Source: Candidatus Dadabacteria bacterium
GTDB taxonomy: Bacteria; Desulfobacterota_D; UBA1144; Nemesobacterales; Nemesobacteraceae
Direction of reading: 5' to 3'
DNA: 64,000 bases
Assembly: GCA_028823955.1 (NCBI GenBank)
Contig: JAPPFE010000016.1
Location: 76,497-140,496 of the forward strand
Shown: one piece after another, positions 1 to 64,000 of the stretch
Position numbering within the stretch: position 1 is the stretch's first letter
Layout of the letters: each line of letters begins with the position of its first letter
Program-made: the position numbers and the translations under genes
Notes under the pieces: generated by a model
What the model saw: the letters and a program-made list of their open reading frames with translations, nothing else
Database searches by the model: none
What the model was told of the DNA's origin: nothing

Positions 1-51
1 TTTTGGATGGATTCTCTCATCCGGGATCTGGAGACCGGGCCTGATTTTTCG

Positions 52-801
52 TCACATGCGGTTTCTGGAAGTTTCGGATTCCACGAGGAGGGGCAGGACT
101 TCTCCCGATTTACCCATTACGCTTGCGTCGTAAAGACCCGTACCGGGGGTTACATCAGTATTAATTTCCACTACCGGTTTCTCGCTTTTTTTCGCTATAA
201 GCCCCATTGAAGCCGCGGGTTCGACCACTCCCGAGGTTCCCACTATCAGAAGAAGATCGCACTGCTCTATTGCGAACAGGCACCTGTCTATTGTCTCCAT
301 CGGGATGATTTCTCCGAACAGCACGGTGTTCGGCCTCATTGGCGCGTCGCAGGCGTCGCACTTAGGGGGAAGTTCCGGAATAGGTACCTGATAGTTCTTC
401 TCCACTTTTTCACATTCGGTGCATTTGATTTCCCAGAGACTTCCGTGAAGTTCTATTACGTTTCGTGTCCCGGCCGCGAAGTGAAGGCCGTCTACGTTTT
501 GCGTTATGAGTGTGAAGTCCTTTTTTTCTTTCTCAAGCGCGGTTATCGCAAAGTGGCCGGGATTGGGCTTGGCGTTTTTCATTATAGCCCTTCTTGAGTC
601 ATACCACTCCCACACCAACTTGGGATTTCTGAAAAAGGCCTCTGGCGTTGCAAGTTCGTGGGGGTCGTAATTCCTCCAGAGCCCTTCTTCTCCCCTGTAT
701 GTGGGAATACCGCTTTCAGCCGAGATTCCCGCCCCTGTAAGGACGACGATTTCGTTGGAATTGGTTACGAATTCGTACGCTTTTGCGATCTCTTTTTCCA
801 T
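52..801 (-). CDS. cobB: Sirtuin NAD-dependent protein deacylase (class III, SIRT5/CobB-like)
   Basis: GAGISAESGIPTYRG, TQNVDGLH, HGS, CxxC..CxxC zinc site, GTSGVVEPAAS; Y-x-x-R (YDSR) acyl-pocket motif. Confidence 0.93.
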   Translation of the reverse strand: MEKEIAKAYEFVTNSNEIVVLTGAGISAESGIPTYRGEEGLWRNYDPHELATPEAFFRNPKLVWEWYDSRRAIMKNAKPNPGHFAITALEKEKKDFTLITQNVDGLHFAAGTRNVIELHGSLWEIKCTECEKVEKNYQVPIPELPPKCDACDAPMRPNTVLFGEIIPMETIDRCLFAIEQCDLLLIVGTSGVVEPAASMGLIAKKSEKPVVEINTDVTPGTGLYDASVMGKSGEVLPLLVESETSRNRM

Positions 802-928
802 GTTCGGGCAACCCGGGATATGTTAACCGTTTTACAGGTCTTTTCCCATTGCTGACCGTAAAAACATGGTTGGGGGAGCGGGGGATTTTCTTGACAATTC
901 ATCCCCTGATACTAACCTTGTTTGTGTT

Positions 929-1288
929 GTGTTAGACCAGTATGTTCCCGTCCTCCTGATAATAGTAATAGCGATCGTTCTGGCCGCGGCGCTTCTGTCC
1001 GTTTCCTATCTGCTCGGTCCGAAAAGATACGGAAGCTGGCGCAAGCTGATTCCGTATGAATCGGGGATGGTTCCCAGGGGAGACGCAAGGGAGAAGGTTT
1101 CGCTCAAGTATTATCTCATAGGAGCCCTTTTCATACTGTTTGACATAGAAATCGTGTTCCTTGTTGCTTGGGCGGTCGTGTTCAGGGAGCTTGGGATGGT
1201 GGCACTTATTGAGGTGCTGGCATTCCTTTTTGTTGTAATCGGCGGGTACTTTTACGTTCTCAAAAAAGGAGCTTTGGAATGGGAGTAA
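929..1288 (+). CDS. nuoA: NADH-quinone oxidoreductase subunit A (ORF opens at 866; GTG at 929 is a plausible start)
   Basis: [36 protein letters not shown] motif; followed by nuoBCD. Confidence 0.93.
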
Positions 1289-1764
1289 GCAGCGGATCAC
1301 TTCTCGGCGGAGACGGTTTTCTAACGACCAAGGTCTCTGCAGTTGCCAACTGGGGAAGGAAACACAGCCTGTGGCCCATGGCTTTTGGAACCGCATGCTG
1401 CGCGATTGAGATGATGGGGACTTTCTCCTCGAGGTTTGATATCGCGAGGTTCGGGGCCGAAACCGTGAGATTCTCGCCGAGACAGGCGGATCTGATGATA
1501 GTTTCTGGAACCATAACCTACAAGATGGCGTCGGTCTGCAGAAGGATCTACGAACAGATGCCCGAACCCAAGTGGGTAATAGCGATGGGGTCGTGTACAT
1601 GCGGCGGCGGACCTTTTGACAGTTACGCTGTTGTTCAGGGGATAGACGAATTCCTTCCGGTGGATGTTTACGTTGGCGGCTGTCCCCCGAGACCCGAAGC
1701 CCTTATTGACGCCGTCATGAAAATCCAGAAGAAAATAGATAACGAGGGACCCCCGATCGTATGA
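1279..1764 (+). CDS. nuoB: NADH-quinone oxidoreductase subunit B
   Basis: [21 protein letters not shown] Fe-S ligands; overlaps nuoA. Confidence 0.96.
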
Positions 1765-2279
1765 CCTCCCCACCTGACCCTGTCGATCAAATAAGGGAAA
1801 AAATAAGCGGGTACATCCTCTCGGAGAGCACATTCCGCGGGGAGATCACCTTTATTGTAAAGGCAGAATCGATAGTCGAGTGCTGTTCGCTTCTGAAAAA
1901 CACCCTCGGTTTTACTTACCTTGTGGACGTTACGGTTGTCGACTACCTGACCGTTAAATTCCCAAGGTACGAGGTTGTCTACCTCCTTCACCGTTTTGGT
2001 GAGAACTACGAAGAGAACCTGAAAATAAGGCTCAAGGCTGCTCTTGAGCAGGATAACCCCGCGATTGATTCCGTAACGTCGGTGTGGTCCGGGGCGAACT
2101 GGCTTGAGAGAGAGGCTTATGATATGTTCGGGATAACTTTCAGAGGACATCCCGACCCGAGAAGAATACTGATGCCAGAGGATTACGACCAGTTTCCGCT
2201 GAGAAAGGATTTCGACGTGAGAGACAGGGAATCTTCAAAGAGATCTTTCGAGCGGGCTCTTGATGAAGGGCGTGAGTGA
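1761..2279 (+). CDS. nuoC: NADH-quinone oxidoreductase subunit C
   Basis: [38 protein letters not shown] signature; ATGA overlap. Confidence 0.95.
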
Positions 2280-3505
2280 TGGAAAGAGTCGAGATTGTTA
2301 CAGAAGAGCTAGGCACTGAGGCCGACGGTACGAGAAAGCAGACCATGATGCTTAACATGGGGCCGCAGCATCCGTCAACCCACGGGGTTCTGCGGGTGGT
2401 TCTTTATCTTGACGGGGAGATAGTTCAAGAAGCCGTTCCTCACATCGGCTACCTGCACAGGGGAATAGAGAAGCTCTGCGAGGACATCACCTATCAAAAA
2501 TGTCTTCCATACACCGACAGGATGGACTACCTGGCCTCGATATGCAACAACATAGGCTTCATACTGGCTGTTGAGAAGCTCCTCGGGATTGAGGATGAGA
2601 TTCCCCCGAGGGCCAAGGTGGCCGAGGTGATAATGTTTGAGCTCGGCAGGATCGAGTCCCACCTCATAGGTATAGGCGCAAACGCCATGGATCTCGGTGC
2701 GATGACCGCTTTTCTTTTCTGCTTCAAGGAGAGGGAGCGTATCTACGAGATTCTCGAGATGGTATGCGGAGCGAGACTCACGACTTCATACCCCAGGGTG
2801 GGGGGCCTACCCATGGATCTTCCCGAAGATTTCCAAGACACGATAAGGAATTTTCTTAAGATATTCCCTGAGACCTTAAGCGAGATAGACAGGCTTCTTA
2901 CGAGAAACAGGATATGGATCGATCGCACTAAGGAAGTGGCGGTTATAAGCAAGGAGCAGGCTATCGATCTTGGAATTACCGGCCCCATACTGAGAGGAAG
3001 CGGCGTTCCGTATGACGTAAGAAAGGCCACTCCCTACCTTGATTACGAAAACTACGAGTTCGACATACCGGTCGCCAATGAGGGAGACGCGTACGCCAGG
3101 TACCTCTGCAGGATGGAGGAGATGAGACAGAGTCTTCGCATAATCGAGCAGGCTCTTCGTAATCTTCCCGACGGCCCCTACATAGCCGACCTTCCCGATA
3201 TAGTCTTGCCCGAAAAAGAGCTTGTCTACACTAAAATGGAATCCCTGATCAGGCATTTCGTGCTGGTCTACAGCGGTTTTGAGACTCCTCCCGGGGAGGT
3301 ATACCACGCCGTGGAGAACCCCAAGGGAGAGCTTGGTTACTACATAGTAAGCGACGGTACGGGAAAACCCTACAGAATGCGGGTTCGTGGGCCGTCATTT
3401 GTGAACCTGCAGGCCCTTCCGGGTATGGTAAAAGGGAGATTCGTCTCCGATGTCGTTGCCGCGATAGGCAGCATCGACATAGTGCTCGGGGAAGTCGACA
3501 GGTAG
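2276..3505 (+). CDS. nuoD: NADH-quinone oxidoreductase subunit D
   Basis: MGPQHPSTHGVLR, PHIGYLHRGIEKL, C-terminal DIVLGEVDR. Confidence 0.97.
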   Translation: MMERVEIVTEELGTEADGTRKQTMMLNMGPQHPSTHGVLRVVLYLDGEIVQEAVPHIGYLHRGIEKLCEDITYQKCLPYTDRMDYLASICNNIGFILAVEKLLGIEDEIPPRAKVAEVIMFELGRIESHLIGIGANAMDLGAMTAFLFCFKERERIYEILEMVCGARLTTSYPRVGGLPMDLPEDFQDTIRNFLKIFPETLSEIDRLLTRNRIWIDRTKEVAVISKEQAIDLGITGPILRGSGVPYDVRKATPYLDYENYEFDIPVANEGDAYARYLCRMEEMRQSLRIIEQALRNLPDGPYIADLPDIVLPEKELVYTKMESLIRHFVLVYSGFETPPGEVYHAVENPKGELGYYIVSDGTGKPYRMRVRGPSFVNLQALPGMVKGRFVSDVVAAIGSIDIVLGEVDR

Positions 3506-3569
3506 GAGCGGGGAGAAAAAACCTACTTCTTCGGTTTTCTTGCATTCTTCCGAAGTGCCTTGACATAAT

Positions 3570-3599
3570 ATGACCGGTCATGAATACTGGTCATATGAC
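3570..3599. promoter_or_regulatory. Candidate toxin-antitoxin operator: two palindromes
   Basis: ATGACCGGTCAT (3570-3581) and GTCATATGAC (3590-3599) are both perfect palindromes, directly at the antitoxin start; TTGACA at 3560-3565. Confidence 0.5.
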
Positions 3600-3831
3600 G
3601 ACGATTAATGCATCCGATTTCAAGGCACGGTGCCTAGCCATCCTCGACCGCGTTCACGAGACCGGCGAACGGGTGGTTATCCTGAAGCGTGGTAAGCCAG
3701 TTGCGGAGCTGTCACGTGTGCTCAGCGAGGGAAACCGGTATCCCCAGAGTGAACTGGAGGAGACGGTCATCATAGATGGCGATGTAGTGGAACCAGTGTT
3801 CCCAGAAGAGCAGTGGGACAGCCTGAAGTGA
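3595..3831 (+). CDS. Phd/YefM-type antitoxin (ORF opens at 3580; ATG 3595 gives MTTINASDFKARCL)
   Basis: INASDFKARCLAILDRV...VVILKRGKPVAEL fold signature; overlaps PIN toxin. Confidence 0.88.
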   Translation: MTTINASDFKARCLAILDRVHETGERVVILKRGKPVAELSRVLSEGNRYPQSELEETVIIDGDVVEPVFPEEQWDSLK

Positions 3832-4229
3832 AGAATGTGTTGCTCGACACACATATCCTGCTGTGGTGGCACGGGGACCGCAGTCGGCTGTCTCGGGATC
3901 AACAGGACGTTATTGCGTCCGCCGACGCCGACTCGCCGTTGCAGGTATCCGATATTTCGCTTTGGGAAGTGGCGATGCTGCACAGTCTGGGTCGTATTCG
4001 CCTGAAGATTCCCCTCCGGGAGTGGTTGGAGAAGGTGGTTGCACCTCCGCTGGTGCGGCGACATGGCATCTCTCCGGCGGTAGCGGCCGAGTTAGTGTCG
4101 TTGCCGGATTCCTTTCACCGCGATCCGGCGGACCGCATCCTCGTGGCGACCGCTCGTGTGCTCGGCGCGACACTTTTGACTCAGGATCACAGAATCGTCG
4201 AAGCTAAACTGGTTAACACGCTGAGCTGA
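3813..4229 (+). CDS. vapC: VapC-like PIN-domain toxin (GTG 3831 possible start: VKNVLLDTHILLWW)
   Basis: LLDTHILLWW, ISLWEVAML, DPADRILVATA, LLTQDHRI acidic PIN residues. Confidence 0.9.
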   Translation: MGQPEVKNVLLDTHILLWWHGDRSRLSRDQQDVIASADADSPLQVSDISLWEVAMLHSLGRIRLKIPLREWLEKVVAPPLVRRHGISPAVAAELVSLPDSFHRDPADRILVATARVLGATLLTQDHRIVEAKLVNTLS

Positions 4230-4277
4230 TACCGATACTCTTTACGCCAGCGATGAAACCTGATTGGGAGGTTCGGA

Positions 4278-4858
4278 TTGGCTTCAACCCCTGTAAACGA
4301 CCACATCCGCTACGAGCCGGACGAAAAATGCACGCCGCTCTCCTCTTTCATCGTCGCCATACAGGGCATCGTGCTTGTGCTGCCGCTCGCAGTTTCGATA
4401 GTGGTTATCAATGTTCTAGCGACCGGCCAGAACGAAGCATATCTGACCTGGTCCGTATTCTCGGCGCTGATAATCGTAGGGATAGTCACCGCGCTGCAAG
4501 CCTCCAAGATAAGCCGATTTGGTGCGGGGCATCTGGTCGTGATGGGAGTGACGCCCAACTACATCCCGCTGTCGGTATTTGCCCTGCATGAGGGAGGACC
4601 GGCGATGCTGGCCAGCCTGATGGTAGTGTCTGCGCTTTTTTTCTTTGCTATAGCGACAAGGCTTCCCCAACTGCGGCGCGTGATAACGCCGACTGTGTCA
4701 GGCACAGTGCTTATGCTGATAGCCGTGATGGTGCTGCCCATCTGTTTGGATCGATTCGGGGAAGTCCCGGAGGGTGCGCCGGCATTCGCTGGGCTGTTCG
4801 TAGCTGCGGTAACGCTGGTGGTATCCACGGCGCTGATACTGCGCGCCCCGCGGCGCTG
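4278..4858 (+). pseudogene. NCS2-type nucleobase (xanthine/uracil) permease, 3'-truncated; the rest of the 383-aa ORF is antisense to the PKS
   Basis: Membrane permease-like sequence up to ~LILRAPRRWRP, then hydrophilic P/R/S-rich antisense translation. Confidence 0.7.
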
Positions 4859-7800
4859 GCGTCCGGTTTTTCGGTCACCTCAGCCGGACCCCGCGCCACG
4901 ATCACACCTTTATCCGGCATCCCGGTCGAGTCGGACTCTTCTAGCCCCAGCACTTCTATTTCCTCGAAACCCACGTCAGCAAGTACGCGGCGCCACACAG
5001 CTGGCTCCACCAAGGCGTGTTGCGGTCGGTAGGCATCGGCGAACCGCCACCAGCCGTCGAGCGGCCCGAAAGTCAGGTCCATCCAACCCATACCCCTCAG
5101 GTTCTCGAGCGCGACCATCTGTCCTGATGGCGCGAGAAGCCGCCGGCAGTGCGCAAGCGTCTCATCCAGGTATCGCGTGGCGTGCAGCACATTGGACGCA
5201 ATCACCAGGTCATAACCGTGGGAGTCGAATCCCTGCTCCACCGGATCTTTCTCGATATCCAGCATGCGGTAATCTATCGACGCTTCCTCGCCTCCGAAAC
5301 GTGCCTCTGCTTCCGCAAAGAAGCCCGCCGAGATATCCGTGTACATGTAGTCGAACCGTCCTTCCGGGAGTTCCGGCAGGATGGCCGCGGTTGCCGATCC
5401 TGTACCCGCCCCGACCTCGATCACCCTGAGGTGTCGGCCGTCGGGCAACCCCTCCACAAGAGTCTGAACCGTTTCTCGCAGTAGACGGTTCGCCGCACGC
5501 GCCACCGGGGCTTTTAGATACAGATCGCCCGGGGTCGGGTCTCCGCTGCTGAACAGGACCGTCAACGGGTCCGCTCGGCCCAGCAGGATGTCTGCCAAGG
5601 CGTTGCCAGACCGTCGAAAAAGCCCGATCTCGGTCAAGCCGTGGGGATATAGCTCAGCCATTCGGGTAGCGAATTCCTCGGTATCAGGCGGCATTTCATC
5701 CGGCAAGGGATCCCCGGGTCCGATCCTCACGACGAAGTCGCCGTCCACCTCCTCCAACACCCCGGACTTGGCCAGCATCTCGAGCGTCCGGCGGAACAAC
5801 TTCTTATGCTCCTCCACGACGTTTAAGCGCTGCCGCAATTCCTCTGAATCCACGGTCACGCCCACCTCGCGTTCCCACCCCAGCTTCTCCAAGGTCTCGA
5901 GCGCGCAGGACCGAGACCACCGCTCCAGGTCGGTCAGGAGGGCGCTTCTGTCTTTGGGCGTGACTCCTTCGTCGGCCAAATAATCTGAGAGCAGCCCCGA
6001 GCGCGCTGCAACCGTTGCCTGAGATGCGAGAAAATCTGCGGACAGCATTCCGGGCGGGAGAGTCCTTTCGCGCCACACAACCTCATACAGCAGTTCATTC
6101 ACCCCTTCGCCCGCGGAGAGCAGCGCCGCCCGCGTCGCGCGTTTCACCATGTATCCGCTCAGCCCGCCAAGCAGAACCCCGTTGGGATCGTAGATGCGCA
6201 ATTCTCCGTTCCAGACCTCAGGCGGCTCGTCCTGTTCCGTTTCTGTACCTTGGGAAACCTCACTCATGCGCACGTGACAGAACAGGCGATCCGGCAGCCG
6301 ATCCGCCAGCCACAGCCGCTCCCAGCCAAATGGTAGGTAGGTGGTTTCCTCTTCTATCCCGCCCGGATTGCGCGCTGCGGCCACAACCTGAAAGCAACCG
6401 TCGAGCAGGAGCGGATGAACGTCCAGCTCGTTGCGGCCGAGAGCTTCAGGAAAAGAAATCTCGCCTAACGCCTCGCCTGGCCGGGACCAGACCTTCCCGA
6501 GCGTACGGAAGAACGGGCCGAGATTGATACCCGTACCCGCCCGGGCACGGTAGTAGTCTGCCACGTCTATTGGTGACAGGGGGGTCTTGAGGCTTTCAAG
6601 ATCGATGCGGCTACCGGCTTCCGGCATGGGGGCACCCTGCGATATGTGGCCTTCCACGTGTGCCGTCCAGTCCTCTCCACTCCCCTTGCTGAATATCTGG
6701 ACACGACGCGAATTCGGCCGCTCGGAAGAATCAAGCACAACCTGCACCTTCCGGCCCTCGTCACCGGTACCGTTCTCGGAATCCTCCTTCGGGAAAACCA
6801 GCGCGTTGAGCAGTTGTATGTCCTCCACAACCACCGCGCCGCTTTCTTCCGTAAGGGATACCGATGCCGCCATGGCCCCGTAGAGCGCGCCCGGAGCTAT
6901 AACCCGGCCAAACACCCGGTGGTCGCTCAACCACTCCGGATCCGACTGGAACACTTCTGTCTCGAATGTGACCTCGCCTGTGGCGGATTCGTGCCGGACC
7001 CCCAGTAAGGGGTGGCCGACGCCCGAGCGCTGTTTTCTCTTCGAATCGAGCCAATGGCGTTCGCGTTGGAATGGATAGCTTGGCAGCGAGATGCGATGGC
7101 GTGCCTCCCCCGCAAAGAGCCCTTCAAAACGAATCGGGAGCCCCGCCTGATACGCTTCCGCGACGGCCTGCGTGAAATCGGCGCCATCCGCGGACGCTGG
7201 GGATTCACCAGACGGTGGGCGCAGACTCGACAGTACCATGGGCGCCGGTGTCTCTACCGAGTCCGGCCAGGCCGAGCGAGTCATCGTGGCCAGGATCGGT
7301 CTCGGCCCTATCTCCAACACCAGGTCCACCCCGAGTTCCGCCAACGTCTGGACACCGCGGGCAAATGCCACTTTCTCGCGGGCATGCTGCCTCCAGTAGG
7401 CTCCGTCCAGCGCCTGGCCAGGCTCCACCACTTGGCCAGTCAGGTTGCTGACCACGGTGAGGGAGGGTGGCTCGACCGCCACATTATCCAAGGAAGCTTC
7501 CAGCATGTCCAGAGCTGGCTCCACCAAGGCGCTGTGGAACGCGCGGGCCGTGTTCAGCCGTCTTACCCGGACTCCTTCCGATTCGAAACGCTTCGAGATG
7601 GCTTCAATTTCCGCAATCGGGCCGCTCACCACTTGGTGGGTGCCGTTGTCCGCCGAGATGCTCAGCCCAACACTGTCAGATGATTCGTTCAGCTCTTCGA
7701 CCGTCGACGCCACTCGTGCCGGAGTGGCAAAAACCGCTGCCATTGTGCCCGGTTCGGTTTCCGACAGCAGGGTGCCCCGTGCCGCGGCAAACCGCATTCC

Positions 7801-9906
7801 ATCCTCCAGGCTGAACACTCCTGCTGCCTGCGCCGCCGCCAGTTCCCCGACGCTGTGCCCCAACACTATGCTGGGACGAACTCCTACGCTCGACCAGAGC
7901 GCCGTGAGCGCGCACTCGAGGGCATAGAGGGCTGGCTGTTCCCACGCCGTATCGCCCAGATCGCCCTCGCCGCCCCCGAACATCACGTCGAGCAGCGAGG
8001 TGCCCCTTTCGTCCCGAAACACCTCTTCACAGCGGTCAAGAACCGCCCGCGCCACCGGCTCACGTTCGTAGAGAGCCTTTCCCATGCCGGTCCATTGGCT
8101 TCCTTGCCCGGTATAAGCGAACGCTATCTTCGTCGGCGTTTGCGGCCCCGGACTCTCGCCCGCATTCTCCAGCGCTTTCAGCCCCTCCCGCAGCGACCCG
8201 GTATCCCGAAACACCACGCCCGCACGATGATCAAAATGGCTCCTCCCTACGCCTGCAGTCCACGCCATGTCCGAGAGCAAGGGTTCTGCTGAGGCGTTTT
8301 GGGAAGCAAGATCCTCTGGATGTTCATCCAGCCACGAGAGGTAACGCTTCGCAAGTTCCCGGAGCGCGTTCACCGATTTTCCGGACAGCGGCAGCAAACG
8401 GGTTTCGCGCCTCTTTAATTCTTGCTCCGGCAACGGCAAACTCTCCACGGCCTCCGGCAGAGAGACTGTCACCGCCTGGGCTGAGCCCGCAAGCTCATTC
8501 TTTCCGTAGGGCAATCCCCCCGGGGCGATGTATTCTTCCACCACTATGTGGGCGTTCGTCCCGGATATCCCGAAGGAGTTTACTCCCGCCAGTCGCGGCC
8601 GTCCGCCACGCTGAGGCAAGTCCATCATGGACGAAGTAACTTTCAAGGGCAGTTGGTCCCAATCGAGGCTAGGGTTGGGGGTCTGGAAGTGCAGATGCTT
8701 CGGAATCACTCCGCGCTGCATCACCAGCACTGCCTTGATCAGACCGGCGATTCCGGCAGCCGACTCGAGGTGGCCGATATTGGTCTTTACGGAACCGATC
8801 AAAAGAGGACGATCGGCTTTGCGTCCTTTGCCGTAGACAGCGGAGACGGCGTCGATCTCAATCGGGTCGCCTACAGCTGTTCCAGTCCCGTGTGCCTCCA
8901 GGTAATCCACATCCGAAGCAGGAACTCCGGCATCGGACAGGGCCGCTTCCATCACCTGTTCCAGTGCTGGGATGTGCGGTACGGTCAGTCCGGTGCTGGC
9001 CCCGCCGTTATTCACCGCCGAGCCTCGGATCACACCCCAGATCCGATCGCCATCCTCCTCGGCCTCGCTGAGGCGCTTCAGGATAACGACGCCGCAACCT
9101 TCGCCGCGCACGTAACCGTTCGCAGACTCATCGAACGTTTTGCACTGCCCGTCTGGAGACAGCATCATCGCATCCGCACGGAGTTCGAATATACGACTGT
9201 TCAGGATAGCCTGCACACCGCCCGCAATGGCCAGATCCGCCTTGCCCTGCTGCAGGTCCGCCACCGCGTCGTGGACCGACACCATGGACGACGCGCACGC
9301 GGCGTCCACTGCCTTCGCCGGTCCCATGAGGCCCAGCACGAAAGAGACCCGTCCGCTGGTACCGTTCAGGTTCGTGCCGCTCAGAGCATAGAGACATGAG
9401 GCGGCATCGGCAGGTTTCCTTGACTCCACTACCAGCATCCTGTATTCGTCGTTGCTGATCCCGGTGTATACCCCGGTGCGGCTGCCCCTCAGCCGATCCG
9501 GGTCCATGCCCGCATCCTCGAGAGCCTCCCAAGTGGTTTCCAGCATCATCCGCTGCTGTGGATCCAGCAACTGGGCCTCGACCGGAGAAATGCGAAAGAA
9601 CCCCGCGTCGAACTCCTCGATTCCGTCGACATAGGCACAGAAACGACAGGCCTTGCTCGGAATCTGTCCATCGGGGAAAAGCTCGTCCATACGCCCGATG
9701 CCGGAACCCGGGACGCCCTCCATCACTGTATTCTGGCCGGCTTCAAGCAGGCGCCAAAAGGCCGGTATACTCGGTGCGCCGGGGAACCGGCACCCCATGC
9801 CCACGATCGCTATCGGTGGACCGAATCCAGATTTTTCCTGTTTCTGAGTTTCAGAGTGGGGCTGTGATTCCCCGGAAGAATCGCAAGATTTGTTTGACTT
9901 CGTCAT
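4711..9906 (-). CDS. Type I polyketide synthase, KS-AT-DH-MT, truncated before any reductive or ACP domain (PKS-homologous part ~4860-9906; end of ORF is antisense permease)
   Basis: KS DAACASS/EAHGTGT/KTNIGH; AT GQGSQ, GHSVGE, AFHS; DH HRVFGRVIAP and LDGCFQ; MT VIEVGAGTGSAT. Confidence 0.9.
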   Translation of the reverse strand: MTKSNKSCDSSGESQPHSETQKQEKSGFGPPIAIVGMGCRFPGAPSIPAFWRLLEAGQNTVMEGVPGSGIGRMDELFPDGQIPSKACRFCAYVDGIEEFDAGFFRISPVEAQLLDPQQRMMLETTWEALEDAGMDPDRLRGSRTGVYTGISNDEYRMLVVESRKPADAASCLYALSGTNLNGTSGRVSFVLGLMGPAKAVDAACASSMVSVHDAVADLQQGKADLAIAGGVQAILNSRIFELRADAMMLSPDGQCKTFDESANGYVRGEGCGVVILKRLSEAEEDGDRIWGVIRGSAVNNGGASTGLTVPHIPALEQVMEAALSDAGVPASDVDYLEAHGTGTAVGDPIEIDAVSAVYGKGRKADRPLLIGSVKTNIGHLESAAGIAGLIKAVLVMQRGVIPKHLHFQTPNPSLDWDQLPLKVTSSMMDLPQRGGRPRLAGVNSFGISGTNAHIVVEEYIAPGGLPYGKNELAGSAQAVTVSLPEAVESLPLPEQELKRRETRLLPLSGKSVNALRELAKRYLSWLDEHPEDLASQNASAEPLLSDMAWTAGVGRSHFDHRAGVVFRDTGSLREGLKALENAGESPGPQTPTKIAFAYTGQGSQWTGMGKALYEREPVARAVLDRCEEVFRDERGTSLLDVMFGGGEGDLGDTAWEQPALYALECALTALWSSVGVRPSIVLGHSVGELAAAQAAGVFSLEDGMRFAAARGTLLSETEPGTMAAVFATPARVASTVEELNESSDSVGLSISADNGTHQVVSGPIAEIEAISKRFESEGVRVRRLNTARAFHSALVEPALDMLEASLDNVAVEPPSLTVVSNLTGQVVEPGQALDGAYWRQHAREKVAFARGVQTLAELGVDLVLEIGPRPILATMTRSAWPDSVETPAPMVLSSLRPPSGESPASADGADFTQAVAEAYQAGLPIRFEGLFAGEARHRISLPSYPFQRERHWLDSKRKQRSGVGHPLLGVRHESATGEVTFETEVFQSDPEWLSDHRVFGRVIAPGALYGAMAASVSLTEESGAVVVEDIQLLNALVFPKEDSENGTGDEGRKVQVVLDSSERPNSRRVQIFSKGSGEDWTAHVEGHISQGAPMPEAGSRIDLESLKTPLSPIDVADYYRARAGTGINLGPFFRTLGKVWSRPGEALGEISFPEALGRNELDVHPLLLDGCFQVVAAARNPGGIEEETTYLPFGWERLWLADRLPDRLFCHVRMSEVSQGTETEQDEPPEVWNGELRIYDPNGVLLGGLSGYMVKRATRAALLSAGEGVNELLYEVVWRERTLPPGMLSADFLASQATVAARSGLLSDYLADEGVTPKDRSALLTDLERWSRSCALETLEKLGWEREVGVTVDSEELRQRLNVVEEHKKLFRRTLEMLAKSGVLEEVDGDFVVRIGPGDPLPDEMPPDTEEFATRMAELYPHGLTEIGLFRRSGNALADILLGRADPLTVLFSSGDPTPGDLYLKAPVARAANRLLRETVQTLVEGLPDGRHLRVIEVGAGTGSATAAILPELPEGRFDYMYTDISAGFFAEAEARFGGEEASIDYRMLDIEKDPVEQGFDSHGYDLVIASNVLHATRYLDETLAHCRRLLAPSGQMVALENLRGMGWMDLTFGPLDGWWRFADAYRPQHALVEPAVWRRVLADVGFEEIEVLGLEESDSTGMPDKGVIVARGPAEVTEKPDASAAGRAVSAPWIPPALPQLRTAQRMPAHPPGLPRIDPNRWAAPSRLSA

Positions 9907-10200
9907 CGAAATCTTCCTCCCAAGATTATGAACTGATGGCTCTATCCGTTACCTCAGCCTGAACTGTTTCCGTCTTGTAAAACGGTTTTCAGCTCACCAC
10001 TGGCTTTGATAGTTCTCTTTCGGAAAAGTTTAGCATAGGGATGGACAGGGAACAAAGCTCTTCTTCGCTCATGCCACGACTATCTCACGCTAAATACAGG
10101 CGGCAGTTTTATTTAAGATTTGCGGGCGGGATGAGGGGTGCACGACACGCTTGACGTCCCTGCCTGCTGCATGGACGAACGCAAGGTCAACTAGAGGGTC

Positions 10201-10860
10201 TCAGGGAAAAGTCTCCATTTTTGCCCCCTTCGGTTTTTTGAAACTGAAAAACGAATCGGCAATGCCGAGGTTAACTTCCGGGGTACCCAGTTTTATGACC
10301 GTAATGTTTCCGAAGATATCGCCGATTATGATTTCTCTTAGCATGTAGGTCTTGGGGTCGACTGCTATCGTTACCTGCTTTGACTGCTCCCGGTTTTTCT
10401 GTTTCAGGTCAAGGAGGACATTCCCCCGCTCGTCCGCGCTTCCGGCAGCCGGTCGGACATCGAAAAGGCGGTCAAGATCCTCCAGTATGGAAATGATGGT
10501 ATAGGAACCGAGAGAGTCTGCCCAGACGCTTTCAATTTCCATCTCGGTTGCCTGGTTCTCCCGGCTGTCGAAATACCAGACCTTCTTTCCGTCAGAAACA
10601 ATCGTATCTTTCCATGGCTCTTCGTACTGCCACTTCATCATCCCGGGTTTTTTGAACCACACCTTGCCCGAGGAAGCGATTTTCTCATCGAGGTCCTTTA
10701 TCCGGGTCACCTGGGTGAATGGAGAGCTGAGGTCGTTTATCGAAGCGTATTTTTTCTGGATGCCGCTTACAACAGTGCTTGGGTCCTGGGTCCTCGCGGG
10801 CTGCGCGGTAAAAAGAAGGGAGGTGGCGAAAAGCGCTGCCGCAAGCGCGATTTTTCTCAA
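10201..10860 (-). CDS. lolA: Outer-membrane lipoprotein carrier protein LolA
   Basis: Signal peptide plus FTQVTRIKDLDEKIASSGKVWFKKPGMMKWQYEEP and later LolA motifs. Confidence 0.92.
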   Translation of the reverse strand: MRKIALAAALFATSLLFTAQPARTQDPSTVVSGIQKKYASINDLSSPFTQVTRIKDLDEKIASSGKVWFKKPGMMKWQYEEPWKDTIVSDGKKVWYFDSRENQATEMEIESVWADSLGSYTIISILEDLDRLFDVRPAAGSADERGNVLLDLKQKNREQSKQVTIAVDPKTYMLREIIIGDIFGNITVIKLGTPEVNLGIADSFFSFKKPKGAKMETFP

Positions 10861-13055
10861 TCCGAGTTTCCCCTGTCCGCTTTAATCATGTTCACGTAGA
10901 CTTCTCTCGGTTTGCCGGCGGCTCCCTGAGGACCTATAAGACCTTCTTTTTCCATTGTCTCAACGATCCTGGCCGCGCGGTTATATCCTATCTTGAGCCT
11001 TCTCTGTATCATGGAGATGGATGCCTGTCCCGTTTCGGCTATTATGCCGAGCGCGGTTTCGTAGAGCTCGTCTTTTTCGTCTTCGCTGACTCCCGCGCTC
11101 TCATCGTCCGGGTCGTCTTTTGTTATCTCTTCTATGTAGACCGGGTCTGCCTGGGACCTTAGAAAATCCGTTACCCGTTTTCTTTCATCGTCGGATATAA
11201 GCGCGCCCTGCAGTCTTAAGAGGTTGCTCCCACCGGATGCGAGAAAAAGCATGTCTCCCTTTCCGAGCAGGGTCTCAGCTCCCCCGGTGTCAAGAATGAT
11301 TCTTGAATCCACTTTTGAAGATACGAGAAAGGATATGCGCGCCGGGAAGTTAGCCTTTATGAGTCCCGCCACCACGTCCGCCGAGGGGCGCTGTGTGGAG
11401 ACTATTATATGAATTCCCGCCGCCCTGGCTTTCTGCGCGAGCCTTATTATCGAGTCCTTGACATCGCTCGGGGAGACCATCATCAGGTCGGCGAGCTCGT
11501 CTATGATAACGACTATGTAGGGAAGCCACCTGAGCTGTTTTTCCTCGATTTCAAGCGCTTCAAGCTTCCTGTTATAGCTGTCTATGTCCCTTACCCCTTC
11601 CTCGGAGAGCATCCTGTATCTGGAATCCATTTCCCCGACCAGCCACTTAAGGGCGGCCACGGCTTTTTTCGATTCGGTTACCACCGGGTGGAGCAGGTGG
11701 GGAATGTCTTCGTATATGGAGAGCTCGAGCATCTTCGGATCTATCATTATCATCTTGAGCTCATAAGGGGTCGCCCTGTAGAGCAGGCTTGTGATTGCGG
11801 CGTTTAGGAGCACGCTTTTGCCCGAACCCGTAGTTCCGGCGATCATAAGGTGCGGGGCGGTCTGAAGGTCCATGTAGCGCGGTTTTCCGGATATGTCTTT
11901 TCCGAGGGCGATGGTGAGCATCGATTTTTTCTCCATGAACGAACTGCTCTCGAAAAGTTCCCGCAGCACCACTATCTCCCTGCTTTCGTTCGGCACCTCT
12001 ATTCCGACCACGTCCTTTCCCGGTATGGGGGCTATGATTCTTATGCTCAGCGCCTTAAGACCCATTGCCAGATCACCTTCAAGGGACGATATTTTGTTTA
12101 TTTTTATTCCCGGGGCGGGCTTGTATTCAAACATCGTGATAACCGGGCCGGGACGTATTTCCATGATCTTTCCGGTTACTCCGAAGTCCGCAAGCTTTTC
12201 CTCGATCAATGTGGCCTTCCGGTACATGGCCTCCTTGTCTATCTCTACCGACGTGTCGATTTTCGGGTCAAGCAGATCAATTGAGGGGAGGGAGAAGTCA
12301 AGCCATTTGCTCTCGGGCGCGGCAGGGGACGGCTCGTCTTTCTTGTCGGGTGCGGGAGGAGTGAAGACTATCTGTGGTTCCGTGTCGGCTTGTTGCTTGT
12401 GTTCTGTGGCCGTGGTTTTTGCCGCCCTGGGGGTCGCCTTTGGTGCGTCTTGCTTCTTTTTTCCTCGGGTGCCCCTTCGTGCGGCAGCGCGTCTCAGCGC
12501 ACCGATCGGTGCAGAAATTCCTTTTAACACACCTGAGAAGAGAAGGCGGATGATTTTCACTACGGTGGCGATCTTGGTTTCCGTTGCTATTATCACGGAG
12601 ACGAATATGACGATTATGGCGATAATGTATGTTCCAAAGGTCCCCAGGATGTTTTGCGCGAATTCCCTGGAGATCGCAAGACCCAACCATCCCCCGGCCG
12701 GCGAGTATCCCAGAAGGGAGCTTTTTCCGTAAACAAGCCCCAGCAGGGTGGTCGAGGAGAGAAGGAAAATAATCGTGGAGAAAAGCTTCCAGTATATTTT
12801 CTGGGCGGGCCGCTTTCTCAGGATCACATAAGACGCGTAGAACATCAACACGGGAAATACGAAGGAAAGCGTCCCGAAGGAGCTTCCAAGGGAGTGCGAC
12901 ACGTAAAGGCCAGTGCCTCCCATTGCGCCTTTTACGTCGATTTCAAGAAGGTTGCTGAAAGCCAGAAGACTTACGAAGGTAAATACGCCGAGGGCGAAGA
13001 AAAAAACCGCCATCACATCTACAAATACGCCTTGAGTGTCCTTGCCTTTCTCCAT
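10857..13055 (-). CDS. ftsK: DNA translocase FtsK/SpoIIIE
   Basis: N-terminal TM segments, GTTGSGKSV Walker A, STQRPSADVVAGLIKANFPARI, C-terminal gamma winged helix. Confidence 0.96.
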   Translation of the reverse strand: MEKGKDTQGVFVDVMAVFFFALGVFTFVSLLAFSNLLEIDVKGAMGGTGLYVSHSLGSSFGTLSFVFPVLMFYASYVILRKRPAQKIYWKLFSTIIFLLSSTTLLGLVYGKSSLLGYSPAGGWLGLAISREFAQNILGTFGTYIIAIIVIFVSVIIATETKIATVVKIIRLLFSGVLKGISAPIGALRRAAARRGTRGKKKQDAPKATPRAAKTTATEHKQQADTEPQIVFTPPAPDKKDEPSPAAPESKWLDFSLPSIDLLDPKIDTSVEIDKEAMYRKATLIEEKLADFGVTGKIMEIRPGPVITMFEYKPAPGIKINKISSLEGDLAMGLKALSIRIIAPIPGKDVVGIEVPNESREIVVLRELFESSSFMEKKSMLTIALGKDISGKPRYMDLQTAPHLMIAGTTGSGKSVLLNAAITSLLYRATPYELKMIMIDPKMLELSIYEDIPHLLHPVVTESKKAVAALKWLVGEMDSRYRMLSEEGVRDIDSYNRKLEALEIEEKQLRWLPYIVVIIDELADLMMVSPSDVKDSIIRLAQKARAAGIHIIVSTQRPSADVVAGLIKANFPARISFLVSSKVDSRIILDTGGAETLLGKGDMLFLASGGSNLLRLQGALISDDERKRVTDFLRSQADPVYIEEITKDDPDDESAGVSEDEKDELYETALGIIAETGQASISMIQRRLKIGYNRAARIVETMEKEGLIGPQGAAGKPREVYVNMIKADRGNSD

Positions 13056-13114
13056 TTCCTAAATTCTGAAATAAAAATCCTCCCCGCTCGGGCGAAATAA
13101 AACCCCCTTGCAGT

Positions 13115-14572
13115 CTAAAACGCGATTGCGGCGAGAAGAGTGTTTGAGGCCTGAGCTGCTAGATCCCATGACAAGAAAGGAAATATACCGAAAAAAACCG
13201 TGACTGCGGTAAGCACCGCAATTGTAGCCCCCGAAAGCGGTTTGTTTGCGCTTGCCCCGTAACTGTCTTCCCTCATAAACGCGTAGACGAGCACCTTGAG
13301 GTAGTAGTACGCGGAGATTACGCTTGCTATTATTCCTATTACTGCAAGCGGCGTCAGATTGGCGTCGACTGCAGCTAAAAACACCCTGTATTTCCCGAAA
13401 AATCCTATAGTCGGCGGAATTCCCGCAAGCGAGAACATAAATACTCCAAGCGCGAGCGATGCCGCCGGTTTTCTGCTCCAGAGTCCCGATATCCTCTCGA
13501 AAGTGTCACAATCGTCTCCCTCCCTGCTCGCGTAGGCGAGGATTCCGAAAGCTCCGAGGTTCATAAAAGTATAGGCAAACAGATAATAAAGAACGCTCCC
13601 GCTTCCGACCGAAGAGTCTGAGAAAACTGCCGCTACCCCGACGAGGGCGTATCCAGCGTGTGCCACACTTGAGTAGGCAAGCATTCTCTTCACGCTTTTT
13701 TGATATATGGCGGCTATATTTCCCACTACCATGGTCAGCACTGCCGCAATCTGCACCGCGGCCGTCATGTAGTTTTCAAATCCCGGAGCGGAGCCGAGAA
13801 ATATTCTCAGCAGCAGCACAAAAGCCGCCGCTTTTACCGCAACGGACATGTATCCCGTAACCGTGAGGGGAGCTCCGTCGTAGATATCGGGCACCCACTG
13901 GTGAAGCGGCACGGCTCCTATCTTGAAAATAACTCCCACTGCCACAAAGGCGGCTCCGCAGACATACATCGGCAGATTCCCCGGACTTTTTAGAATTTCC
14001 TCCAGAAAAGTGGAACCGGTAGCCCCGTAGAGAAGGGCGATTCCAAAAAGCAGCACCGCGGAAGAGAAGCCTCCCAGAACAAGGTATTTTACGCCTGATT
14101 CTGTAGAGTCGAGGGATTTGCTTCTGAATCCCGAGAGTATGTAGACGGCGATTGACATGATTTCGAATCCCACAAAAAGCGTCATGAGTTCGACCGAGGA
14201 GGCGAGAACCATCATCCCGCTCGTGCAGAAAAGCACAAGCGCGTAGAACTCCTCAAGCCATTGCGTGCGTCCCTCGAGGTGATCTTTTGAAAACAGGATA
14301 GTCGCAAGCGCCGCCAGAAGAAAAAGGGAGTTGAAATAGGCGGAGAAGGAATCGATTACCAGCGCGCCGGAGAACGCGGAACTTTCGCCGGAGAACCTGG
14401 AGAAGTTAAGGATGAGGGAGAGCACGGTTCCTGAGATCGCGAGGAGAAAAAGCGACCCCGTCCATCTTTTTTTCAGAATCGGGGCGCAGATGAGTATGAG
14501 CATGGCGGCGAGTATGAGTACGCACTCGGGAAGGATAGCCAGCGTGCTTTCAAACAGAACCTGCATATTCAT
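13115..14572 (-). CDS. nuoN: NADH-quinone oxidoreductase subunit N
   Basis: Multi-TM; GFRSKSLDSTESGVKYLVLGGFSSA, HQWVPDIYDGAPLTVTGYMSV. Confidence 0.95.
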   Translation of the reverse strand: MNMQVLFESTLAILPECVLILAAMLILICAPILKKRWTGSLFLLAISGTVLSLILNFSRFSGESSAFSGALVIDSFSAYFNSLFLLAALATILFSKDHLEGRTQWLEEFYALVLFCTSGMMVLASSVELMTLFVGFEIMSIAVYILSGFRSKSLDSTESGVKYLVLGGFSSAVLLFGIALLYGATGSTFLEEILKSPGNLPMYVCGAAFVAVGVIFKIGAVPLHQWVPDIYDGAPLTVTGYMSVAVKAAAFVLLLRIFLGSAPGFENYMTAAVQIAAVLTMVVGNIAAIYQKSVKRMLAYSSVAHAGYALVGVAAVFSDSSVGSGSVLYYLFAYTFMNLGAFGILAYASREGDDCDTFERISGLWSRKPAASLALGVFMFSLAGIPPTIGFFGKYRVFLAAVDANLTPLAVIGIIASVISAYYYLKVLVYAFMREDSYGASANKPLSGATIAVLTAVTVFFGIFPFLSWDLAAQASNTLLAAIAF

Positions 14573-14632
14573 AGTCGCGTCTCTCCCGGCATATGCAGCC
14601 TTCTCCGGGTCTCGGTTGTCTTTTTCATTACA

Positions 14633-15100
14633 TCAGTCGGGGTCTTTAAGCACTTCGAACTTTCTTTCTTCGAACTGAAAATCTTGCTCGTCAATGTACC
14701 ATACTCTCGCGTCGGCGAGTTTCCCGCGGTTTACCGAGAAAATTATATACGCCCATCCGGGCGATGCCACCTGCCTGTCCGTCTCTGAAGGTACCGAAGG
14801 GTGGTCCGGGTGCGAGTGGTATATGCCGAGAATCTCAAGACCGTTCTCCCTCGCCCACGAGTCTGCCTCTATGTAGGAACGCGGATCAAGCTCGTAACGG
14901 TCCTTTAACCGCTTGCTGTCAATGTCTGCTGTTTCCTTAAACGCTGTTTCGGATTTGTCGTCAGCGACCAGATTGGCGCATTTGCGAAAGTGGGTGACGG
15001 TATCTTCTTTCCCGATCATTACTCCGCACACCTCGTAAGGGTAACCGGATTCTGCGTCCCGTGTCATGCCCAGATAGGCCGATCTGTATATCTTTACCAC
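14633..15100 (-). CDS. JAMM/MPN+ metallopeptidase (M67, Mec-like)
   Basis: PYEVCGVMIG ... GIYHSHPDHPSVPSETDRQ (HxHx10D). Confidence 0.9.
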   Translation of the reverse strand: MVKIYRSAYLGMTRDAESGYPYEVCGVMIGKEDTVTHFRKCANLVADDKSETAFKETADIDSKRLKDRYELDPRSYIEADSWARENGLEILGIYHSHPDHPSVPSETDRQVASPGWAYIIFSVNRGKLADARVWYIDEQDFQFEERKFEVLKDPD

Positions 15101-16035
15101 CAGAGTCCTTCGCTCAGGTACCTTCTGCCCGAGTCGGGAAGAATCGTCACGAGCACTCCTTCTTTCAGTTTTTTCGCGTACTCAAGCGTTACGCAGACCG
15201 CGGCTCCTCCCGAGTGACCTACGAATATTCCCTCGGTATCCATCAGCCGCTCCATCATTTCATACGCTTTCTCAGTCGAGATAAAGACAGTTTCGTCGGC
15301 CGCTTCCTCGTCGTATATGCCCGGAACTATTGAAGTGGGCATATGTTTCATGCCCTCAAGTCCGTGAAGACTCTCTTCTGGCTGAATCGCGATTATCTTT
15401 ATATCGGGGTTGTATTCTTTAAGCCTTTTCCCGGTCCCCATGAAAGTCCCCGATGTGCCGAGTCCCGCAAGAAAATGGGTCACGGCACCCTTTGTCTGCT
15501 CCCAGATCTCGGGCGCAGTCGTCTCGTAGTGAGCCAGGAGGTTGTTAATATTGTTGTACTGATCCGGCATGAAATATTTCTCGGGATTATCCGCTTTCAG
15601 CTTGTGAGCAATTCTTATCGCTCCGTCGGAACCTTCAAGGGGGTTTGAGAAGGTTATTTTCGCTCCGTAGGCCTCGATCGCTTTTTTTCTCTCGGTGTTT
15701 ACGTTCTCAGGCGTTACGATTTCAACCTCGTACCCCAGTGCGGCCCCCAGCATCGCGTACGCGATTGCTGTATTCCCGGAAGAGGAGTCCATAATGACCT
15801 TGTCTTTTGTGAGCTCGCCGGAGCGGATGGCTTCTAGGATCATTCTGCGGGCGGGGCGGTCTTTTATTGAACCTCCCGGGTTAAACCACTCGGCCTTTGC
15901 GTAAATACTGACTCCGGGAGAGCATTCCTTTGCCGTCTCGGAAAGTTCCAAAAGGGGGGTGTTGCCTATAAGGTCAACCACCGATTCGACTCTTGAACCT
16001 CCGGCAGCGGAGGTTCCGGGTTCGGATCTATACAT
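15094..16035 (-). CDS. cysM: Cysteine synthase (CysM-like, PLP)
   Basis: IGNTPLLELS, GGSIKDRPA, SSSGNTAIAYA, GTSGTFMGTGKRLKE. Confidence 0.93.
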   Translation of the reverse strand: MYRSEPGTSAAGGSRVESVVDLIGNTPLLELSETAKECSPGVSIYAKAEWFNPGGSIKDRPARRMILEAIRSGELTKDKVIMDSSSGNTAIAYAMLGAALGYEVEIVTPENVNTERKKAIEAYGAKITFSNPLEGSDGAIRIAHKLKADNPEKYFMPDQYNNINNLLAHYETTAPEIWEQTKGAVTHFLAGLGTSGTFMGTGKRLKEYNPDIKIIAIQPEESLHGLEGMKHMPTSIVPGIYDEEAADETVFISTEKAYEMMERLMDTEGIFVGHSGGAAVCVTLEYAKKLKEGVLVTILPDSGRRYLSEGLWW

Positions 16036-16274
16036 TAGCAGCGCTCGATGATTACCTTGTGGTAGCGGCCTTCTTCTTTCTCTATGGAGAGAACCCTGTG
16101 ACCTTCCTGTTCCACGCTTCTCGGGAGATTGGAGAGAGGTTCTCCTTCGCAGAGCCTTACTTCAAGGACTTCCCCGCGTTCCATCTGCTCAAGCTTGAGC
16201 TTGGTTTTAACAAACGTCATCGGACAGATGTAGTCAGTTATGTCTATTTTTTCCTTGCTCTGCGTGTTGTCCAT
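16035..16274 (-). CDS. tusA: TusA-family sulfurtransferase/sulfur carrier
   Basis: DYICPMTFVKTKLKLEQMERGEVLEV; overlaps cysM. Confidence 0.87.
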   Translation of the reverse strand: MDNTQSKEKIDITDYICPMTFVKTKLKLEQMERGEVLEVRLCEGEPLSNLPRSVEQEGHRVLSIEKEEGRYHKVIIERC

Positions 16275-16329
16275 TTTAAACTCTCGTGCGCGCGATTTCC
16301 CGTTAAGACTAACACAGTATGTGTTTTAC

Positions 16330-17043
16330 TCAAATGGCTTTTCCGTTGGCATTGCGGGATTCTATCCACGATATCACGGATTCAAACATCTTTCTGCCGT
16401 CCTCTGAGCCCAGCAGGCTCTCGAAACTGCGCTCGGGGTGAGGCATCATCCCGAGTACATTGCCACGGCTGTTGGCGATTCCCGCTATGTTGTCCTCTGC
16501 GCCGCTTGGATTCGCTTCGGCACTGAGCTCTCCTCCTTCCCCGCAGTAGCGCAGAACTATTCTCCGTTCCCGGGTATCGTCCCCGTCCGGGGGCAGGACG
16601 AAATTGCCTTGCGCGTTTGCGACCGGCAGTTTCAGCACTTCTCCCTTGCGGAGAAGGCAGGTAAAGGGCGTATCGGTATCCTCGACCCTTACGTTTGTCC
16701 ATCTGCAGACGAATTTCAGTGAGGAGTTGTGTATAAATGCCCCGGGAAGAAGTCCCGATTCAACAAGAATCTGAAACCCGTTGCATATCCCTATTACCGG
16801 GACTCCGCTTGCGGCAAGTTCCCTGAGAGGGCTTACCACCGGAGAGAACTGCGATATAGCTCCCGCGCGAAGATAATCTCCGTAGGAAAACCCCCCTGGT
16901 ATTACGATGCAGTCTATTCCCTCGAGGGAAGTTTCCTCGTGCCATATAAGTTCGCAGGGCCGACCCAGGATTTTTTTTATGGCGTGATAGCAGTCGTGGT
17001 CGCAGTTGGACCCCGGAAAGAACAGAACTCCGAAACTTGGCAT
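16330..17043 (-). CDS. purQ: Phosphoribosylformylglycinamidine synthase subunit PurQ
   Basis: FPGSNCDHDC, GGFSYGDYLRAGAI, GICNGFQIL, MMPHPER. Confidence 0.95.
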   Translation of the reverse strand: MPSFGVLFFPGSNCDHDCYHAIKKILGRPCELIWHEETSLEGIDCIVIPGGFSYGDYLRAGAISQFSPVVSPLRELAASGVPVIGICNGFQILVESGLLPGAFIHNSSLKFVCRWTNVRVEDTDTPFTCLLRKGEVLKLPVANAQGNFVLPPDGDDTRERRIVLRYCGEGGELSAEANPSGAEDNIAGIANSRGNVLGMMPHPERSFESLLGSEDGRKMFESVISWIESRNANGKAI

Positions 17044-17297
17044 TATTTTTCCGCTACCTCTACCGAAGAATCTTCGATTACCGGGTTGGAAAGGAGTTTC
17101 CGGCACATCTCGTCCGCTTTGCGGCTTACTTCCTCGGCGGATTCGCCCTCCATGGTGAGCTCCACGACTTTGCCTACCCTTGCGTCTGAGACCCCGCTGA
17201 ATCCGAGACCGGAAAGAGCGTTAAGCACCGCCTTGCCCTGGGGGTCGAGCACCACGGGCTTGAGCTTAACCTCTATTTTCACAGAAAACTGTTTCAT
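17043..17297 (-). CDS. purS: Phosphoribosylformylglycinamidine synthase subunit PurS
   Basis: Small PurS-like protein immediately upstream of purQ (DPQGKAVLNALSGLGF). Confidence 0.92.
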   Translation of the reverse strand: MKQFSVKIEVKLKPVVLDPQGKAVLNALSGLGFSGVSDARVGKVVELTMEGESAEEVSRKADEMCRKLLSNPVIEDSSVEVAEK

Positions 17298-17335
17298 CTC
17301 CTGTTTCCTTGTTCCGGTGTGAATTCTGCGGGATA

Positions 17336-18193
17336 TTACCCGCGCGAGAGCAGTATGCCAATAATTCTCTCAAGCTCCTCGGGAGAATAGTACTCTATTT
17401 CTATTTTTCCTTTTGTCTTGCTGCGGCTTATTCTTACCTTGGTCGAGAATTTCCCGGAAAGCTCTTCTGTAAGTTCTCTGGTGAAGATATCTTCTGCCAC
17501 CTCATTCAAAGCTGGTTCAGCGGGGCGTTCAGTATCTCTGCTTCTCTTTTTTACAAGCGCTTCGGTTCGCCTTACCGTAAGGTCCTTTTTCAGCACTTCT
17601 CCGAGAAGGGAATTCATTTCCTCGGGGGAGGAGGCGGCTAGAAGCGCTCTTGCGTGCCCTGCGGTTATCGCACCCGAGACAAGCGCTTCCTTAGCTTTAT
17701 CAGAAAGCTTGAGAAGCCTCAACTGGTTCGTGACAACAGAGCGATTTTTCCCCGTTTTCTTGGCTATATCGTCATGGGTAAGCCCGAAACGCTCCGAGAG
17801 CTTTTCATAAGCCTCAGCCTCTTCAATGGGATTTAAGTCCTCTCTTTGTATGTTTTCTATTAATGTCAGCTCCGCTACGTCCTGATCGGTAGCGGTTCTT
17901 ATCACTACGGGGAGCTTTTCGAGTTTGGCAATTCTTGCCGCTCTCCATCTGCGTTCCCCGGCCACTATTTCAAAACCGCCGTCTGTCTTCCTGACGATAA
18001 GAGGCTGTATGACCCCGTTTTCCTTTATAGACTCTGCGAGTTCCTCGAGCGCACCCTGTTCAAACTGCTTTCTCGGCTGCGAGGGATTCGGCTTAAGCAG
18101 GTCCGTGCTTACCATCTGGTACCCGGTGGATTCCGTTTCCAGATTCTTCGGAATAAGGGAGTCAAGTCCTCTTCCCAGGCTTTGTCTTTTCAC
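17336..18193 (-). CDS. parB: Chromosome partitioning protein ParB
   Basis: LGRGLDSLIP, NPSQPRKQF, GERRWRAARIA, HTH. Confidence 0.95.
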   Translation of the reverse strand: MKRQSLGRGLDSLIPKNLETESTGYQMVSTDLLKPNPSQPRKQFEQGALEELAESIKENGVIQPLIVRKTDGGFEIVAGERRWRAARIAKLEKLPVVIRTATDQDVAELTLIENIQREDLNPIEEAEAYEKLSERFGLTHDDIAKKTGKNRSVVTNQLRLLKLSDKAKEALVSGAITAGHARALLAASSPEEMNSLLGEVLKKDLTVRRTEALVKKRSRDTERPAEPALNEVAEDIFTRELTEELSGKFSTKVRISRSKTKGKIEIEYYSPEELERIIGILLSRG

Positions 18194-18194
18194 G

Positions 18195-18980
18195 TCAGTT
18201 AACCTCCGCTCTGCTTATTATTTCATTTGCGAGTTTCATGTAGTTCTGCGCTCCGCTCGACTTGATTTCATAAAGCAGAAGCGGCTTTCCGTGGCTTGGC
18301 GCTTCGGCGAGCTTAACGTTTCTGCTTATTACGGTGTCGAAGGTCTTTTCGCCGAAGTGATTCCTTACGTCCTCGGCCACAGAGTGACATATGTTATTGC
18401 GGGAATCGAACATGGTCAGAAGATAGCCTTCCACCTCGAGTGAAGGATTGAGTCTCTGCTTGGCGAGCGATATGGTTGTCTGCAGCTGGCCTATTCCTTC
18501 AAGAGCGTAGTATTCGCACTGAACGGGTATTAGCACCCGGTCGGCCGCGGCGAGCGCGTTTATGGTGAGCAGGCTTAGAGACGGAGGGGCGTCTATGAAT
18601 ATGTAATCGTACTCAGCCTTTATCTCGTCGATAACCTTTTTAAGACGGTATTCTCTGCTTTCTGTCTCTATGAGGTGTATCTCCGCCCCGGTGAGTTCGT
18701 GATTCGCCGGACATAGGTGCAGGTAACCGTTTAGAAGCTCAGGATAGACGTCAATTACGGTGTCTGTGAGCTTTACTTCTCCCAGTATGACGCTGCAGAT
18801 GTTTTTCGAATTAACCGATTCCTTATCAATGCCGAGCCCCCCGGTGGCGTTTCCCTGGGAATCAAGATCTATGAGAAGCGTTCGGCGGTTTGCCACTGCC
18901 AGAGAGGCCGAAAGGTTGACTGCGGTTGTGGTTTTACCGACTCCCCCTTTCTGATTTACCACGCATATTACTTTTGACAT
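18195..18980 (-). CDS. parA: Chromosome partitioning ATPase ParA/Soj
   Basis: NQKGGVGKTTTAVNLSASLA deviant Walker A, DLDSQGNATGGLG. Confidence 0.96.
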   Translation of the reverse strand: MSKVICVVNQKGGVGKTTTAVNLSASLAVANRRTLLIDLDSQGNATGGLGIDKESVNSKNICSVILGEVKLTDTVIDVYPELLNGYLHLCPANHELTGAEIHLIETESREYRLKKVIDEIKAEYDYIFIDAPPSLSLLTINALAAADRVLIPVQCEYYALEGIGQLQTTISLAKQRLNPSLEVEGYLLTMFDSRNNICHSVAEDVRNHFGEKTFDTVISRNVKLAEAPSHGKPLLLYEIKSSGAQNYMKLANEIISRAEVN

Positions 18981-19076
18981 TTGCCTGTAAAAAAATGATA
19001 AACTTGGCGATGTTATCAGTCAAATGAGTCTTGCTTAAGATACGCCCCCGAGGGCGGGATTCCCGGAGAGTTAACC

Positions 19077-19532
19077 TTGATAAACAGGATATGCGTTGTT
19101 TTTTCGACTTTTTTCGGGCTGGGATTCGCTCCCGGGGCCCCGGGAACGGTTGGGACCCTTGGAGCGGTCGGGGTCGTGTACCTGCTAAGCCTCGCAGGCG
19201 GCGTGGTTTTTTATTCGATATTCACGCTGGGACTGATCCTTGTCTCTTTTATAGCCGCCGGCCGCTGCGTGCGGATTTTTAAAAGGGAAGACCCGCCCGA
19301 GGTCGTGATTGACGAGGTATGCGGATTTTTAGTGTGCATGCTTTTCATTACCCCGAACCCGCTTAACCTGGCGATCGGCTTTTTTCTGTTCAGGTTCTTC
19401 GATATAGCAAAGCCGTTTCCGATACGGAGAGTCGAGAAGCTCCCGGGGGGTTACGGTATCGTGATGGATGACGTTTTGGCCGGGGTGTACGGCAACCTTT
19501 GCCTTCAGGCGATCATCCTTCTTTCCAGTTAG
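19077..19532 (+). CDS. pgpA: Phosphatidylglycerophosphatase A
   Basis: GLGFAPGAPGTVGTLGAV, DEVCGFLV, FRFFDIAKPFPIRRVE, MDDVLAGVY. Confidence 0.93.
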   Translation: MINRICVVFSTFFGLGFAPGAPGTVGTLGAVGVVYLLSLAGGVVFYSIFTLGLILVSFIAAGRCVRIFKREDPPEVVIDEVCGFLVCMLFITPNPLNLAIGFFLFRFFDIAKPFPIRRVEKLPGGYGIVMDDVLAGVYGNLCLQAIILLSS

Positions 19533-19543
19533 AATTACCCGCG

Positions 19544-20788
19544 ATGTGTGTCGAGATAATAACGACCGGAAATGAGATAATGAGCGGTCTCACCCGGGAT
19601 ACCAATTTCAGCTGGGTAGCCGCGGAACTGTCCTCATCCGGCATTGAGGTTAAGCACCACTGCGCGGTTGCCGATGACCTTGACGATCTTCTCGATTCTT
19701 TTGCCACGGCCTCAAAAAGAGCCAGATTTGTCATAGTTACGGGAGGGCTTGGCCCCACCGAGGATGATCTGAGTGCGCTTGCAGCCTCGAAATTCCTGGG
19801 AACTCCCCTTGTTTTTAATCCGGAGGTCTACGAAGACATTGCTCTGAAGCTGAGGAAGAGGGGAAGGGAGCCCAACATCCATCATGAAAAACAGGCCATG
19901 TTCCCTGAAAAAACGGCGGTTATCGAGAACCCCGTCGGCACGGCGTCCGGCTTCAGCTTTGTTTCCGGCAATTCGAAATTCTACTTTCTTCCCGGCGTCC
20001 CGAGGGAATTCAGGCGGATGTTCAGAGAACATGTTTTTCCGGATATAAGTGGCGTTGCGGAAAAGGGAACCATCCTGCGCGTGAGAGTGCTCAGGACCTT
20101 CGGCCTGGGCGAATCCGAGGTGGCGGAAAAGCTGGGAGGCTTCTCCACCGAAGGGGTGGATGTAGGATACAGGATCCGCCTGCCCGAGATCCATCTGCGG
20201 TTCACGGCCTCCGGCCATGACGGCGAGGTGCTGGATTCACTTCTGCGCGATGCCTGCGCGCAGGCCAGAGAAAGACTGGGAAATTTTCTCTTTTCCGAGG
20301 ATGATGAACCCCTTGAGGAGGTAACCGCAGCTTTGTTGCTTGAAAAAGACCTGACCCTTTCCGCTGCGGAGTCCTGCACGGGAGGGCTTTGCTCAAGCCG
20401 GTTTACTGACATTCCCGGAAGTTCAGCTTATTTTCTGGGAGGAGCTGTGGTATACAGCAACGAATCAAAGGAGAAGCTTCTCGGGGTAAGCACGGATACG
20501 CTCGTGCGGTTCGGCGCGGTGAGCGAGCAGGTGGTTTTCGAAATGGCCCAGGGGGCGAGAGAGCTTTTCGGAACCGATATAGGGATTTCGATATCCGGGA
20601 TCGCAGGTCCGGGAGGAGGAACCGCGGAGAAGCCCGTGGGCACCGTGTGGTTTGGATTCAGTCACGTTTCCTCGGGGACTTTCTGCGAGAAACGGAATTT
20701 TACTGGAACGAGGGATGAGATAAAAAACTTTGCCGCTTCCACCGCCATTGATACGGTTAGGAAGTTCTGCCTTGATTATGTAGGATAG
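19544..20788 (+). CDS. cinA: CinA family competence/damage-inducible protein (nicotinamide-nucleotide amidase)
   Basis: TTGNEIMSG, TGGLGPTEDD, AESCTGGL, GISGIAGPGGG; just upstream of recA. Confidence 0.95.
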   Translation: MCVEIITTGNEIMSGLTRDTNFSWVAAELSSSGIEVKHHCAVADDLDDLLDSFATASKRARFVIVTGGLGPTEDDLSALAASKFLGTPLVFNPEVYEDIALKLRKRGREPNIHHEKQAMFPEKTAVIENPVGTASGFSFVSGNSKFYFLPGVPREFRRMFREHVFPDISGVAEKGTILRVRVLRTFGLGESEVAEKLGGFSTEGVDVGYRIRLPEIHLRFTASGHDGEVLDSLLRDACAQARERLGNFLFSEDDEPLEEVTAALLLEKDLTLSAAESCTGGLCSSRFTDIPGSSAYFLGGAVVYSNESKEKLLGVSTDTLVRFGAVSEQVVFEMAQGARELFGTDIGISISGIAGPGGGTAEKPVGTVWFGFSHVSSGTFCEKRNFTGTRDEIKNFAASTAIDTVRKFCLDYVG

Positions 20789-20830
20789 TAATTTTAGAAC
20801 CACAGAGACCAGAACGGAGATTAAGACGGA

Positions 20831-21862
20831 ATGAGCGATCTTGACGAGAAGAACAAGAATATAGACGTAGCCATCAGCACAATAGAGAAGCAGTTCGGAA
20901 AAGGTTCCATAATGAGACTGGGGGAGGATGCTTCCCTCTCGGATATCCCGGTTATCACCTCGGGCTCCCTTGGACTCGACATAGCGCTTGGAGTCGGGGG
21001 CTTTCCCAGGGGAAGAATCGTCGAGGTTTACGGCCCTGAAGCCTCGGGTAAGACCACCATAGCGCTTCACGCCATTGCGGAGGCCCAGAGGGCCGGCGGA
21101 ATAACCGCATTTGTCGATGCCGAGCATGCTCTTTCGACAAGCTACGCGGCGGCACTTGGGATCAAGGTTGAGGACCTTCTTATTTCGCAGCCCGATTTCG
21201 GAGAACAGGCCCTTGAAATCATCGATACCCTGATAAGAAGCAACGCGGTTGACCTCATAGTGCTTGACTCGGTCGCGGCCCTTACCCCCCGCGCTGAAAT
21301 CGAGGGGGAGATGGGAGACACTCACGTGGGTCTTCAGGCGAGACTGATGTCGCAGGCGCTTCGCAAGATAACGGCTAACGTGAGCCGTTCTAAGACCATA
21401 GTGATCTTCGTTAACCAGCTTCGCATGAAAATCGGGGTTCCGGCGTACATGAACCCCGAGACCACCACCGGGGGTAACGCGCTTCGGTTCTATTCGTCGG
21501 TGAGAATTGACATAAGGCGCATCGGGTCGCTTAAAGACGGCGACCGTATCGTGGGTAACAGGGTCAGGGCGAAGCTTGTCAAGAACAAGGTCGCTCCGCC
21601 TTTTAGGGAAGCGGAATTCGAAGTGATTTTCGGAAGGGGGATATCAAAGCTCGGAGAGCTCGTGGATCTGGGAGCCAAGTTCAACGTGATAAAGAAAAGT
21701 GGCACCTGGTATTCCTACGAAGGGGAGAGGATAGGACAAGGAAGGGAGAATTCCAAGAAGTTTCTCCACGAAAATCCAGAAATTCGCGAAAAAATAAGAG
21801 AAGAGATCATAAAGGCCTCGGGAATGGGTTCTTCTGGGGAAGCGGAAGCTGCTGAGTCATAA
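20831..21862 (+). CDS. recA: Recombinase RecA
   Basis: [18 protein letters not shown], full-length RecA. Confidence 0.99.
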
Positions 21863-22086
21863 TCCGCCGTCCCGGGCCGCAAAGCGAAGATGCCTATCCC
21901 AAACGGTCTTAACTCCGGTTCTGGGGAGAGGTGCTTCTGGTAGGCGGCGGATACAGTAATAGCGAGCGGGATGACCACTCTCGGCTCAGGGAACGCACTT
22001 CCTTGTTTTTCCTTTTCTGTTAATGAATAATACGGGATAGTCAGCAAGCGTGCAGAATTTGAGTAGACGCTAATGGATGCGTCGAA

Positions 22087-25000
22087 ATGAAATCGGAAAA
22101 TTTTGAATTCCTCAGAGAACGTTGGCCGGAACTCGCCTCATTAGGTGGTTTTGCTGAATTTTACACCTATACGGATCCTACTAGCGCTCTGGTAAAGCTT
22201 AGATTGCTAGCTGAGAACCTTACCAGAGATATCTACAATGAACTTAGGTTTCCAAGACCTCCCCGCTCAAATTTCGTAAACCTTTTGGAAGAAGATACGT
22301 TTTGCACCTTCATTCCCAAAGTTCTGCTAAACAAGCTCCATGCGTTGCGCATACACGGCAATAAGGCTGCCCACGGAGAAACGACAGAACCGCGAACTGT
22401 GCTACGGCTTTTGAAAGAGGCACATGACTTAGCTCTTTGGCTTGCCGTGAATTTCGAGGAAGCTGACCCAGGCACATTGCCTTCGTTCAACCCGCCGTCG
22501 CCTGACCCTAGCATGTCAGCAGCGGAGAAGGCTAAGCTCGAAAAACTGGCGTCGCAGGAAGCGCAATTGAACGATTTATTGCTTGAATTGGATCAAGTGC
22601 GCGAAAGGGCTGAAACTGCCGAAAAGAAATCCGAGGAGCTTGAAGATCTGGCGGCTTCAGCGAAGACATCCACCGACCTTCTTGAATTCGATGAAGCAAC
22701 TACCCGGAGTCGGATCATTGACGGGCTTCTTGCTTCTGCTGGCTGGGATGTCGGTCCCGACTTGCAGACAACGGACAGCGTTGCGAAAGAATATGAGGTT
22801 GCTGATCAGCCGACGACAACGGGAAAGGGCTTCATTGATTATGTTCTGTGGGATGATGATGGAGCGCCGTTGGCGGTTATTGAAGCCAAGAAGACATCCG
22901 TTGAACCGGAACTCGGACGTAAACAGGCCAAGCTTTACGCGGACGCTCTGGAAAAGGCGCATGGACAGCGGCCAGTCATCTTCTACACGAATGGATACGA
23001 CATTTGGCTATGGGACGACATGGCGGGTTATCCACCAAGGAGGATTCACGGGTACTACTCCAAGGACAGTCTGCAGTATCTTGTGAAGTTCCAGCGGGGG
23101 AACCAGGAGGATATTTCGGTAATGTCGCCGCGAGAAACAATTGTTGACCGTCTTTATCAGATAGAGACAATTAAACGAGTTGCCGAGCGCTTTTTGTCTA
23201 AGCATCGAAAAGCATTGATCGTTCATGCCACAGGAACGGGCAAGACGCGTGTTGCCATTGCTCTTTCGGAACTGTTGATCCGCGCGGGATGGGCCAAGCG
23301 CGTGCTTTACCTCTGCGACCGGCGCGAACTGCGAAGGCAGGCGAAAAACGCGTTTACCGACTTTCTGCCTTCGGAACCAATCAGAATAGTCAATTCGCGA
23401 ATTCCAGGCGTGCCCAACGAACGCATTTTCATAGCCACTTACCCGGCTATGCTTAAAGTATACCAATCATTTGATGTCGGGTTTTTCGATCTCATCATTG
23501 CCGATGAGTCCCATCGAAGCATCTACAATGTCTACGGCGATCTTTTTCATTACTTCGACGCTTTGCAGGTGGGGTTAACCGCGACGCCGGTTGATTTTGT
23601 GACGCGCAGCACTTTCAATCTTTTTGATTGCCAGAGCCAGATGCCAACGTCCAACTACGACCTTGAACGAGCTGTCGAGGAAGGATACCTGGTGCCTTTT
23701 GAGGTATTTGAGCACACGACGAGATTTTTACGCGAAGGAATTCATTTAGATGGTTTGACCCAGGAACAAATTGCTGAGCTGGAAGAGCAAGGTGAAGACC
23801 CGTCGCAATATGACTTTGGTTCAGAGCAAATTGACAAGGATATTTACAACAAGGACACGAACAGGGCAATTCTCCGAAACCTTATGGAAAACGGTCTGAG
23901 AGAGGCAACTGCCCAAGTCGTTGGGAAGACGATAATTTTTGCGCGAAATCACAGGCACGCTGTACTCATGAATCGTCTTTTCGACGAGATGTATCCTCAA
24001 TATGGAGGCCAGTTTTGTCAGGTAATTGATAACTATGATCCGCGGGCCGAACAACTGATTGACGATTTCAAGGGAGAAGGAGACAACCAGAATCTGACGG
24101 TTGCTATATCGGTTGACATGCTTGACACCGGGATCGACGTTCCAGAAATTCTGAATCTCGTTTTTGCGAAACCCGTTCGTTCGCCTGTCAAATTCTGGCA
24201 GATGATCGGTCGCGGCACACGTCTCTGCCCAAATCTGCTCGGACCCGGAGAAGACAAAACAGTTTTTCGAATTTTCGATCACTGGGGCAATTTCGAGCGC
24301 TTCGAAACAGGTTATAAGCCTGCTGAGCCGCGACAGTCAAAGTCCCTTCTTCAGTTGCTGTTCGAGGAACGATTGAACCTTGCTGAGGCGGCGCTTAGAA
24401 AAAGCGAAGAGGATGTTTTTGACCAAGCCATTAGGCTTGTTGAAGCCGACATAGCCGATTTGCCGGAGGAGTCCGTTTCAGTTCGCGAGTGCTGGCGGGA
24501 GCGGCATTCAGTGCTTCAGGCGGACAGGCTTCGCCAATTTGCCCCCGTAACGGTTTCCATGCTCCGAACCGTCATCGCGCCCCTGATGCAGTGGCGTGCC
24601 AAACGTGGCCTAGGCGATGCCCACGCTTTCGACCTGCTGGTGACGCAGATGCAGACTGCGGTTTTGAACGAGACGGCGGCGCTTGCCGATCTCAAGGTAG
24701 ACTTCTTGGAGCGGGTTGAGCATCTTCAAATGCATTTAAATCCTGTTCGGGAGCGAGGCGAAATCATCAGGCGCGTCAAGTCAGAAGATTTCTGGAAAGA
24801 TGTTTCGGTTCAGGACCTGGAGTCTGTACGTGGTTCCTTGCGCGAAATAATTCATTACCATGATAAGCAGACAGGTGCCACCGTATCGCCTAAGATTATA
24901 GACGTTTCGGAGGAATCTGAGGGCATAGTTATTTCCCGGCGCAGAACTAATCTCAGAACCGTCGAAATGGAGGCTTATAAACATCTGGTGGAGGATGAAC

Positions 25001-25485
25001 TGAAGAAGCACTTCGAAACTAACCCCGTTCTCAAGAAGATACGCACCGGAGAAACTGTTACCAAGGAGGACCTTGAGTCTCTGGTGTCACTTGTGCTGAC
25101 GCAGAACCCGCATATTACACGAAAAGACCTGAACGAGTTTTTCCAAGCGACTGCTCAGCCACTTTACGTAACGATCCGTTCAATCGTTGGACTTGATCCC
25201 GGAGCCGTCAAGGCGAAATTTTCCGACTTGGTGCTGAAGAACCCTTTGCTGACGGCCAAGCAGACACGCTTCCTCACCCTTCTTCAGAACCATATAATAA
25301 AGTTCGGCTTCATTACGGTTGAAAAACTGTACGACCAGCCATTTACCGTTGTTGACGCCGATGGACCAGAAGGCGTTTTTGACAGGCCGGAGGACATTGA
25401 TGATCTAATAAAAATCGTTAATCTATTTGCACCGCCCCAAGAAGGCGGGGATGACGCTGACCAAGAAAACAGGATCATATACTGA
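22087..25485 (+). CDS. hsdR: Type I restriction enzyme HsdR with N-terminal DUF4145-like domain
   Basis: N-terminal [19 protein letters not shown] nuclease motif; [25 protein letters not shown] helicase motifs. Confidence 0.93.
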
Positions 25486-27008
25486 TGATTACAGGTGAAC
25501 TCAAACAGGACATTGATGCGCTCTGGCTTGAGTTTTGGCAGGGCGGAATCACCAACCCGCTGACGGTGATTGAGCAAATCACCTATCTCATGTTTGCGCG
25601 CTTGCTCGACGTGAATGAAACACGTGATGAGAATCGTGAGCGCCACAGTGGCAAAGCCTTCAAGCGGCGCTTCGGTGAGGACGAGCAGGATTTGCGCTGG
25701 TCGCATTTTCGGCATTTGGGGGCAAACGATATGCTATCTTTAGTGCGGGATGAAGTCTTCCCGCATTTCCGTAAGGCGTCCACCAGTGGCACTACCTTTA
25801 CTGAGTTTATGAAGGACGCACAGTTGATGATCCAGAAGCCGAGCCTTCTGGTCAAAGCCGTTAACATGATTCACAAGTTGCCACTGACCGAGGGGGATAC
25901 CAAAGGCGATCTTTATGAATACCTTCTCAGCAAACTGACGACTGCCGGGATTAACGGCCAATTCCGTACCCCGCGCCATATCATTCGTTTGATGGTGGAC
26001 ATGCTGGAACCGAAGCCAACAAATGTGATTGCCGACCCATCGGCAGGCACGGGCGGTTTTCTCGTTCAGGCGATGGAACATCTTATGGAGAAATTTACCT
26101 CGCCCGAGGGAGTGATCGAGGAAACCGATCCAGACACCGGAAAGAAATACAATATTTACACAGGTGATTTGCTTGAAGAACACCGAGAACATATCAGGAC
26201 CAGCATGTTCCATGGCTTTGACTTTGACACAACAATGCTACGCATTGCTGCTATGAACCTGATGCTGCACGACGTTGACGATCCGTACATCCATTATCAG
26301 GATACTCTCAGCAACAGTTTTGCTGAACGCTTCCCGAAGATGGCAAAAGAAGGTTTCGACATCGTTCTCGCCAATCCGCCGTTTAAGGGAAGTCTTGATT
26401 ATGAAGATGTGGATACGAACCTTCTGCGCCAAGTAAAAACAAAGAAAACGGAACTCTTGTTCCTAGTCCTGATCCTGCGCATGCTGAAGCTTGGAGGTCG
26501 GTCAGCGACTATTGTGCCGGACGGCGTGTTGTTTGGCTCGTCAATGGCTCATGTCACATTGCGTAAATTGCTGATTGATAAAAACCAACTTGAAGCTGTT
26601 ATTTCTTTGCCCAGCGGAGTCTTCAAACCCTATGCGGGTGTATCGACTGGTATTCTGGTTTTCACCAAGGGAGGATGCACGGACAATGTATTTTTCTATG
26701 ATGTACAAGCCGATGGTTTCTCACTTGATGACAAGCGTGACCCGGTTGATTCTAATGATCTGCCGAACTGTCTTGCCCGCTGGCAGGCGCGTGATCCAAA
26801 GAAAGATGTTGATCGTAAGGACAAGGCCTTTTTCGTGAATGCCGAGGAGATTTGCAGGGCCAATTATGACCTTTCATTAAGCCGCTATAAGGAGCGGGTT
26901 TATAATGAAGAAAAGCATGATCCACCAAAAGTTATTCTGGAGCGAATGAAAATACTGAATGACGATATCGCTAATGATCTCTCCGAATTGGAAGAGGTGC
27001 TTCGATGA
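25485..27008 (+). CDS. hsdM: Type I DNA methyltransferase subunit HsdM
   Basis: [14 protein letters not shown] and NPPFKG (N6-adenine MTase motifs); 1-nt overlap with hsdR. Confidence 0.96.
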
Positions 27009-28105
27009 GTGAAACGATACCACTTGGAGAAGTTGTCGATGTTTTTGCTGGACAGCCTGCACCTAAACCGAATGAATTTTCGGATCATGGTTATCCGTTC
27101 ATCCGAGCAGGAAGCTTGGAAAGTCTGTTAAAAGGCTCTTCCGAGAACGATTGTGAGAAAGTTTCCTCTAGCGTTGCACGAAACCGACGTTTGAAGCTTT
27201 TTCCGAAAGACACGGTTATCTTTGCCAAGAGTGGAATGTCAGCAAAAATTGGGCGTATCTATCGGCTGCGCCAACCGTCTTATGTTGTTAGTCACCTTGC
27301 AACGCTTGTTCCAACAGGGAAATACGACCCTTCCTTCTTGACGCACTGGCTAAGATGGCACCCTCCATCAGACCTTATCAATGATAATGCTTATCCTTCT
27401 ATACGAATCTCTGCAATTGCCGGACTCAAAGTGCCTAATTTACCCATTTATAAACAACGCCGGATTTCTGCCATCCTAGATAAAACCGATACCATTCGCC
27501 ACAAGCGGGAACAAACCTTGTTCTTAGCCCACAACCTATTGAAATCTGTCTTCTTGGAGATGTTCGGAAACCCTCTGACCAATTCTAAGCAGTTTCCAAC
27601 CATTGCACTCGGTGATTTGATCAGAGTGTCAAGTGGCAATGGACTGACAGCCAAAGATATGAATCCGTCCGGGCCTTACCCAGTTTATGGAGGCAATGGA
27701 ATAAGCGGGTTTCATTCAGAATACATGTTTGATGATCCCCAACTCGTGATTGGAAGAGTCGGGATTTATTGTGGAGCAGTTCACGCAACTCAGCCAAAAT
27801 CCTGGGTAACAGATAATGCGTTATATATTCGAGAATACAAAAGACCAGTTAATCTAACATATCTTGAATGGGCGTTGCGATTTGCAGACCTCAACCAATA
27901 CGCAAACCAAGCTGCACAACCTCTAATTTCAGGAAGTCGAATATATCCAATTGAGATTCTCTTTCCGAGCGAATTAGAACAAGATACATTTGCAGCTTAT
28001 GTGGAGAGACAAAAGCGACTTTTAAACCATCTTGAAGCGAGTTGTAAAAAAGCAAATGATCTCTTTGCCTCTCTTTCCCAACGTGCCTTCCGTGGCGATT
28101 TATAA
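27005..28105 (+). CDS. hsdS: Type I specificity subunit HsdS (two TRDs)
   Basis: Two TRD-like halves with conserved helical spacers; ATGA overlap with hsdM. Confidence 0.93.
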
Positions 28106-28113
28106 GAAATGCA

Positions 28114-29835
28114 ATGCGACTGAGACGGATCGAAATCGAAAACTTCAAAGGAATTGGCAAACGTCAGGCAATTGACCTCAAGCCGATCACTTTGCTGTTT
28201 GGGCCGAACAACGCAGGCAAAAGCACAATTCTGCAAGTACTACACTATATGCGGGAATTACTTGAACGCCAGAACCCGGACCCCGATCAAACTATCGCAG
28301 GTGGCCTTATCGATCTTGGTGGATTCAGGGCGTTAGTCCACAATCACGAGTTGAATCGTGCCATCACAATTAAGCTCGTGATTGATCTGTCGGAGGATCT
28401 GGGGAATGACCGGCTACCGCTTAATTCCGGCATACATCTCGGCGATACTGAATTTGCTAATCTCGATATCCTCTACATCTTTGGCGGAGACACCGATTTT
28501 AACAAACACGCCGTTGTGCAAGAACTCGGTGTTATGGTTGAGGTATGCTGGAGTGATTTGCTCATGGGTCCCTATGTCTCTTTGCTTTCCCTAGATATGA
28601 ATGGCATCCAGATTCTGTCAATCAAATCGCCACCGCAGAAAGGACGCGCAATTATCACTGATTTTAATTTTGAACACCCGCTACTTCAGCGGATCATTTA
28701 TCAAGATGATATTGTAGAGGATGACGAGTTGTATCAGGGAGATTTACCCGGACACATTGATGAAGGTGACCCGTTTTCGTCGCCGCTTGGGGCTGAGATT
28801 TGGGAACTCTCCCGTGATATGGCAAAAGGAACTCCAACCTTTGCGGAAGATAACTTTAGGGTGACCGTCTCTACTCCAATGGGAGCCTTGCCGAACCCGA
28901 ATAAGCCTCTGGACTTAGAATTACGCGACCCCGAAGTTGACAAGCCTGAACTAGAACAGAGCACGTCTCGCGTTAGGGGACTGGCAACGTTACTTGACGA
29001 ACTGGTTCTCGGGCCGGTACGCGTTGCGAATGACTACTTAAGCGGCATGACCTATATAGGTCCCTTGCGCGAAATCCCCACCCGAAACTTCCGACCACGC
29101 CTTTCGCCTGATGAATCGCGCTGGGCGCGAGGTCTTGCAGCGTGGGATCTGCTGTATTCTGATGTCAAAGGCGATCTTGTCGATGCCGTTAACCAATGGC
29201 TTGGCGATGAGGCCAAGTTGCGCACCGGCTACCAGTTGGAAAGGGTCGTTTTCCGCGAGATACCTGTACCGAGTCGGCTGAGTTTTCTGTTTGAGCGCGG
29301 CCTGACCGAAGACGATCTCGGCGAACTGCAGGAGCTTTACGAGAATCTGGAAACCCGGGTAGAAGTTGCGTTGCGTGATTTTGAAAAAGACATTCTTGTT
29401 GCTCCCGATGATATTGGCGTCGGCATTTCACAAATGATCCCGGTCGTTGTTGGATGCCTCACCGACAGCGTCAACTTCCTTGCGGTGGAACAGCCCGAAC
29501 TCCACATTCATCCAGCGCTGCAGGTTGCTATGGGCGATCTCCTGATCCGCTCGGCCTTCAGCAACAAGTCTGATTTCCTGTCCGCCAAATCTCTTCTCGT
29601 GGAAACGCACAGCGAGCATATTATGCTACGCTTGCTGCGCCGAATCAGGGAGACATTCGAAGGCGAACTGGCTCCTGGTACCCCGTCTCTTACCCCAGAC
29701 GCTGTTTCCGTCATCTATGTTGAAGCCGGCGAAGACTGCGTGAAGTTTTACTCGCTTAGGATTGACGAGGAAGGGGAATTTGTTGACCGCTGGCCACGAG
29801 GCTTCTTCGACGAACGCGTGGAGGAGCTTTTTTAG
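28114..29835 (+). CDS. AAA ATPase with C-terminal DUF3696-like region
   Basis: GPNNAGKSTILQ Walker A; FLAVEQPELHIHPALQ Walker B; C-terminal EEGEFVDRWPRGFFDER. Confidence 0.85.
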   Translation: MRLRRIEIENFKGIGKRQAIDLKPITLLFGPNNAGKSTILQVLHYMRELLERQNPDPDQTIAGGLIDLGGFRALVHNHELNRAITIKLVIDLSEDLGNDRLPLNSGIHLGDTEFANLDILYIFGGDTDFNKHAVVQELGVMVEVCWSDLLMGPYVSLLSLDMNGIQILSIKSPPQKGRAIITDFNFEHPLLQRIIYQDDIVEDDELYQGDLPGHIDEGDPFSSPLGAEIWELSRDMAKGTPTFAEDNFRVTVSTPMGALPNPNKPLDLELRDPEVDKPELEQSTSRVRGLATLLDELVLGPVRVANDYLSGMTYIGPLREIPTRNFRPRLSPDESRWARGLAAWDLLYSDVKGDLVDAVNQWLGDEAKLRTGYQLERVVFREIPVPSRLSFLFERGLTEDDLGELQELYENLETRVEVALRDFEKDILVAPDDIGVGISQMIPVVVGCLTDSVNFLAVEQPELHIHPALQVAMGDLLIRSAFSNKSDFLSAKSLLVETHSEHIMLRLLRRIRETFEGELAPGTPSLTPDAVSVIYVEAGEDCVKFYSLRIDEEGEFVDRWPRGFFDERVEELF

Positions 29836-30779
29836 TGTATCGGGAGTACGCTGTCGAACCGGCCGCCATAGGATCAAGCTGGGGAACTTTCCGTTACCTT
29901 ATCGAGAAATTCGGCTTCCAGAAAGGTCGATTGATTTCCCGGTTTCCTTCAAGATGGGAACGCTTGGTTATTGAGGCGGCAAAGATGGCAGGTGTAGGTG
30001 ATATAGCCTTATCCAGAATTACGGAAAAGTTAAGGAAAAAGAAAGAAGAAGAAATTAAGATTGTCAATTCGGGTCGTATTTACGATCCGAGTCTTGGCAG
30101 TTGGATCGCAAGTGCCCGTGTTGCGCATGCTGTAAAACCTTTCCATGCCATTATCGCGCAAGGTGACCATGAAGAGAATGAGATTGTTACTCCCGAAGAA
30201 TTAGAGGAAGATCACCCACTTATGATCGCTTCTACAAGCTGCAATGTCCCGCGAACAAGCAAAAGGCTTGCTGAGGCCCTTCTGCCTCTCCTTCTTTCTG
30301 CGCGAGAAGTTGATATTGTTGATCCCTTCTTTGACCTCCAGAACTCAAAATATACAAACCTCTTGAGTCTGTTGCTTTCATCAATGTACAACTCGAGGAA
30401 AAATAAAGAAAAAACTCTGCTTATCAGGATCCACTTTCGCTTAGATGAAGGCGATCCAAGAGAACAGTTTCTTCTTGAAAATGCACACAGATGGGTACGT
30501 GGCTGGCTTCTCGAAGGCTTCGAGTTGCACCTGTATGAATGGAAACAGAAACCCGGCGGTGAAGACTTTCATGCTCGTCTTCTCTTATGCGATTGTGGCG
30601 GGTTGGCAGTCGATGCGGGCTTCGCGGCAGTCGGACAACATGAAAGCACCATTATCACTCTGCTTGATTATCAGCATGTCCAGAGATTGCGGAAAAATTT
30701 TGCAGTTGGAGCGACGGTTTATGATAAGGCCGGAAATGCAGTTCGAATTAGGTCAAATGGAGAAACAGAGACACTCTAA
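29835..30779 (+). CDS. Uncharacterised protein coupled to the DUF3696 ATPase; degenerate single PLD-like motif HARLLLCD
   Basis: GTG start overlapping the TAG stop of the ATPase; HxRx4D near C-terminus (30570-30593). Confidence 0.6.
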   Translation: MYREYAVEPAAIGSSWGTFRYLIEKFGFQKGRLISRFPSRWERLVIEAAKMAGVGDIALSRITEKLRKKKEEEIKIVNSGRIYDPSLGSWIASARVAHAVKPFHAIIAQGDHEENEIVTPEELEEDHPLMIASTSCNVPRTSKRLAEALLPLLLSAREVDIVDPFFDLQNSKYTNLLSLLLSSMYNSRKNKEKTLLIRIHFRLDEGDPREQFLLENAHRWVRGWLLEGFELHLYEWKQKPGGEDFHARLLLCDCGGLAVDAGFAAVGQHESTIITLLDYQHVQRLRKNFAVGATVYDKAGNAVRIRSNGETETL

Positions 30780-30803
30780 CTTAAAGATATCCGAACAGCA
30801 GGC

Positions 30804-31466
30804 ATGAAAATTCTCGGAATTGAAACCTCTACTTTTTCGGGAAGCGTATCGTTATGCGATGACGACACTATTCTTTGCGAATATGTTTTCAACACCGGTC
30901 CGAGGCATAACGAGGTGCTTATTCCCACGATCGAGCGACTTCTTTCGGATTGCGGGCTTGGAAAAGATGATCTGGAAGCGGTCTGCGTGTCAGTGGGTCC
31001 GGGTTCTTTCACCTCTCTTCGCATAGGGGTCTCCACTGCGAAGACTCTTTGCTATTCTCTGGGGACGGACCTCGCGGGAGTTCCATCGCTTGAAATTCTC
31101 GCCTCGAACGCGCTTTGGTGCGGAGATGACGTGTGCGTCATGACCGACGCTGGCAGGGGGGAGGTTTTCTTTTCGTTTTATGATCTTAAAAGCACGGAGA
31201 TGACCCCCGCGGAAATCGCTACACCCGAGTCTGTGTGCGCCGGGGTGAGAAGAAAGACCGTTTTTGTGGGCAGCGGAGCCCTGCTCCACGAAAACCTTAT
31301 CCGAGATGCTGTGGGAGAGAGATCTGTGTTTCTGCCTGCGGATCTAAACACCCCGAGGGCGTCTGGCTGCGCGCTTTTAGGGAGAAAAAAGATTCTTTCC
31401 GGACAAAAGGACGATCCCTTCACTTTAACTCCCTTTTATCTTCGCCGCTCCGCGGCGGAGCGCTAG
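30804..31466 (+). CDS. tsaB: tRNA threonylcarbamoyladenosine biosynthesis protein TsaB
   Basis: ILGIETSTFSGSVSL, VGPGSFTSLRIGVSTAKTL. Confidence 0.94.
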   Translation: MKILGIETSTFSGSVSLCDDDTILCEYVFNTGPRHNEVLIPTIERLLSDCGLGKDDLEAVCVSVGPGSFTSLRIGVSTAKTLCYSLGTDLAGVPSLEILASNALWCGDDVCVMTDAGRGEVFFSFYDLKSTEMTPAEIATPESVCAGVRRKTVFVGSGALLHENLIRDAVGERSVFLPADLNTPRASGCALLGRKKILSGQKDDPFTLTPFYLRRSAAER

Positions 31467-31598
31467 GCGGGATCGCTGAAGTCGCGATGGAAATCTTTTT
31501 CCCTGCCGGTCTTGAAGTTGTCCGCACGCGGTGATAGATTAAGCGGATGGGTTGTTGGTATTCCGCATTTTAAAAACAATCAGGGAGAAATAAATAAA

Positions 31599-33311
31599 AT
31601 GGCCAAGATGCTCGGCGCACAGATGTTCTTTGAGACGCTTCTTCACCAGGGTATTGATGTGGTCTTCGGACTGCCGGGAGGTTACGTTCTCAAGGTCTAC
31701 GACGTGATGACCGATTACACCGACAGGATAAATCACGTGCTCGTGAGGCATGAGCAGGGAGCTACGCACATGGCCGACGGGTACGCAAGGGCCTCGGGAA
31801 AACCGGGGGTGGTGCTTTGCACCTCGGGTCCTGCGGCAACCAACACCGTTACCGGCATTGCGACGGCGCAGATGGATTCATCTCCCATAGTTATCTTCAC
31901 AGGGCAGGTTCCCACGCAGTACCTTGGAAGCGACGCTTTTCAGGAAGCCGACCATATCGGCATAACAAGACCCTGCACGAAACATAACTACCTTGTACGA
32001 GAGACCCGGGATCTTCCAAGAGCGATGAAAGAGGCTTTCCACATAGCCGGCACCGGAAGACCCAGCCCGGTTCTGGTTGATATGCCCAAGGACGTTCTCA
32101 TAGGAGAGGACGAGCTTGTAATCCCTGAGGATCACGAGATAGATATCAAAGGCTACAAGCCCACTATGAAGGGAAATCCTTCGCAGATAAAAAGGGCGGT
32201 GGAGATGCTGCTTGCCTCAAAGCAACCGGTTATTTATTCCGGTGGAGGAGTTATCTGGTCCGGGGCTACGGATGAACTGCTTGAGTTCTGCCACCGGCTT
32301 CAGATACCTGTAGCTTCAACCCTTATGGGGCTCGGAGGTTACCCGGCGAGCGATCCGCTTTTCATAAGCATGCTCGGGATGCACGGTTCCTACGCCGCCA
32401 ATATGACCGTTACCGAATCGGACCTCGTTATCTCGATCGGCGGGCGGTTTGATGACAGGGCTACGGGCGGGAACTTTGATGAGTTCGCTCCCAACGCGGA
32501 GATTATCCATATAGACATAGATCCCTCCTCGATAGACAAGAACATAACGGTTCAGTGTCCGATAGTAGGGGATGCCAAAATTGTGCTGCGCCAGATACTC
32601 GATGCTCTCCCCGGGGAGATTGACCTTGAAGGGAGGGAATCCTGGCTTAGGAGGATACGGGACTGGAACGAGAAGCATCCGCTCACCTATTGCCAGGGAA
32701 GCGAGAAAATTCTGACTACCTACGCCATAGACACGCTTTACAAGCTTACGAAAGGAGACGCCATAATAGTTTCCGACGTGGGTCAGCACCAGATGTGGGT
32801 AGCCCAGTTCTACAAGTTCGAAAGACCGAGAACCCATCTTACCTCGGGGGGACTGGGAACCATGGGATTCAGTTTCCCTGCGGCTATGGGAGCGAAATAC
32901 GCAAGACCTGATGAGCAGGTTATATGCGTTGCCGGCGACGGAAGCTTCCAGATGAATTTCCAGGAACTCGCGACTGCGGTTGAAAACAATCTGGATCTTA
33001 AGATTATCGTTTTCAACAACCGTCATCACGGGATGGTAAGGCAATGGCAGACGATGTTTTTTGAGGGCAATTACTCGGCATCTCGGTTTGAAGTGCTGCC
33101 GGATTTCGTGAAGCTCGCAGAAGCGTTTGGAGCCCGTGGCCTTCGGGCGGTGAGGCCCGAGGAGCTTGAGCCCACTCTCAGGGAAGGCCTTAACACTCCA
33201 GGAGTTGTCCTCATGGAGATAGAAGTCGATTGTACCGAGATGGTTTATCCGATGATAGCCCCCGGTGCGTCGATGGACAACATGATAATGATGCCTGCGG
33301 ATCTTGCCTGA
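31599..33311 (+). CDS. ilvB: Acetolactate synthase large subunit (ThDP enzyme)
   Basis: GLPGGYVLKVYD, RHEQGATHMADGYARASGKPG, GDGSFQMNFQEL. Confidence 0.94.
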   Translation: MAKMLGAQMFFETLLHQGIDVVFGLPGGYVLKVYDVMTDYTDRINHVLVRHEQGATHMADGYARASGKPGVVLCTSGPAATNTVTGIATAQMDSSPIVIFTGQVPTQYLGSDAFQEADHIGITRPCTKHNYLVRETRDLPRAMKEAFHIAGTGRPSPVLVDMPKDVLIGEDELVIPEDHEIDIKGYKPTMKGNPSQIKRAVEMLLASKQPVIYSGGGVIWSGATDELLEFCHRLQIPVASTLMGLGGYPASDPLFISMLGMHGSYAANMTVTESDLVISIGGRFDDRATGGNFDEFAPNAEIIHIDIDPSSIDKNITVQCPIVGDAKIVLRQILDALPGEIDLEGRESWLRRIRDWNEKHPLTYCQGSEKILTTYAIDTLYKLTKGDAIIVSDVGQHQMWVAQFYKFERPRTHLTSGGLGTMGFSFPAAMGAKYARPDEQVICVAGDGSFQMNFQELATAVENNLDLKIIVFNNRHHGMVRQWQTMFFEGNYSASRFEVLPDFVKLAEAFGARGLRAVRPEELEPTLREGLNTPGVVLMEIEVDCTEMVYPMIAPGASMDNMIMMPADLA

Positions 33312-33408
33312 TACCGCGCAAGGTTTTCCTGGCCGAACTCAAGGTTCTTTTTCCGCTTTCATATATACTTTTCCGTAGGACTGTGCATTAGTGTCTTCCG
33401 GTATCGTT

Positions 33409-35832
33409 ATGGCTTCAGGAAAAATTGTTCAGGTAGCATTGCCGATTCATTCCGAGCAGCTTTTTCTATATTCGGTTCCGAAGCGTTTCCGACAAGGGAT
33501 CGCTACGGGGAAGAGGGTGTTTGTCCCCCTCGGAAACCGCAAGGCCATAGGATATGTGGTGGGAGATGCGGGAAAACGGAAAGTCGATTTCGAGCTAAAG
33601 GATATAATCGACATCCTCGATGAATTGCCGCTTTTTGACGAGAAGCGCCTGGAATTCTTCCGCCGGGTTTCTGAGTACTACATGGCGCCTCTCGGGATCG
33701 TGCTTAAATTCGCCCATCCTTTGGGCCTTGGCAAAAGCGTCGGGAAAACCGTACGGATCACGGAGGAGGGGGAAAGCCGCCTTAAGGAACCGGGCCTTAA
33801 CCGTCTCGACAAAAGAGTTCTGGAAACTCTCCTGCTCGAAGGAGAACTCGCCTCGGAGAAGCTTATTGAACTCAGCGGTGGGGCGTCGCTTGAGAACCTT
33901 AACTCTCTTAAAAGAAGAGGCCATGTTGAATTTGACTACAGGGTCGTAAGAGATGAGAAGGTAAAGTACGAGAAGGTCTATGGAATCTCCTGTGACCCGG
34001 ACACTGTCTCGGAGATTAGGCGGAAAAAACCGGCCAAGGGCGCCATACTTGAGTTCATAAACCTCCGCGGTTCCGTCCCCCGCTCGGAACTAAGGGAAAT
34101 ATTCGGCAATTTCACGGCTCACGTAAAGTGGCTTGTGGATAACGCTCTGGTCTCCGTGGAGCAAAAAGAGATCGGAAGGGATCCCTACGGTGTGCTTGAT
34201 TCAAAGGAAGAGCCACCGAAGGAGCTTACCCAGGATCAGCGTATGGCGATGGAGAAAATCCTGCCTTACGTTAAGAGGGAAGAATATCGCTGCTTTCTTC
34301 TTCACGGTGTTACGGGAAGCGGAAAGACCGAGGTCTACTTAAGGACCGTGAGCGAAATCATAGCCAAAGGGAAACAGGCGATTGTTCTCGTCCCCGAGAT
34401 AGCGCTCACACCGCTTCTGGTAAAGAGGTTCCGTTCGCGTTTCGCCGACTCTGTGTCGGTGATTCACAGCGCTCTTAGCGAGGGTGAGAGGTTCGATGTC
34501 TGGAGAAAGGCCCGTAGTGGAGATCTGAGCGTGGTGATAGGTGCCCGCTCCGCGGTTTTCGCTCCGCTTGAGAATCTCGGCCTTGTGGTGGTTGACGAGG
34601 AGCACGAGTCCTCCTACAAGCAGAACGAGGCGCCATGTTACAACGCCCGCGACGCCGCGGTCATGCTCGGAACCATATACGGCTGTCCGGTGCTGCTGGG
34701 TTCCGCGACTCCTTCACTTGAGTCCTACGCAAACTCGATCAGGGGCAAGTACGAATATCTTTCTCTTCCCGCAAGGGTGGGGGAGAGCAGGCTTCCCGAT
34801 GTTGAACTCGTGGATATGAAAAACGTGAATGAAACTGTTTTCTCCCCGCGTCTAAGGGACGCCCTGGTGGAGAATTTCAGCCGCGGGGAACAATCGATTC
34901 TTTTTATTAACAGGAGAGGTTTTTCAAGTTTTCTGGTCTGCGGGGACTGTGGTGAAATCTTCAAGTGCCCCAACTGCTCTATAACCCTTACCTTCCACAA
35001 GAAGGATAACTCAATTAAGTGCCATTACTGCGGGATTATGCAGGAATTCGAGAACATTTGCTCAAGCTGCGGGGCCAAGTACATGGGCAAGGGTCTCGGG
35101 ACCCAGAAAGTGGAGGAGCAGGTAAAGAGCATGCTTCCCGATGCCAGGGTTTTCGTCATGGACAGGGATTACACCCGCGGAAAAACCAAACTTCTCGACC
35201 TTTACAAAAAGCTTGAGTCCGGGGAGGTGGATGTTCTTATCGGGACCCAGATGGTAGCCAAAGGACATGATCTGCCAGGGGTTACGCTTGTGGGTGTTCT
35301 CTCGGCTGACCATATGCTGGGGATTCCCGACTTCCGCTCGGGAGAAAGAACTTTCCAGATCCTCACGCAGGTAGCCGGAAGAACAGGCAGGGGAAGAAAA
35401 CCCGGGACGGTTTTTCTGCAGACATATAACCCCGAACATCCTTCGGTAAGATTTGCCATTTCCCATAACAGTTCCGGGTTTCTTGATGAAGAACTGGAGC
35501 TTAGGAAGTCTCTTGATCAGCCCCCTTTCTCAAGGTTCATATCCTTCAGAGTAAACGGACTTGATGAGGAGAAAACGCGAGATTTCGCCGGAAGAATGAA
35601 ACGCACAGCCGAGAGATTTCTTCTCAGGCTTCCGCCCGGGTCGCTTCGAGTGCTCGGCCCCTCCGAGGCTCCCATATACAAACTTAGAAACAGGTTCAGG
35701 TGGCAGATCGTTATCGTCTCAAGTAATCTGGGGCTGCTTCGCAACTACGCCTCGGCACTTTACGACTCGTTGAAAAAACACGCCTCGGGAATTAAGCTTG
35801 TAGTTGATGTTGATCCCTATGATTTCATGTGA
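33409..35832 (+). CDS. priA: Primosomal protein N' (PriA helicase)
   Basis: HGVTGSGKTEVY, DEEHESSYKQ, CysX2Cys zinc sites, GRGRKPGTVFLQT. Confidence 0.96.
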   Translation: MASGKIVQVALPIHSEQLFLYSVPKRFRQGIATGKRVFVPLGNRKAIGYVVGDAGKRKVDFELKDIIDILDELPLFDEKRLEFFRRVSEYYMAPLGIVLKFAHPLGLGKSVGKTVRITEEGESRLKEPGLNRLDKRVLETLLLEGELASEKLIELSGGASLENLNSLKRRGHVEFDYRVVRDEKVKYEKVYGISCDPDTVSEIRRKKPAKGAILEFINLRGSVPRSELREIFGNFTAHVKWLVDNALVSVEQKEIGRDPYGVLDSKEEPPKELTQDQRMAMEKILPYVKREEYRCFLLHGVTGSGKTEVYLRTVSEIIAKGKQAIVLVPEIALTPLLVKRFRSRFADSVSVIHSALSEGERFDVWRKARSGDLSVVIGARSAVFAPLENLGLVVVDEEHESSYKQNEAPCYNARDAAVMLGTIYGCPVLLGSATPSLESYANSIRGKYEYLSLPARVGESRLPDVELVDMKNVNETVFSPRLRDALVENFSRGEQSILFINRRGFSSFLVCGDCGEIFKCPNCSITLTFHKKDNSIKCHYCGIMQEFENICSSCGAKYMGKGLGTQKVEEQVKSMLPDARVFVMDRDYTRGKTKLLDLYKKLESGEVDVLIGTQMVAKGHDLPGVTLVGVLSADHMLGIPDFRSGERTFQILTQVAGRTGRGRKPGTVFLQTYNPEHPSVRFAISHNSSGFLDEELELRKSLDQPPFSRFISFRVNGLDEEKTRDFAGRMKRTAERFLLRLPPGSLRVLGPSEAPIYKLRNRFRWQIVIVSSNLGLLRNYASALYDSLKKHASGIKLVVDVDPYDFM

Positions 35833-35838
35833 CCCGGC

Positions 35839-38643
35839 TTGATGAGAAAGAAAATCCTTCTTCCCGACGAGGAAAACGCGCGCTTAACCGTTGAGAGATT
35901 CCGGGAGATAAACGGCAGGCTCTCCGGGGAAAAAGAAAAAGTCCTCTGTGCCATCTCTTCCCACAGCAGATTCCTCGGCAATTCAATCATAAGAAATCCC
36001 CGCGCGCTAAACGTACTTACCAATGAAAAAGCCCTCAGGAGAAAAAAAACGATTTCTTCCCATCGAACTCCACTCGGCTCGATTGTGAGGAATTCGCAGG
36101 ACTCAGAGCGGCTCTCCGAAAGGCTCAAGGAGTACAAGTACACGGAACTCTCGAGAATAATCTACAGGGAAATTCTGGATCTCTGCACGTTTCGCCAGAC
36201 CATGGAGGAGATTTCCGACCTCGCTGTTTCCGTGGTCAGGGCGGTGCTTGATTTTTACAGGTCCCGAATCGATGGCGGAGACCAGTTTGAGTTCGTAGTG
36301 CTGGGCATGGGGAAACTCGGCGGAAGACTCCTTAATCTGAGTTCCGATATAGACCTCGTTTATCTCTACAGAGGCGAGGAGTACGCCCGGCAGATATTTA
36401 CGCTTTCCTCATCAGTTACCAGAACGATAAGTTCCGTCACCCCCGGCGGTTTTCTCTACAGAGTCGACCTGGGTCTGCGTCCCGGGGGCAGCGGGAGTCC
36501 GGTCGCGGTGTCGGTTGACGCGGCCCTTGATCATTATTACCACTGGGCCGAGACCTGGGAGAGAGCGGTTTTGCTCAAGGCGACCCCTGTTGCCGGGGAT
36601 ATTGAGCTCGGTCGCGAATTCCTCGGGGACCTTGAACCGGTAATATACCGCAAGCTGCTTGATTACGAGTCCATAGAGGATCTCAAGGACATGAAGGTTC
36701 GTCTCGAGGGCATCCGGAAGGAAAACGACGTGAAGCTCGGAAGGGGAGGAATAAGGGATATCGAATTTTTCGTGCAGGCGACCCAGCTTATGAGTGGCGG
36801 GGCGGTGAAGAAGCTCAGGGGACTCATGAACACTCTTGACGGCCTTTCCGCCATGGCGACGACGGGTTTCATAACAGAACAGGTAAGGGAAGAGATGGAG
36901 CATTACTATCTCTTTCTTAGAAAGGTTGAGCATTCGATTCAGCTCTGGGATGAACTTCAGACGCACAGCATTCCCACGGAGGAGAGTTCGCTCGCCAGAC
37001 TCTCAAGGAGAATGGGTTTTGAAACGACGGCGGACTTCAAGGCTGCTTACGAAGAGATAACCTCGCTTGTCATTAAGAACTGCGGAAACCTGTTTTCCGA
37101 CCCCGGGGTGGAGCTTGAGGAAAAAGGCAGGGAATTCTGGGAGGTGGCGGATTTTATGGCTGAGGGAAATGTAAACCGCGAGGAAGCGATTTCGACCCTC
37201 GGAAATCTCGGATTCTCGGCGCCGGACGACGCGATCGAAATCATATCAAGCCTCATGAATCCCCAAAGGGCCGGACTCACGGAAAGGGGAAGGGTGCTTT
37301 CGAGAAAAGTGATACCGGCTTTTCTCTCAAACATAATCAACCTTAGCGATCAGGACTCTGCGCTTTTAAATCTTGAAAGATTTATCTCCGGCCTAGGTTC
37401 CAGGATGTCGGTCTACTTTCTTCTGACTGAAAACCCAAAAATCATTCCTCTGCTCTCCAGGCTCTTTTCAAGAGGTGGCATGCTGTCTGATTTTCTTATC
37501 AGGCACCCTGAGTATCTTGACTCCATCATACTGAAGGACGTGACGCAGTTTTACGATTCGAAAGATGCTATGGCACAGGCTCTCGGGGAAGCCGTCTCGG
37601 AAGAGGAGTTCTTTGAGGGCAAACTCGACGCTCTTCGAAGCTTCAAGCACATTGAGTCCCTTAAGCTTTGCTTCAAGGAACTTTCCGAGGACTTGGAACC
37701 TATCTACGTGGGAAAATATCTGTCGATGGTTGCGGACGTTGTAATGGACTCAAGCCTCGAACTTGCCAAGGGTTCCCTTAAGTGTTCTCCAAGGGAGAGA
37801 AAACTTCTTGATAACATGGTCGTCCTGGGACTTGGCAAGCTTGGAGGAGGGGAAATGAGCTACGCTTCAGACCTAGACATAATCTTCATTTACGAGGGAG
37901 ATGACCACGAACTTTTCTCCAAGTACGGTCAGAGATTCATATCCAATCTTTCGGTTTACACTTCCAAGAGCTTCTGTTACAAGGTGGATGTGGAACTGCG
38001 CCCGTCGGGAAATTCGGGCGCCCTCGTCGCCTCGCTTGAGGCCTTTGAAGAATATCATAATTCAAGTGCTCATATCTGGGAGAGGCAGGCTCTTGTAAAA
38101 GCCCGCGCCGTTGCGGGAAACCGCGCGCTCGGCGAGAAGGTAATGAAAGTCATAGAGAATTTCGTTTATGCCAAAGAGCTCGCTCCGGATTTTCCCAAGG
38201 AAATCCACAGGCTGCGCGGTAGGCTCGAAAAAGAACTCGCCAACGAGACGGAATCCAGGTTTAACCTGAAGACGGGAAGGGGAGGATTGGTTGACATTGA
38301 GTTCCTTATCCAGATGCTTCAGCTTGCCCATGGTCCAGCAAACCCCGAGCTAAGAACGGCAAACACCATGGAGGCTGTCGGGGGGCTTTACAGGGCCGGG
38401 TTAATTAAAAGCGACGAGGCCCTGACGCTTAGCGAAGGCTATCTATTTTTAAGAAAAATGGGAAATCTGCTGAGTCTTTTCAACGACAGGAGCAAAAACG
38501 AGGTCACGCGGGGCGATTTTGACCGAATGGCGCCTGAGTTCGGTGGTTCCGGTGGAGAGGGAGGTTTTCTCATGTCTGAATATGCGCGTGTGACCAGGGA
38601 TATCAGGGAAATTTATAACAGGTACTTTACGGGAAGCACTTGA
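35839..38643 (+). CDS. glnE: Bifunctional glutamine synthetase adenylyltransferase/deadenylase
   Basis: Two NTase repeats: GMGKLGGRLLNLSSDIDLVY and GLGKLGGGEMSYASDLDIIF. Confidence 0.95.
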   Translation: MMRKKILLPDEENARLTVERFREINGRLSGEKEKVLCAISSHSRFLGNSIIRNPRALNVLTNEKALRRKKTISSHRTPLGSIVRNSQDSERLSERLKEYKYTELSRIIYREILDLCTFRQTMEEISDLAVSVVRAVLDFYRSRIDGGDQFEFVVLGMGKLGGRLLNLSSDIDLVYLYRGEEYARQIFTLSSSVTRTISSVTPGGFLYRVDLGLRPGGSGSPVAVSVDAALDHYYHWAETWERAVLLKATPVAGDIELGREFLGDLEPVIYRKLLDYESIEDLKDMKVRLEGIRKENDVKLGRGGIRDIEFFVQATQLMSGGAVKKLRGLMNTLDGLSAMATTGFITEQVREEMEHYYLFLRKVEHSIQLWDELQTHSIPTEESSLARLSRRMGFETTADFKAAYEEITSLVIKNCGNLFSDPGVELEEKGREFWEVADFMAEGNVNREEAISTLGNLGFSAPDDAIEIISSLMNPQRAGLTERGRVLSRKVIPAFLSNIINLSDQDSALLNLERFISGLGSRMSVYFLLTENPKIIPLLSRLFSRGGMLSDFLIRHPEYLDSIILKDVTQFYDSKDAMAQALGEAVSEEEFFEGKLDALRSFKHIESLKLCFKELSEDLEPIYVGKYLSMVADVVMDSSLELAKGSLKCSPRERKLLDNMVVLGLGKLGGGEMSYASDLDIIFIYEGDDHELFSKYGQRFISNLSVYTSKSFCYKVDVELRPSGNSGALVASLEAFEEYHNSSAHIWERQALVKARAVAGNRALGEKVMKVIENFVYAKELAPDFPKEIHRLRGRLEKELANETESRFNLKTGRGGLVDIEFLIQMLQLAHGPANPELRTANTMEAVGGLYRAGLIKSDEALTLSEGYLFLRKMGNLLSLFNDRSKNEVTRGDFDRMAPEFGGSGGEGGFLMSEYARVTRDIREIYNRYFTGST

Positions 38644-40061
38644 TGAATAGAAGAAAATGCGTTTTTTTTCTTGCCGATGGTACGAGGCTGGATGTCTTCG
38701 CTGAACTTCTAAAAAGAGGCGACCTTGAGAATATACAGAAATACGTTGTTGAACCTGGGGAGTTCCTTAAGGGAGTCACGGTTTTTCCTTCCACAACGGG
38801 TCCGGCCTATACCCCGTACCTTCTCGGCAAGTTTCCAGGCAGGTGCAACCTCCCCGGCATAAGGTGGTTTGACAGAAGATATTACGACAAGACCCCGTTT
38901 TCCCTGCGAAGATTCAGAAGCTACGCGGGTCCCCAGGCGTCTCTTATCAACCGGGACATAGAGTGTGACTCCCCGACGCTTTTCGGCATGGTTCCAGGGA
39001 GCGTAAGCATCCTAAACGAAATAACCAGGGATATAGGTCCCTCGGGGAGAAACAGGACCAAGTATCTTAAGTATTACCTGGTCGTAAAAAGCCATTTCAC
39101 GGACAGAAGCGACAGTGTCGAAGAGGCCGCTGGAAGAATTCTGATTGATTCTCTCAGGGATTCTCCGCGTTTTATTTTCTGCGTTTTCACTGCGGCAGAT
39201 GCCTATTCCCACCGCTACCATCCGTTTCACCACAAGGTTATGGAATCCTACAGAAGGCTTGACCGGTACGTTGGAATGGTTGCGGAAAAGATTGCCGAGC
39301 AAGGTGAACTTGACGATACGCTTTTTGTCGTGGGAAGCGACCACGGACTTACGTCCACGCACTCCCACTTTGATTCCCTGGATTTTCTTCGCAGACGGGG
39401 TCTCAAGCCGCTTTACTACACCAACGTGTTCAGGCATTACCTTGACGCCGATTCATCCGTCATGGTTTCCGGAAACTCCATGGCGCATTACTATTTCAAA
39501 AATTCCGATGGATGGAAAAGACACACCTTTTGCGAAGAAATAGCGGATATAGTTAACGAGCTCTCCGGGCGGCCGGAAGTGGATGTTGTCTGCGCCAGAA
39601 CCGGCGGGGCGGGAGGGGAGGTGAAAATAACTAACCCAAGGGGAGAGGCTCTCGTGAGTGTGGATGAAGAAGGCCTGATCTGCTACAGCAATGTTTCGGG
39701 CGACCCCCTTGGCTACGGCTTTTCCTCAAAGAAGATGAATCCCTCGGAGTCGCTTCGACTCACGATCGATTCTGACTATCCGGATGCCCCCCTCCAGATT
39801 CTCCAGCTTTTCGAATCGCCTCGAACCGGCGATGTGGTAATCAGTTCAAAACCGGGCTATGACCTTCGGGCCACGCACGAGAACCCTGAACATCACGGCT
39901 CTCATGGCTCCCTGCACAAAGACCACATGGTGGTCCCCATTCTTATAAGCCGCCCGGCCCCACACGACTGCGTAAGAACCGCAGATATCTTCTCGAGCAT
40001 CGTCAGTTATCTCGGGTTTGAAGTTCCCCGGGGCGTTGACGGAAGGGATATTCTTGAGTGA
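38640..40061 (+). CDS. Alkaline phosphatase/type I phosphodiesterase-nucleotide pyrophosphatase family
   Basis: FFLADGTRLD, FPSTTGPAYTPYL, GSDHGL, HGSHGSLHKDHM metal-binding motifs. Confidence 0.82.
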   Translation: MMNRRKCVFFLADGTRLDVFAELLKRGDLENIQKYVVEPGEFLKGVTVFPSTTGPAYTPYLLGKFPGRCNLPGIRWFDRRYYDKTPFSLRRFRSYAGPQASLINRDIECDSPTLFGMVPGSVSILNEITRDIGPSGRNRTKYLKYYLVVKSHFTDRSDSVEEAAGRILIDSLRDSPRFIFCVFTAADAYSHRYHPFHHKVMESYRRLDRYVGMVAEKIAEQGELDDTLFVVGSDHGLTSTHSHFDSLDFLRRRGLKPLYYTNVFRHYLDADSSVMVSGNSMAHYYFKNSDGWKRHTFCEEIADIVNELSGRPEVDVVCARTGGAGGEVKITNPRGEALVSVDEEGLICYSNVSGDPLGYGFSSKKMNPSESLRLTIDSDYPDAPLQILQLFESPRTGDVVISSKPGYDLRATHENPEHHGSHGSLHKDHMVVPILISRPAPHDCVRTADIFSSIVSYLGFEVPRGVDGRDILE

Positions 40062-40067
40062 GCGGAT

Positions 40068-40565
40068 TTAGGAGAAGATTTCCTCTATCTGGTTGCTGAC
40101 TTCTCCCTCTTTTTTTCTAAGCGATATGGAAAGTTCTTTAACTACGTGGGAAAGGGCGTTTTCCATTATTCTCTTCTCGCCGAAAGAGAGGTTTTTTACT
40201 TTTTTCAGATGGTGTATGTCCCTTAGTACCCTGGCTATTTCGTAAATGTCGCCGCTTTTAACCTTGTCGGCGTATTCCTTATACCTTTTGTTCCAGCTCT
40301 GGACTCCCAGCTTGGGCACTTCCCCGTTTTCTTCCTTTAGTATGTCAAGGATTTTCTTTACTTCCTTCCTGGGTACTACGGGCCTTAAGCCCACGGACTC
40401 TATGTTATCCGTGGGGACCATGAGTTTTACGTTACTTTCAAGAACGTTAAGTATGTAAAAGGATTTTCTCGAGCCCAGTATTTCCTTTTCCTCAACTCCC
40501 TGAACCTCAACCACACCGTGAACTGGGTACACAGCGTTTTGTCCTGCTTTAAATTTCCTGCCCAT
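40068..40565 (-). CDS. carD: CarD/CdnL family transcriptional regulator
   Basis: KAGQNAVYPVHGVVEVQGVEEKEILG; helical C-terminus. Confidence 0.9.
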   Translation of the reverse strand: MGRKFKAGQNAVYPVHGVVEVQGVEEKEILGSRKSFYILNVLESNVKLMVPTDNIESVGLRPVVPRKEVKKILDILKEENGEVPKLGVQSWNKRYKEYADKVKSGDIYEIARVLRDIHHLKKVKNLSFGEKRIMENALSHVVKELSISLRKKEGEVSNQIEEIFS

Positions 40566-40644
40566 TTTATTAAGTTATATGAAACGGTCAGTATACCTGA
40601 TTTACACCCGGTTTGCCAGAAAACGGACGAGAAGGGTCGGAGTA

Positions 40645-41850
40645 ATGGAAAAAAATTGCGATTTTCTTGTTGTTGGCGGAGGAATTGTGGGTCTTGCAAT
40701 CACAAATGAACTTCTTCTGCGCGGCTGCAGCAACATCATTGTTTTGGAAAAGGAAGAGGGCTTGGGGGCGCATTCAAGCGGCCGAAACAGCGGGGTTCTG
40801 CACGCCGGGATCTATTACACGCCCGATTCTCTGAAGGCGCGGTACTGTATTGAGGGAAACCGGATGATGAGAGATTTCTGCCGTGAGAACGGAGTCGCTA
40901 TATCCGAATGCGGCAAGGCCATCGTGGCGGACTCCGAGGAGAAGCTTGAAGGACTCCAGGCACTTCAGCAGAGGGCGCAGAGAAACGGAGTGGAGTCGTA
41001 TCTTATCGATGAAAAAGAGCTTGCAGAGGTAGAACCGCATGCCGCTACGTTTGAGAAAGCCATATATTCTCCCGCGACATCGGTGTTTGACCCTATGGGC
41101 GTTTTGGAGGCTCTTTGCTCGAAGATTAAAAAAACCGGGAAAGCACGAGTACTTTTTGACACGGTTTTTATTGAACAAAAAAAGAATCGCGTCGCCCTTA
41201 CGAGCGCGGGAGAGATAGGTTATGGAAAACTCATAAACGCTGCCGGCCTCCACGCGGACGTCATAGCGCGCCAATTCGGAGTGGGTCTCAGGTACAGAGC
41301 CATCCCTTTTATGGGTTCCTACAGCGAACTTACAAAGAAAAGCACTTATCTTGTCCGCGGAAATATCTACCCGGTTCCCGACCCGAGAATGCCTTTTCTG
41401 GGGGTGCACTTCACGAGAAGCACTTCGGGACGGGTCTTTATCGGCCCTACCGCCGTGCCGGTTCTGGGAAGGGAGAGCTACGGATTTCTTGAGGACCTGG
41501 GGCTTGAGTCGTTCCGGTTTCTTTACAGAAACGCGTCGATGTTCGTAAGTGACAGCGGATTCAGGGCAAATGCGCTCTCCGAGGTGAAAAAATATCTGGG
41601 ATCCCATTTCTACTCAGAAGCCAGAAAGCTGGTTCCCGGTCTCCTGCCCCGTCATCTAGTCTCTTCTGCGAAAACCGGTATCCGTTCGCAGCTTGTGGAC
41701 TGGAAGGAGAAAAAACTCGTTATGGACTACGTCGTCTGCAGGGAAGAAAACACCGTTCACGTTCTAAACGCCATATCGCCCGCTTTTACATCCTCGATGT
41801 CGTTTGCCAAGTATGTAGCGGACATTCTGCTTGAGGAAGAAGCTCGCTAG
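40645..41850 (+). CDS. lhgO: L-2-hydroxyglutarate oxidase/dehydrogenase (FAD)
   Basis: VVGGGIVGLAITNELL, HSSGRNSGVLHAGIYY. Confidence 0.9.
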   Translation: MEKNCDFLVVGGGIVGLAITNELLLRGCSNIIVLEKEEGLGAHSSGRNSGVLHAGIYYTPDSLKARYCIEGNRMMRDFCRENGVAISECGKAIVADSEEKLEGLQALQQRAQRNGVESYLIDEKELAEVEPHAATFEKAIYSPATSVFDPMGVLEALCSKIKKTGKARVLFDTVFIEQKKNRVALTSAGEIGYGKLINAAGLHADVIARQFGVGLRYRAIPFMGSYSELTKKSTYLVRGNIYPVPDPRMPFLGVHFTRSTSGRVFIGPTAVPVLGRESYGFLEDLGLESFRFLYRNASMFVSDSGFRANALSEVKKYLGSHFYSEARKLVPGLLPRHLVSSAKTGIRSQLVDWKEKKLVMDYVVCREENTVHVLNAISPAFTSSMSFAKYVADILLEEEAR

Positions 41851-41988
41851 AAGCGGTGAACACGGGGCTTTTTTATGCCCGGCCTTATTTTTTCCATTTT
41901 TCCTTGAAAAAATTCCGGCAATCGCATTTAATATTTATCCATATTCATCCTTTTTTCCATTGAGAAATTGCTTTAACCGGACTCGAAA

Positions 41989-43245
41989 ATGCCCGAACAA
42001 AGAGTCATAAGAAATTACGTCGACAGGCCCAACTCCTACACCATCGGATCATATCTGTCCTCGGGGGGATACTCGGCGCTGAGAAAAGCCCTTGGCATGG
42101 CCCCCGGAGAAGTAACCGACGCGGTCAAGAAATCGGGTCTGCGGGGAAGGGGAGGGGCTGGCTTTCCGGCGGGGATAAAGTGGAGCTTCATTCCGCCCGA
42201 CTCCAAGAAACCGGTTTATCTCTGCTGCAACGCCGATGAGAGCGAACCCGGAAGCTTCAAGGACAGGGAGATTCTGGAGAAAGATCCCCATCAGATGATA
42301 GAGGGCATAATAATCGCCTGCTACGCTATCCGCTCCCACAAAGCCTACATATATATAAGAGGGGAGATGCCGTACGGTGCCAAAAGGATACAGCAGGCAA
42401 TAGAGGAAGCTTACGAACACGGCTATCTCGGCAAGAACATACTCCTAAGCGGCTTTGATCTCGATATGAAGCTGTATATAGGCGCCGGCGCCTATATATG
42501 CGGGGAGGAGACCGGTCTTCTTGAGTCAATAGAAGGAAAAAAGGGAGAGCCGAGACCCAAGCCTCCTTTTCCGGCTCAGGTGGGCCTTTTCGGCTGCCCC
42601 ACCATAGTCAACAACGTGGAGACGCTTGCATGCGTTCCCCATATAATAAACAACGGGGCGGACTGGTTTGCTTCGATAGGGACTCCCAGAAACACCGGAA
42701 CCAAGATTTTCGGGCTGAGCGGGCATGTGAACAAGCCCGGGCTTTACGAACTTCCTCTCGGAATAAACCTTCTTGAGCTGATTGAGGAGTACGGCGGAGG
42801 AGTTCCTGGAGGAAGAAAAATAAAAGCGGTTTCTCCCGGTGGTTCTTCTTCCGCGGTTTTTTCCGCGGATGAACTGGACATTACGATGGATTTCGATACC
42901 GTTGCGGCTGCGGGCTCCATGCTTGGGACGGCGGGAGTAACTGTGATGGATGAAACGGTGAGCATGATCAAGGTAGCCCAGAACCTTGCCCATTTCTACA
43001 GAGATGAGTCATGCGGTCAGTGCGTTCAGTGCAGAGAAGGGACGTGGTGGCTTGAGAAGATACTGAGGGAGATTGACGAAGGCAAGGGATCCATTGAGCA
43101 CCTCGACATAATACTTGACGCGTGCTCGCAGATGAGGGGAACGACCATATGTGCCCTTGCAGATGGCTGCGCCATGCCCGTTGACTCAATAGTGAGAAAA
43201 TTCAGAGACGAGTTCGAAGAGCATATAAAAAGAGGATATTCTTAG
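41989..43245 (+). CDS. nuoF: NADH-quinone oxidoreductase subunit F
   Basis: LRGRGGAGFPAGIKWSF, CNADESEPGSFKDRE, GAGAYICGEETGLLESIEG, SCGQCVQCREGT. Confidence 0.97.
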   Translation: MPEQRVIRNYVDRPNSYTIGSYLSSGGYSALRKALGMAPGEVTDAVKKSGLRGRGGAGFPAGIKWSFIPPDSKKPVYLCCNADESEPGSFKDREILEKDPHQMIEGIIIACYAIRSHKAYIYIRGEMPYGAKRIQQAIEEAYEHGYLGKNILLSGFDLDMKLYIGAGAYICGEETGLLESIEGKKGEPRPKPPFPAQVGLFGCPTIVNNVETLACVPHIINNGADWFASIGTPRNTGTKIFGLSGHVNKPGLYELPLGINLLELIEEYGGGVPGGRKIKAVSPGGSSSAVFSADELDITMDFDTVAAAGSMLGTAGVTVMDETVSMIKVAQNLAHFYRDESCGQCVQCREGTWWLEKILREIDEGKGSIEHLDIILDACSQMRGTTICALADGCAMPVDSIVRKFRDEFEEHIKRGYS

Positions 43246-43390
43246 CGCTTGTGGTTTATAATACGAACTAGTTATATCTAACCGCTTATGGCTCGGTTAA
43301 AGAAGTAAGGAGTTTTAAGGGGAGAGAGGTAGGATTTTACAACAAGCTTTGGCGCCGTCAGGGGATTGAGGGGCGTACTCCGGACGAAGT

Positions 43391-45166
43391 TTGTTAAGAT
43401 TTGGGTGGAAAGTTGCCGAGAAAGGAAGCAGCTTTAAATTGTTCGGGAAAAAAAAGAGAAATTCTTCTTTCGGGTCGATAGGGCCCACTTTTCTAGATGA
43501 CCTATTCGGCGGTGTTGTCTCCGCGATCGTAATTCTGCCGATGGCGTTAGCCTTTGGCGTTGCCTCGGGGCTAGGGCCAGTTGCTGGAATCTACGGTGCC
43601 GTCGCAGTGGGATTCTTTGCCGCCGCGTTCGGCGGCACGCCTGCGCAAATTTCCGCTCCCACCGGTCCGATGACTATCGCCATGGCCGCGATCGTCACCC
43701 TGTATGCCCACGACCTGGCGACCGCCTTCACTATCGTCATGCTGGCCGGCCTGATACAGATATCTCTGGGGTTTCTCCGGGTCGGTCGCTTTGTGGGTTA
43801 CACTCCATACTCCGTGGTTTCCGGTTTCATGACCGGGATCGGCGCGATCATCATAATCCTACAGGTCGTGACCATCCTCGGCGCCGAGCCGATTTCGGGG
43901 GGGCCGCTTGTCCAGATTGCTGCTTGGCCGAAGGCCATTGCCAACCCCAATCCGCACGATCTTGCTATTGGATTGACCGCCCTGGGTATTTGCGTTTTCT
44001 GGCCCCGCCGGATGCGACGCTTCCTGCCCCCTCCGCTGGCCGCCTTGACGATCGGCACCTGCATTGCGTTCTTCGGGCTCACCGAGGCACGAACCATCGG
44101 TGCGATTCCTGCGGGCCTTCCCGCGTTTCAGGTTCCGCAGATAGGGCTGGAATCAATCGGGCACTTTTTGGAGCCGGCACTGATTCTTGCACTTCTCGGT
44201 TCCATCGACAGCCTGCTGACCTCGTTGATAGCAGATTCCCAGACCCGCACACGCCACAATCCCGATCGGGAACTCGTGGGGCAGGGACTCGGTAATCTGG
44301 CAGCCGGTATTTTGGGCGCGTTGCCGGGCGCAGGTGCCACTCTGGGCACCGTCACCAACATCCGGGCCGGCGGCCGCAGCCCGCTGGCGGGCATCCTAAC
44401 CGCGGGCATCCTGCTCGGCCTGCTGCTCGGCTTCGGCTGGATTGCCGAACCAATTCCGCTGGCTGTTCTGGCCGGCATTCTCATTAAAGTCGGCTGGGAT
44501 ATCATTGATTGGCGCTTCGTTGTCCATCTGCGGGCGATTCGCCTTGAGTATGTTTTTATAATGCTCCTCACCTTCCTTGTGACCGTGTTTGTTGATTTAG
44601 TCACCGCCGTCGCGCTCGGGTTGATCGCTGCGGGCGTGGTCCGCTCGAGAGACTTGACTCAGAACGAACTGGAAGGCGTGTTTTCCCTGCCAGTTTTGGA
44701 CTTTGATTCTTTACCGTCTTTAGCGGACATCGATCCCTATAGCATGCCGGTCGGATTCATCAAGTTAAGAGGAAGTTTCTCGATCGCTTCCGCAAACGAA
44801 CTGACCCGAGTGATTGCTGCGGACATTGAGGATCACGACATCATCATTATTGATTTTTCCGAGACCACCACCGTGGACGATAGCGCTGCGCTTGCGATCG
44901 AGGAACTCGTCCAGTCTGCCATTGATGATGACACTGCCTGTATCGTGTTGGGCCTGTCTGGTGACGTGGGTAGAGTTCTGCAATCTCTCAAGGTCTTCCA
45001 CCGTGTCCCCGCCGGGAATTTCGTGGACAGCCTTGACGAGGCGAAACAATTGTCCAAGAATCTTCTCCACAACCGCGGTGCCGATGGAGCGAAGCTCAGC
45101 GTCGGTGAGGGAAGCGCAAATGAAGGGTACGAAGCGCCGAAGGCGGTGAGCCAAGGCTCAAACTGA
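43391..45166 (+). CDS. SulP family anion transporter with STAS domain, copy 1
   Basis: Multi-TM SulP core (GLGPVAGIYGAVAVGFFAA) and C-terminal STAS. Confidence 0.93.
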   Translation: MLRFGWKVAEKGSSFKLFGKKKRNSSFGSIGPTFLDDLFGGVVSAIVILPMALAFGVASGLGPVAGIYGAVAVGFFAAAFGGTPAQISAPTGPMTIAMAAIVTLYAHDLATAFTIVMLAGLIQISLGFLRVGRFVGYTPYSVVSGFMTGIGAIIIILQVVTILGAEPISGGPLVQIAAWPKAIANPNPHDLAIGLTALGICVFWPRRMRRFLPPPLAALTIGTCIAFFGLTEARTIGAIPAGLPAFQVPQIGLESIGHFLEPALILALLGSIDSLLTSLIADSQTRTRHNPDRELVGQGLGNLAAGILGALPGAGATLGTVTNIRAGGRSPLAGILTAGILLGLLLGFGWIAEPIPLAVLAGILIKVGWDIIDWRFVVHLRAIRLEYVFIMLLTFLVTVFVDLVTAVALGLIAAGVVRSRDLTQNELEGVFSLPVLDFDSLPSLADIDPYSMPVGFIKLRGSFSIASANELTRVIAADIEDHDIIIIDFSETTTVDDSAALAIEELVQSAIDDDTACIVLGLSGDVGRVLQSLKVFHRVPAGNFVDSLDEAKQLSKNLLHNRGADGAKLSVGEGSANEGYEAPKAVSQGSN

Positions 45167-45172
45167 CTCCAC

Positions 45173-45262
45173 GCCCATTGAATCAACAGTGGGAAAATTC
45201 AGGAACGAGTTTGAAGGGCATATAAAAAAGAGGGCATTTTTAGCGCTTGTAGTTTAAAATAC
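45173..45262. repeat. Duplicated remnant of the nuoF 3' end plus its downstream sequence (matches ~43173-43262)
   Basis: cccattgaatcaacagtgggaaaattcaggaacgagtttgaagggcatataaaaa...tagcgcttgtagttta aligns to the nuoF tail cccgttgactcaatagtgagaaaattcagagacgagttcgaagagcatataaaaa...tagcgcttgtggttta. Confidence 0.85.
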
Positions 45263-45390
45263 AATAATGTGTATCTGAATACTTCATGGTTCGGTTAGAA
45301 AGGCAAGGAGGATCATGGGTGGGAAGTTACCGAAAAAGGAAGCAGCTTTAAATTGTTCAGGAAAAAAAGGAGAATTCTTCTTTCGGGTCG

Positions 45391-47010
45391 ATGAGGCGCA
45401 CTTTTCTAGATGACATATTCGGCGGTGTCACTTCCGCGATCGTAATGCTGCCGCTGGCGTTAGCTTTCGGGGTTGCCTCGGGGCTAGGGCCGGTTGCCGG
45501 AATCTACGGTGCTGTCGCGGTGGGATTCTTTGCCGCTACGTTCGGCGGCACGCCTGCGCAGATCTCCGGTCCCACCGGTCCGATGACTATCGCCATGGCT
45601 GCGATTGTCACCCTGTATGCCCACGATCTGGCGACCGCATTCACCATCGTCATGCTGGCCGGCCTGATACAGATATCTTTGGGGTTTCTCCGGGTCGGAC
45701 GCTTTGTGGGGTACACTCCATACTCCGTGATTTCCGGTTTCATGACCGGGATCGGCGCGATCATCATAATCCTCCAGGTCGTGACTATCCTCGGTGCTGA
45801 GCCGATTCCGGGAGGGCCGCTTGTCCAGATTGCTGCTTGGCCGGAAGCCATTGCCAACCCCAATCCGCACGACCTTGCTGTTGGTTTAATCGCCTTGGGT
45901 ATTTGTATTTTCTGGCCCCGCCGGATACGACGCTTCCTGCCCCCTGCGCTGGCCGCCTTGACGATCGGCACCTGCATTGCGTTGTTCGGACTCAACGAGG
46001 CACGAACCATGGGCGCGATTCCTGCGGGCCTTCCCGCGTTTCAGGTTCCGCAGATAGGGCTGGAATCAATCGGGCACTTTTTGGAGCCGGCACTGATTCT
46101 TGCGCTTCTCGGTTCCATTGACAGCCTGCTGACCTCGTTGATAGCAGATTCTCAAACCCGCACACGCCACAACCCCGATCGGGAACTCGTGGGGCAGGGC
46201 CTCGGTAATCTGGCGGCCGGTATTCTGGGCGCGTTGCCGGGCTCGGGAGCTCCGCTGGTCACCGTCACCAACATCCGGGCCGGCGGGCGCACTCCGCTTG
46301 CGGGCATCCTGACCGCGATCTTGCTGCTCGGCCTGCTGCTCGGCTTCGGCTGGATTGCCGAACCGATTCCGCTGGCTGTTCTGGCCGGCATTCTGATTAA
46401 AGTCGGCTGGGATATTATTGACTGGCGCTTTGTTGTCCATCTGCGGGTGATTCGCCTTGAGTATGTCTTTATAATGCTCCTCACCTTCCTCGTGACCGTG
46501 TTTGTTGATTTAGTCACCGCTGTCGCGCTCGGGTTGATCACTGCGGGCGTGGTGCGCTCGAGAGACTTGACTCAGAACGAACTGGAAGGCGTGTTTTCCC
46601 TGCCAGTTCTGGATTTTGATTCTTTACCGTCTTTAGCGGACATCAATCCCCATAACCTGCCGGTCGGATTCATCAAGTTAAGAGGAAGTTTCTCGATTGC
46701 TTCCGCAAACGAACTGACCCGAGTTATTGCTGCAGACATCGAGGATCACGACGTCATCATCCTCGACTTCTCCGAGACCACCAGCGTGGACGATAGCGCT
46801 GCGCTTGCGATCGAGGAACTCGTCCAGTCTGCCATTGATGATGACACTGCCTGTATCGTGTTGGGCCTGTCTGGTGACGTGGGTAGAGTTCTGCAATCTC
46901 TCAAGGTCTTCCACCGTGTCCCCGCCGGGAATTTCGTGGACACCCTTGACGAGGCGAAGCAGTTGTCCAAGAGCCTCCTTCACGAGCGCGGTGCCGATGA
47001 CGAAGCCTAG
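45391..47010 (+). CDS. SulP family anion transporter with STAS domain, copy 2
   Basis: Near-identical over its length to copy 1 by eye (well over 90%). Confidence 0.92.
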   Translation: MRRTFLDDIFGGVTSAIVMLPLALAFGVASGLGPVAGIYGAVAVGFFAATFGGTPAQISGPTGPMTIAMAAIVTLYAHDLATAFTIVMLAGLIQISLGFLRVGRFVGYTPYSVISGFMTGIGAIIIILQVVTILGAEPIPGGPLVQIAAWPEAIANPNPHDLAVGLIALGICIFWPRRIRRFLPPALAALTIGTCIALFGLNEARTMGAIPAGLPAFQVPQIGLESIGHFLEPALILALLGSIDSLLTSLIADSQTRTRHNPDRELVGQGLGNLAAGILGALPGSGAPLVTVTNIRAGGRTPLAGILTAILLLGLLLGFGWIAEPIPLAVLAGILIKVGWDIIDWRFVVHLRVIRLEYVFIMLLTFLVTVFVDLVTAVALGLITAGVVRSRDLTQNELEGVFSLPVLDFDSLPSLADINPHNLPVGFIKLRGSFSIASANELTRVIAADIEDHDVIILDFSETTSVDDSAALAIEELVQSAIDDDTACIVLGLSGDVGRVLQSLKVFHRVPAGNFVDTLDEAKQLSKSLLHERGADDEA

Positions 47011-47072
47011 CGAGGGAGGATGAACGGTGCCGTGCAGACGCGCTGGCGCATATGTTCACGCGCACCCATAGA

Positions 47073-48497
47073 TTATCCGAGAGAATTTCTGAGCGTTTGA
47101 TTTACTACTGCGGGATCGGCTTTTCCTCTTGTTGCCTTCATCACCTGACCGACGAAAAAACTGAGAAGCTTTGTGTCCCCGTTCCTATATCTCTCGACTT
47201 CCTTCGGATTTTCTTCGATTATTTTGCTTATAATAGAGGAAATCTCGTCTTCATCGGTAATCTGGGCAAGCCCCTTTTCGGTTACTATTTCTTCTGCGCG
47301 TTTTCCCCCGCTTATCATCTCGGAGAATATTTCCTTGGCGGTCTTGCGGTTTATTTTTCCTTCCCCGATAAGGTTAAGCAGTTCGGCGAGGTTCTCGGGC
47401 TTAACCGGAAATTCTGCTATGCTGTCTTCGTTCTCCACTTCTCTAAGCATCTCGTTTAATATCCAGTTACTCGCCGCCTTCTTGTCTTTCGTGTGTTTTG
47501 CACACTCTTCAAAGTATTCGGCAAGCGGTCTTGAAGATGAAAGCGTCTCGGCATCGTTTCTCGGTATATTGAATTCATCCACGAACCTGCTGAGTTTTTC
47601 TTCGGGAAGTTCCGGGAGGGACAGGCGGATTTTCTCCAGATAATCCTCCACCACCACAACCGGCAGAAGGTCCGGGTCCGGGAAGTACCTGTAGTCGTGA
47701 GCCTCCTCTTTTGATCTCATTGCGAACGTGACCCCTCTTTGGGAGTCGAAAAGCCTTGTTTCCTGGACCACCTTTCCGCCACCTCGCAGAACCGTCTCCT
47801 GTCTCTTTATTTCGTATTCTATGGCCCTTTGTATGAAGCGGAAGGAATTAAGATTTTTGATCTCGGTTTTAGTCCCGAGTTCGCTCTGCCCTGCCAGCCG
47901 CACGGAGACGTTCGCGTCGCAGCGCAGGCTTCCTTCCTCCATGTTCCCGTCGCAAACCTCGATATATCTGAGGATTGTCCTAAGTTTCTTTACGTATTCA
48001 ACCGCTTCTTCAGCGGTTGAGATGTCGGGCTCGCTGACTATCTCCACAAGCGGCACTCCCGCCCTGTTGAGATCCACGTGGCTTTCAAAGTCGGAGTATT
48101 CGTGCACGAGTTTCCCCGCGTCTTCTTCCAGGTGTATTCGGGTTATCCTGATCTTTTTTTTGCCGTCCCCCGAATCTATCTCGAGATGTCCTCTGAGGCA
48201 AAGCGGTTCGTCGTACTGCGAAATCTGGTATCCCTTCGGAAGGTCCGGGTAGAAGTAGTTCTTCCTTGCGAATCTGGATTTCTGGGCGATTTCGCAGTTG
48301 GTCGCAAGACCGGCCTTTATGGCGTATTCAAGAACCCTTTCGTTAAAAACCGGCAACACCCCCGGCATTCCCAGACAGACCGGATTCACCTGGGAGTTGG
48401 GGGGACTTCCGAATTTCGTCGAGGAAGAAGAAAATATCTTGGATTCAGTGGCAAGTTGTGCGTGTACTTCGAGACCGATTACCGCTTCGTACTCCAT
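47073..48497 (-). CDS. gatB: Asp-tRNA(Asn)/Glu-tRNA(Gln) amidotransferase subunit B
   Basis: [39 protein letters not shown]. Confidence 0.97.
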
Positions 48498-48801
48498 TGA
48501 TCGTTCCTTTGGGAAAAATTTGATAAAGCAGCCGAGCGAAAATTATATATGTACTTGGCCAGCAGGCAACCTCTGGTCCGCGTATTTCTGTCTGGAACAG
48601 GGAATAGATCTAGCGGAAAGCCCCCTCAACGGATCAATCGTTTCTTTTTGACCTTTCGCCCCAAAAACTTTATTCTTTCTGCCCATGGAGGTGTATCCTC
48701 CTGTTGATTAGTTTGAGTGAATTCAAATCAATCGGATATGCCGCTTTTTTTTCAAACCCTCCGTACACCAGATTTGAATATAACTCAGAGGAGGACGTAA
48801 G

Positions 48802-50067
48802 ATGAGGATTTTAGCAGTTTTAGCTGTTTCTTTAATGACACTGTTTACCTTTATGCCACTTCCCGCCCAAGCCGACGGCGACCAGAGCATAAAGGAGCAG
48901 ATAGAGGACCTTAAGAAGCAGATAGAAAGGCTTGAGCAGCAGATGAACATGAAGGAGTACGAGGCCACGGTGAAAGATTCTAAGGCTTGGTACAACAAGA
49001 TAAAGGTCAAGACCAAAAAAGGCGCGGGTCTTACTTTCCAGACCGCGGACAGCAACTACAAGCTCAGGATGCGCTTTTTTGGACAGTTTCTGGCCAACTA
49101 CACAGATCCTGACGCTGACGAAGAGGGTTTCGGTTTCAGTGTAAGAAGCCTCTGGTTGATCTGGGACGGTAACGCTTTCGCTCCCTGGATGAAATACACG
49201 GTTCAGTATGATCTCGCAGGGGGCGGGCTAAAGGATATGAGGCTTTCGTTTGCCAAGAACAAGGCTTTTGTTCCCACGATAGGCCAGTACAAGGTTCCGT
49301 TTAGCAGAGAGTTTCTTACCTCAATTACCGCCCTGCAGCTTGTGGGAACCTCGATCATAGACGATTACTTTCGGTATGGCAGGGATATCGGTGGTGGTGT
49401 TTACGGTTTCCTCGGAGACGGTATGATTCGCTATGATGCGGGTGTTTTCCAAGGCGAAGGTGCGAACCAGAAAAACGACAAGGGTGATACCGGTATGCTC
49501 TGGGCAGGAAGGGTTCAGGTGGCCATTATCGGCGGAAAAGCCAGGAGTGTAAAAGAGAATTTTGCCAAGAGGCCAACGCTCATGGTTGCAACCGCTGTTG
49601 CGGGTATAGATGTTGAGGACGGCAATGATGGCAATATAGGAATTCCATCCGGAGAGAGGGCGCTTGAGAGCGGAACAGTCACCTCCTTTACGGCGGATAT
49701 AAACTACAGGGATCCAAGGTTCAACCTTACCGGAGAGTATGTAGGAAGGTGGGCCAATCCCGATGAGGGCGGTGTAGATACTGCCTATGATCAGGGTTTC
49801 AGGGTTCAGGGCGGTTTCTTCCTCCTTCCGAAAAGGATTGAGCTTGCATCGAGGTACGCGATGGTCATCTTTGACGATAGTGCCAGCGTTCTCGGAGGAA
49901 ATGACCTTGACAACGTATGGACGTTCACCCAGGGGCTTAGCTACTACCTGAGCGGCAATCACAAGTGGAAAGTGCAGCTTGACTACACGTTCCAGAGGGA
50001 AGAGGATCTCGCTGGCGCAGAGTCTGATGAGTCGATTGTAAGAGCGCAGGTTCAGACCTACTTTTAG
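48802..50067 (+). CDS. Outer-membrane porin (OprO/OprP-like)
   Basis: Signal peptide, coiled-coil IKEQIEDLKKQIERLEQQM, beta-barrel pattern ending in aromatic F. Confidence 0.85.
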   Translation: MRILAVLAVSLMTLFTFMPLPAQADGDQSIKEQIEDLKKQIERLEQQMNMKEYEATVKDSKAWYNKIKVKTKKGAGLTFQTADSNYKLRMRFFGQFLANYTDPDADEEGFGFSVRSLWLIWDGNAFAPWMKYTVQYDLAGGGLKDMRLSFAKNKAFVPTIGQYKVPFSREFLTSITALQLVGTSIIDDYFRYGRDIGGGVYGFLGDGMIRYDAGVFQGEGANQKNDKGDTGMLWAGRVQVAIIGGKARSVKENFAKRPTLMVATAVAGIDVEDGNDGNIGIPSGERALESGTVTSFTADINYRDPRFNLTGEYVGRWANPDEGGVDTAYDQGFRVQGGFFLLPKRIELASRYAMVIFDDSASVLGGNDLDNVWTFTQGLSYYLSGNHKWKVQLDYTFQREEDLAGAESDESIVRAQVQTYF

Positions 50068-50299
50068 GGATGCGTTTGGAGATATAGTCAAATCTGGTGT
50101 ATGGGAGCATAATCAAGCGGCGATCTGATAGTCTGTTTTCACCTCTGCTGTTTTATCCATTACCTGCTCGATTCCATTTTTGAATTTCCTTCTTTAGCTT
50201 TCTCGACGAAACGCACAACAGGGCATTATTGGTATTTTCCTAATTTGAGTTCACGGTGTAATTTAGATTCCGGTACTCTTTTCACTGAGAAGGACCGAT

Positions 50300-50965
50300 A
50301 TGCAAGAGACAAAAGCCCTTATAGTTTCTCCGCACCCGGATGACCTTGAAATAGGCATGGGAGGAACTGCCTGCCTGCTTCTGGAAAAAGGTGTTGACGT
50401 GGTTTCCGTTATCGTTACGGATGGAAGGAGAAGTGCGAATCCCCTTGGTATTTCGCAGGAAGAGCTTGTGCAGACAAGGGAACGGGAAGTTAGGACATCC
50501 TCAGAGATACTCGGAGTGGAGGTTTCTCTTCTGGGGTTCTCCGACATGGAGTCCGATTCGAACAAGCGTGAATTCAGTTCCAGAATGGCGGAAGTAATAA
50601 CAAATCTCCGCCCGGGGGAGATATACCTCCCGCATCCTGAAATTGACAAGCACAGAACCCACAGGACGGTTTCCCGCCTGACGCTTGATTGTCTCAACGC
50701 GGCGCTTGGGGAAAGCCCTTTTGAGTGTGAATGCTGGTTCTATGAGGTGTGGACGCCTTTTCCTTCATACGACCGGATCGAGGATATAACGTCTTTTGCC
50801 GACCGCAAGCGCCAGGCGATTGAGGCGCACATGAGCCAGACGTCCTACAAGGACTACACAGACGGCATAATGGGCCTTAACAGGTACAGGGGGGCTTTTC
50901 ACGACACCGCGGACGGATTCGCGCCGCTTTGGGCCGAGGTCTTCATAAAGCATGACTCCGGGTGA
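50300..50965 (+). CDS. PIG-L family deacetylase
   Basis: VSPHPDDLEIGMGGT, HPEIDKHRTHR. Confidence 0.9.
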   Translation: MQETKALIVSPHPDDLEIGMGGTACLLLEKGVDVVSVIVTDGRRSANPLGISQEELVQTREREVRTSSEILGVEVSLLGFSDMESDSNKREFSSRMAEVITNLRPGEIYLPHPEIDKHRTHRTVSRLTLDCLNAALGESPFECECWFYEVWTPFPSYDRIEDITSFADRKRQAIEAHMSQTSYKDYTDGIMGLNRYRGAFHDTADGFAPLWAEVFIKHDSG

Positions 50966-50967
50966 CC

Positions 50968-51618
50968 TTATCTCGGAACGTATTTTCTTTTCCTTGACCA
51001 GAGAAGCAGGTCAAACTCATCAAGACTGATTCCCAGTTCGCGAGAGGCTTCCGTCATAAGGTTTTCGGTTTCAAGGTATCTTTTTTTCGTCAGGGGATAC
51101 TTCGTTTCGCCTATGATCCCCAGTTCGAAAAGGGATGCCAGATTGTTTCGGTCAAGAATCGCATAGCCTGAGAATCCCAGATTCCTTAGAAAATGGCTTG
51201 CCTGCATGTATCCGAGTCCCTTTATCCCGGGATTTTTTGCGAAGAAATCTCTTCTTTCCACCCTGTCTTCGAAGGAACTGACAAGTGATTTCAAAAGAAA
51301 TCCGTGTTCTTCCCTAAGATATTCTCTGGTGAAAACGATATAGCGGGATGCGTTCTCGGCATATTTGTGAATTGCTCCAATACGTTCCAGCAGTTCGTCT
51401 TCTTCTCCGTCCACGAGCTTTTCTCCTATGGCGCTCATGCATTGGCCGGCTATCTTGGGGCCGACCCCGGAACTCAGTATGCAGAATGAAAGTTCACGGA
51501 AGATCTGGCGGTCGTCAGCCTCCCGAAAAGCCTGCTTGAATTCCAAAAGCCGGTCCTGTATCTCTTCTTTTTTAAGCTCGTAGAGTTCCAGAAGCTCCAG
51601 TTTTTCTTCTTCCGTCAT
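50968..51618 (-). CDS. OGG2-type N-glycosylase/DNA lyase paralogue lacking the catalytic Lys
   Basis: GIKGLGYMQASHFLRNLGFSGYAILDRNNL, HhH fold. Confidence 0.8.
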   Translation of the reverse strand: MTEEEKLELLELYELKKEEIQDRLLEFKQAFREADDRQIFRELSFCILSSGVGPKIAGQCMSAIGEKLVDGEEDELLERIGAIHKYAENASRYIVFTREYLREEHGFLLKSLVSSFEDRVERRDFFAKNPGIKGLGYMQASHFLRNLGFSGYAILDRNNLASLFELGIIGETKYPLTKKRYLETENLMTEASRELGISLDEFDLLLWSRKRKYVPR

Positions 51619-51643
51619 CCGAGGGACCCTGTTTTCCGAGGCG

Positions 51644-52288
51644 TCATTTCAGTATTTCGCCTGTTTTCTCGCTCCACAGAAACAGATCCATTTCATCGAA
51701 ATCAAATCCGTTTTTCTCCGTGAATTTCTTGAACTTGTTCTCAATCTCAATGTATTTTGACCTTGAGTGCGGTGCCCGCGGAGACTCCGTTATACCTAGC
51801 TCGAAGAGACACTGGAGTATGTGTTTGTCAAGAATTGCGTAGCCGCGAAAACCAACATTTCTTAGAAAATGGCTTGCTTCCTTAAAACCGAGCCCCTTTA
51901 TATCCTTGTTGAGCGCGAAAAAGTCTCTTCGCTCTGCCGGATTTTCAAAGGAAAGAAGAAGCGGTCTTAGCCTGAGTCCGTATCTGCTGGCCAAATAGTC
52001 TCTTGTGTGGATCACGTGTTTTGAGCGCACGTTTGGGAATCTGTAAACTCCCCGCAGTCTTGCCCTCAGTTCGTCCTCGCTTGCCCTCGGGAGTATGCTT
52101 CTTACGGCACTAAGCGCGCTCAGTCCCATCTTGGCGCTCGTTCCGGCCGTGAATATGCAGAAGACGAGTTCTTCGAAGATTGCTTCTTCGGAGGCGTTTT
52201 TGATGATATTCTCAAATTCCCCGAGTTTCTTTCTTATTTCCGGGGCTTTGTGCGGAAGGTCTTTTCTTATTGACCGTACTGTCAGCAT
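51644..52288 (-). CDS. OGG2-type N-glycosylase/DNA lyase
   Basis: DIKGLGFKEASHFLRNVGFRGYAILDKHIL with catalytic K and D. Confidence 0.88.
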   Translation of the reverse strand: MLTVRSIRKDLPHKAPEIRKKLGEFENIIKNASEEAIFEELVFCIFTAGTSAKMGLSALSAVRSILPRASEDELRARLRGVYRFPNVRSKHVIHTRDYLASRYGLRLRPLLLSFENPAERRDFFALNKDIKGLGFKEASHFLRNVGFRGYAILDKHILQCLFELGITESPRAPHSRSKYIEIENKFKKFTEKNGFDFDEMDLFLWSEKTGEILK

Positions 52289-52295
52289 CCGGGAT

Positions 52296-53942
52296 TTATT
52301 TGTAGATGACGAGGTTTCTTCCGGCGATCAGCATGGTTGAAGACATGTTGTTCCACCTCTTGATCTGGGAAACCGACACCCTGTAACGAAGCGCCAGCTC
52401 GCTCAGCGTGTCGCCGGGGATTATCTTGTGGTGCACCTTCTTCGGAACGTCCTGCGGCACGTAAGAGTGGGAAAGCCTCTGCGGAATGGAAAGGGTTTTC
52501 CCCGCTATTATAAGGGATCCCTTGAGGTTGTTAGCCCTTTTTATCTCGTCGATTGAAGTTCCGTATTTTTTTGCCAGAACGTAAATATTTTCCCCTGGGC
52601 GGATTTTGTGCTTTACGTATATGACGTTTCCTCTTGCGGGTATCTTAAGCCTCTGGCCGGGGCGTATGATCGTACCCGAGAGATCGTTTGCGTACTTGAG
52701 TTTCTCGACGGACGTTCCGAACTTCCTGGCTATCTTCCAGAGGCTGTCGTCAGTCTTTACGGTGTATCTTACCGGCCTTGTCCTGAAAGGAGTCTTAACG
52801 TCCTTCAGGGTCTCCACTTCGCTTTTAACGGCAAGGAGTTTTTCTCCGTAACCTCTGGGAACCTTGAGCTTATAGCTCTTTCCGGGGGGAGTGGAAAGTC
52901 CGACGAGCGAAGGGTTGTAATTGGAAATCTCCTTGTATCCCATGTCAAGGAGGTTGGCGATTTCCGCAATACTTTTTCTGGGTGGAACGCTCACGGCTTC
53001 GTAATCTCTCCCCGTTTCCGTAATCCTGAAACCGTATTTCTCAGGGTTCTTGGCTATTATCAAAGCGGCGTTGAATTTCGGCACGTAGTTTCTTGTTTCC
53101 CTGGGAAGCCTTCTTGATACTGTCCAGAAATCGGTTGAACCTGTTCTCCTGATAGCCTTCGCCACTCTCTTCTCTCCGCAGTTGTAGGCGGCGAGGGCAA
53201 GTTCCCATGAGCCGAATTCCTCATACAACTTCCTTAGATATCTGGCTGCCGCCAAGGTCGATTTCTCGGCGTGCATTCTCTCGTCTACCCAGTAGTTTAT
53301 TTTTAGTCCGTATTTTAGTCCGGTCGGCCTTATGAATTGCCATAGCCCAACAGCGTTCTTTTTTGAAACGGCGCGTGGGTTAAACCCGCTTTCTATAATA
53401 GGCAGATACGCAATCTCCTGGGGAACACCTTCGGAGCGAAGCGTCTCCTTCATCTCTGGAAGGTATTTCCCGGAGCGTTTGAGAATCACGGCGAAATTTC
53501 TTTTTCCTTTTCCTGAGAACCGTCGGATATAACGATCAACCTTTGAGTTCCTTGTTATCTCGAAATTTATGTCTTCGTAGGCCTGCAAAGCGTCTGTGGG
53601 GTCGGCCTCTGAGATTTCCTCGGTTCCAGACTCTGTCTGCTGGGCCTGCGGGCCTTGTTCGTCAGAACTAAGGGATGATTGGGCTGCAGGTTCCGTATCT
53701 GTTTTTGCGGTTTCTTCAGCTTTTTTGCTTTTGTCTCCGGGACTCAGCAAAGTGTCTGCAGGTTCAGCTTCTGAGACTTCTTCGGTTAGCTCGGCGGACT
53801 CTGCCTGTGCCTTTTGGAAGTGCTCAGGGAGTTGCGTCAGGCTTGAGGCGGTGACGGATGCCCACGGGAAAAAAACGGCGAGGAGAATACTAAGTATGAC
53901 TGTTAAGTTCATGTTGATTTTCTCTGCGGAAATCCCGTCCAT
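52296..53942 (-). CDS. mltD: Lytic transglycosylase with multiple LysM domains (MltD-like)
   Basis: PIIESGFNPRAVSKKNAVGLWQFI; three LysM repeats. Confidence 0.93.
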   Translation of the reverse strand: MDGISAEKINMNLTVILSILLAVFFPWASVTASSLTQLPEHFQKAQAESAELTEEVSEAEPADTLLSPGDKSKKAEETAKTDTEPAAQSSLSSDEQGPQAQQTESGTEEISEADPTDALQAYEDINFEITRNSKVDRYIRRFSGKGKRNFAVILKRSGKYLPEMKETLRSEGVPQEIAYLPIIESGFNPRAVSKKNAVGLWQFIRPTGLKYGLKINYWVDERMHAEKSTLAAARYLRKLYEEFGSWELALAAYNCGEKRVAKAIRRTGSTDFWTVSRRLPRETRNYVPKFNAALIIAKNPEKYGFRITETGRDYEAVSVPPRKSIAEIANLLDMGYKEISNYNPSLVGLSTPPGKSYKLKVPRGYGEKLLAVKSEVETLKDVKTPFRTRPVRYTVKTDDSLWKIARKFGTSVEKLKYANDLSGTIIRPGQRLKIPARGNVIYVKHKIRPGENIYVLAKKYGTSIDEIKRANNLKGSLIIAGKTLSIPQRLSHSYVPQDVPKKVHHKIIPGDTLSELALRYRVSVSQIKRWNNMSSTMLIAGRNLVIYK

Positions 53943-54173
53943 CTTAACTATTGTGATTCTTAAGTCAAAAGGTGGAACGATAATATTCCGCGGAGGGACT
54001 TTCGGTTTATTTTTCCGTAAGTTATTTGTACAATAATTCTAACCACATAGTTTCAATAGTCAAAGTACGTTATGGAAAATTTAGGAATAACTGGTAAGAA
54101 CGGGATTTTCCGGGTTGTTATTTTTCAGAGTTTTCCATGAAACCTTTTCCTTAAGCATGTCGGGGGTTACAAC

Positions 54174-55286
54174 TTGAGCAGAAAAACGATAGCGGTTCTT
54201 TTCGGCGGTGTTTCGGTTGAGCATGAAGTGTCGCTCGTTTCATCAAAATTTATCATCAGCAACCTTGATCCTTCAAAATTTTCTCTGCTGCCGGTCTTAA
54301 TCTCGAAGGATGGCAGATGGCAGAGGGCCGTTCTTGAGAATTGGCAGGAGGGGCATCCTCCGGCCGTGGTTCCCGACTCCGAGATCGTCCCCATGCTCGA
54401 CGGCTCTCCCCCCGGTCGTTTCGCTGAAATAGTCAACGGAGAGATAAAGGAGATTTTTTCCGTGGACGCCGTTTTCCCCGTCCTTCACGGAACCTTCGGC
54501 GAGGACGGATCGGTACAGGGTCTTATCGATCTTATGGGTGTTCCCTGCGTGGGAGTGGACCTGCTTGGGTCTTCGCTTTGCATTGACAAGATAGTCTCAA
54601 AGGCAATCCTCAGGGATAACGGTATCCCGGTTGTCCCGTTTTTCGGTTTCTCGGGAACCGACTGGCAAAACGATAAGGAAGCAGTTCTCCGCCGCATAGA
54701 AGACGAAATAGGATTTCCCTGCTTTGTTAAATCCTCAAACCTGGGTTCAAGCGTGGGAGTTTCAAGGGTGAGTTCTTCTGAGGCAATTGCCGAAGCGGTG
54801 GAGGCCTCTTTTGATTTTTCTGAGAGGGTGATCGTTGAGAGGGCCGTGAAGAATCTAAGGGAAGTTGAGGTAAGCGTAATAGGGAATCAGGACCCTCAGG
54901 CGTCGGTTCCGGGAGAATTGGTCGTGGAAGGAGGCTTTTACGATTACCAAAAGAAGTACCACGACGAGTCAACGCAATTCCGGATTCCATGCGACCTCGA
55001 CCCCGAGACTCAGGAGAGGATTAGAACCCTCGCTCTTGCTTCCTATACTGCTCTTTGCTGCACCGGTATGGCGAGGGTGGATTTTCTGGTTGACGCTGAT
55101 ACGGACCAGGTGTTTGTAAGCGAGATAAACACAATTCCCGGGTTTACTCCGATAAGCATGTACCCGAAACTCTGGGAGGCAAGCGGGCTTTGCGTCGGAG
55201 AGATGCTCGAGATGCTTGTTGAACTGGCCGAGCAGAGGCATCGGATGAGAAGGGAGCTCAGAACGGATTTCTCCGGTTCCAGCTAG
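54174..55286 (+). CDS. ddl: D-alanine--D-alanine ligase
   Basis: LFGGVSVEHEVSL, LHGTFGEDGSVQG, SEINTIPGFTPISMYPKL. Confidence 0.96.
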   Translation: MSRKTIAVLFGGVSVEHEVSLVSSKFIISNLDPSKFSLLPVLISKDGRWQRAVLENWQEGHPPAVVPDSEIVPMLDGSPPGRFAEIVNGEIKEIFSVDAVFPVLHGTFGEDGSVQGLIDLMGVPCVGVDLLGSSLCIDKIVSKAILRDNGIPVVPFFGFSGTDWQNDKEAVLRRIEDEIGFPCFVKSSNLGSSVGVSRVSSSEAIAEAVEASFDFSERVIVERAVKNLREVEVSVIGNQDPQASVPGELVVEGGFYDYQKKYHDESTQFRIPCDLDPETQERIRTLALASYTALCCTGMARVDFLVDADTDQVFVSEINTIPGFTPISMYPKLWEASGLCVGEMLEMLVELAEQRHRMRRELRTDFSGSS

Positions 55287-55289
55287 GAT

Positions 55290-56198
55290 TCACTTGCCGA
55301 GGATATCGTTTTTCTGTCCCCGGAAAAGCACGAGGAAGACGACCCCGACGATTATTGACGCTCCGCCGAGAAGTTTGGTAATCGACGGCAGGTCGTCAAA
55401 GAAAACATGCGCGAGGATCAGCACGAAGATCGATTCCATCGGCATGACGGCGGTTGTTCGTGAGATGTCGAGAAGCTTTATGGCGTGAAACTGGCTTCCT
55501 TTTGCTATATACGCTCCGCACGCACCTCCGCACGCCATCACAAACGCCTGTTCTAGGCTTGGAGGCTGAAATGTCCCGGTGAGTATTAGGTAAATGAAAA
55601 GGACTATGGAGACTCCCAGGGTTCTAAGCGTCGCTACTGTCAGCATGTTCAGGTCCTGCGCTATCTTCTTTACCATGAAAGAGAGAAAGGAATATAAAAA
55701 CGCGGCCCCGAGGGCCATAGCGGTTCCGAAAATTAGATAATCCTCTCTCTGGTAGGCGACCACCACTCCGCCGGCCACCGTCAAGGCTATTCCTACGCTC
55801 TCTCCCTTGTTGAGCCTTTCACCGAGAAAGATTATGCCGAGCAGAAGCGCGAAAAGCGTCTGGGCCTTCATCAGGAACGAGGTAAGGGCCGGCCCGATCG
55901 TCCAGAGCGCAACCATCCACAAGGCGGCCCCTGCCGAAGTTATAACGGAACTCCAGATGAAAATGGCACGGTACTCTCGGATTCTTCTTAGTTCCTTTCT
56001 CTGCGAGCGAAGAAAGGGGAAGAGGATTAAGGCGACTACAAAAGCTCCGAAGAACCAGAAAAAAGTGGTGGTTTCGGGGTGAAGGTCGCTTCGCTCAAGC
56101 GCCTTTCCTATTGCGTAGGAAAGCGCCGTGAAAAAAGCGGTGGCTATCAGAAAGAGATAGCCCTTTATGGGAAGTTTTTCTTTCTTATCGTTGTTCAT
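55290..56198 (-). CDS. EamA/DMT-family transporter
   Basis: About 10 TM helices in duplicated EamA pattern. Confidence 0.88.
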   Translation of the reverse strand: MNNDKKEKLPIKGYLFLIATAFFTALSYAIGKALERSDLHPETTTFFWFFGAFVVALILFPFLRSQRKELRRIREYRAIFIWSSVITSAGAALWMVALWTIGPALTSFLMKAQTLFALLLGIIFLGERLNKGESVGIALTVAGGVVVAYQREDYLIFGTAMALGAAFLYSFLSFMVKKIAQDLNMLTVATLRTLGVSIVLFIYLILTGTFQPPSLEQAFVMACGGACGAYIAKGSQFHAIKLLDISRTTAVMPMESIFVLILAHVFFDDLPSITKLLGGASIIVGVVFLVLFRGQKNDILGK

Positions 56199-57135
56199 TA
56201 ATTCTTTTGCTTCTCCACAACCAGGCTATGACCGCGCCTGAGATATTATGCCAGATGCTGAAAAGCGCGGCGGGAAGGGCGGAGAGATAGCCGAAGTGCA
56301 GCTGGGAAAGAGCTACCGCGAGCCCCGAGTTCTGCATTCCCACCTCGACGGATATAGCCCTGGCGCTGCTTTCTCCAAAACCCATTGCCTTCGCTATAAA
56401 ATAACCGCATGTGAGACCAAGAGCGTTATGAATTATTACTATGAGGAAAACCATTGCGCCGATGGTTTTTATGGATTCCGCGTTCAAAGCCACTACTATT
56501 CCCACCACAAAAGCTATAACAAGACACGATACTGAGGGCAGAAAGGGCAGTACGGCCTCTGATTTTCTTCCGAGCAGCTTCCTCAATACCACTCCGAGCA
56601 GGACCGGCAGCAGTACTATCTGAAGCGCGGAGATAAAAAGATCGGCGACCGGAACATCTATCCATCTTCCCGCGTAAACGTACATGAGCGCTGGCAGAAA
56701 AAACGGGCAAAGGAGCGTTGAAACCGAAGTCAGCGTTACGGAAAGCGCGAGATCGCCCCTCGCCAGATAGGTGATCACGTTTGACGCTGTTCCTCCGGGG
56801 CATGAACCGACGAGAACGACCCCCGCGGCGACAAGTGGGGGTGTGCCGAAGGCAGAGACAAGGAGAAAACCCAAAAGAGGCATCACGGCGTATTGGGCGA
56901 AAACGCCTGTCAGGATTTCAAGCGGTCTTGAAAAGACTCTCCTGAAGTCATCTGTTTTGAGTGTTATGCCCATAGCGAACATTATCACCGCGAGCATGGG
57001 CACTATGAGGAATCCGAGATCCCGAAAAACGGAGGGAAAAAAGTACGCTACGGCCGAGAACAGAATTATCCAGAGGATGAAGAACTTTGTTATCAGGTCT
57101 GTAAGCGAAGTTAAAGCGCTTTTCGTTGAATTCAA
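56185..57135 (-). CDS. Bile acid:sodium symporter family protein (BASS)
   Basis: GSCPGGTASNVITYLARGDLALSV; VEVGMQNSGLAVAL. Confidence 0.93.
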   Translation of the reverse strand: MNSTKSALTSLTDLITKFFILWIILFSAVAYFFPSVFRDLGFLIVPMLAVIMFAMGITLKTDDFRRVFSRPLEILTGVFAQYAVMPLLGFLLVSAFGTPPLVAAGVVLVGSCPGGTASNVITYLARGDLALSVTLTSVSTLLCPFFLPALMYVYAGRWIDVPVADLFISALQIVLLPVLLGVVLRKLLGRKSEAVLPFLPSVSCLVIAFVVGIVVALNAESIKTIGAMVFLIVIIHNALGLTCGYFIAKAMGFGESSARAISVEVGMQNSGLAVALSQLHFGYLSALPAALFSIWHNISGAVIAWLWRSKRINEQR

Positions 57136-57184
57136 TTTTATTTGTTACCGCCAGGGCTGCCGGGGAAGCGATTACAGGGAAGTT

Positions 57185-57583
57185 TTATCGCTTCGGCTCA
57201 ACTCCGATTGCTATTTTCGAGAACCCCTGGGTTTTCGCCAGATCCATGGTGCTTACCACCGGGCCGTGCATGGCTTGGGAATCCGCCCTTATTATTACTA
57301 GGGTGTCTTTGTTGGGTATCTTCTCAAACTCCCGCTTCAAAGATCTCTCGGAACGCATAAGCACGTCGTTAAAGTAAACTTTCCCGTCTTTGGCAATGTG
57401 TATGTTCACGTCTTTTATCTCAACGATTTCGCCGGTTGCTTTCGGGAGGTTGACTTTTATGCCGCTTGATATGGCGAAATTGAGTGTAAGGGCAAAGAAA
57501 ATAAGGAGGTTGAAAATCACGTCCACGATGGGAGCCATGTCTATGCCGGACCTGCTACCTGATTTTCTTTGCGAGAATTTCAT
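57185..57583 (-). CDS. exbD: ExbD/TolR biopolymer transport protein
   Basis: IDMAPIVDVIFNLLIFFALT single TM plus periplasmic domain. Confidence 0.93.
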   Translation of the reverse strand: MKFSQRKSGSRSGIDMAPIVDVIFNLLIFFALTLNFAISSGIKVNLPKATGEIVEIKDVNIHIAKDGKVYFNDVLMRSERSLKREFEKIPNKDTLVIIRADSQAMHGPVVSTMDLAKTQGFSKIAIGVEPKR

Positions 57584-58200
57584 AGAGATGCCTTTGCGGA
57601 AAAAACCTCGAGTATTTTCTTGCCTTCGTCCTCAAGCTCGGAGATTATCTCCTTGAATTTTCCGTCTGTGTATTTGTAGGCTATGAGCGCCGGGATTGCT
57701 ATCGTGAGTCCAAGAGCCGTTGTGTAGAGGGCTTCCGAGATACCTCCCGCGAGGGAAGGCGGATCCACTATATCCTTCTCCGATATGACGGCGAACACCT
57801 TTATCATGCCCGATATCGTTCCGAGAAGCCCGATAAGGGTGCTTATGCTGCTTATGGTGAGCAGAGTCTCGATATATTTTTCAAGGCCCTGTGCCTCGGT
57901 TTTTCCTGCGGCCTCAATGGCTTCATGCATTTCCTCTTTCGATTTGCCTGAGTTCTGCGCGGCCGCTAAAGCTATTTTGGCCACTGCGGAGTCGTTTGAT
58001 GCAGAAAGGGATTTTGCTTCTTGAATCCCCTTTGTCTCGACAGTCTCGTACAGGCTTGAAAGAAACTCTTCGGGGAGAAGCTTCTTCCTCTGAAGGAGTT
58101 GAAGCTTCTGGAGAAAAATCGCAAGTCCAAATATGGAACATAAAATCAGGGGGAAAATATATATTCCGCCTTTGGTAAAAAGATCAATGATTGCGTCCAT
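57580..58200 (-). CDS. exbB: MotA/TolQ/ExbB proton channel protein
   Basis: GLLGTISGMIKVF, ALYTTALGLTIAIPALIAYKY. Confidence 0.94.
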   Translation of the reverse strand: MDAIIDLFTKGGIYIFPLILCSIFGLAIFLQKLQLLQRKKLLPEEFLSSLYETVETKGIQEAKSLSASNDSAVAKIALAAAQNSGKSKEEMHEAIEAAGKTEAQGLEKYIETLLTISSISTLIGLLGTISGMIKVFAVISEKDIVDPPSLAGGISEALYTTALGLTIAIPALIAYKYTDGKFKEIISELEDEGKKILEVFSAKASL

Positions 58201-58405
58201 GGGGGTTTATCCTTGAATAGAGAGGTTTTTGCTCCGGAGTCTGGGTTTTCGATACAACGAAACCATTATAAAACAAATCCGGGTTTTGTCCAAGCAAAAT
58301 TTGCAGAATGCAAGAAGCAAATACAGGAAGTCCGGGTTTTAAGTTTTCTGGTTATCCGGAATTTTTCTCTTTTCAAATCAGACTCAACTGACTTGAAATC
58401 TCTAC

Positions 58406-60033
58406 TTATCCAGACGCTGGCTTCCTGTCATAAACCCCAAGCTTCGCAATCAGGAGCAGCACGGATATGGCAAGGAGAAGATTAAACAGGACTCCCTGCC
58501 ACCGGACTGTTCCTTTACCGCTTGCGGCAACAGCGCACCCTCCCGTTTCCTCTACGAAAACCCCCGTCAGGGAAAGCCCGCCCGTCTCCGCGCAAAGAAG
58601 TTCCTCTCCGTTAACCGTCTCAAGCAACGAGGGAAGAACCTCCCACTCCCCCAGGTCATCGTTATAAAGGTAAACATCTCCCCCGGCTTGGGGCAGACAC
58701 ACAGTCACCGTCTCTTCCTCTCCAAGCGTGACTCCCAGATCCACTTCCGCGGCGAAACCCGAAAGACGAAGCCCTTGGGGTGGATCATGAGGAGAAACTC
58801 CTTGAAGCTCGAAGATTATTTCATTCACGCGGTCAAGAACATTGCGGGGTACTATCACTGCAGGATTGCCGGATGATGGTATATCCCCTGTAACGGAAAG
58901 ATCTATTGTTCTTTCCCCGTAAACTATGCTTCCTCCCACTCCAAGGGGAGTGAGGGGAAAACCGTCCTCCGTTTCTTTACCGGGGACAACCCCTTCTGCT
59001 GACTCAATAACGGGAACAAAAACTCCGAACAGGGAAAACGAGTCGGTTTCCCCGCAGAGAAGCTCTTGTTCGTTAACCTCATCAAGTCGTGATGGAAGAC
59101 GTTCCCATTCCCCGTCGTAACGGTGAATGTGCGATTCCCCTTCAATTTCAGCCGGGGGCAGGCATACCGTAACTGTCTCTGTTTGTCCGAGTCTTACTCC
59201 CGGATCTATTTCCGCTGTGCAGCCCTCCATGCGAAACCCTGGAGGGGGATCGTGGGGAGAGAGTTCTTTAAGCTCGAAGGTTATTTCCCTGACACGGTCA
59301 AGAGTGCTTCGGGATATGATCACTGCCGGGTTGTCTGGCGATGGACATTCATCCCGGGTAACGGAGAGATCTATTGTTCTTCTCCTGTAGACTATGTTTC
59401 CTCCTTCTCCAAGGGGAGTGAGGAAAAAACCCTCAGTTGCGTTCCCGCTGTAAGTAACCCCTTCTGCGGAAGTAATGACAGGTGGTGGGGGTGGAGGAGG
59501 GGGTGGTGGTGGCGCCGTGGGATCCGTCAGGCTTAGCGAGATCATATCTCCGTGGTTCCAAGTCAGGCTGGTGACGGTCCATTGCGCGGTCTTGTCGCTG
59601 TTGGAGAGATTTGCACTGGCGATGGTAAACGAACTACTGCCCACATGGAACGTCAGATCCTGAGGGACTGCTTTATCGAGTGTGAGACTTAGGTTTGAAC
59701 CGTCGAGAATGATTGTTGTGAACTGATAACTTATGTCCTTGTGTGTGAAGGAGCTGGAAGTGAGTGCACTGCTGCAGGGATTACTACCTACATTAATGCA
59801 ACCACGGGCAGTGGGTCCTACTCCCTGCACGGTCAGTTTGGCAGACCAGACGGTGGCCTGCGCCGTAGCGGTCCTGGAGTGGAGCAGCAGAGCAGCGATC
59901 AGTAAAAGGGCGAAAAACAGTATAGAAAAACGGAAAAAAACGGCGCTGCGGGAGCTAGGCCGACGATTTTTTAGGGGGGGGGTAGAATCAAGCCGGGTTC
60001 ACGAAAATCACTTCTGAAGTTGTTTTCTTTCAT
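58406..60033 (-). CDS. Secreted surface protein, two ~155-aa repeats, poly-Pro hinge, C-terminal TM anchor; start region out of frame by one base at a G9 tract
   Basis: ORF track gives 58406-59830 (GTG). The frame continues upstream through a signal peptide (FRFSILFFALLLIAALLLHSRTATAQA) with no ATG/GTG/TTG; ATG with SD at 60033 is in the other frame and joins it if the tract is 10 or 7. Confidence 0.7.
58550..59479 (-). repeat. Two tandem ~155-aa protein modules (A ~59012-59479, B ~58550-59011)
   Basis: SAEGV..G..TE.GF.LTPLG.GG.IVY..RTIDLSVT..P..NPAVI..R..LDRV.EI.FEL...SPHDPP.G.R shared. Confidence 0.88.
59974..59982. repeat. G9 homopolymer (poly-C on the coding strand) near the 5' end of the surface-protein gene
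   Basis: Direct read: ttttttaGGGGGGGGGtagaatc. Confidence 0.9.
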
Positions 60034-60072
60034 TTTCATTCTCCACTTGACAGAGTTTTAAAACTGAATTCG

Positions 60073-60131
60073 AACCAGTCGGTTAGTAAGAACCGGTTAT
60101 TTCACACATAACACTAACAAAAACTGGTTAT
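60073..60131. promoter_or_regulatory. Cluster of AACC..GGTT-like operator half-sites in the divergent intergenic region
   Basis: AACCagtcGGTT (60073-60084), AACCGGTTAT (60091-60100), AACTGGTTAT (60122-60131). Confidence 0.35.
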
Positions 60132-60300
60132 CTTTGTCAAGGCAAGAAATCGACATACGAGAAATCGGAGTATTAGTAATAAACTAATTGTATAGCTGGT
60201 CCCCTAGGCTTGCGGAGTTCTCCCTGGTTTCGGGGTCTATAATTGTTTTCCGCCGTTTTTTTCGGGTAGATTTTCTAGCTTCAAACCCGCGGAGACTTAC

Positions 60301-61566
60301 ATGATGACTTCCGATTTTGAATATACTGACGGTGAACTTTACGTTGAGAAAGTTCCCGTAAGGAAAATATGCGAGGACTTCGGAACTCCGGTCTATATCT
60401 ACAGCCACAATTCCATCCGCTCAAGCTTCCTTGAGTACAAGGATGCGTTTTCCGAAATCGACCCCCTGATCTGCTATTCCGTAAAGGCGAACTCTAATAT
60501 ATCCGTACTCAAGATTTTCTCCTCCATGGATTCCGGTTTCGATATAGTCTCGTCGGGGGAGCTGCAGAGGGTTGTCACCGCCGGGGGAGACACCTCGAAA
60601 GTGGTGTTCTCGGGAGTCGGGAAGACCGAAGAGGAGATAGAGGCCGCAATTCGCTCCCGGATACTTTTTTTCAACGTGGAATCCGAAGCGGAGCTTCAGA
60701 AGATAAACGATGTGGCCGTCTCGCTCGGAGAGAAAGCCCCGGTCGCGATAAGGGTTAATCCTGATGTTGATCCCGACACCCATCCGTACATATCGACTGG
60801 TTTTGAGAAAAGCAAGTTCGGAATCGGGATCGAAAAAGCTGTGGATGTATACAGAAACGCCTCACGGATGGGGGGAATTGAGATAAGGGGAATTGATGCC
60901 CATATAGGTTCCCAGATATTTGATCTTTCCTCCTTTTCCGAGTCCATATCGAAGCTTGTCTACCTGGCCGACAGGCTCGGGAGCGACGGGATTGAAATTT
61001 CCTACATAGACATAGGAGGGGGTCTGGCGATAAGCTACGAGAGCGAGGAAAAGCCTCCGGCGAAATCCGAGTACGCGCGGGTTTTCGAGGAACACCTTCG
61101 CGATACCAGTTACGGACTGGTCCTTGAGCCCGGGAGATCAATGGTGGGCAACGCGGGGATAATGTCTACCGGGGTGCTTTATGTTAAGGAGGGGACCTCG
61201 AAGAAATTCGTAATAGTCGACGCCGCGATGAACGACCTTGTGAGACCCGCGTTTTACGATTCGTTCCACCGGATAGAACCGGTGCGCGTGGGAGGTTCTG
61301 AATCCCGCGAGGTGGTGGACATAGTCGGCCCGATATGCGAATCGGGCGATTTTCTGGCCAGAGACAGGAGTTTCCCCGAAGTTTCCGCGGGAGATCTGCT
61401 TGCGGTTTTCAGCGCGGGGGCGTACGGTTTCGTGATGTCGTCTAATTACAACACGAGACCCCGGGCTGCCGAGGTTCTTGTAAGCGGTGAGAGGTACTGC
61501 GAGATAAGGGCTAGGGAAACTCTCGAGGATCTCCTGAAAGCTGAGAGCATCGCGGAATTTCTTTAG
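60301..61566 (+). CDS. lysA: Diaminopimelate decarboxylase
   Basis: YSVKANSNISVLKI, HIGSQIFD, DIGGGLAISY, EPGRSMVGNAG. Confidence 0.96.
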   Translation: MMTSDFEYTDGELYVEKVPVRKICEDFGTPVYIYSHNSIRSSFLEYKDAFSEIDPLICYSVKANSNISVLKIFSSMDSGFDIVSSGELQRVVTAGGDTSKVVFSGVGKTEEEIEAAIRSRILFFNVESEAELQKINDVAVSLGEKAPVAIRVNPDVDPDTHPYISTGFEKSKFGIGIEKAVDVYRNASRMGGIEIRGIDAHIGSQIFDLSSFSESISKLVYLADRLGSDGIEISYIDIGGGLAISYESEEKPPAKSEYARVFEEHLRDTSYGLVLEPGRSMVGNAGIMSTGVLYVKEGTSKKFVIVDAAMNDLVRPAFYDSFHRIEPVRVGGSESREVVDIVGPICESGDFLARDRSFPEVSAGDLLAVFSAGAYGFVMSSNYNTRPRAAEVLVSGERYCEIRARETLEDLLKAESIAEFL

Positions 61567-61594
61567 CATCTAAACGGCGCTTGGTAGTTAAGTC

Positions 61595-63556
61595 ATGAAA
61601 CAGGGTTTTAACGGGCTTAAGGTAACGTCTTTTGAAAGTCGCCGTTGCGAGGAGATGAAAAAACTCATCTCTTATCACGGCGGTGTGCCTAGGGTCGCAC
61701 CCTCGATGAGGGAAGTCCCCGATCTTAAAAGTCCTTACGTTGCCGGGTTTGCCGATGATCTTTTCTCGGGCAACGTTGATATCCTTGTGCTGATGACGGG
61801 GGTGGGCACCCGGATCCTCTCCGACATGGTGATCGCGGAGTCGGAGGAAAAGAAATATTTGGATGCCCTGCGCGCGACGACGATTCTCGCCAGAGGTCCT
61901 AAACCCGTGGCGGCCCTTCGCAAGTTCGGGATAAGGCCGAATATCACCGTTCCTGAACCGAACACGTGGAGAGACATACTTTCCACTTTTGACCAGAGGG
62001 ACATGTCGCTTGAGAACCTGGTCGTGTACGTCCAGGAATACGGGGTCTCCAACGAGGAGTTTCTCGCTTCTCTTGAAAAAAGAGGGGCTGACGTAAGAAG
62101 AATTCCCATTTACAGGTGGGCGCTGCCGGAGGATCTGGGTCCCCTGCGCGATGCCGTAAGATCCGTATCCAAGGGGGAGGAGGACTGCCTCCTGTTCACA
62201 AGCTCCCGGCAGGTATCCAACCTTTTTGAGGTGGCGACCGGGGAAGGATATGCCGACGACTTCATTGAAGGAATCAAAAAAGCGCTTGTATGTTCAATCG
62301 GACCGACCACCACGGAGACACTCAGGGAAAACGGGATATCCGTTGACTATGAGCCCGACAGCCCGAAAATGGGGAACCTGGTGAGAGAGGTGGCCAGAAG
62401 GTCAGCGGCGCTTCTCGCCAAAAAAAGAACAGCTTTTCAAAACGGGGTGGATACCCGGAACTGGAACCGCACGCAGATGGTCTGGTCGGAGGACGCCGCG
62501 CAGGTCCAAAGGAGAGAAATCACTTCTGAAGGAGCATTTATGAAGGCGTGTCGGCTCGAGAAAGCCGATTATACTCCCATCTGGCTTATGCGACAGGCGG
62601 GCAGGTTTCTTCGGGAATACAGGGAGACCCGCTCCCGCGTTTCTTTCAAGGAGTTTTGCAAGACCCCGGATCTGGCCTCGGAAATTACACTGATGGTGGT
62701 TGACCGCTTCGGCGTGGACGCGGCCATCATTTTCTCAGACATACTGCTCATACTGGAACCCCTGGGGCTTTCCCTTGAGTACTCAAGCGTTGACGGTCCC
62801 GTGATAGCCGGGCCTCTTAGGACCCGAAGGCGCATAGAGGCCCTGAGGGAGTTTGATCCCGAAAGCATGGATTTTGTCTACGAGGCTCTGCGTATCACGA
62901 GAAAGGCGCTCGCCCCCGAAGTTTCGCTTATTGGTTTTAGCGGTGCTCCCTTTACCGTGGCTTCCTATGCGGTTGAGGGGAGCGGTTCAAAAAACTACGT
63001 AAACACGAAAAAACTCATGTATGGAGACCCTTCCCTGTGGGAGAGATTGATGAAGATCCTGACCGAGAGCATTTCGGATTATCTCTGCGCTCAGGTGGAT
63101 GCCGGGGCCGATGCCGTGCAGATTTTCGACAGTTGGGTGGGTTGTCTTTCCCCGGCGGATTACGAAAGATTCGTCTTTCCGCACGTAAGGAAACTCATCT
63201 CGGCGCTTCCGCCGGAAGTCCCGGTAATATTGTTCGGGACCGGAACCGGTTCCTTGCTCGAACTCATGGGAGATACCGGGGCTGGAGTTATCGGCCTTGA
63301 CTGGAGGGTCGATATTCTTGACGGCTGGCAGAGGGCGGGAAGTTCTCTTGCGGTTCAGGGGAATCTTGATCCGGTCTCAATGCTCTCAACCCCGTCTCAT
63401 GTCGTGGAGGAGGCGAGGAAGATACTGGACAGAGTGGAAGGGAGGCCCGGGCATATATTCAATCTGGGTCACGGTGTACTGCCGCAGACGCCGGTTGATA
63501 ATGTCCTGAGGCTGATTGATGAAGTTCACGAGTATTCCGCGCGAAAGGGGGCTTAG
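61595..63556 (+). CDS. hemE: Fused uroporphyrinogen-III synthase (HemD) - uroporphyrinogen decarboxylase (HemE)
   Basis: N-terminus VTSFESRRCEEMKKLI, TGVGTR (HemD-like); from 62540 YTPIWLMRQAGRFLREYRE, GFSGAPFTVASY (HemE); continuous ORF. Confidence 0.9.
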   Translation: MKQGFNGLKVTSFESRRCEEMKKLISYHGGVPRVAPSMREVPDLKSPYVAGFADDLFSGNVDILVLMTGVGTRILSDMVIAESEEKKYLDALRATTILARGPKPVAALRKFGIRPNITVPEPNTWRDILSTFDQRDMSLENLVVYVQEYGVSNEEFLASLEKRGADVRRIPIYRWALPEDLGPLRDAVRSVSKGEEDCLLFTSSRQVSNLFEVATGEGYADDFIEGIKKALVCSIGPTTTETLRENGISVDYEPDSPKMGNLVREVARRSAALLAKKRTAFQNGVDTRNWNRTQMVWSEDAAQVQRREITSEGAFMKACRLEKADYTPIWLMRQAGRFLREYRETRSRVSFKEFCKTPDLASEITLMVVDRFGVDAAIIFSDILLILEPLGLSLEYSSVDGPVIAGPLRTRRRIEALREFDPESMDFVYEALRITRKALAPEVSLIGFSGAPFTVASYAVEGSGSKNYVNTKKLMYGDPSLWERLMKILTESISDYLCAQVDAGADAVQIFDSWVGCLSPADYERFVFPHVRKLISALPPEVPVILFGTGTGSLLELMGDTGAGVIGLDWRVDILDGWQRAGSSLAVQGNLDPVSMLSTPSHVVEEARKILDRVEGRPGHIFNLGHGVLPQTPVDNVLRLIDEVHEYSARKGA

Positions 63557-63567
63557 GAAGAAGTTCC

Positions 63568-64000
63568 ATGAAAAACAATTTTGACGCCGTAATGATGATT
63601 GGATACGGGGCTCCCGAGAAAAAAGAGGACATAATGCCCTTTCTCAGGAATGTGGCTAGCGGGAGACCGATACCCGAGGACAGGCTGCGGGAAGTCGCCC
63701 ATCACTACGAAATCTTCGACGGGAAGTCTCCGCTCAACGAATTCACTTACAAGCAGGCCCAAAAACTTGAGAAGCTTCTTTCCGGGTGGGGGTACAATCT
63801 TCCGGTTTACGTCGGGATGAGGAACTGGCATCCGTTCATCAAGGATTCCCTTGAGCAGATGCGGGAAAGTGGTGTGAAGAACCTAGTGGGCCTCATAATG
63901 GCCGTTTACCGCTCCGACGCGAGCTGGGAGAGGTACATGAGGGATGTGAGCGAGGCCTGCGAAGATCTCGAGATGGAGCTTCACGTGGAATATGTTCCAC
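63568..64000 (+). CDS. hemH: Ferrochelatase, N-terminal part (runs off window)
   Basis: MKNNFDAVMMIGYGAPEKKEDIMPFLRNV..., open to window end. Confidence 0.88.
   Translation, partial: MKNNFDAVMMIGYGAPEKKEDIMPFLRNVASGRPIPEDRLREVAHHYEIFDGKSPLNEFTYKQAQKLEKLLSGWGYNLPVYVGMRNWHPFIKDSLEQMRESGVKNLVGLIMAVYRSDASWERYMRDVSEACEDLEMELHVEYVP

Follow-up and report, generated by a model that had tools for sequence, protein, structure and literature searches.

A type I restriction-modification operon of Candidatus Dadabacteria carries a two-gene add-on, probably a portable ATPase-effector dyad

Several described systems come close to the arrangement presented here. In a survey of BREX systems, dyads of an OLD-type ABC ATPase and a nuclease were described as backup effectors, while the HKD domain was listed on BrxL and on BR helicases and not in an OLD dyad, and its K-to-R variant on BrxL, termed 'HRD', was taken by inference as a likely active DNase (PMC12839542). 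One such dyad, PtuAB, serves both as Septu and as the effector of a retron (PMC11555353). Furthermore, WYL regulators of the BrxR type adjoin type I restriction-modification (R-M) enzymes (34/210; PMC9122601).

The window, i.e. the whole analysed stretch of 64,000 nucleotides from a Candidatus Dadabacteria bacterium (contig JAPPFE010000016.1, positions 76,497 to 140,496), contains five consecutive genes in which HsdR, HsdM and HsdS of a type I R-M system, all with intact domains, are followed by an ATPase and a partner protein (Table 1). The first-pass annotation had read these genes as a single operon flanked by recA and tsaB, with no mobile-element gene. Recomputed coordinates agree with that reading: all genes lie on the plus strand, hsdR and hsdM overlap by 1 nt, hsdM and hsdS by 4 nt, hsdS and the ATPase gene are separated by 8 nt, the ATPase and partner genes share a 1-nt stop/start overlap (TAGTG), and no mobile-element gene was seen. 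All five reading frames are open, with no broken gene according to the domain matches. The DUF4145-like domain noted earlier on HsdR was confirmed by Pfam above the cut-off (residues 28-102); it precedes the HSDR_N nuclease region and the ResIII helicase, with EcoEI_R_C at the C-terminus, and this order of DUF4145, HSDR_N and EcoEI_R_C marks the R-M enzyme as EcoEI/EcoAI-like. A promoter scan of the recA-hsdR spacer gave no sigma-70 consensus promoter, nothing scoring above chance. As no terminator was found in the short gap before tsaB, read-through from the cassette into tsaB may occur.

Table 1. Features of the R-M operon and its flanking spacers (window coordinates).
Feature	Coordinates	Strand	Evidence
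hsdR, type I restriction/translocase subunit, 1132 aa	22087..25485	+	PADLOC REase_I 2e-294; Pfam
hsdM, type I N6-adenine methyltransferase subunit, 507 aa	25485..27008	+	PADLOC MTase_I 2e-178; Pfam N6_Mtase 1e-60, HsdM_N
hsdS, specificity subunit, 366 aa	27005..28105	+	Pfam Methylase_S, 2 stretches
OLD/ABC-type ATPase, DUF3696 tail, 573 aa	28114..29835	+	Pfam AAA_15/AAA_21 + DUF3696
Partner, 314 aa, GTG start	29835..30779	+	AF2 model, Foldseek, hhalign
recA-hsdR spacer, 224 nt	21863..22086		
Partner-tsaB gap, 24 nt	30780..30803		

The cassette occupies a site that is empty in ten relatives. In all ten genomes of the same genus with a readable recA neighbourhood and no cassette, recA and tsaB are adjacent, 88-94 nt apart in eight genomes and about 280 nt apart in two, and one of these empty sites belongs to a genome with recA 98% identical to that of the genome studied here. 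Another Candidatus Dadabacteria MAG of the genus (locus L016) holds the cassette at the identical recA-tsaB site and has the same recA-hsdR spacer, which shows no obvious alignment with the spacers of empty sites. Between these two cassettes HsdR, HsdM and the ATPase are 88-92% identical (HsdR and the ATPase 92%), whereas HsdS is only 21% identical to its L016 counterpart (6089-7270), so that hsdS was replaced between the congeners. No integrase was seen at the locus. Nearly identical cassettes (99.7% over 17.2 kb) are present in two different genera, Acidomonas and Pleomorphomonas (L033 and L038), which suggests recent transfer in these lineages, or possibly shared contamination. In L033, L037 and L038, a small DUF2188-like gene and a TIR-domain-like gene were observed downstream of the partner. 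The locus is best read as a type I R-M operon that moves horizontally and carries a fixed two-gene add-on.

In regard to the wider distribution of the pair, 84,980 species genomes, scanned with an alignment of three close partner sequences, yielded 23 partner relatives, 21 of them preceded by co-directional type I R-M genes (two of these loci, L027 and L037, carry damaged genes), and R-M genes with the pair were also found on plasmids of Methylocella, Azotobacter and Vibrio, adding three loci. Evenly drawn samples were searched too, against a bias towards close relatives: among 399 evenly drawn Pseudomonadota genomes the partner was present in 12, with hsdS upstream in all eight readable cases, and among 397 genomes of one family it was present in eight, with R-M genes in all six readable cases. 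Altogether, 34 loci from Dadabacteria, proteobacteria and plasmids, the present one included, show type I R-M followed by the pair in the same five-gene order; five contexts are of another kind and five, at contig ends, are unreadable. The one-base overlap of ATPase and partner genes is found in 21 of 21 R-M loci checked, and the gap between hsdS and the ATPase gene measures 6-9 nt in 18 of the 21 (exactly 9 nt in 16). A pattern scan for viral relatives of the partner found none. The linkage of the pair to R-M is not accidental, and the pair's homologues are not randomly distributed, given type I R-M upstream in 34/39 readable contexts and, among the other five, a pAgo locus plus two with type III-D CRISPR. 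The loci also vary in their regulators, since a WYL regulator overlaps hsdR in many of them, the Vibrio locus has a CARF RtcR-type regulator, and those of Azotobacter and Roseovarius have a sigma-54 activator, as judged from annotation or from sequence; unlike many of these, the present hsdR has no neighbouring regulator gene.

Pairwise distances of the ATPase track HsdR and HsdM (Mantel r 0.84 and 0.86, respectively), and do so when the four most divergent loci are left out (r 0.57 and 0.60, p 0.0005), while no tracking was found between ATPase and HsdS (r 0.08). HsdR, HsdM and the ATPase are thus inherited together. With the same four loci left out, the partner barely tracks the other proteins (r 0.14-0.28), and in the alphaproteobacterial set its distances do not track the ATPase (r 0.14), so that partners may be exchanged. 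HsdS, and to a degree the partner, appear from these comparisons to be swapped or fast-evolving.

The pair is not confined to R-M operons, which modifies the earlier claim that ATPase and partner are tied to R-M: the tie stands in the 34 loci, but it is not specific, as the pair is portable. A pAgo gene (PADLOC 1e-29; CpAgo 1e-6) precedes the pair on a plasmid of Deinococcus. Two Chloroflexota genomes (G948 and G1431), whose partners are 30% identical, carry the pair within a type III-D CRISPR operon, with TIGR03986/Csx19/Cas7/Csx10/Cas10 genes on one side and Cas6 on the other; the type III-D assignment comes from named models in G948, and in G1431 solely from the order of the genes and their sequence similarity. 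The pair follows an RtcR-like activator in an Anaerolineaceae contig, and in a Pseudomonadales MAG (L035) it stands without R-M, pAgo, CRISPR or any other recogniser. Conversely, related R-M operons hold other genes in the slot behind hsdS, namely JukAB in P. luteola (JukA 2e-28, JukB 4e-142), PDC-M09A in Vitreoscilla, and, on the E. coli plasmid pMTY18781-2, a 228-aa gene beside Dsr1 (L055, 9859-10545) that has no Pfam or PADLOC match. The slot is therefore exchangeable in related R-M operons.

Additional genes between hsdS and the ATPase were observed in some loci. In L018 (4862-7286), L031 (6277-7257), L024 (6552-7112) and L053 (6385-8835) they encode NucS/DUF5655-like, GIY-YIG-like, and EVE + MUG113 proteins, possibly a modification-dependent add-on. 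In another subtype, seen in the Pseudomonadota sample (L080, L081, L083, L084, L086 and L087), this position is taken by genes for a ParE-like toxin and AbiJ_NTD4 and by small antitoxin-like genes.

Such variety also fits mere co-regulated neighbours. The slot could be a cargo site and the pair an independent anti-phage system which has promoter and mobility in common with the R-M genes but a separate mechanism, as would agree with JukAB, PDC-M09A or another gene in the slot of the same HsdRMS lineage, with the extra cargo (EVE/GIY-YIG-like, NucS-like, ParE, AbiJ-NTD) in some loci, and with the pair standing alone in L035. However, the evolution of the ATPase tracks HsdR and HsdM, the junction spacing is kept across phyla, three of the five readable contexts other than R-M are guided nucleic-acid systems, and a free-standing system would be expected alone more often. 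We regard this explanation as doubtful, and some sort of coupling between the pair and R-M as rather likely.

The first protein of the pair had been described as a DUF3696-like AAA ATPase. Its DUF3696 tail (residues 526-573, with the conserved WPxGFFxERxxELF) and AAA_15/AAA_21 matches uphold this description, which can now be refined to an OLD/ABC-type ATPase nearest to NsnB and PDC-M55A. Among the PADLOC matches listed, PDC-M55A (9e-42) and NsnB (3e-40) are the best and AriA is a weaker relative (5e-21); NsnB is also the best match of the ATPases adjoining pAgo and type III-D genes. The motifs are intact (Walker A at residues 30-38, signature GVGISQ at 435-440, Walker B at 455-462 and ETHSEH at 497-502), and no TOPRIM match was obtained for this protein. 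The fold of the predicted model (mean pLDDT 77) matches GajA, OLD, the retron-Eco8 effector, PtuAB and SMC heads.

Neither Pfam, NCBIfam nor PADLOC gave a match for the partner. Its AF2 model (pLDDT 88.5) shows a family-less N-terminal domain (about residues 1-135) and a C-terminal MIT_C/PLD-like domain (about 148-270). Within residues 1-135 (29835-30239) a strongly conserved block, EYAVEPxAIxxxW...FGxxxGRLxSxxP, was observed, and this domain may contact the ATPase. Foldseek matched the model to phospholipase D, SauUSI and PLD3 with probability 1.00, the E value being only about 1e-4 and the TM score about 0.35; Argonaute matches (probability <=0.57, TM about 0.2 or lower) were taken as noise. 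The C-terminal part aligned by hhalign with a bacterial MIT_C domain, the C-terminus of BrxL (probability 93.5, E 2e-7), pairing VDPYF and HARxLLTD-GG. Human MITD1 (2ymb) is a solved relative of that BrxL domain. The MIT_C of MITD1 is a membrane-binding domain and is not known to be catalytic. Judged from the model and these alignments, the C-terminal half of the partner belongs to the PLD superfamily, closest to MIT_C. In the same genus, a BrxL with a C-terminal MIT_C was observed in another genome (L108, 97-1968, in G025), which suggests BREX in the genus.

D163, H246, R248 and G262 are invariant among partners at 19-30% identity, and the H and R of H246-x-R248 are invariant in every partner of three alignments. 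The HxK(x)4D(x)6GSxN motif is not present in the partner: HxR replaces HxK, the following D is variable and GSxN is absent, and the chain has no second HxK. These changes, together with MIT_C, as in MITD1, being the closest domain, would suit a non-catalytic partner, i.e. a MITD1-like domain binding a membrane, a DNA end or a phosphorylated ligand and targeting an active ATPase. Invariance of H and R in every aligned partner is, on the other hand, what an active site would require, and the same HRD domain on BrxL has been taken as a DNase (PMC12839542), so we consider a purely binding role unlikely.

The pair is probably an ATPase-effector dyad that is portable, is linked most frequently to type I R-M and serves as a backup effector. 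As an explanation of the whole locus, we tentatively favour a dyad added on to the type I R-M system and acting as a second line of defence. It is supported by the fixed gene order and conserved junctions in the 34 loci, by the ATPase tracking HsdR/HsdM but not HsdS, by its intact motifs and its GajA/OLD/retron-Eco8/PtuAB fold, by the PLD fold of the MIT_C-like partner with invariant D163/H246/R248, by the precedents of the BREX survey, PrrC with type I R-M, and PtuAB, and by the occurrence of the pair with other nucleic-acid recognisers (pAgo and type III-D). Arg in place of the catalytic Lys of HKD, the absent GSxN and the MITD1 relative argue against it, as do the lack of tracking between partner and ATPase in the alphaproteobacterial set, the other genes found in the slot of related R-M operons and the pair in L035. 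In this favoured scheme, ATPase and partner would most likely make up a dyad comparable to GajA, PtuAB or AriAB. The ATPase would sense and hold, by analogy with PrrC, PARIS, Septu/retron and BREX dyads, and its switching would let the partner, the putative effector, act on a phosphodiester of DNA or RNA. The R-M enzyme would give target discrimination or be the guarded component, and the trigger could, speculatively, be restriction products or stalling (DNA ends, translocating complexes) or a blocked R-M enzyme. The outcome would be a second line of defence, probably an abortive one.

An alternative, in which the R-M enzyme silences the dyad until phage anti-restriction proteins (Ocr, Stp and ArdA types) free it, has precedents in PrrC, which is held by its linked type I R-M enzyme in EcoprrI and freed by Stp (PMC2610378), and in PARIS, whose AriA, a relative of this ATPase, senses Ocr (PMC12839542), but no sensor motif was identified and an anti-restriction trigger does not explain the pair beside pAgo or type III-D CRISPR, so that this alternative seems improbable. 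The readings overlap, and the confidence given to each need not total one.

The pair resembles a so far uncharacterised immune module of plug-in type which connects three types of defence, namely type I R-M, pAgo and type III-D CRISPR, and a partner family that had no function gains a fold and a candidate active site. That the pair could be a general plug-in effector, recruited separately by each of the three and turning restriction in R-M operons into a two-stage, cell-level response, is a speculative extension that we put forward with little confidence. The locus makes it possible to test directly whether a second effector is called on by type I R-M systems, a question for which PrrC has until now been the main case. 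We found no published link of DUF3696 with type I restriction and no literature joining PLD, AAA, Argonaute and type III, although an earlier mention of the pair is possible.

With PADLOC, the two genes gave no exact match to a named system, Menshen, PARIS, Gabija and Septu included. Menshen is similar in that the ATPase belongs to the NsnB family and in its two-gene layout, an NsnB-like DUF3696 ATPase usually adjoining NsnC of about 305 aa. It differs in that the pair is led here by R-M and not by NsnA, which was absent among the matches listed for the five proteins. NsnC occurs in 19 of the 399 Pseudomonadota genomes; the 12 NsnC loci that were examined have an ATPase matching the profile of the present one, usually directly beside NsnC. 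NsnC had no match in the 23 partners, and identity of the partner with NsnC, and thus an exact Menshen system, was rejected by profile comparison (hhalign probability 0.3%, E 0.21). Since NsnC and the partner are non-homologous and stand beside related ATPases, the DUF3696 ATPase appears as a common core with varied partners of about 300 aa. PARIS was rejected as AriA is only a weaker relative and the partner has no TOPRIM or AriB match, and Gabija and Septu as neither TOPRIM nor HNH was found and the partner lacks a PADLOC match.

BrxL with a C-terminal HKD/'HRD' domain from type 1 BREX resembles the partner in the MIT_C-type domain and the K-to-R change (PMC12839542). Unlike this BrxL domain, the partner is encoded on its own and has an additional domain at its N-terminus, is accompanied by an ABC ATPase and is not fused to the BrxL AAA+, and the locus has no BREX genes. 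PrrC/EcoprrI and Campylobacter rlo likewise place ABC-ATPase effector genes inside type I hsd genes or next to them (PMC2610378), but PrrC and RloC are single-chain tRNases, and such a motif was not seen here. JukAB takes the same slot behind hsdS in the related P. luteola operon; its proteins are different, and no Juk model was among the matches listed for the pair. The layout found here, an OLD-type ATPase with an adjacent, translationally coupled putative effector, is that of the OLD-ABC/nuclease dyads (PARIS AriAB, Septu PtuAB, Gabija, and BREX OLD-ABC with HNH, REase or PIN). The partner sets the pair apart, being of PLD/MIT_C type and not TOPRIM, HNH, REase or PIN, while the separate putative effector and the proposed backup role beside a restriction system are common to both.

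Follow-up and report, generated by a model that had tools for sequence, protein, structure and literature searches.

A poly-C tract ahead of the signal peptide as a probable slipped-strand switch of surface proteins in Candidatus Dadabacteria

The best-known cases of slipped-strand phase variation come from vertebrate pathogens, and in the porA/opc type of Neisseria the homopolymers lie in promoter spacers. In Neisseria, Campylobacter and Helicobacter, poly-G and poly-C tracts form translational contingency loci (hmbR/hpuAB, PMC3786947; Campylobacter phasome, PMC6321876). In Listeria, a frameshift in the 5' poly-A tract of inlA leaves a very short peptide and reversibly silences a surface LRR protein (PMC2831843). 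LRR, fn3 and cadherin domains are reported to be enriched in sponge symbionts, and Dadabacteria are among the phyla listed in the study concerned (PMC8163846), in which 'phase vari' does not occur. A literature search, outside which most subscription papers lay, found nothing joining Dadabacteria or Porifera symbionts with phase variation.

Here we analyse a 64,000-nt stretch of a Candidatus Dadabacteria contig (the window), in which a phase-variable surface protein had been predicted from the sequence. The features of the locus and its neighbours are as follows.

60301 to 61566, plus strand: lysA, the divergent neighbour, a locus marker in 14/14 genomes
60135 to 60140, minus strand: TTGACA, a putative -35 box by sequence; G011 has TTGACA too
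60041 to 60044, minus strand: Shine-Dalgarno-like GGAG by sequence, spaced 7 nt from ATG 60033
59971 to 60033, minus strand: short leader frame (class B) from ATG 60033, with TAA straight after the tract
59974 to 59982, minus strand: C9 homopolymer (G9 on the plus strand), the proposed switch, from sequence and tract statistics
59855 to 59974, minus strand: signal peptide region, part of the downstream frame and lacking a start codon
59522 to 59854, minus strand: variable N-terminal domain of the TVWSAKLTV type; an unrelated fn3 domain stands in its place at the G011 locus
59480 to 59521, minus strand: poly-proline linker, the site of domain exchange
58550 to 59479, minus strand: a genus-restricted domain, present twice (IVY..RTIDLSVTxD ... 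ETVTVCLP)
58409 to 58549, minus strand: C-terminal tail with GGC motif, hydrophobic helix and basic end, sorting-signal-like by sequence
57185 to 58200, minus strand: exbB/exbD-like pair

When the sequence was re-read, each element of the original prediction was in place: GGAG lies 7 nt ahead of ATG 60033, and the leader frame, MKENNFRSDFREPGLILPPP, ends just past the C9 tract at TAA (59973-59971). A second ATG lies in the leader frame at 60039. The downstream frame, LKNRRPSSRSAVFFRFSILFFALLLIAALLLHSRTATAQA, is intact over 522 codons and open as far as 58406. Frame reading also bore out that ATG, GTG and TTG are absent from it between the preceding stop and the signal peptide, and its earliest start codon is GTG 59830, within the mature domain. 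With C10 instead of C9, leader and downstream frame would make a single protein of 20 + 522 = 542 aa, which agrees with the claim that a +1 change fuses them into a secreted protein of about that size. A slippable homopolymer in the 5' coding region therefore sets the reading frame at this locus. The window holds one G9 run, and dinucleotide shuffles give 1.3 expected; since about one nine-base run is expected in such a window, the tract by itself is no proof, whereas its recurrence is.

The locus resembles those of Neisseria, Campylobacter and Helicobacter in its 5' coding G/C homopolymer, in a frame that means ON or OFF, in concerning surface or host-interaction proteins and in tract lengths that vary among relatives. 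In contrast to them, it belongs to an uncultured phylum, probably to a sponge symbiont, mutS is present, the tract sits in a leader ahead of the signal peptide, and the system is known here from cross-species comparison. With Listeria inlA it shares a 5' homopolymer frameshift that leaves a short peptide in a surface-protein gene; however, inlA is a single gene with poly-A, whereas here the tract is poly-C and the genes form a family with recurrent leaders. The proposed mechanism is of a classical known kind, and its setting in Dadabacteria and sponge symbionts is unexpected and without report in the searched literature.

We compared 14 species of the genus, with one genome per species. A paralogue on another contig, 79% identical, has the same C9 (L002:1493-1501) and the same out-of-frame layout, and homologues in other species share tract, position and layout; recurrence in both is what chance does not give. 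Sixteen clear loci, with leader ATG, poly-C and signal peptide, were found in 7 species. Four cases were left out as unclear (contigs C1 and C4 of G008, C1 of G011 and C25 of G000), as was contig C23 of G013, whose MNFQ... start would mean ON but has a competitor in a longer, conserved leader of a different frame. The tracts at the 16 loci are C5, C7, C9, C11 or C15, with C9 at 10 of them, mostly at the same offset (four of the tracts are listed as C8 in the locus table, where the query peptide starts from the ninth C, and are C9 in the sequence itself); 13 loci are out of frame (OFF) and three in frame (ON), which fits one in three (P = 0.17). In the genus, 50 matches to the pattern CTACYCCCCCC were found, and several-fold fewer to its reversed control. 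As a guard against bias to long tracts, profile searches with the N- and C-terminal domains were added and the 5' ends of the matches then read, a route that added C5, C7, C11, C15 and interrupted tracts; in row 7 of profile seed A1 the first few residues are LLRS where the locus's own are EVPNF, and this row served as seed alone. The comparison with relatives that the original prediction had proposed thus gave lengths varying across related loci and genomes from C5 to C15, with ON and OFF lengths both present, a minority in frame, and no fixed in-frame tract.

Four classes of leader could be distinguished, each recurring across species with an identical start codon and at a similar distance from the tract.

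Leader class A: MHFENEKSD...
Leader class B (window): MKENNF...; also on contigs C6 of G011 and C3 and C5 of G008
Leader class C: MKNSAHRN...
Leader class D: MCFDHKSSQ...

In class D, C7 is ON in G002 and C15 is OFF in G009; in class C, one G001 copy is ON and the other OFF through one base beside the tract. Such state differences within a leader class are what frame switching would be expected to produce, and a fixed mutation held in common would not. One class C gene (L037:1377-1386, contig C8 of G011) has a G10 in its ribosome-binding region in addition to the coding C9, and at the site of this G10 orthologous class C leaders have short G runs alone.

Comparison of copies whose assembled state is OFF gives a dN/dS of 0.24-0.40 gene-wide and of 0.37 over the 41 codons directly after the tract. 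The downstream frame is not degraded but intact and under selection, and these values in OFF copies imply that translation of the silent frame is frequent enough to preserve it. Together with the varying tract lengths among relatives, this purifying selection supports the phase-variable reading originally proposed. In the fetched stretches, which include loci chosen by family homology, a gene start of signal-peptide type falls between -60 and +260 nt for 45 of 114 distinct C/G runs of at least 9 (39%); the controls gave 7.6% for random positions in the same stretches, 7.0% for A/T runs of at least 8 and 5.4% for C/G runs of exactly 6. For the stretches from L300 on, found with the plain C10 pattern, 12 of 46 (26%) lie near signal-peptide starts, one of them a likely artefact: this G51 run in G011 stands beside a stretch of N and was rejected as a real tract. 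Loss of mismatch repair was likewise rejected as the cause of slippage, as mutS is present in 13/14 genomes; slippage would need to occur with no general repair defect to favour it.

In most sister species lysA directly adjoins exbB, without a surface gene between them. A surface gene with poly-C stands there in the window species (C9), G011 (C9) and G003 (C11), and in G013 a transposase. Three Candidatus Dadabacteria MAG records contain a LysA that shares 91-97% identity with that of the window. Between G011 and the window, DNA identity is 98.4% for lysA and 96.4% for exbBD; the G011 gene at this locus consists of two pieces (contigs C6 and C32), joined solely through their synteny with lysA and exbB. 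It retains the leader region at 92% and the C-terminal half at 91%, but its N-domain is an unrelated fn3. The breakpoint of this domain swap is the poly-proline linker. Beyond lysA, window positions 61595-63556 hold HemD and HemE domains in one ORF, a uroporphyrinogen-III synthase fused to uroporphyrinogen decarboxylase.

The place of this exchange bears on an alternative in which poly-C serves mainly as a boundary, set by recombination or element insertion, where different leaders and cassettes are joined. Paralogue homology starts close to the tract and upstream leaders differ, some tracts lie near contig ends, and the same foreign sequence abuts the tract in L011 and L052. However, within a leader class, conservation across species extends to the leader as well as to the post-tract region, and the clear domain exchange occurs at the linker, away from the tract; we consider this explanation improbable as the main one, and a boundary role and slippage can coexist. 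It is quite improbable that C9 is itself the working length, from which RNA polymerase or ribosome slippage would yield some full-length protein. Although C9 is strikingly common and mostly at the same offset, the occurrence of lengths 5, 7, 11 and 15 and of genes plainly in frame means that this offset is not conserved. A homopolymer miscall or assembly error, with a true C10 and the gene in frame, had been raised with the original prediction, and C9 runs are indeed error-prone. Yet the paralogue and genes of other species carry the same tract, off frame, in the corresponding position, errors would be needed both ways (C9 and C11 for a C10 ON state), C7 and C11 are in frame in some other members, and the contig names of G003 are typical of a short-read assembler; this reading is very improbable, and a true C10 would still be a slippable tract of the same family. 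Least probable is the simple frameshift also raised there, fixed in a fresh pseudogene, as despite the 13 loci out of frame and a G003 tract (contig C3) that is down to C5 and looks locked OFF, it would require the same event at the same base in two paralogues and several species, 500-1000 codons remain open and dN/dS is well below 1.

We therefore judge it highly likely, from the sequence comparisons, that the window locus is a contingency locus with slipped-strand translational ON/OFF switching. Comparison establishes its layout, recurrence across species, tract-length differences, both states and selection on the silent frame. The poly-C would gain or lose C's through slipped-strand mispairing during replication. 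At one length in three (C10; also C7 and C13), translation from ATG 60033 would pass the tract into the signal peptide and give the exported protein of 542 aa, whose C-terminal GGC-helix-basic tail probably serves to hold or sort it, and the remaining lengths would give the short peptide alone, leaving the protein OFF. As several family members have their own tract, a random subset may be displayed per cell, presumably at the surface, where it may act in encounters with sponge cells or phages. A counter-point is that most family tracts are exactly C9 (OFF), a narrower spread than in a classical phasome. Nevertheless, these Dadabacteria very probably switch such surface proteins on and off at random, like some pathogens.

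The window protein comprises a signal peptide, a beta-rich N-domain, the poly-proline linker, two genus-restricted domains and the GGC-helix-basic tail. It has no significant Pfam match and no NCBIfam or PDB family match, Pfam and PDB searches with the genus-restricted C-terminal repeat gave no match, and a protein scan of genome contigs with the window protein returned no relative, with viral contigs likewise giving none. Its tail matches no NCBIfam sorting-domain model of CTERM-sorted proteins (JDVT/MYXO type); the best relative's tail reached 20.5 bits in these models, below the curated cut-off of 27. The AlphaFold model is of low confidence (pLDDT 46.6) and was set aside for fold searching. 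Other family members, sharing the leader class or C-terminal domain, have eukaryotic-like domains (LRR, fn3, cadherin-like, Calx-beta), and SWM domains also occur in the family. The likeness to the eukaryotic-like proteins of sponge symbionts (PMC8163846) thus extends to likely host type, phylum and the LRR, fn3 and cadherin-like domains of members, whereas Pfam recognised no eukaryotic-like domain in the window protein itself. The Dadabacteria MAG records, together with Dadabacteria MAGs of the sponge study, indicate that the genus is probably sponge-associated.

A second class of tract was found in the genus. The element TTGAC[AT]-N6-G9-TAGA[AGT]T, with a spacer of 15, occurs at six loci in five species ahead of small secreted proteins and lipoproteins, and in TTGACA-N6-G9-TAGAAT the poly-G is flanked by boxes resembling -35 and -10 elements, ahead of genes for secreted proteins or lipoproteins. 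Another element is longer, TTGAC-G8..13 followed by the conserved tail GTTTAACTGGAATA...TTTTTAGAAGTGCC, and lies ahead of LRR and other exported proteins.

Spacer-15 element (G000 and four other species): L013 (G000 C29:18309), L051, L054, L069, L084, L086
Longer TTGAC-poly-G element (several near contig ends): L005, L014, L075, L210, L213, L214, L216, L225, L230

Both poly-G elements look like candidate promoter-spacer contingency tracts. By sequence, TTGACA-N6-G9-TAGAAT is thus a candidate for the porA/opc type, to which the tract of the window gene does not belong. Other tracts were noted as well. An intergenic G10-G11 lies about 230 nt upstream of a lipoprotein gene in G000 (C37:4574, L016), G012 (L328) and G011 (L332), its length differing among species. 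In L020 and L021 (G000 C52:1828 and C55:4311), two exported proteins have an in-frame G9, read as glycine codons, in or beside their signal peptides, and this could be another switch type. The sequence CAGTACCTTTCTAAAAGCTTGAAT abuts the poly-C tract at contig ends in two species (L011, end of G000 C25; L052, end of G013 C16), L004 (end of G000 C31) being grouped with these cases; it is possibly an insertion element that entered a gene with a class C leader at its poly-C.

Taken more widely, we find a genus-wide phasome fairly likely, with poly-C in the leaders of modular eukaryotic-like surface proteins and poly-G in the promoters of other secreted proteins. The host-interaction proteins shown by a clonal symbiont population would then form a mosaic that keeps changing, and exchange of N-domains at poly-proline linkers would diversify it further. 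Switching would also account for the truncated or start-less look that such genes can have in metagenome-assembled genomes. Eukaryotic-like proteins are thought to allow sponge symbionts to live among phagocytic host cells; if they are indeed switched in this way, a stable animal symbiosis, too, would make use of surface variation at random to counter host recognition, phages or both.
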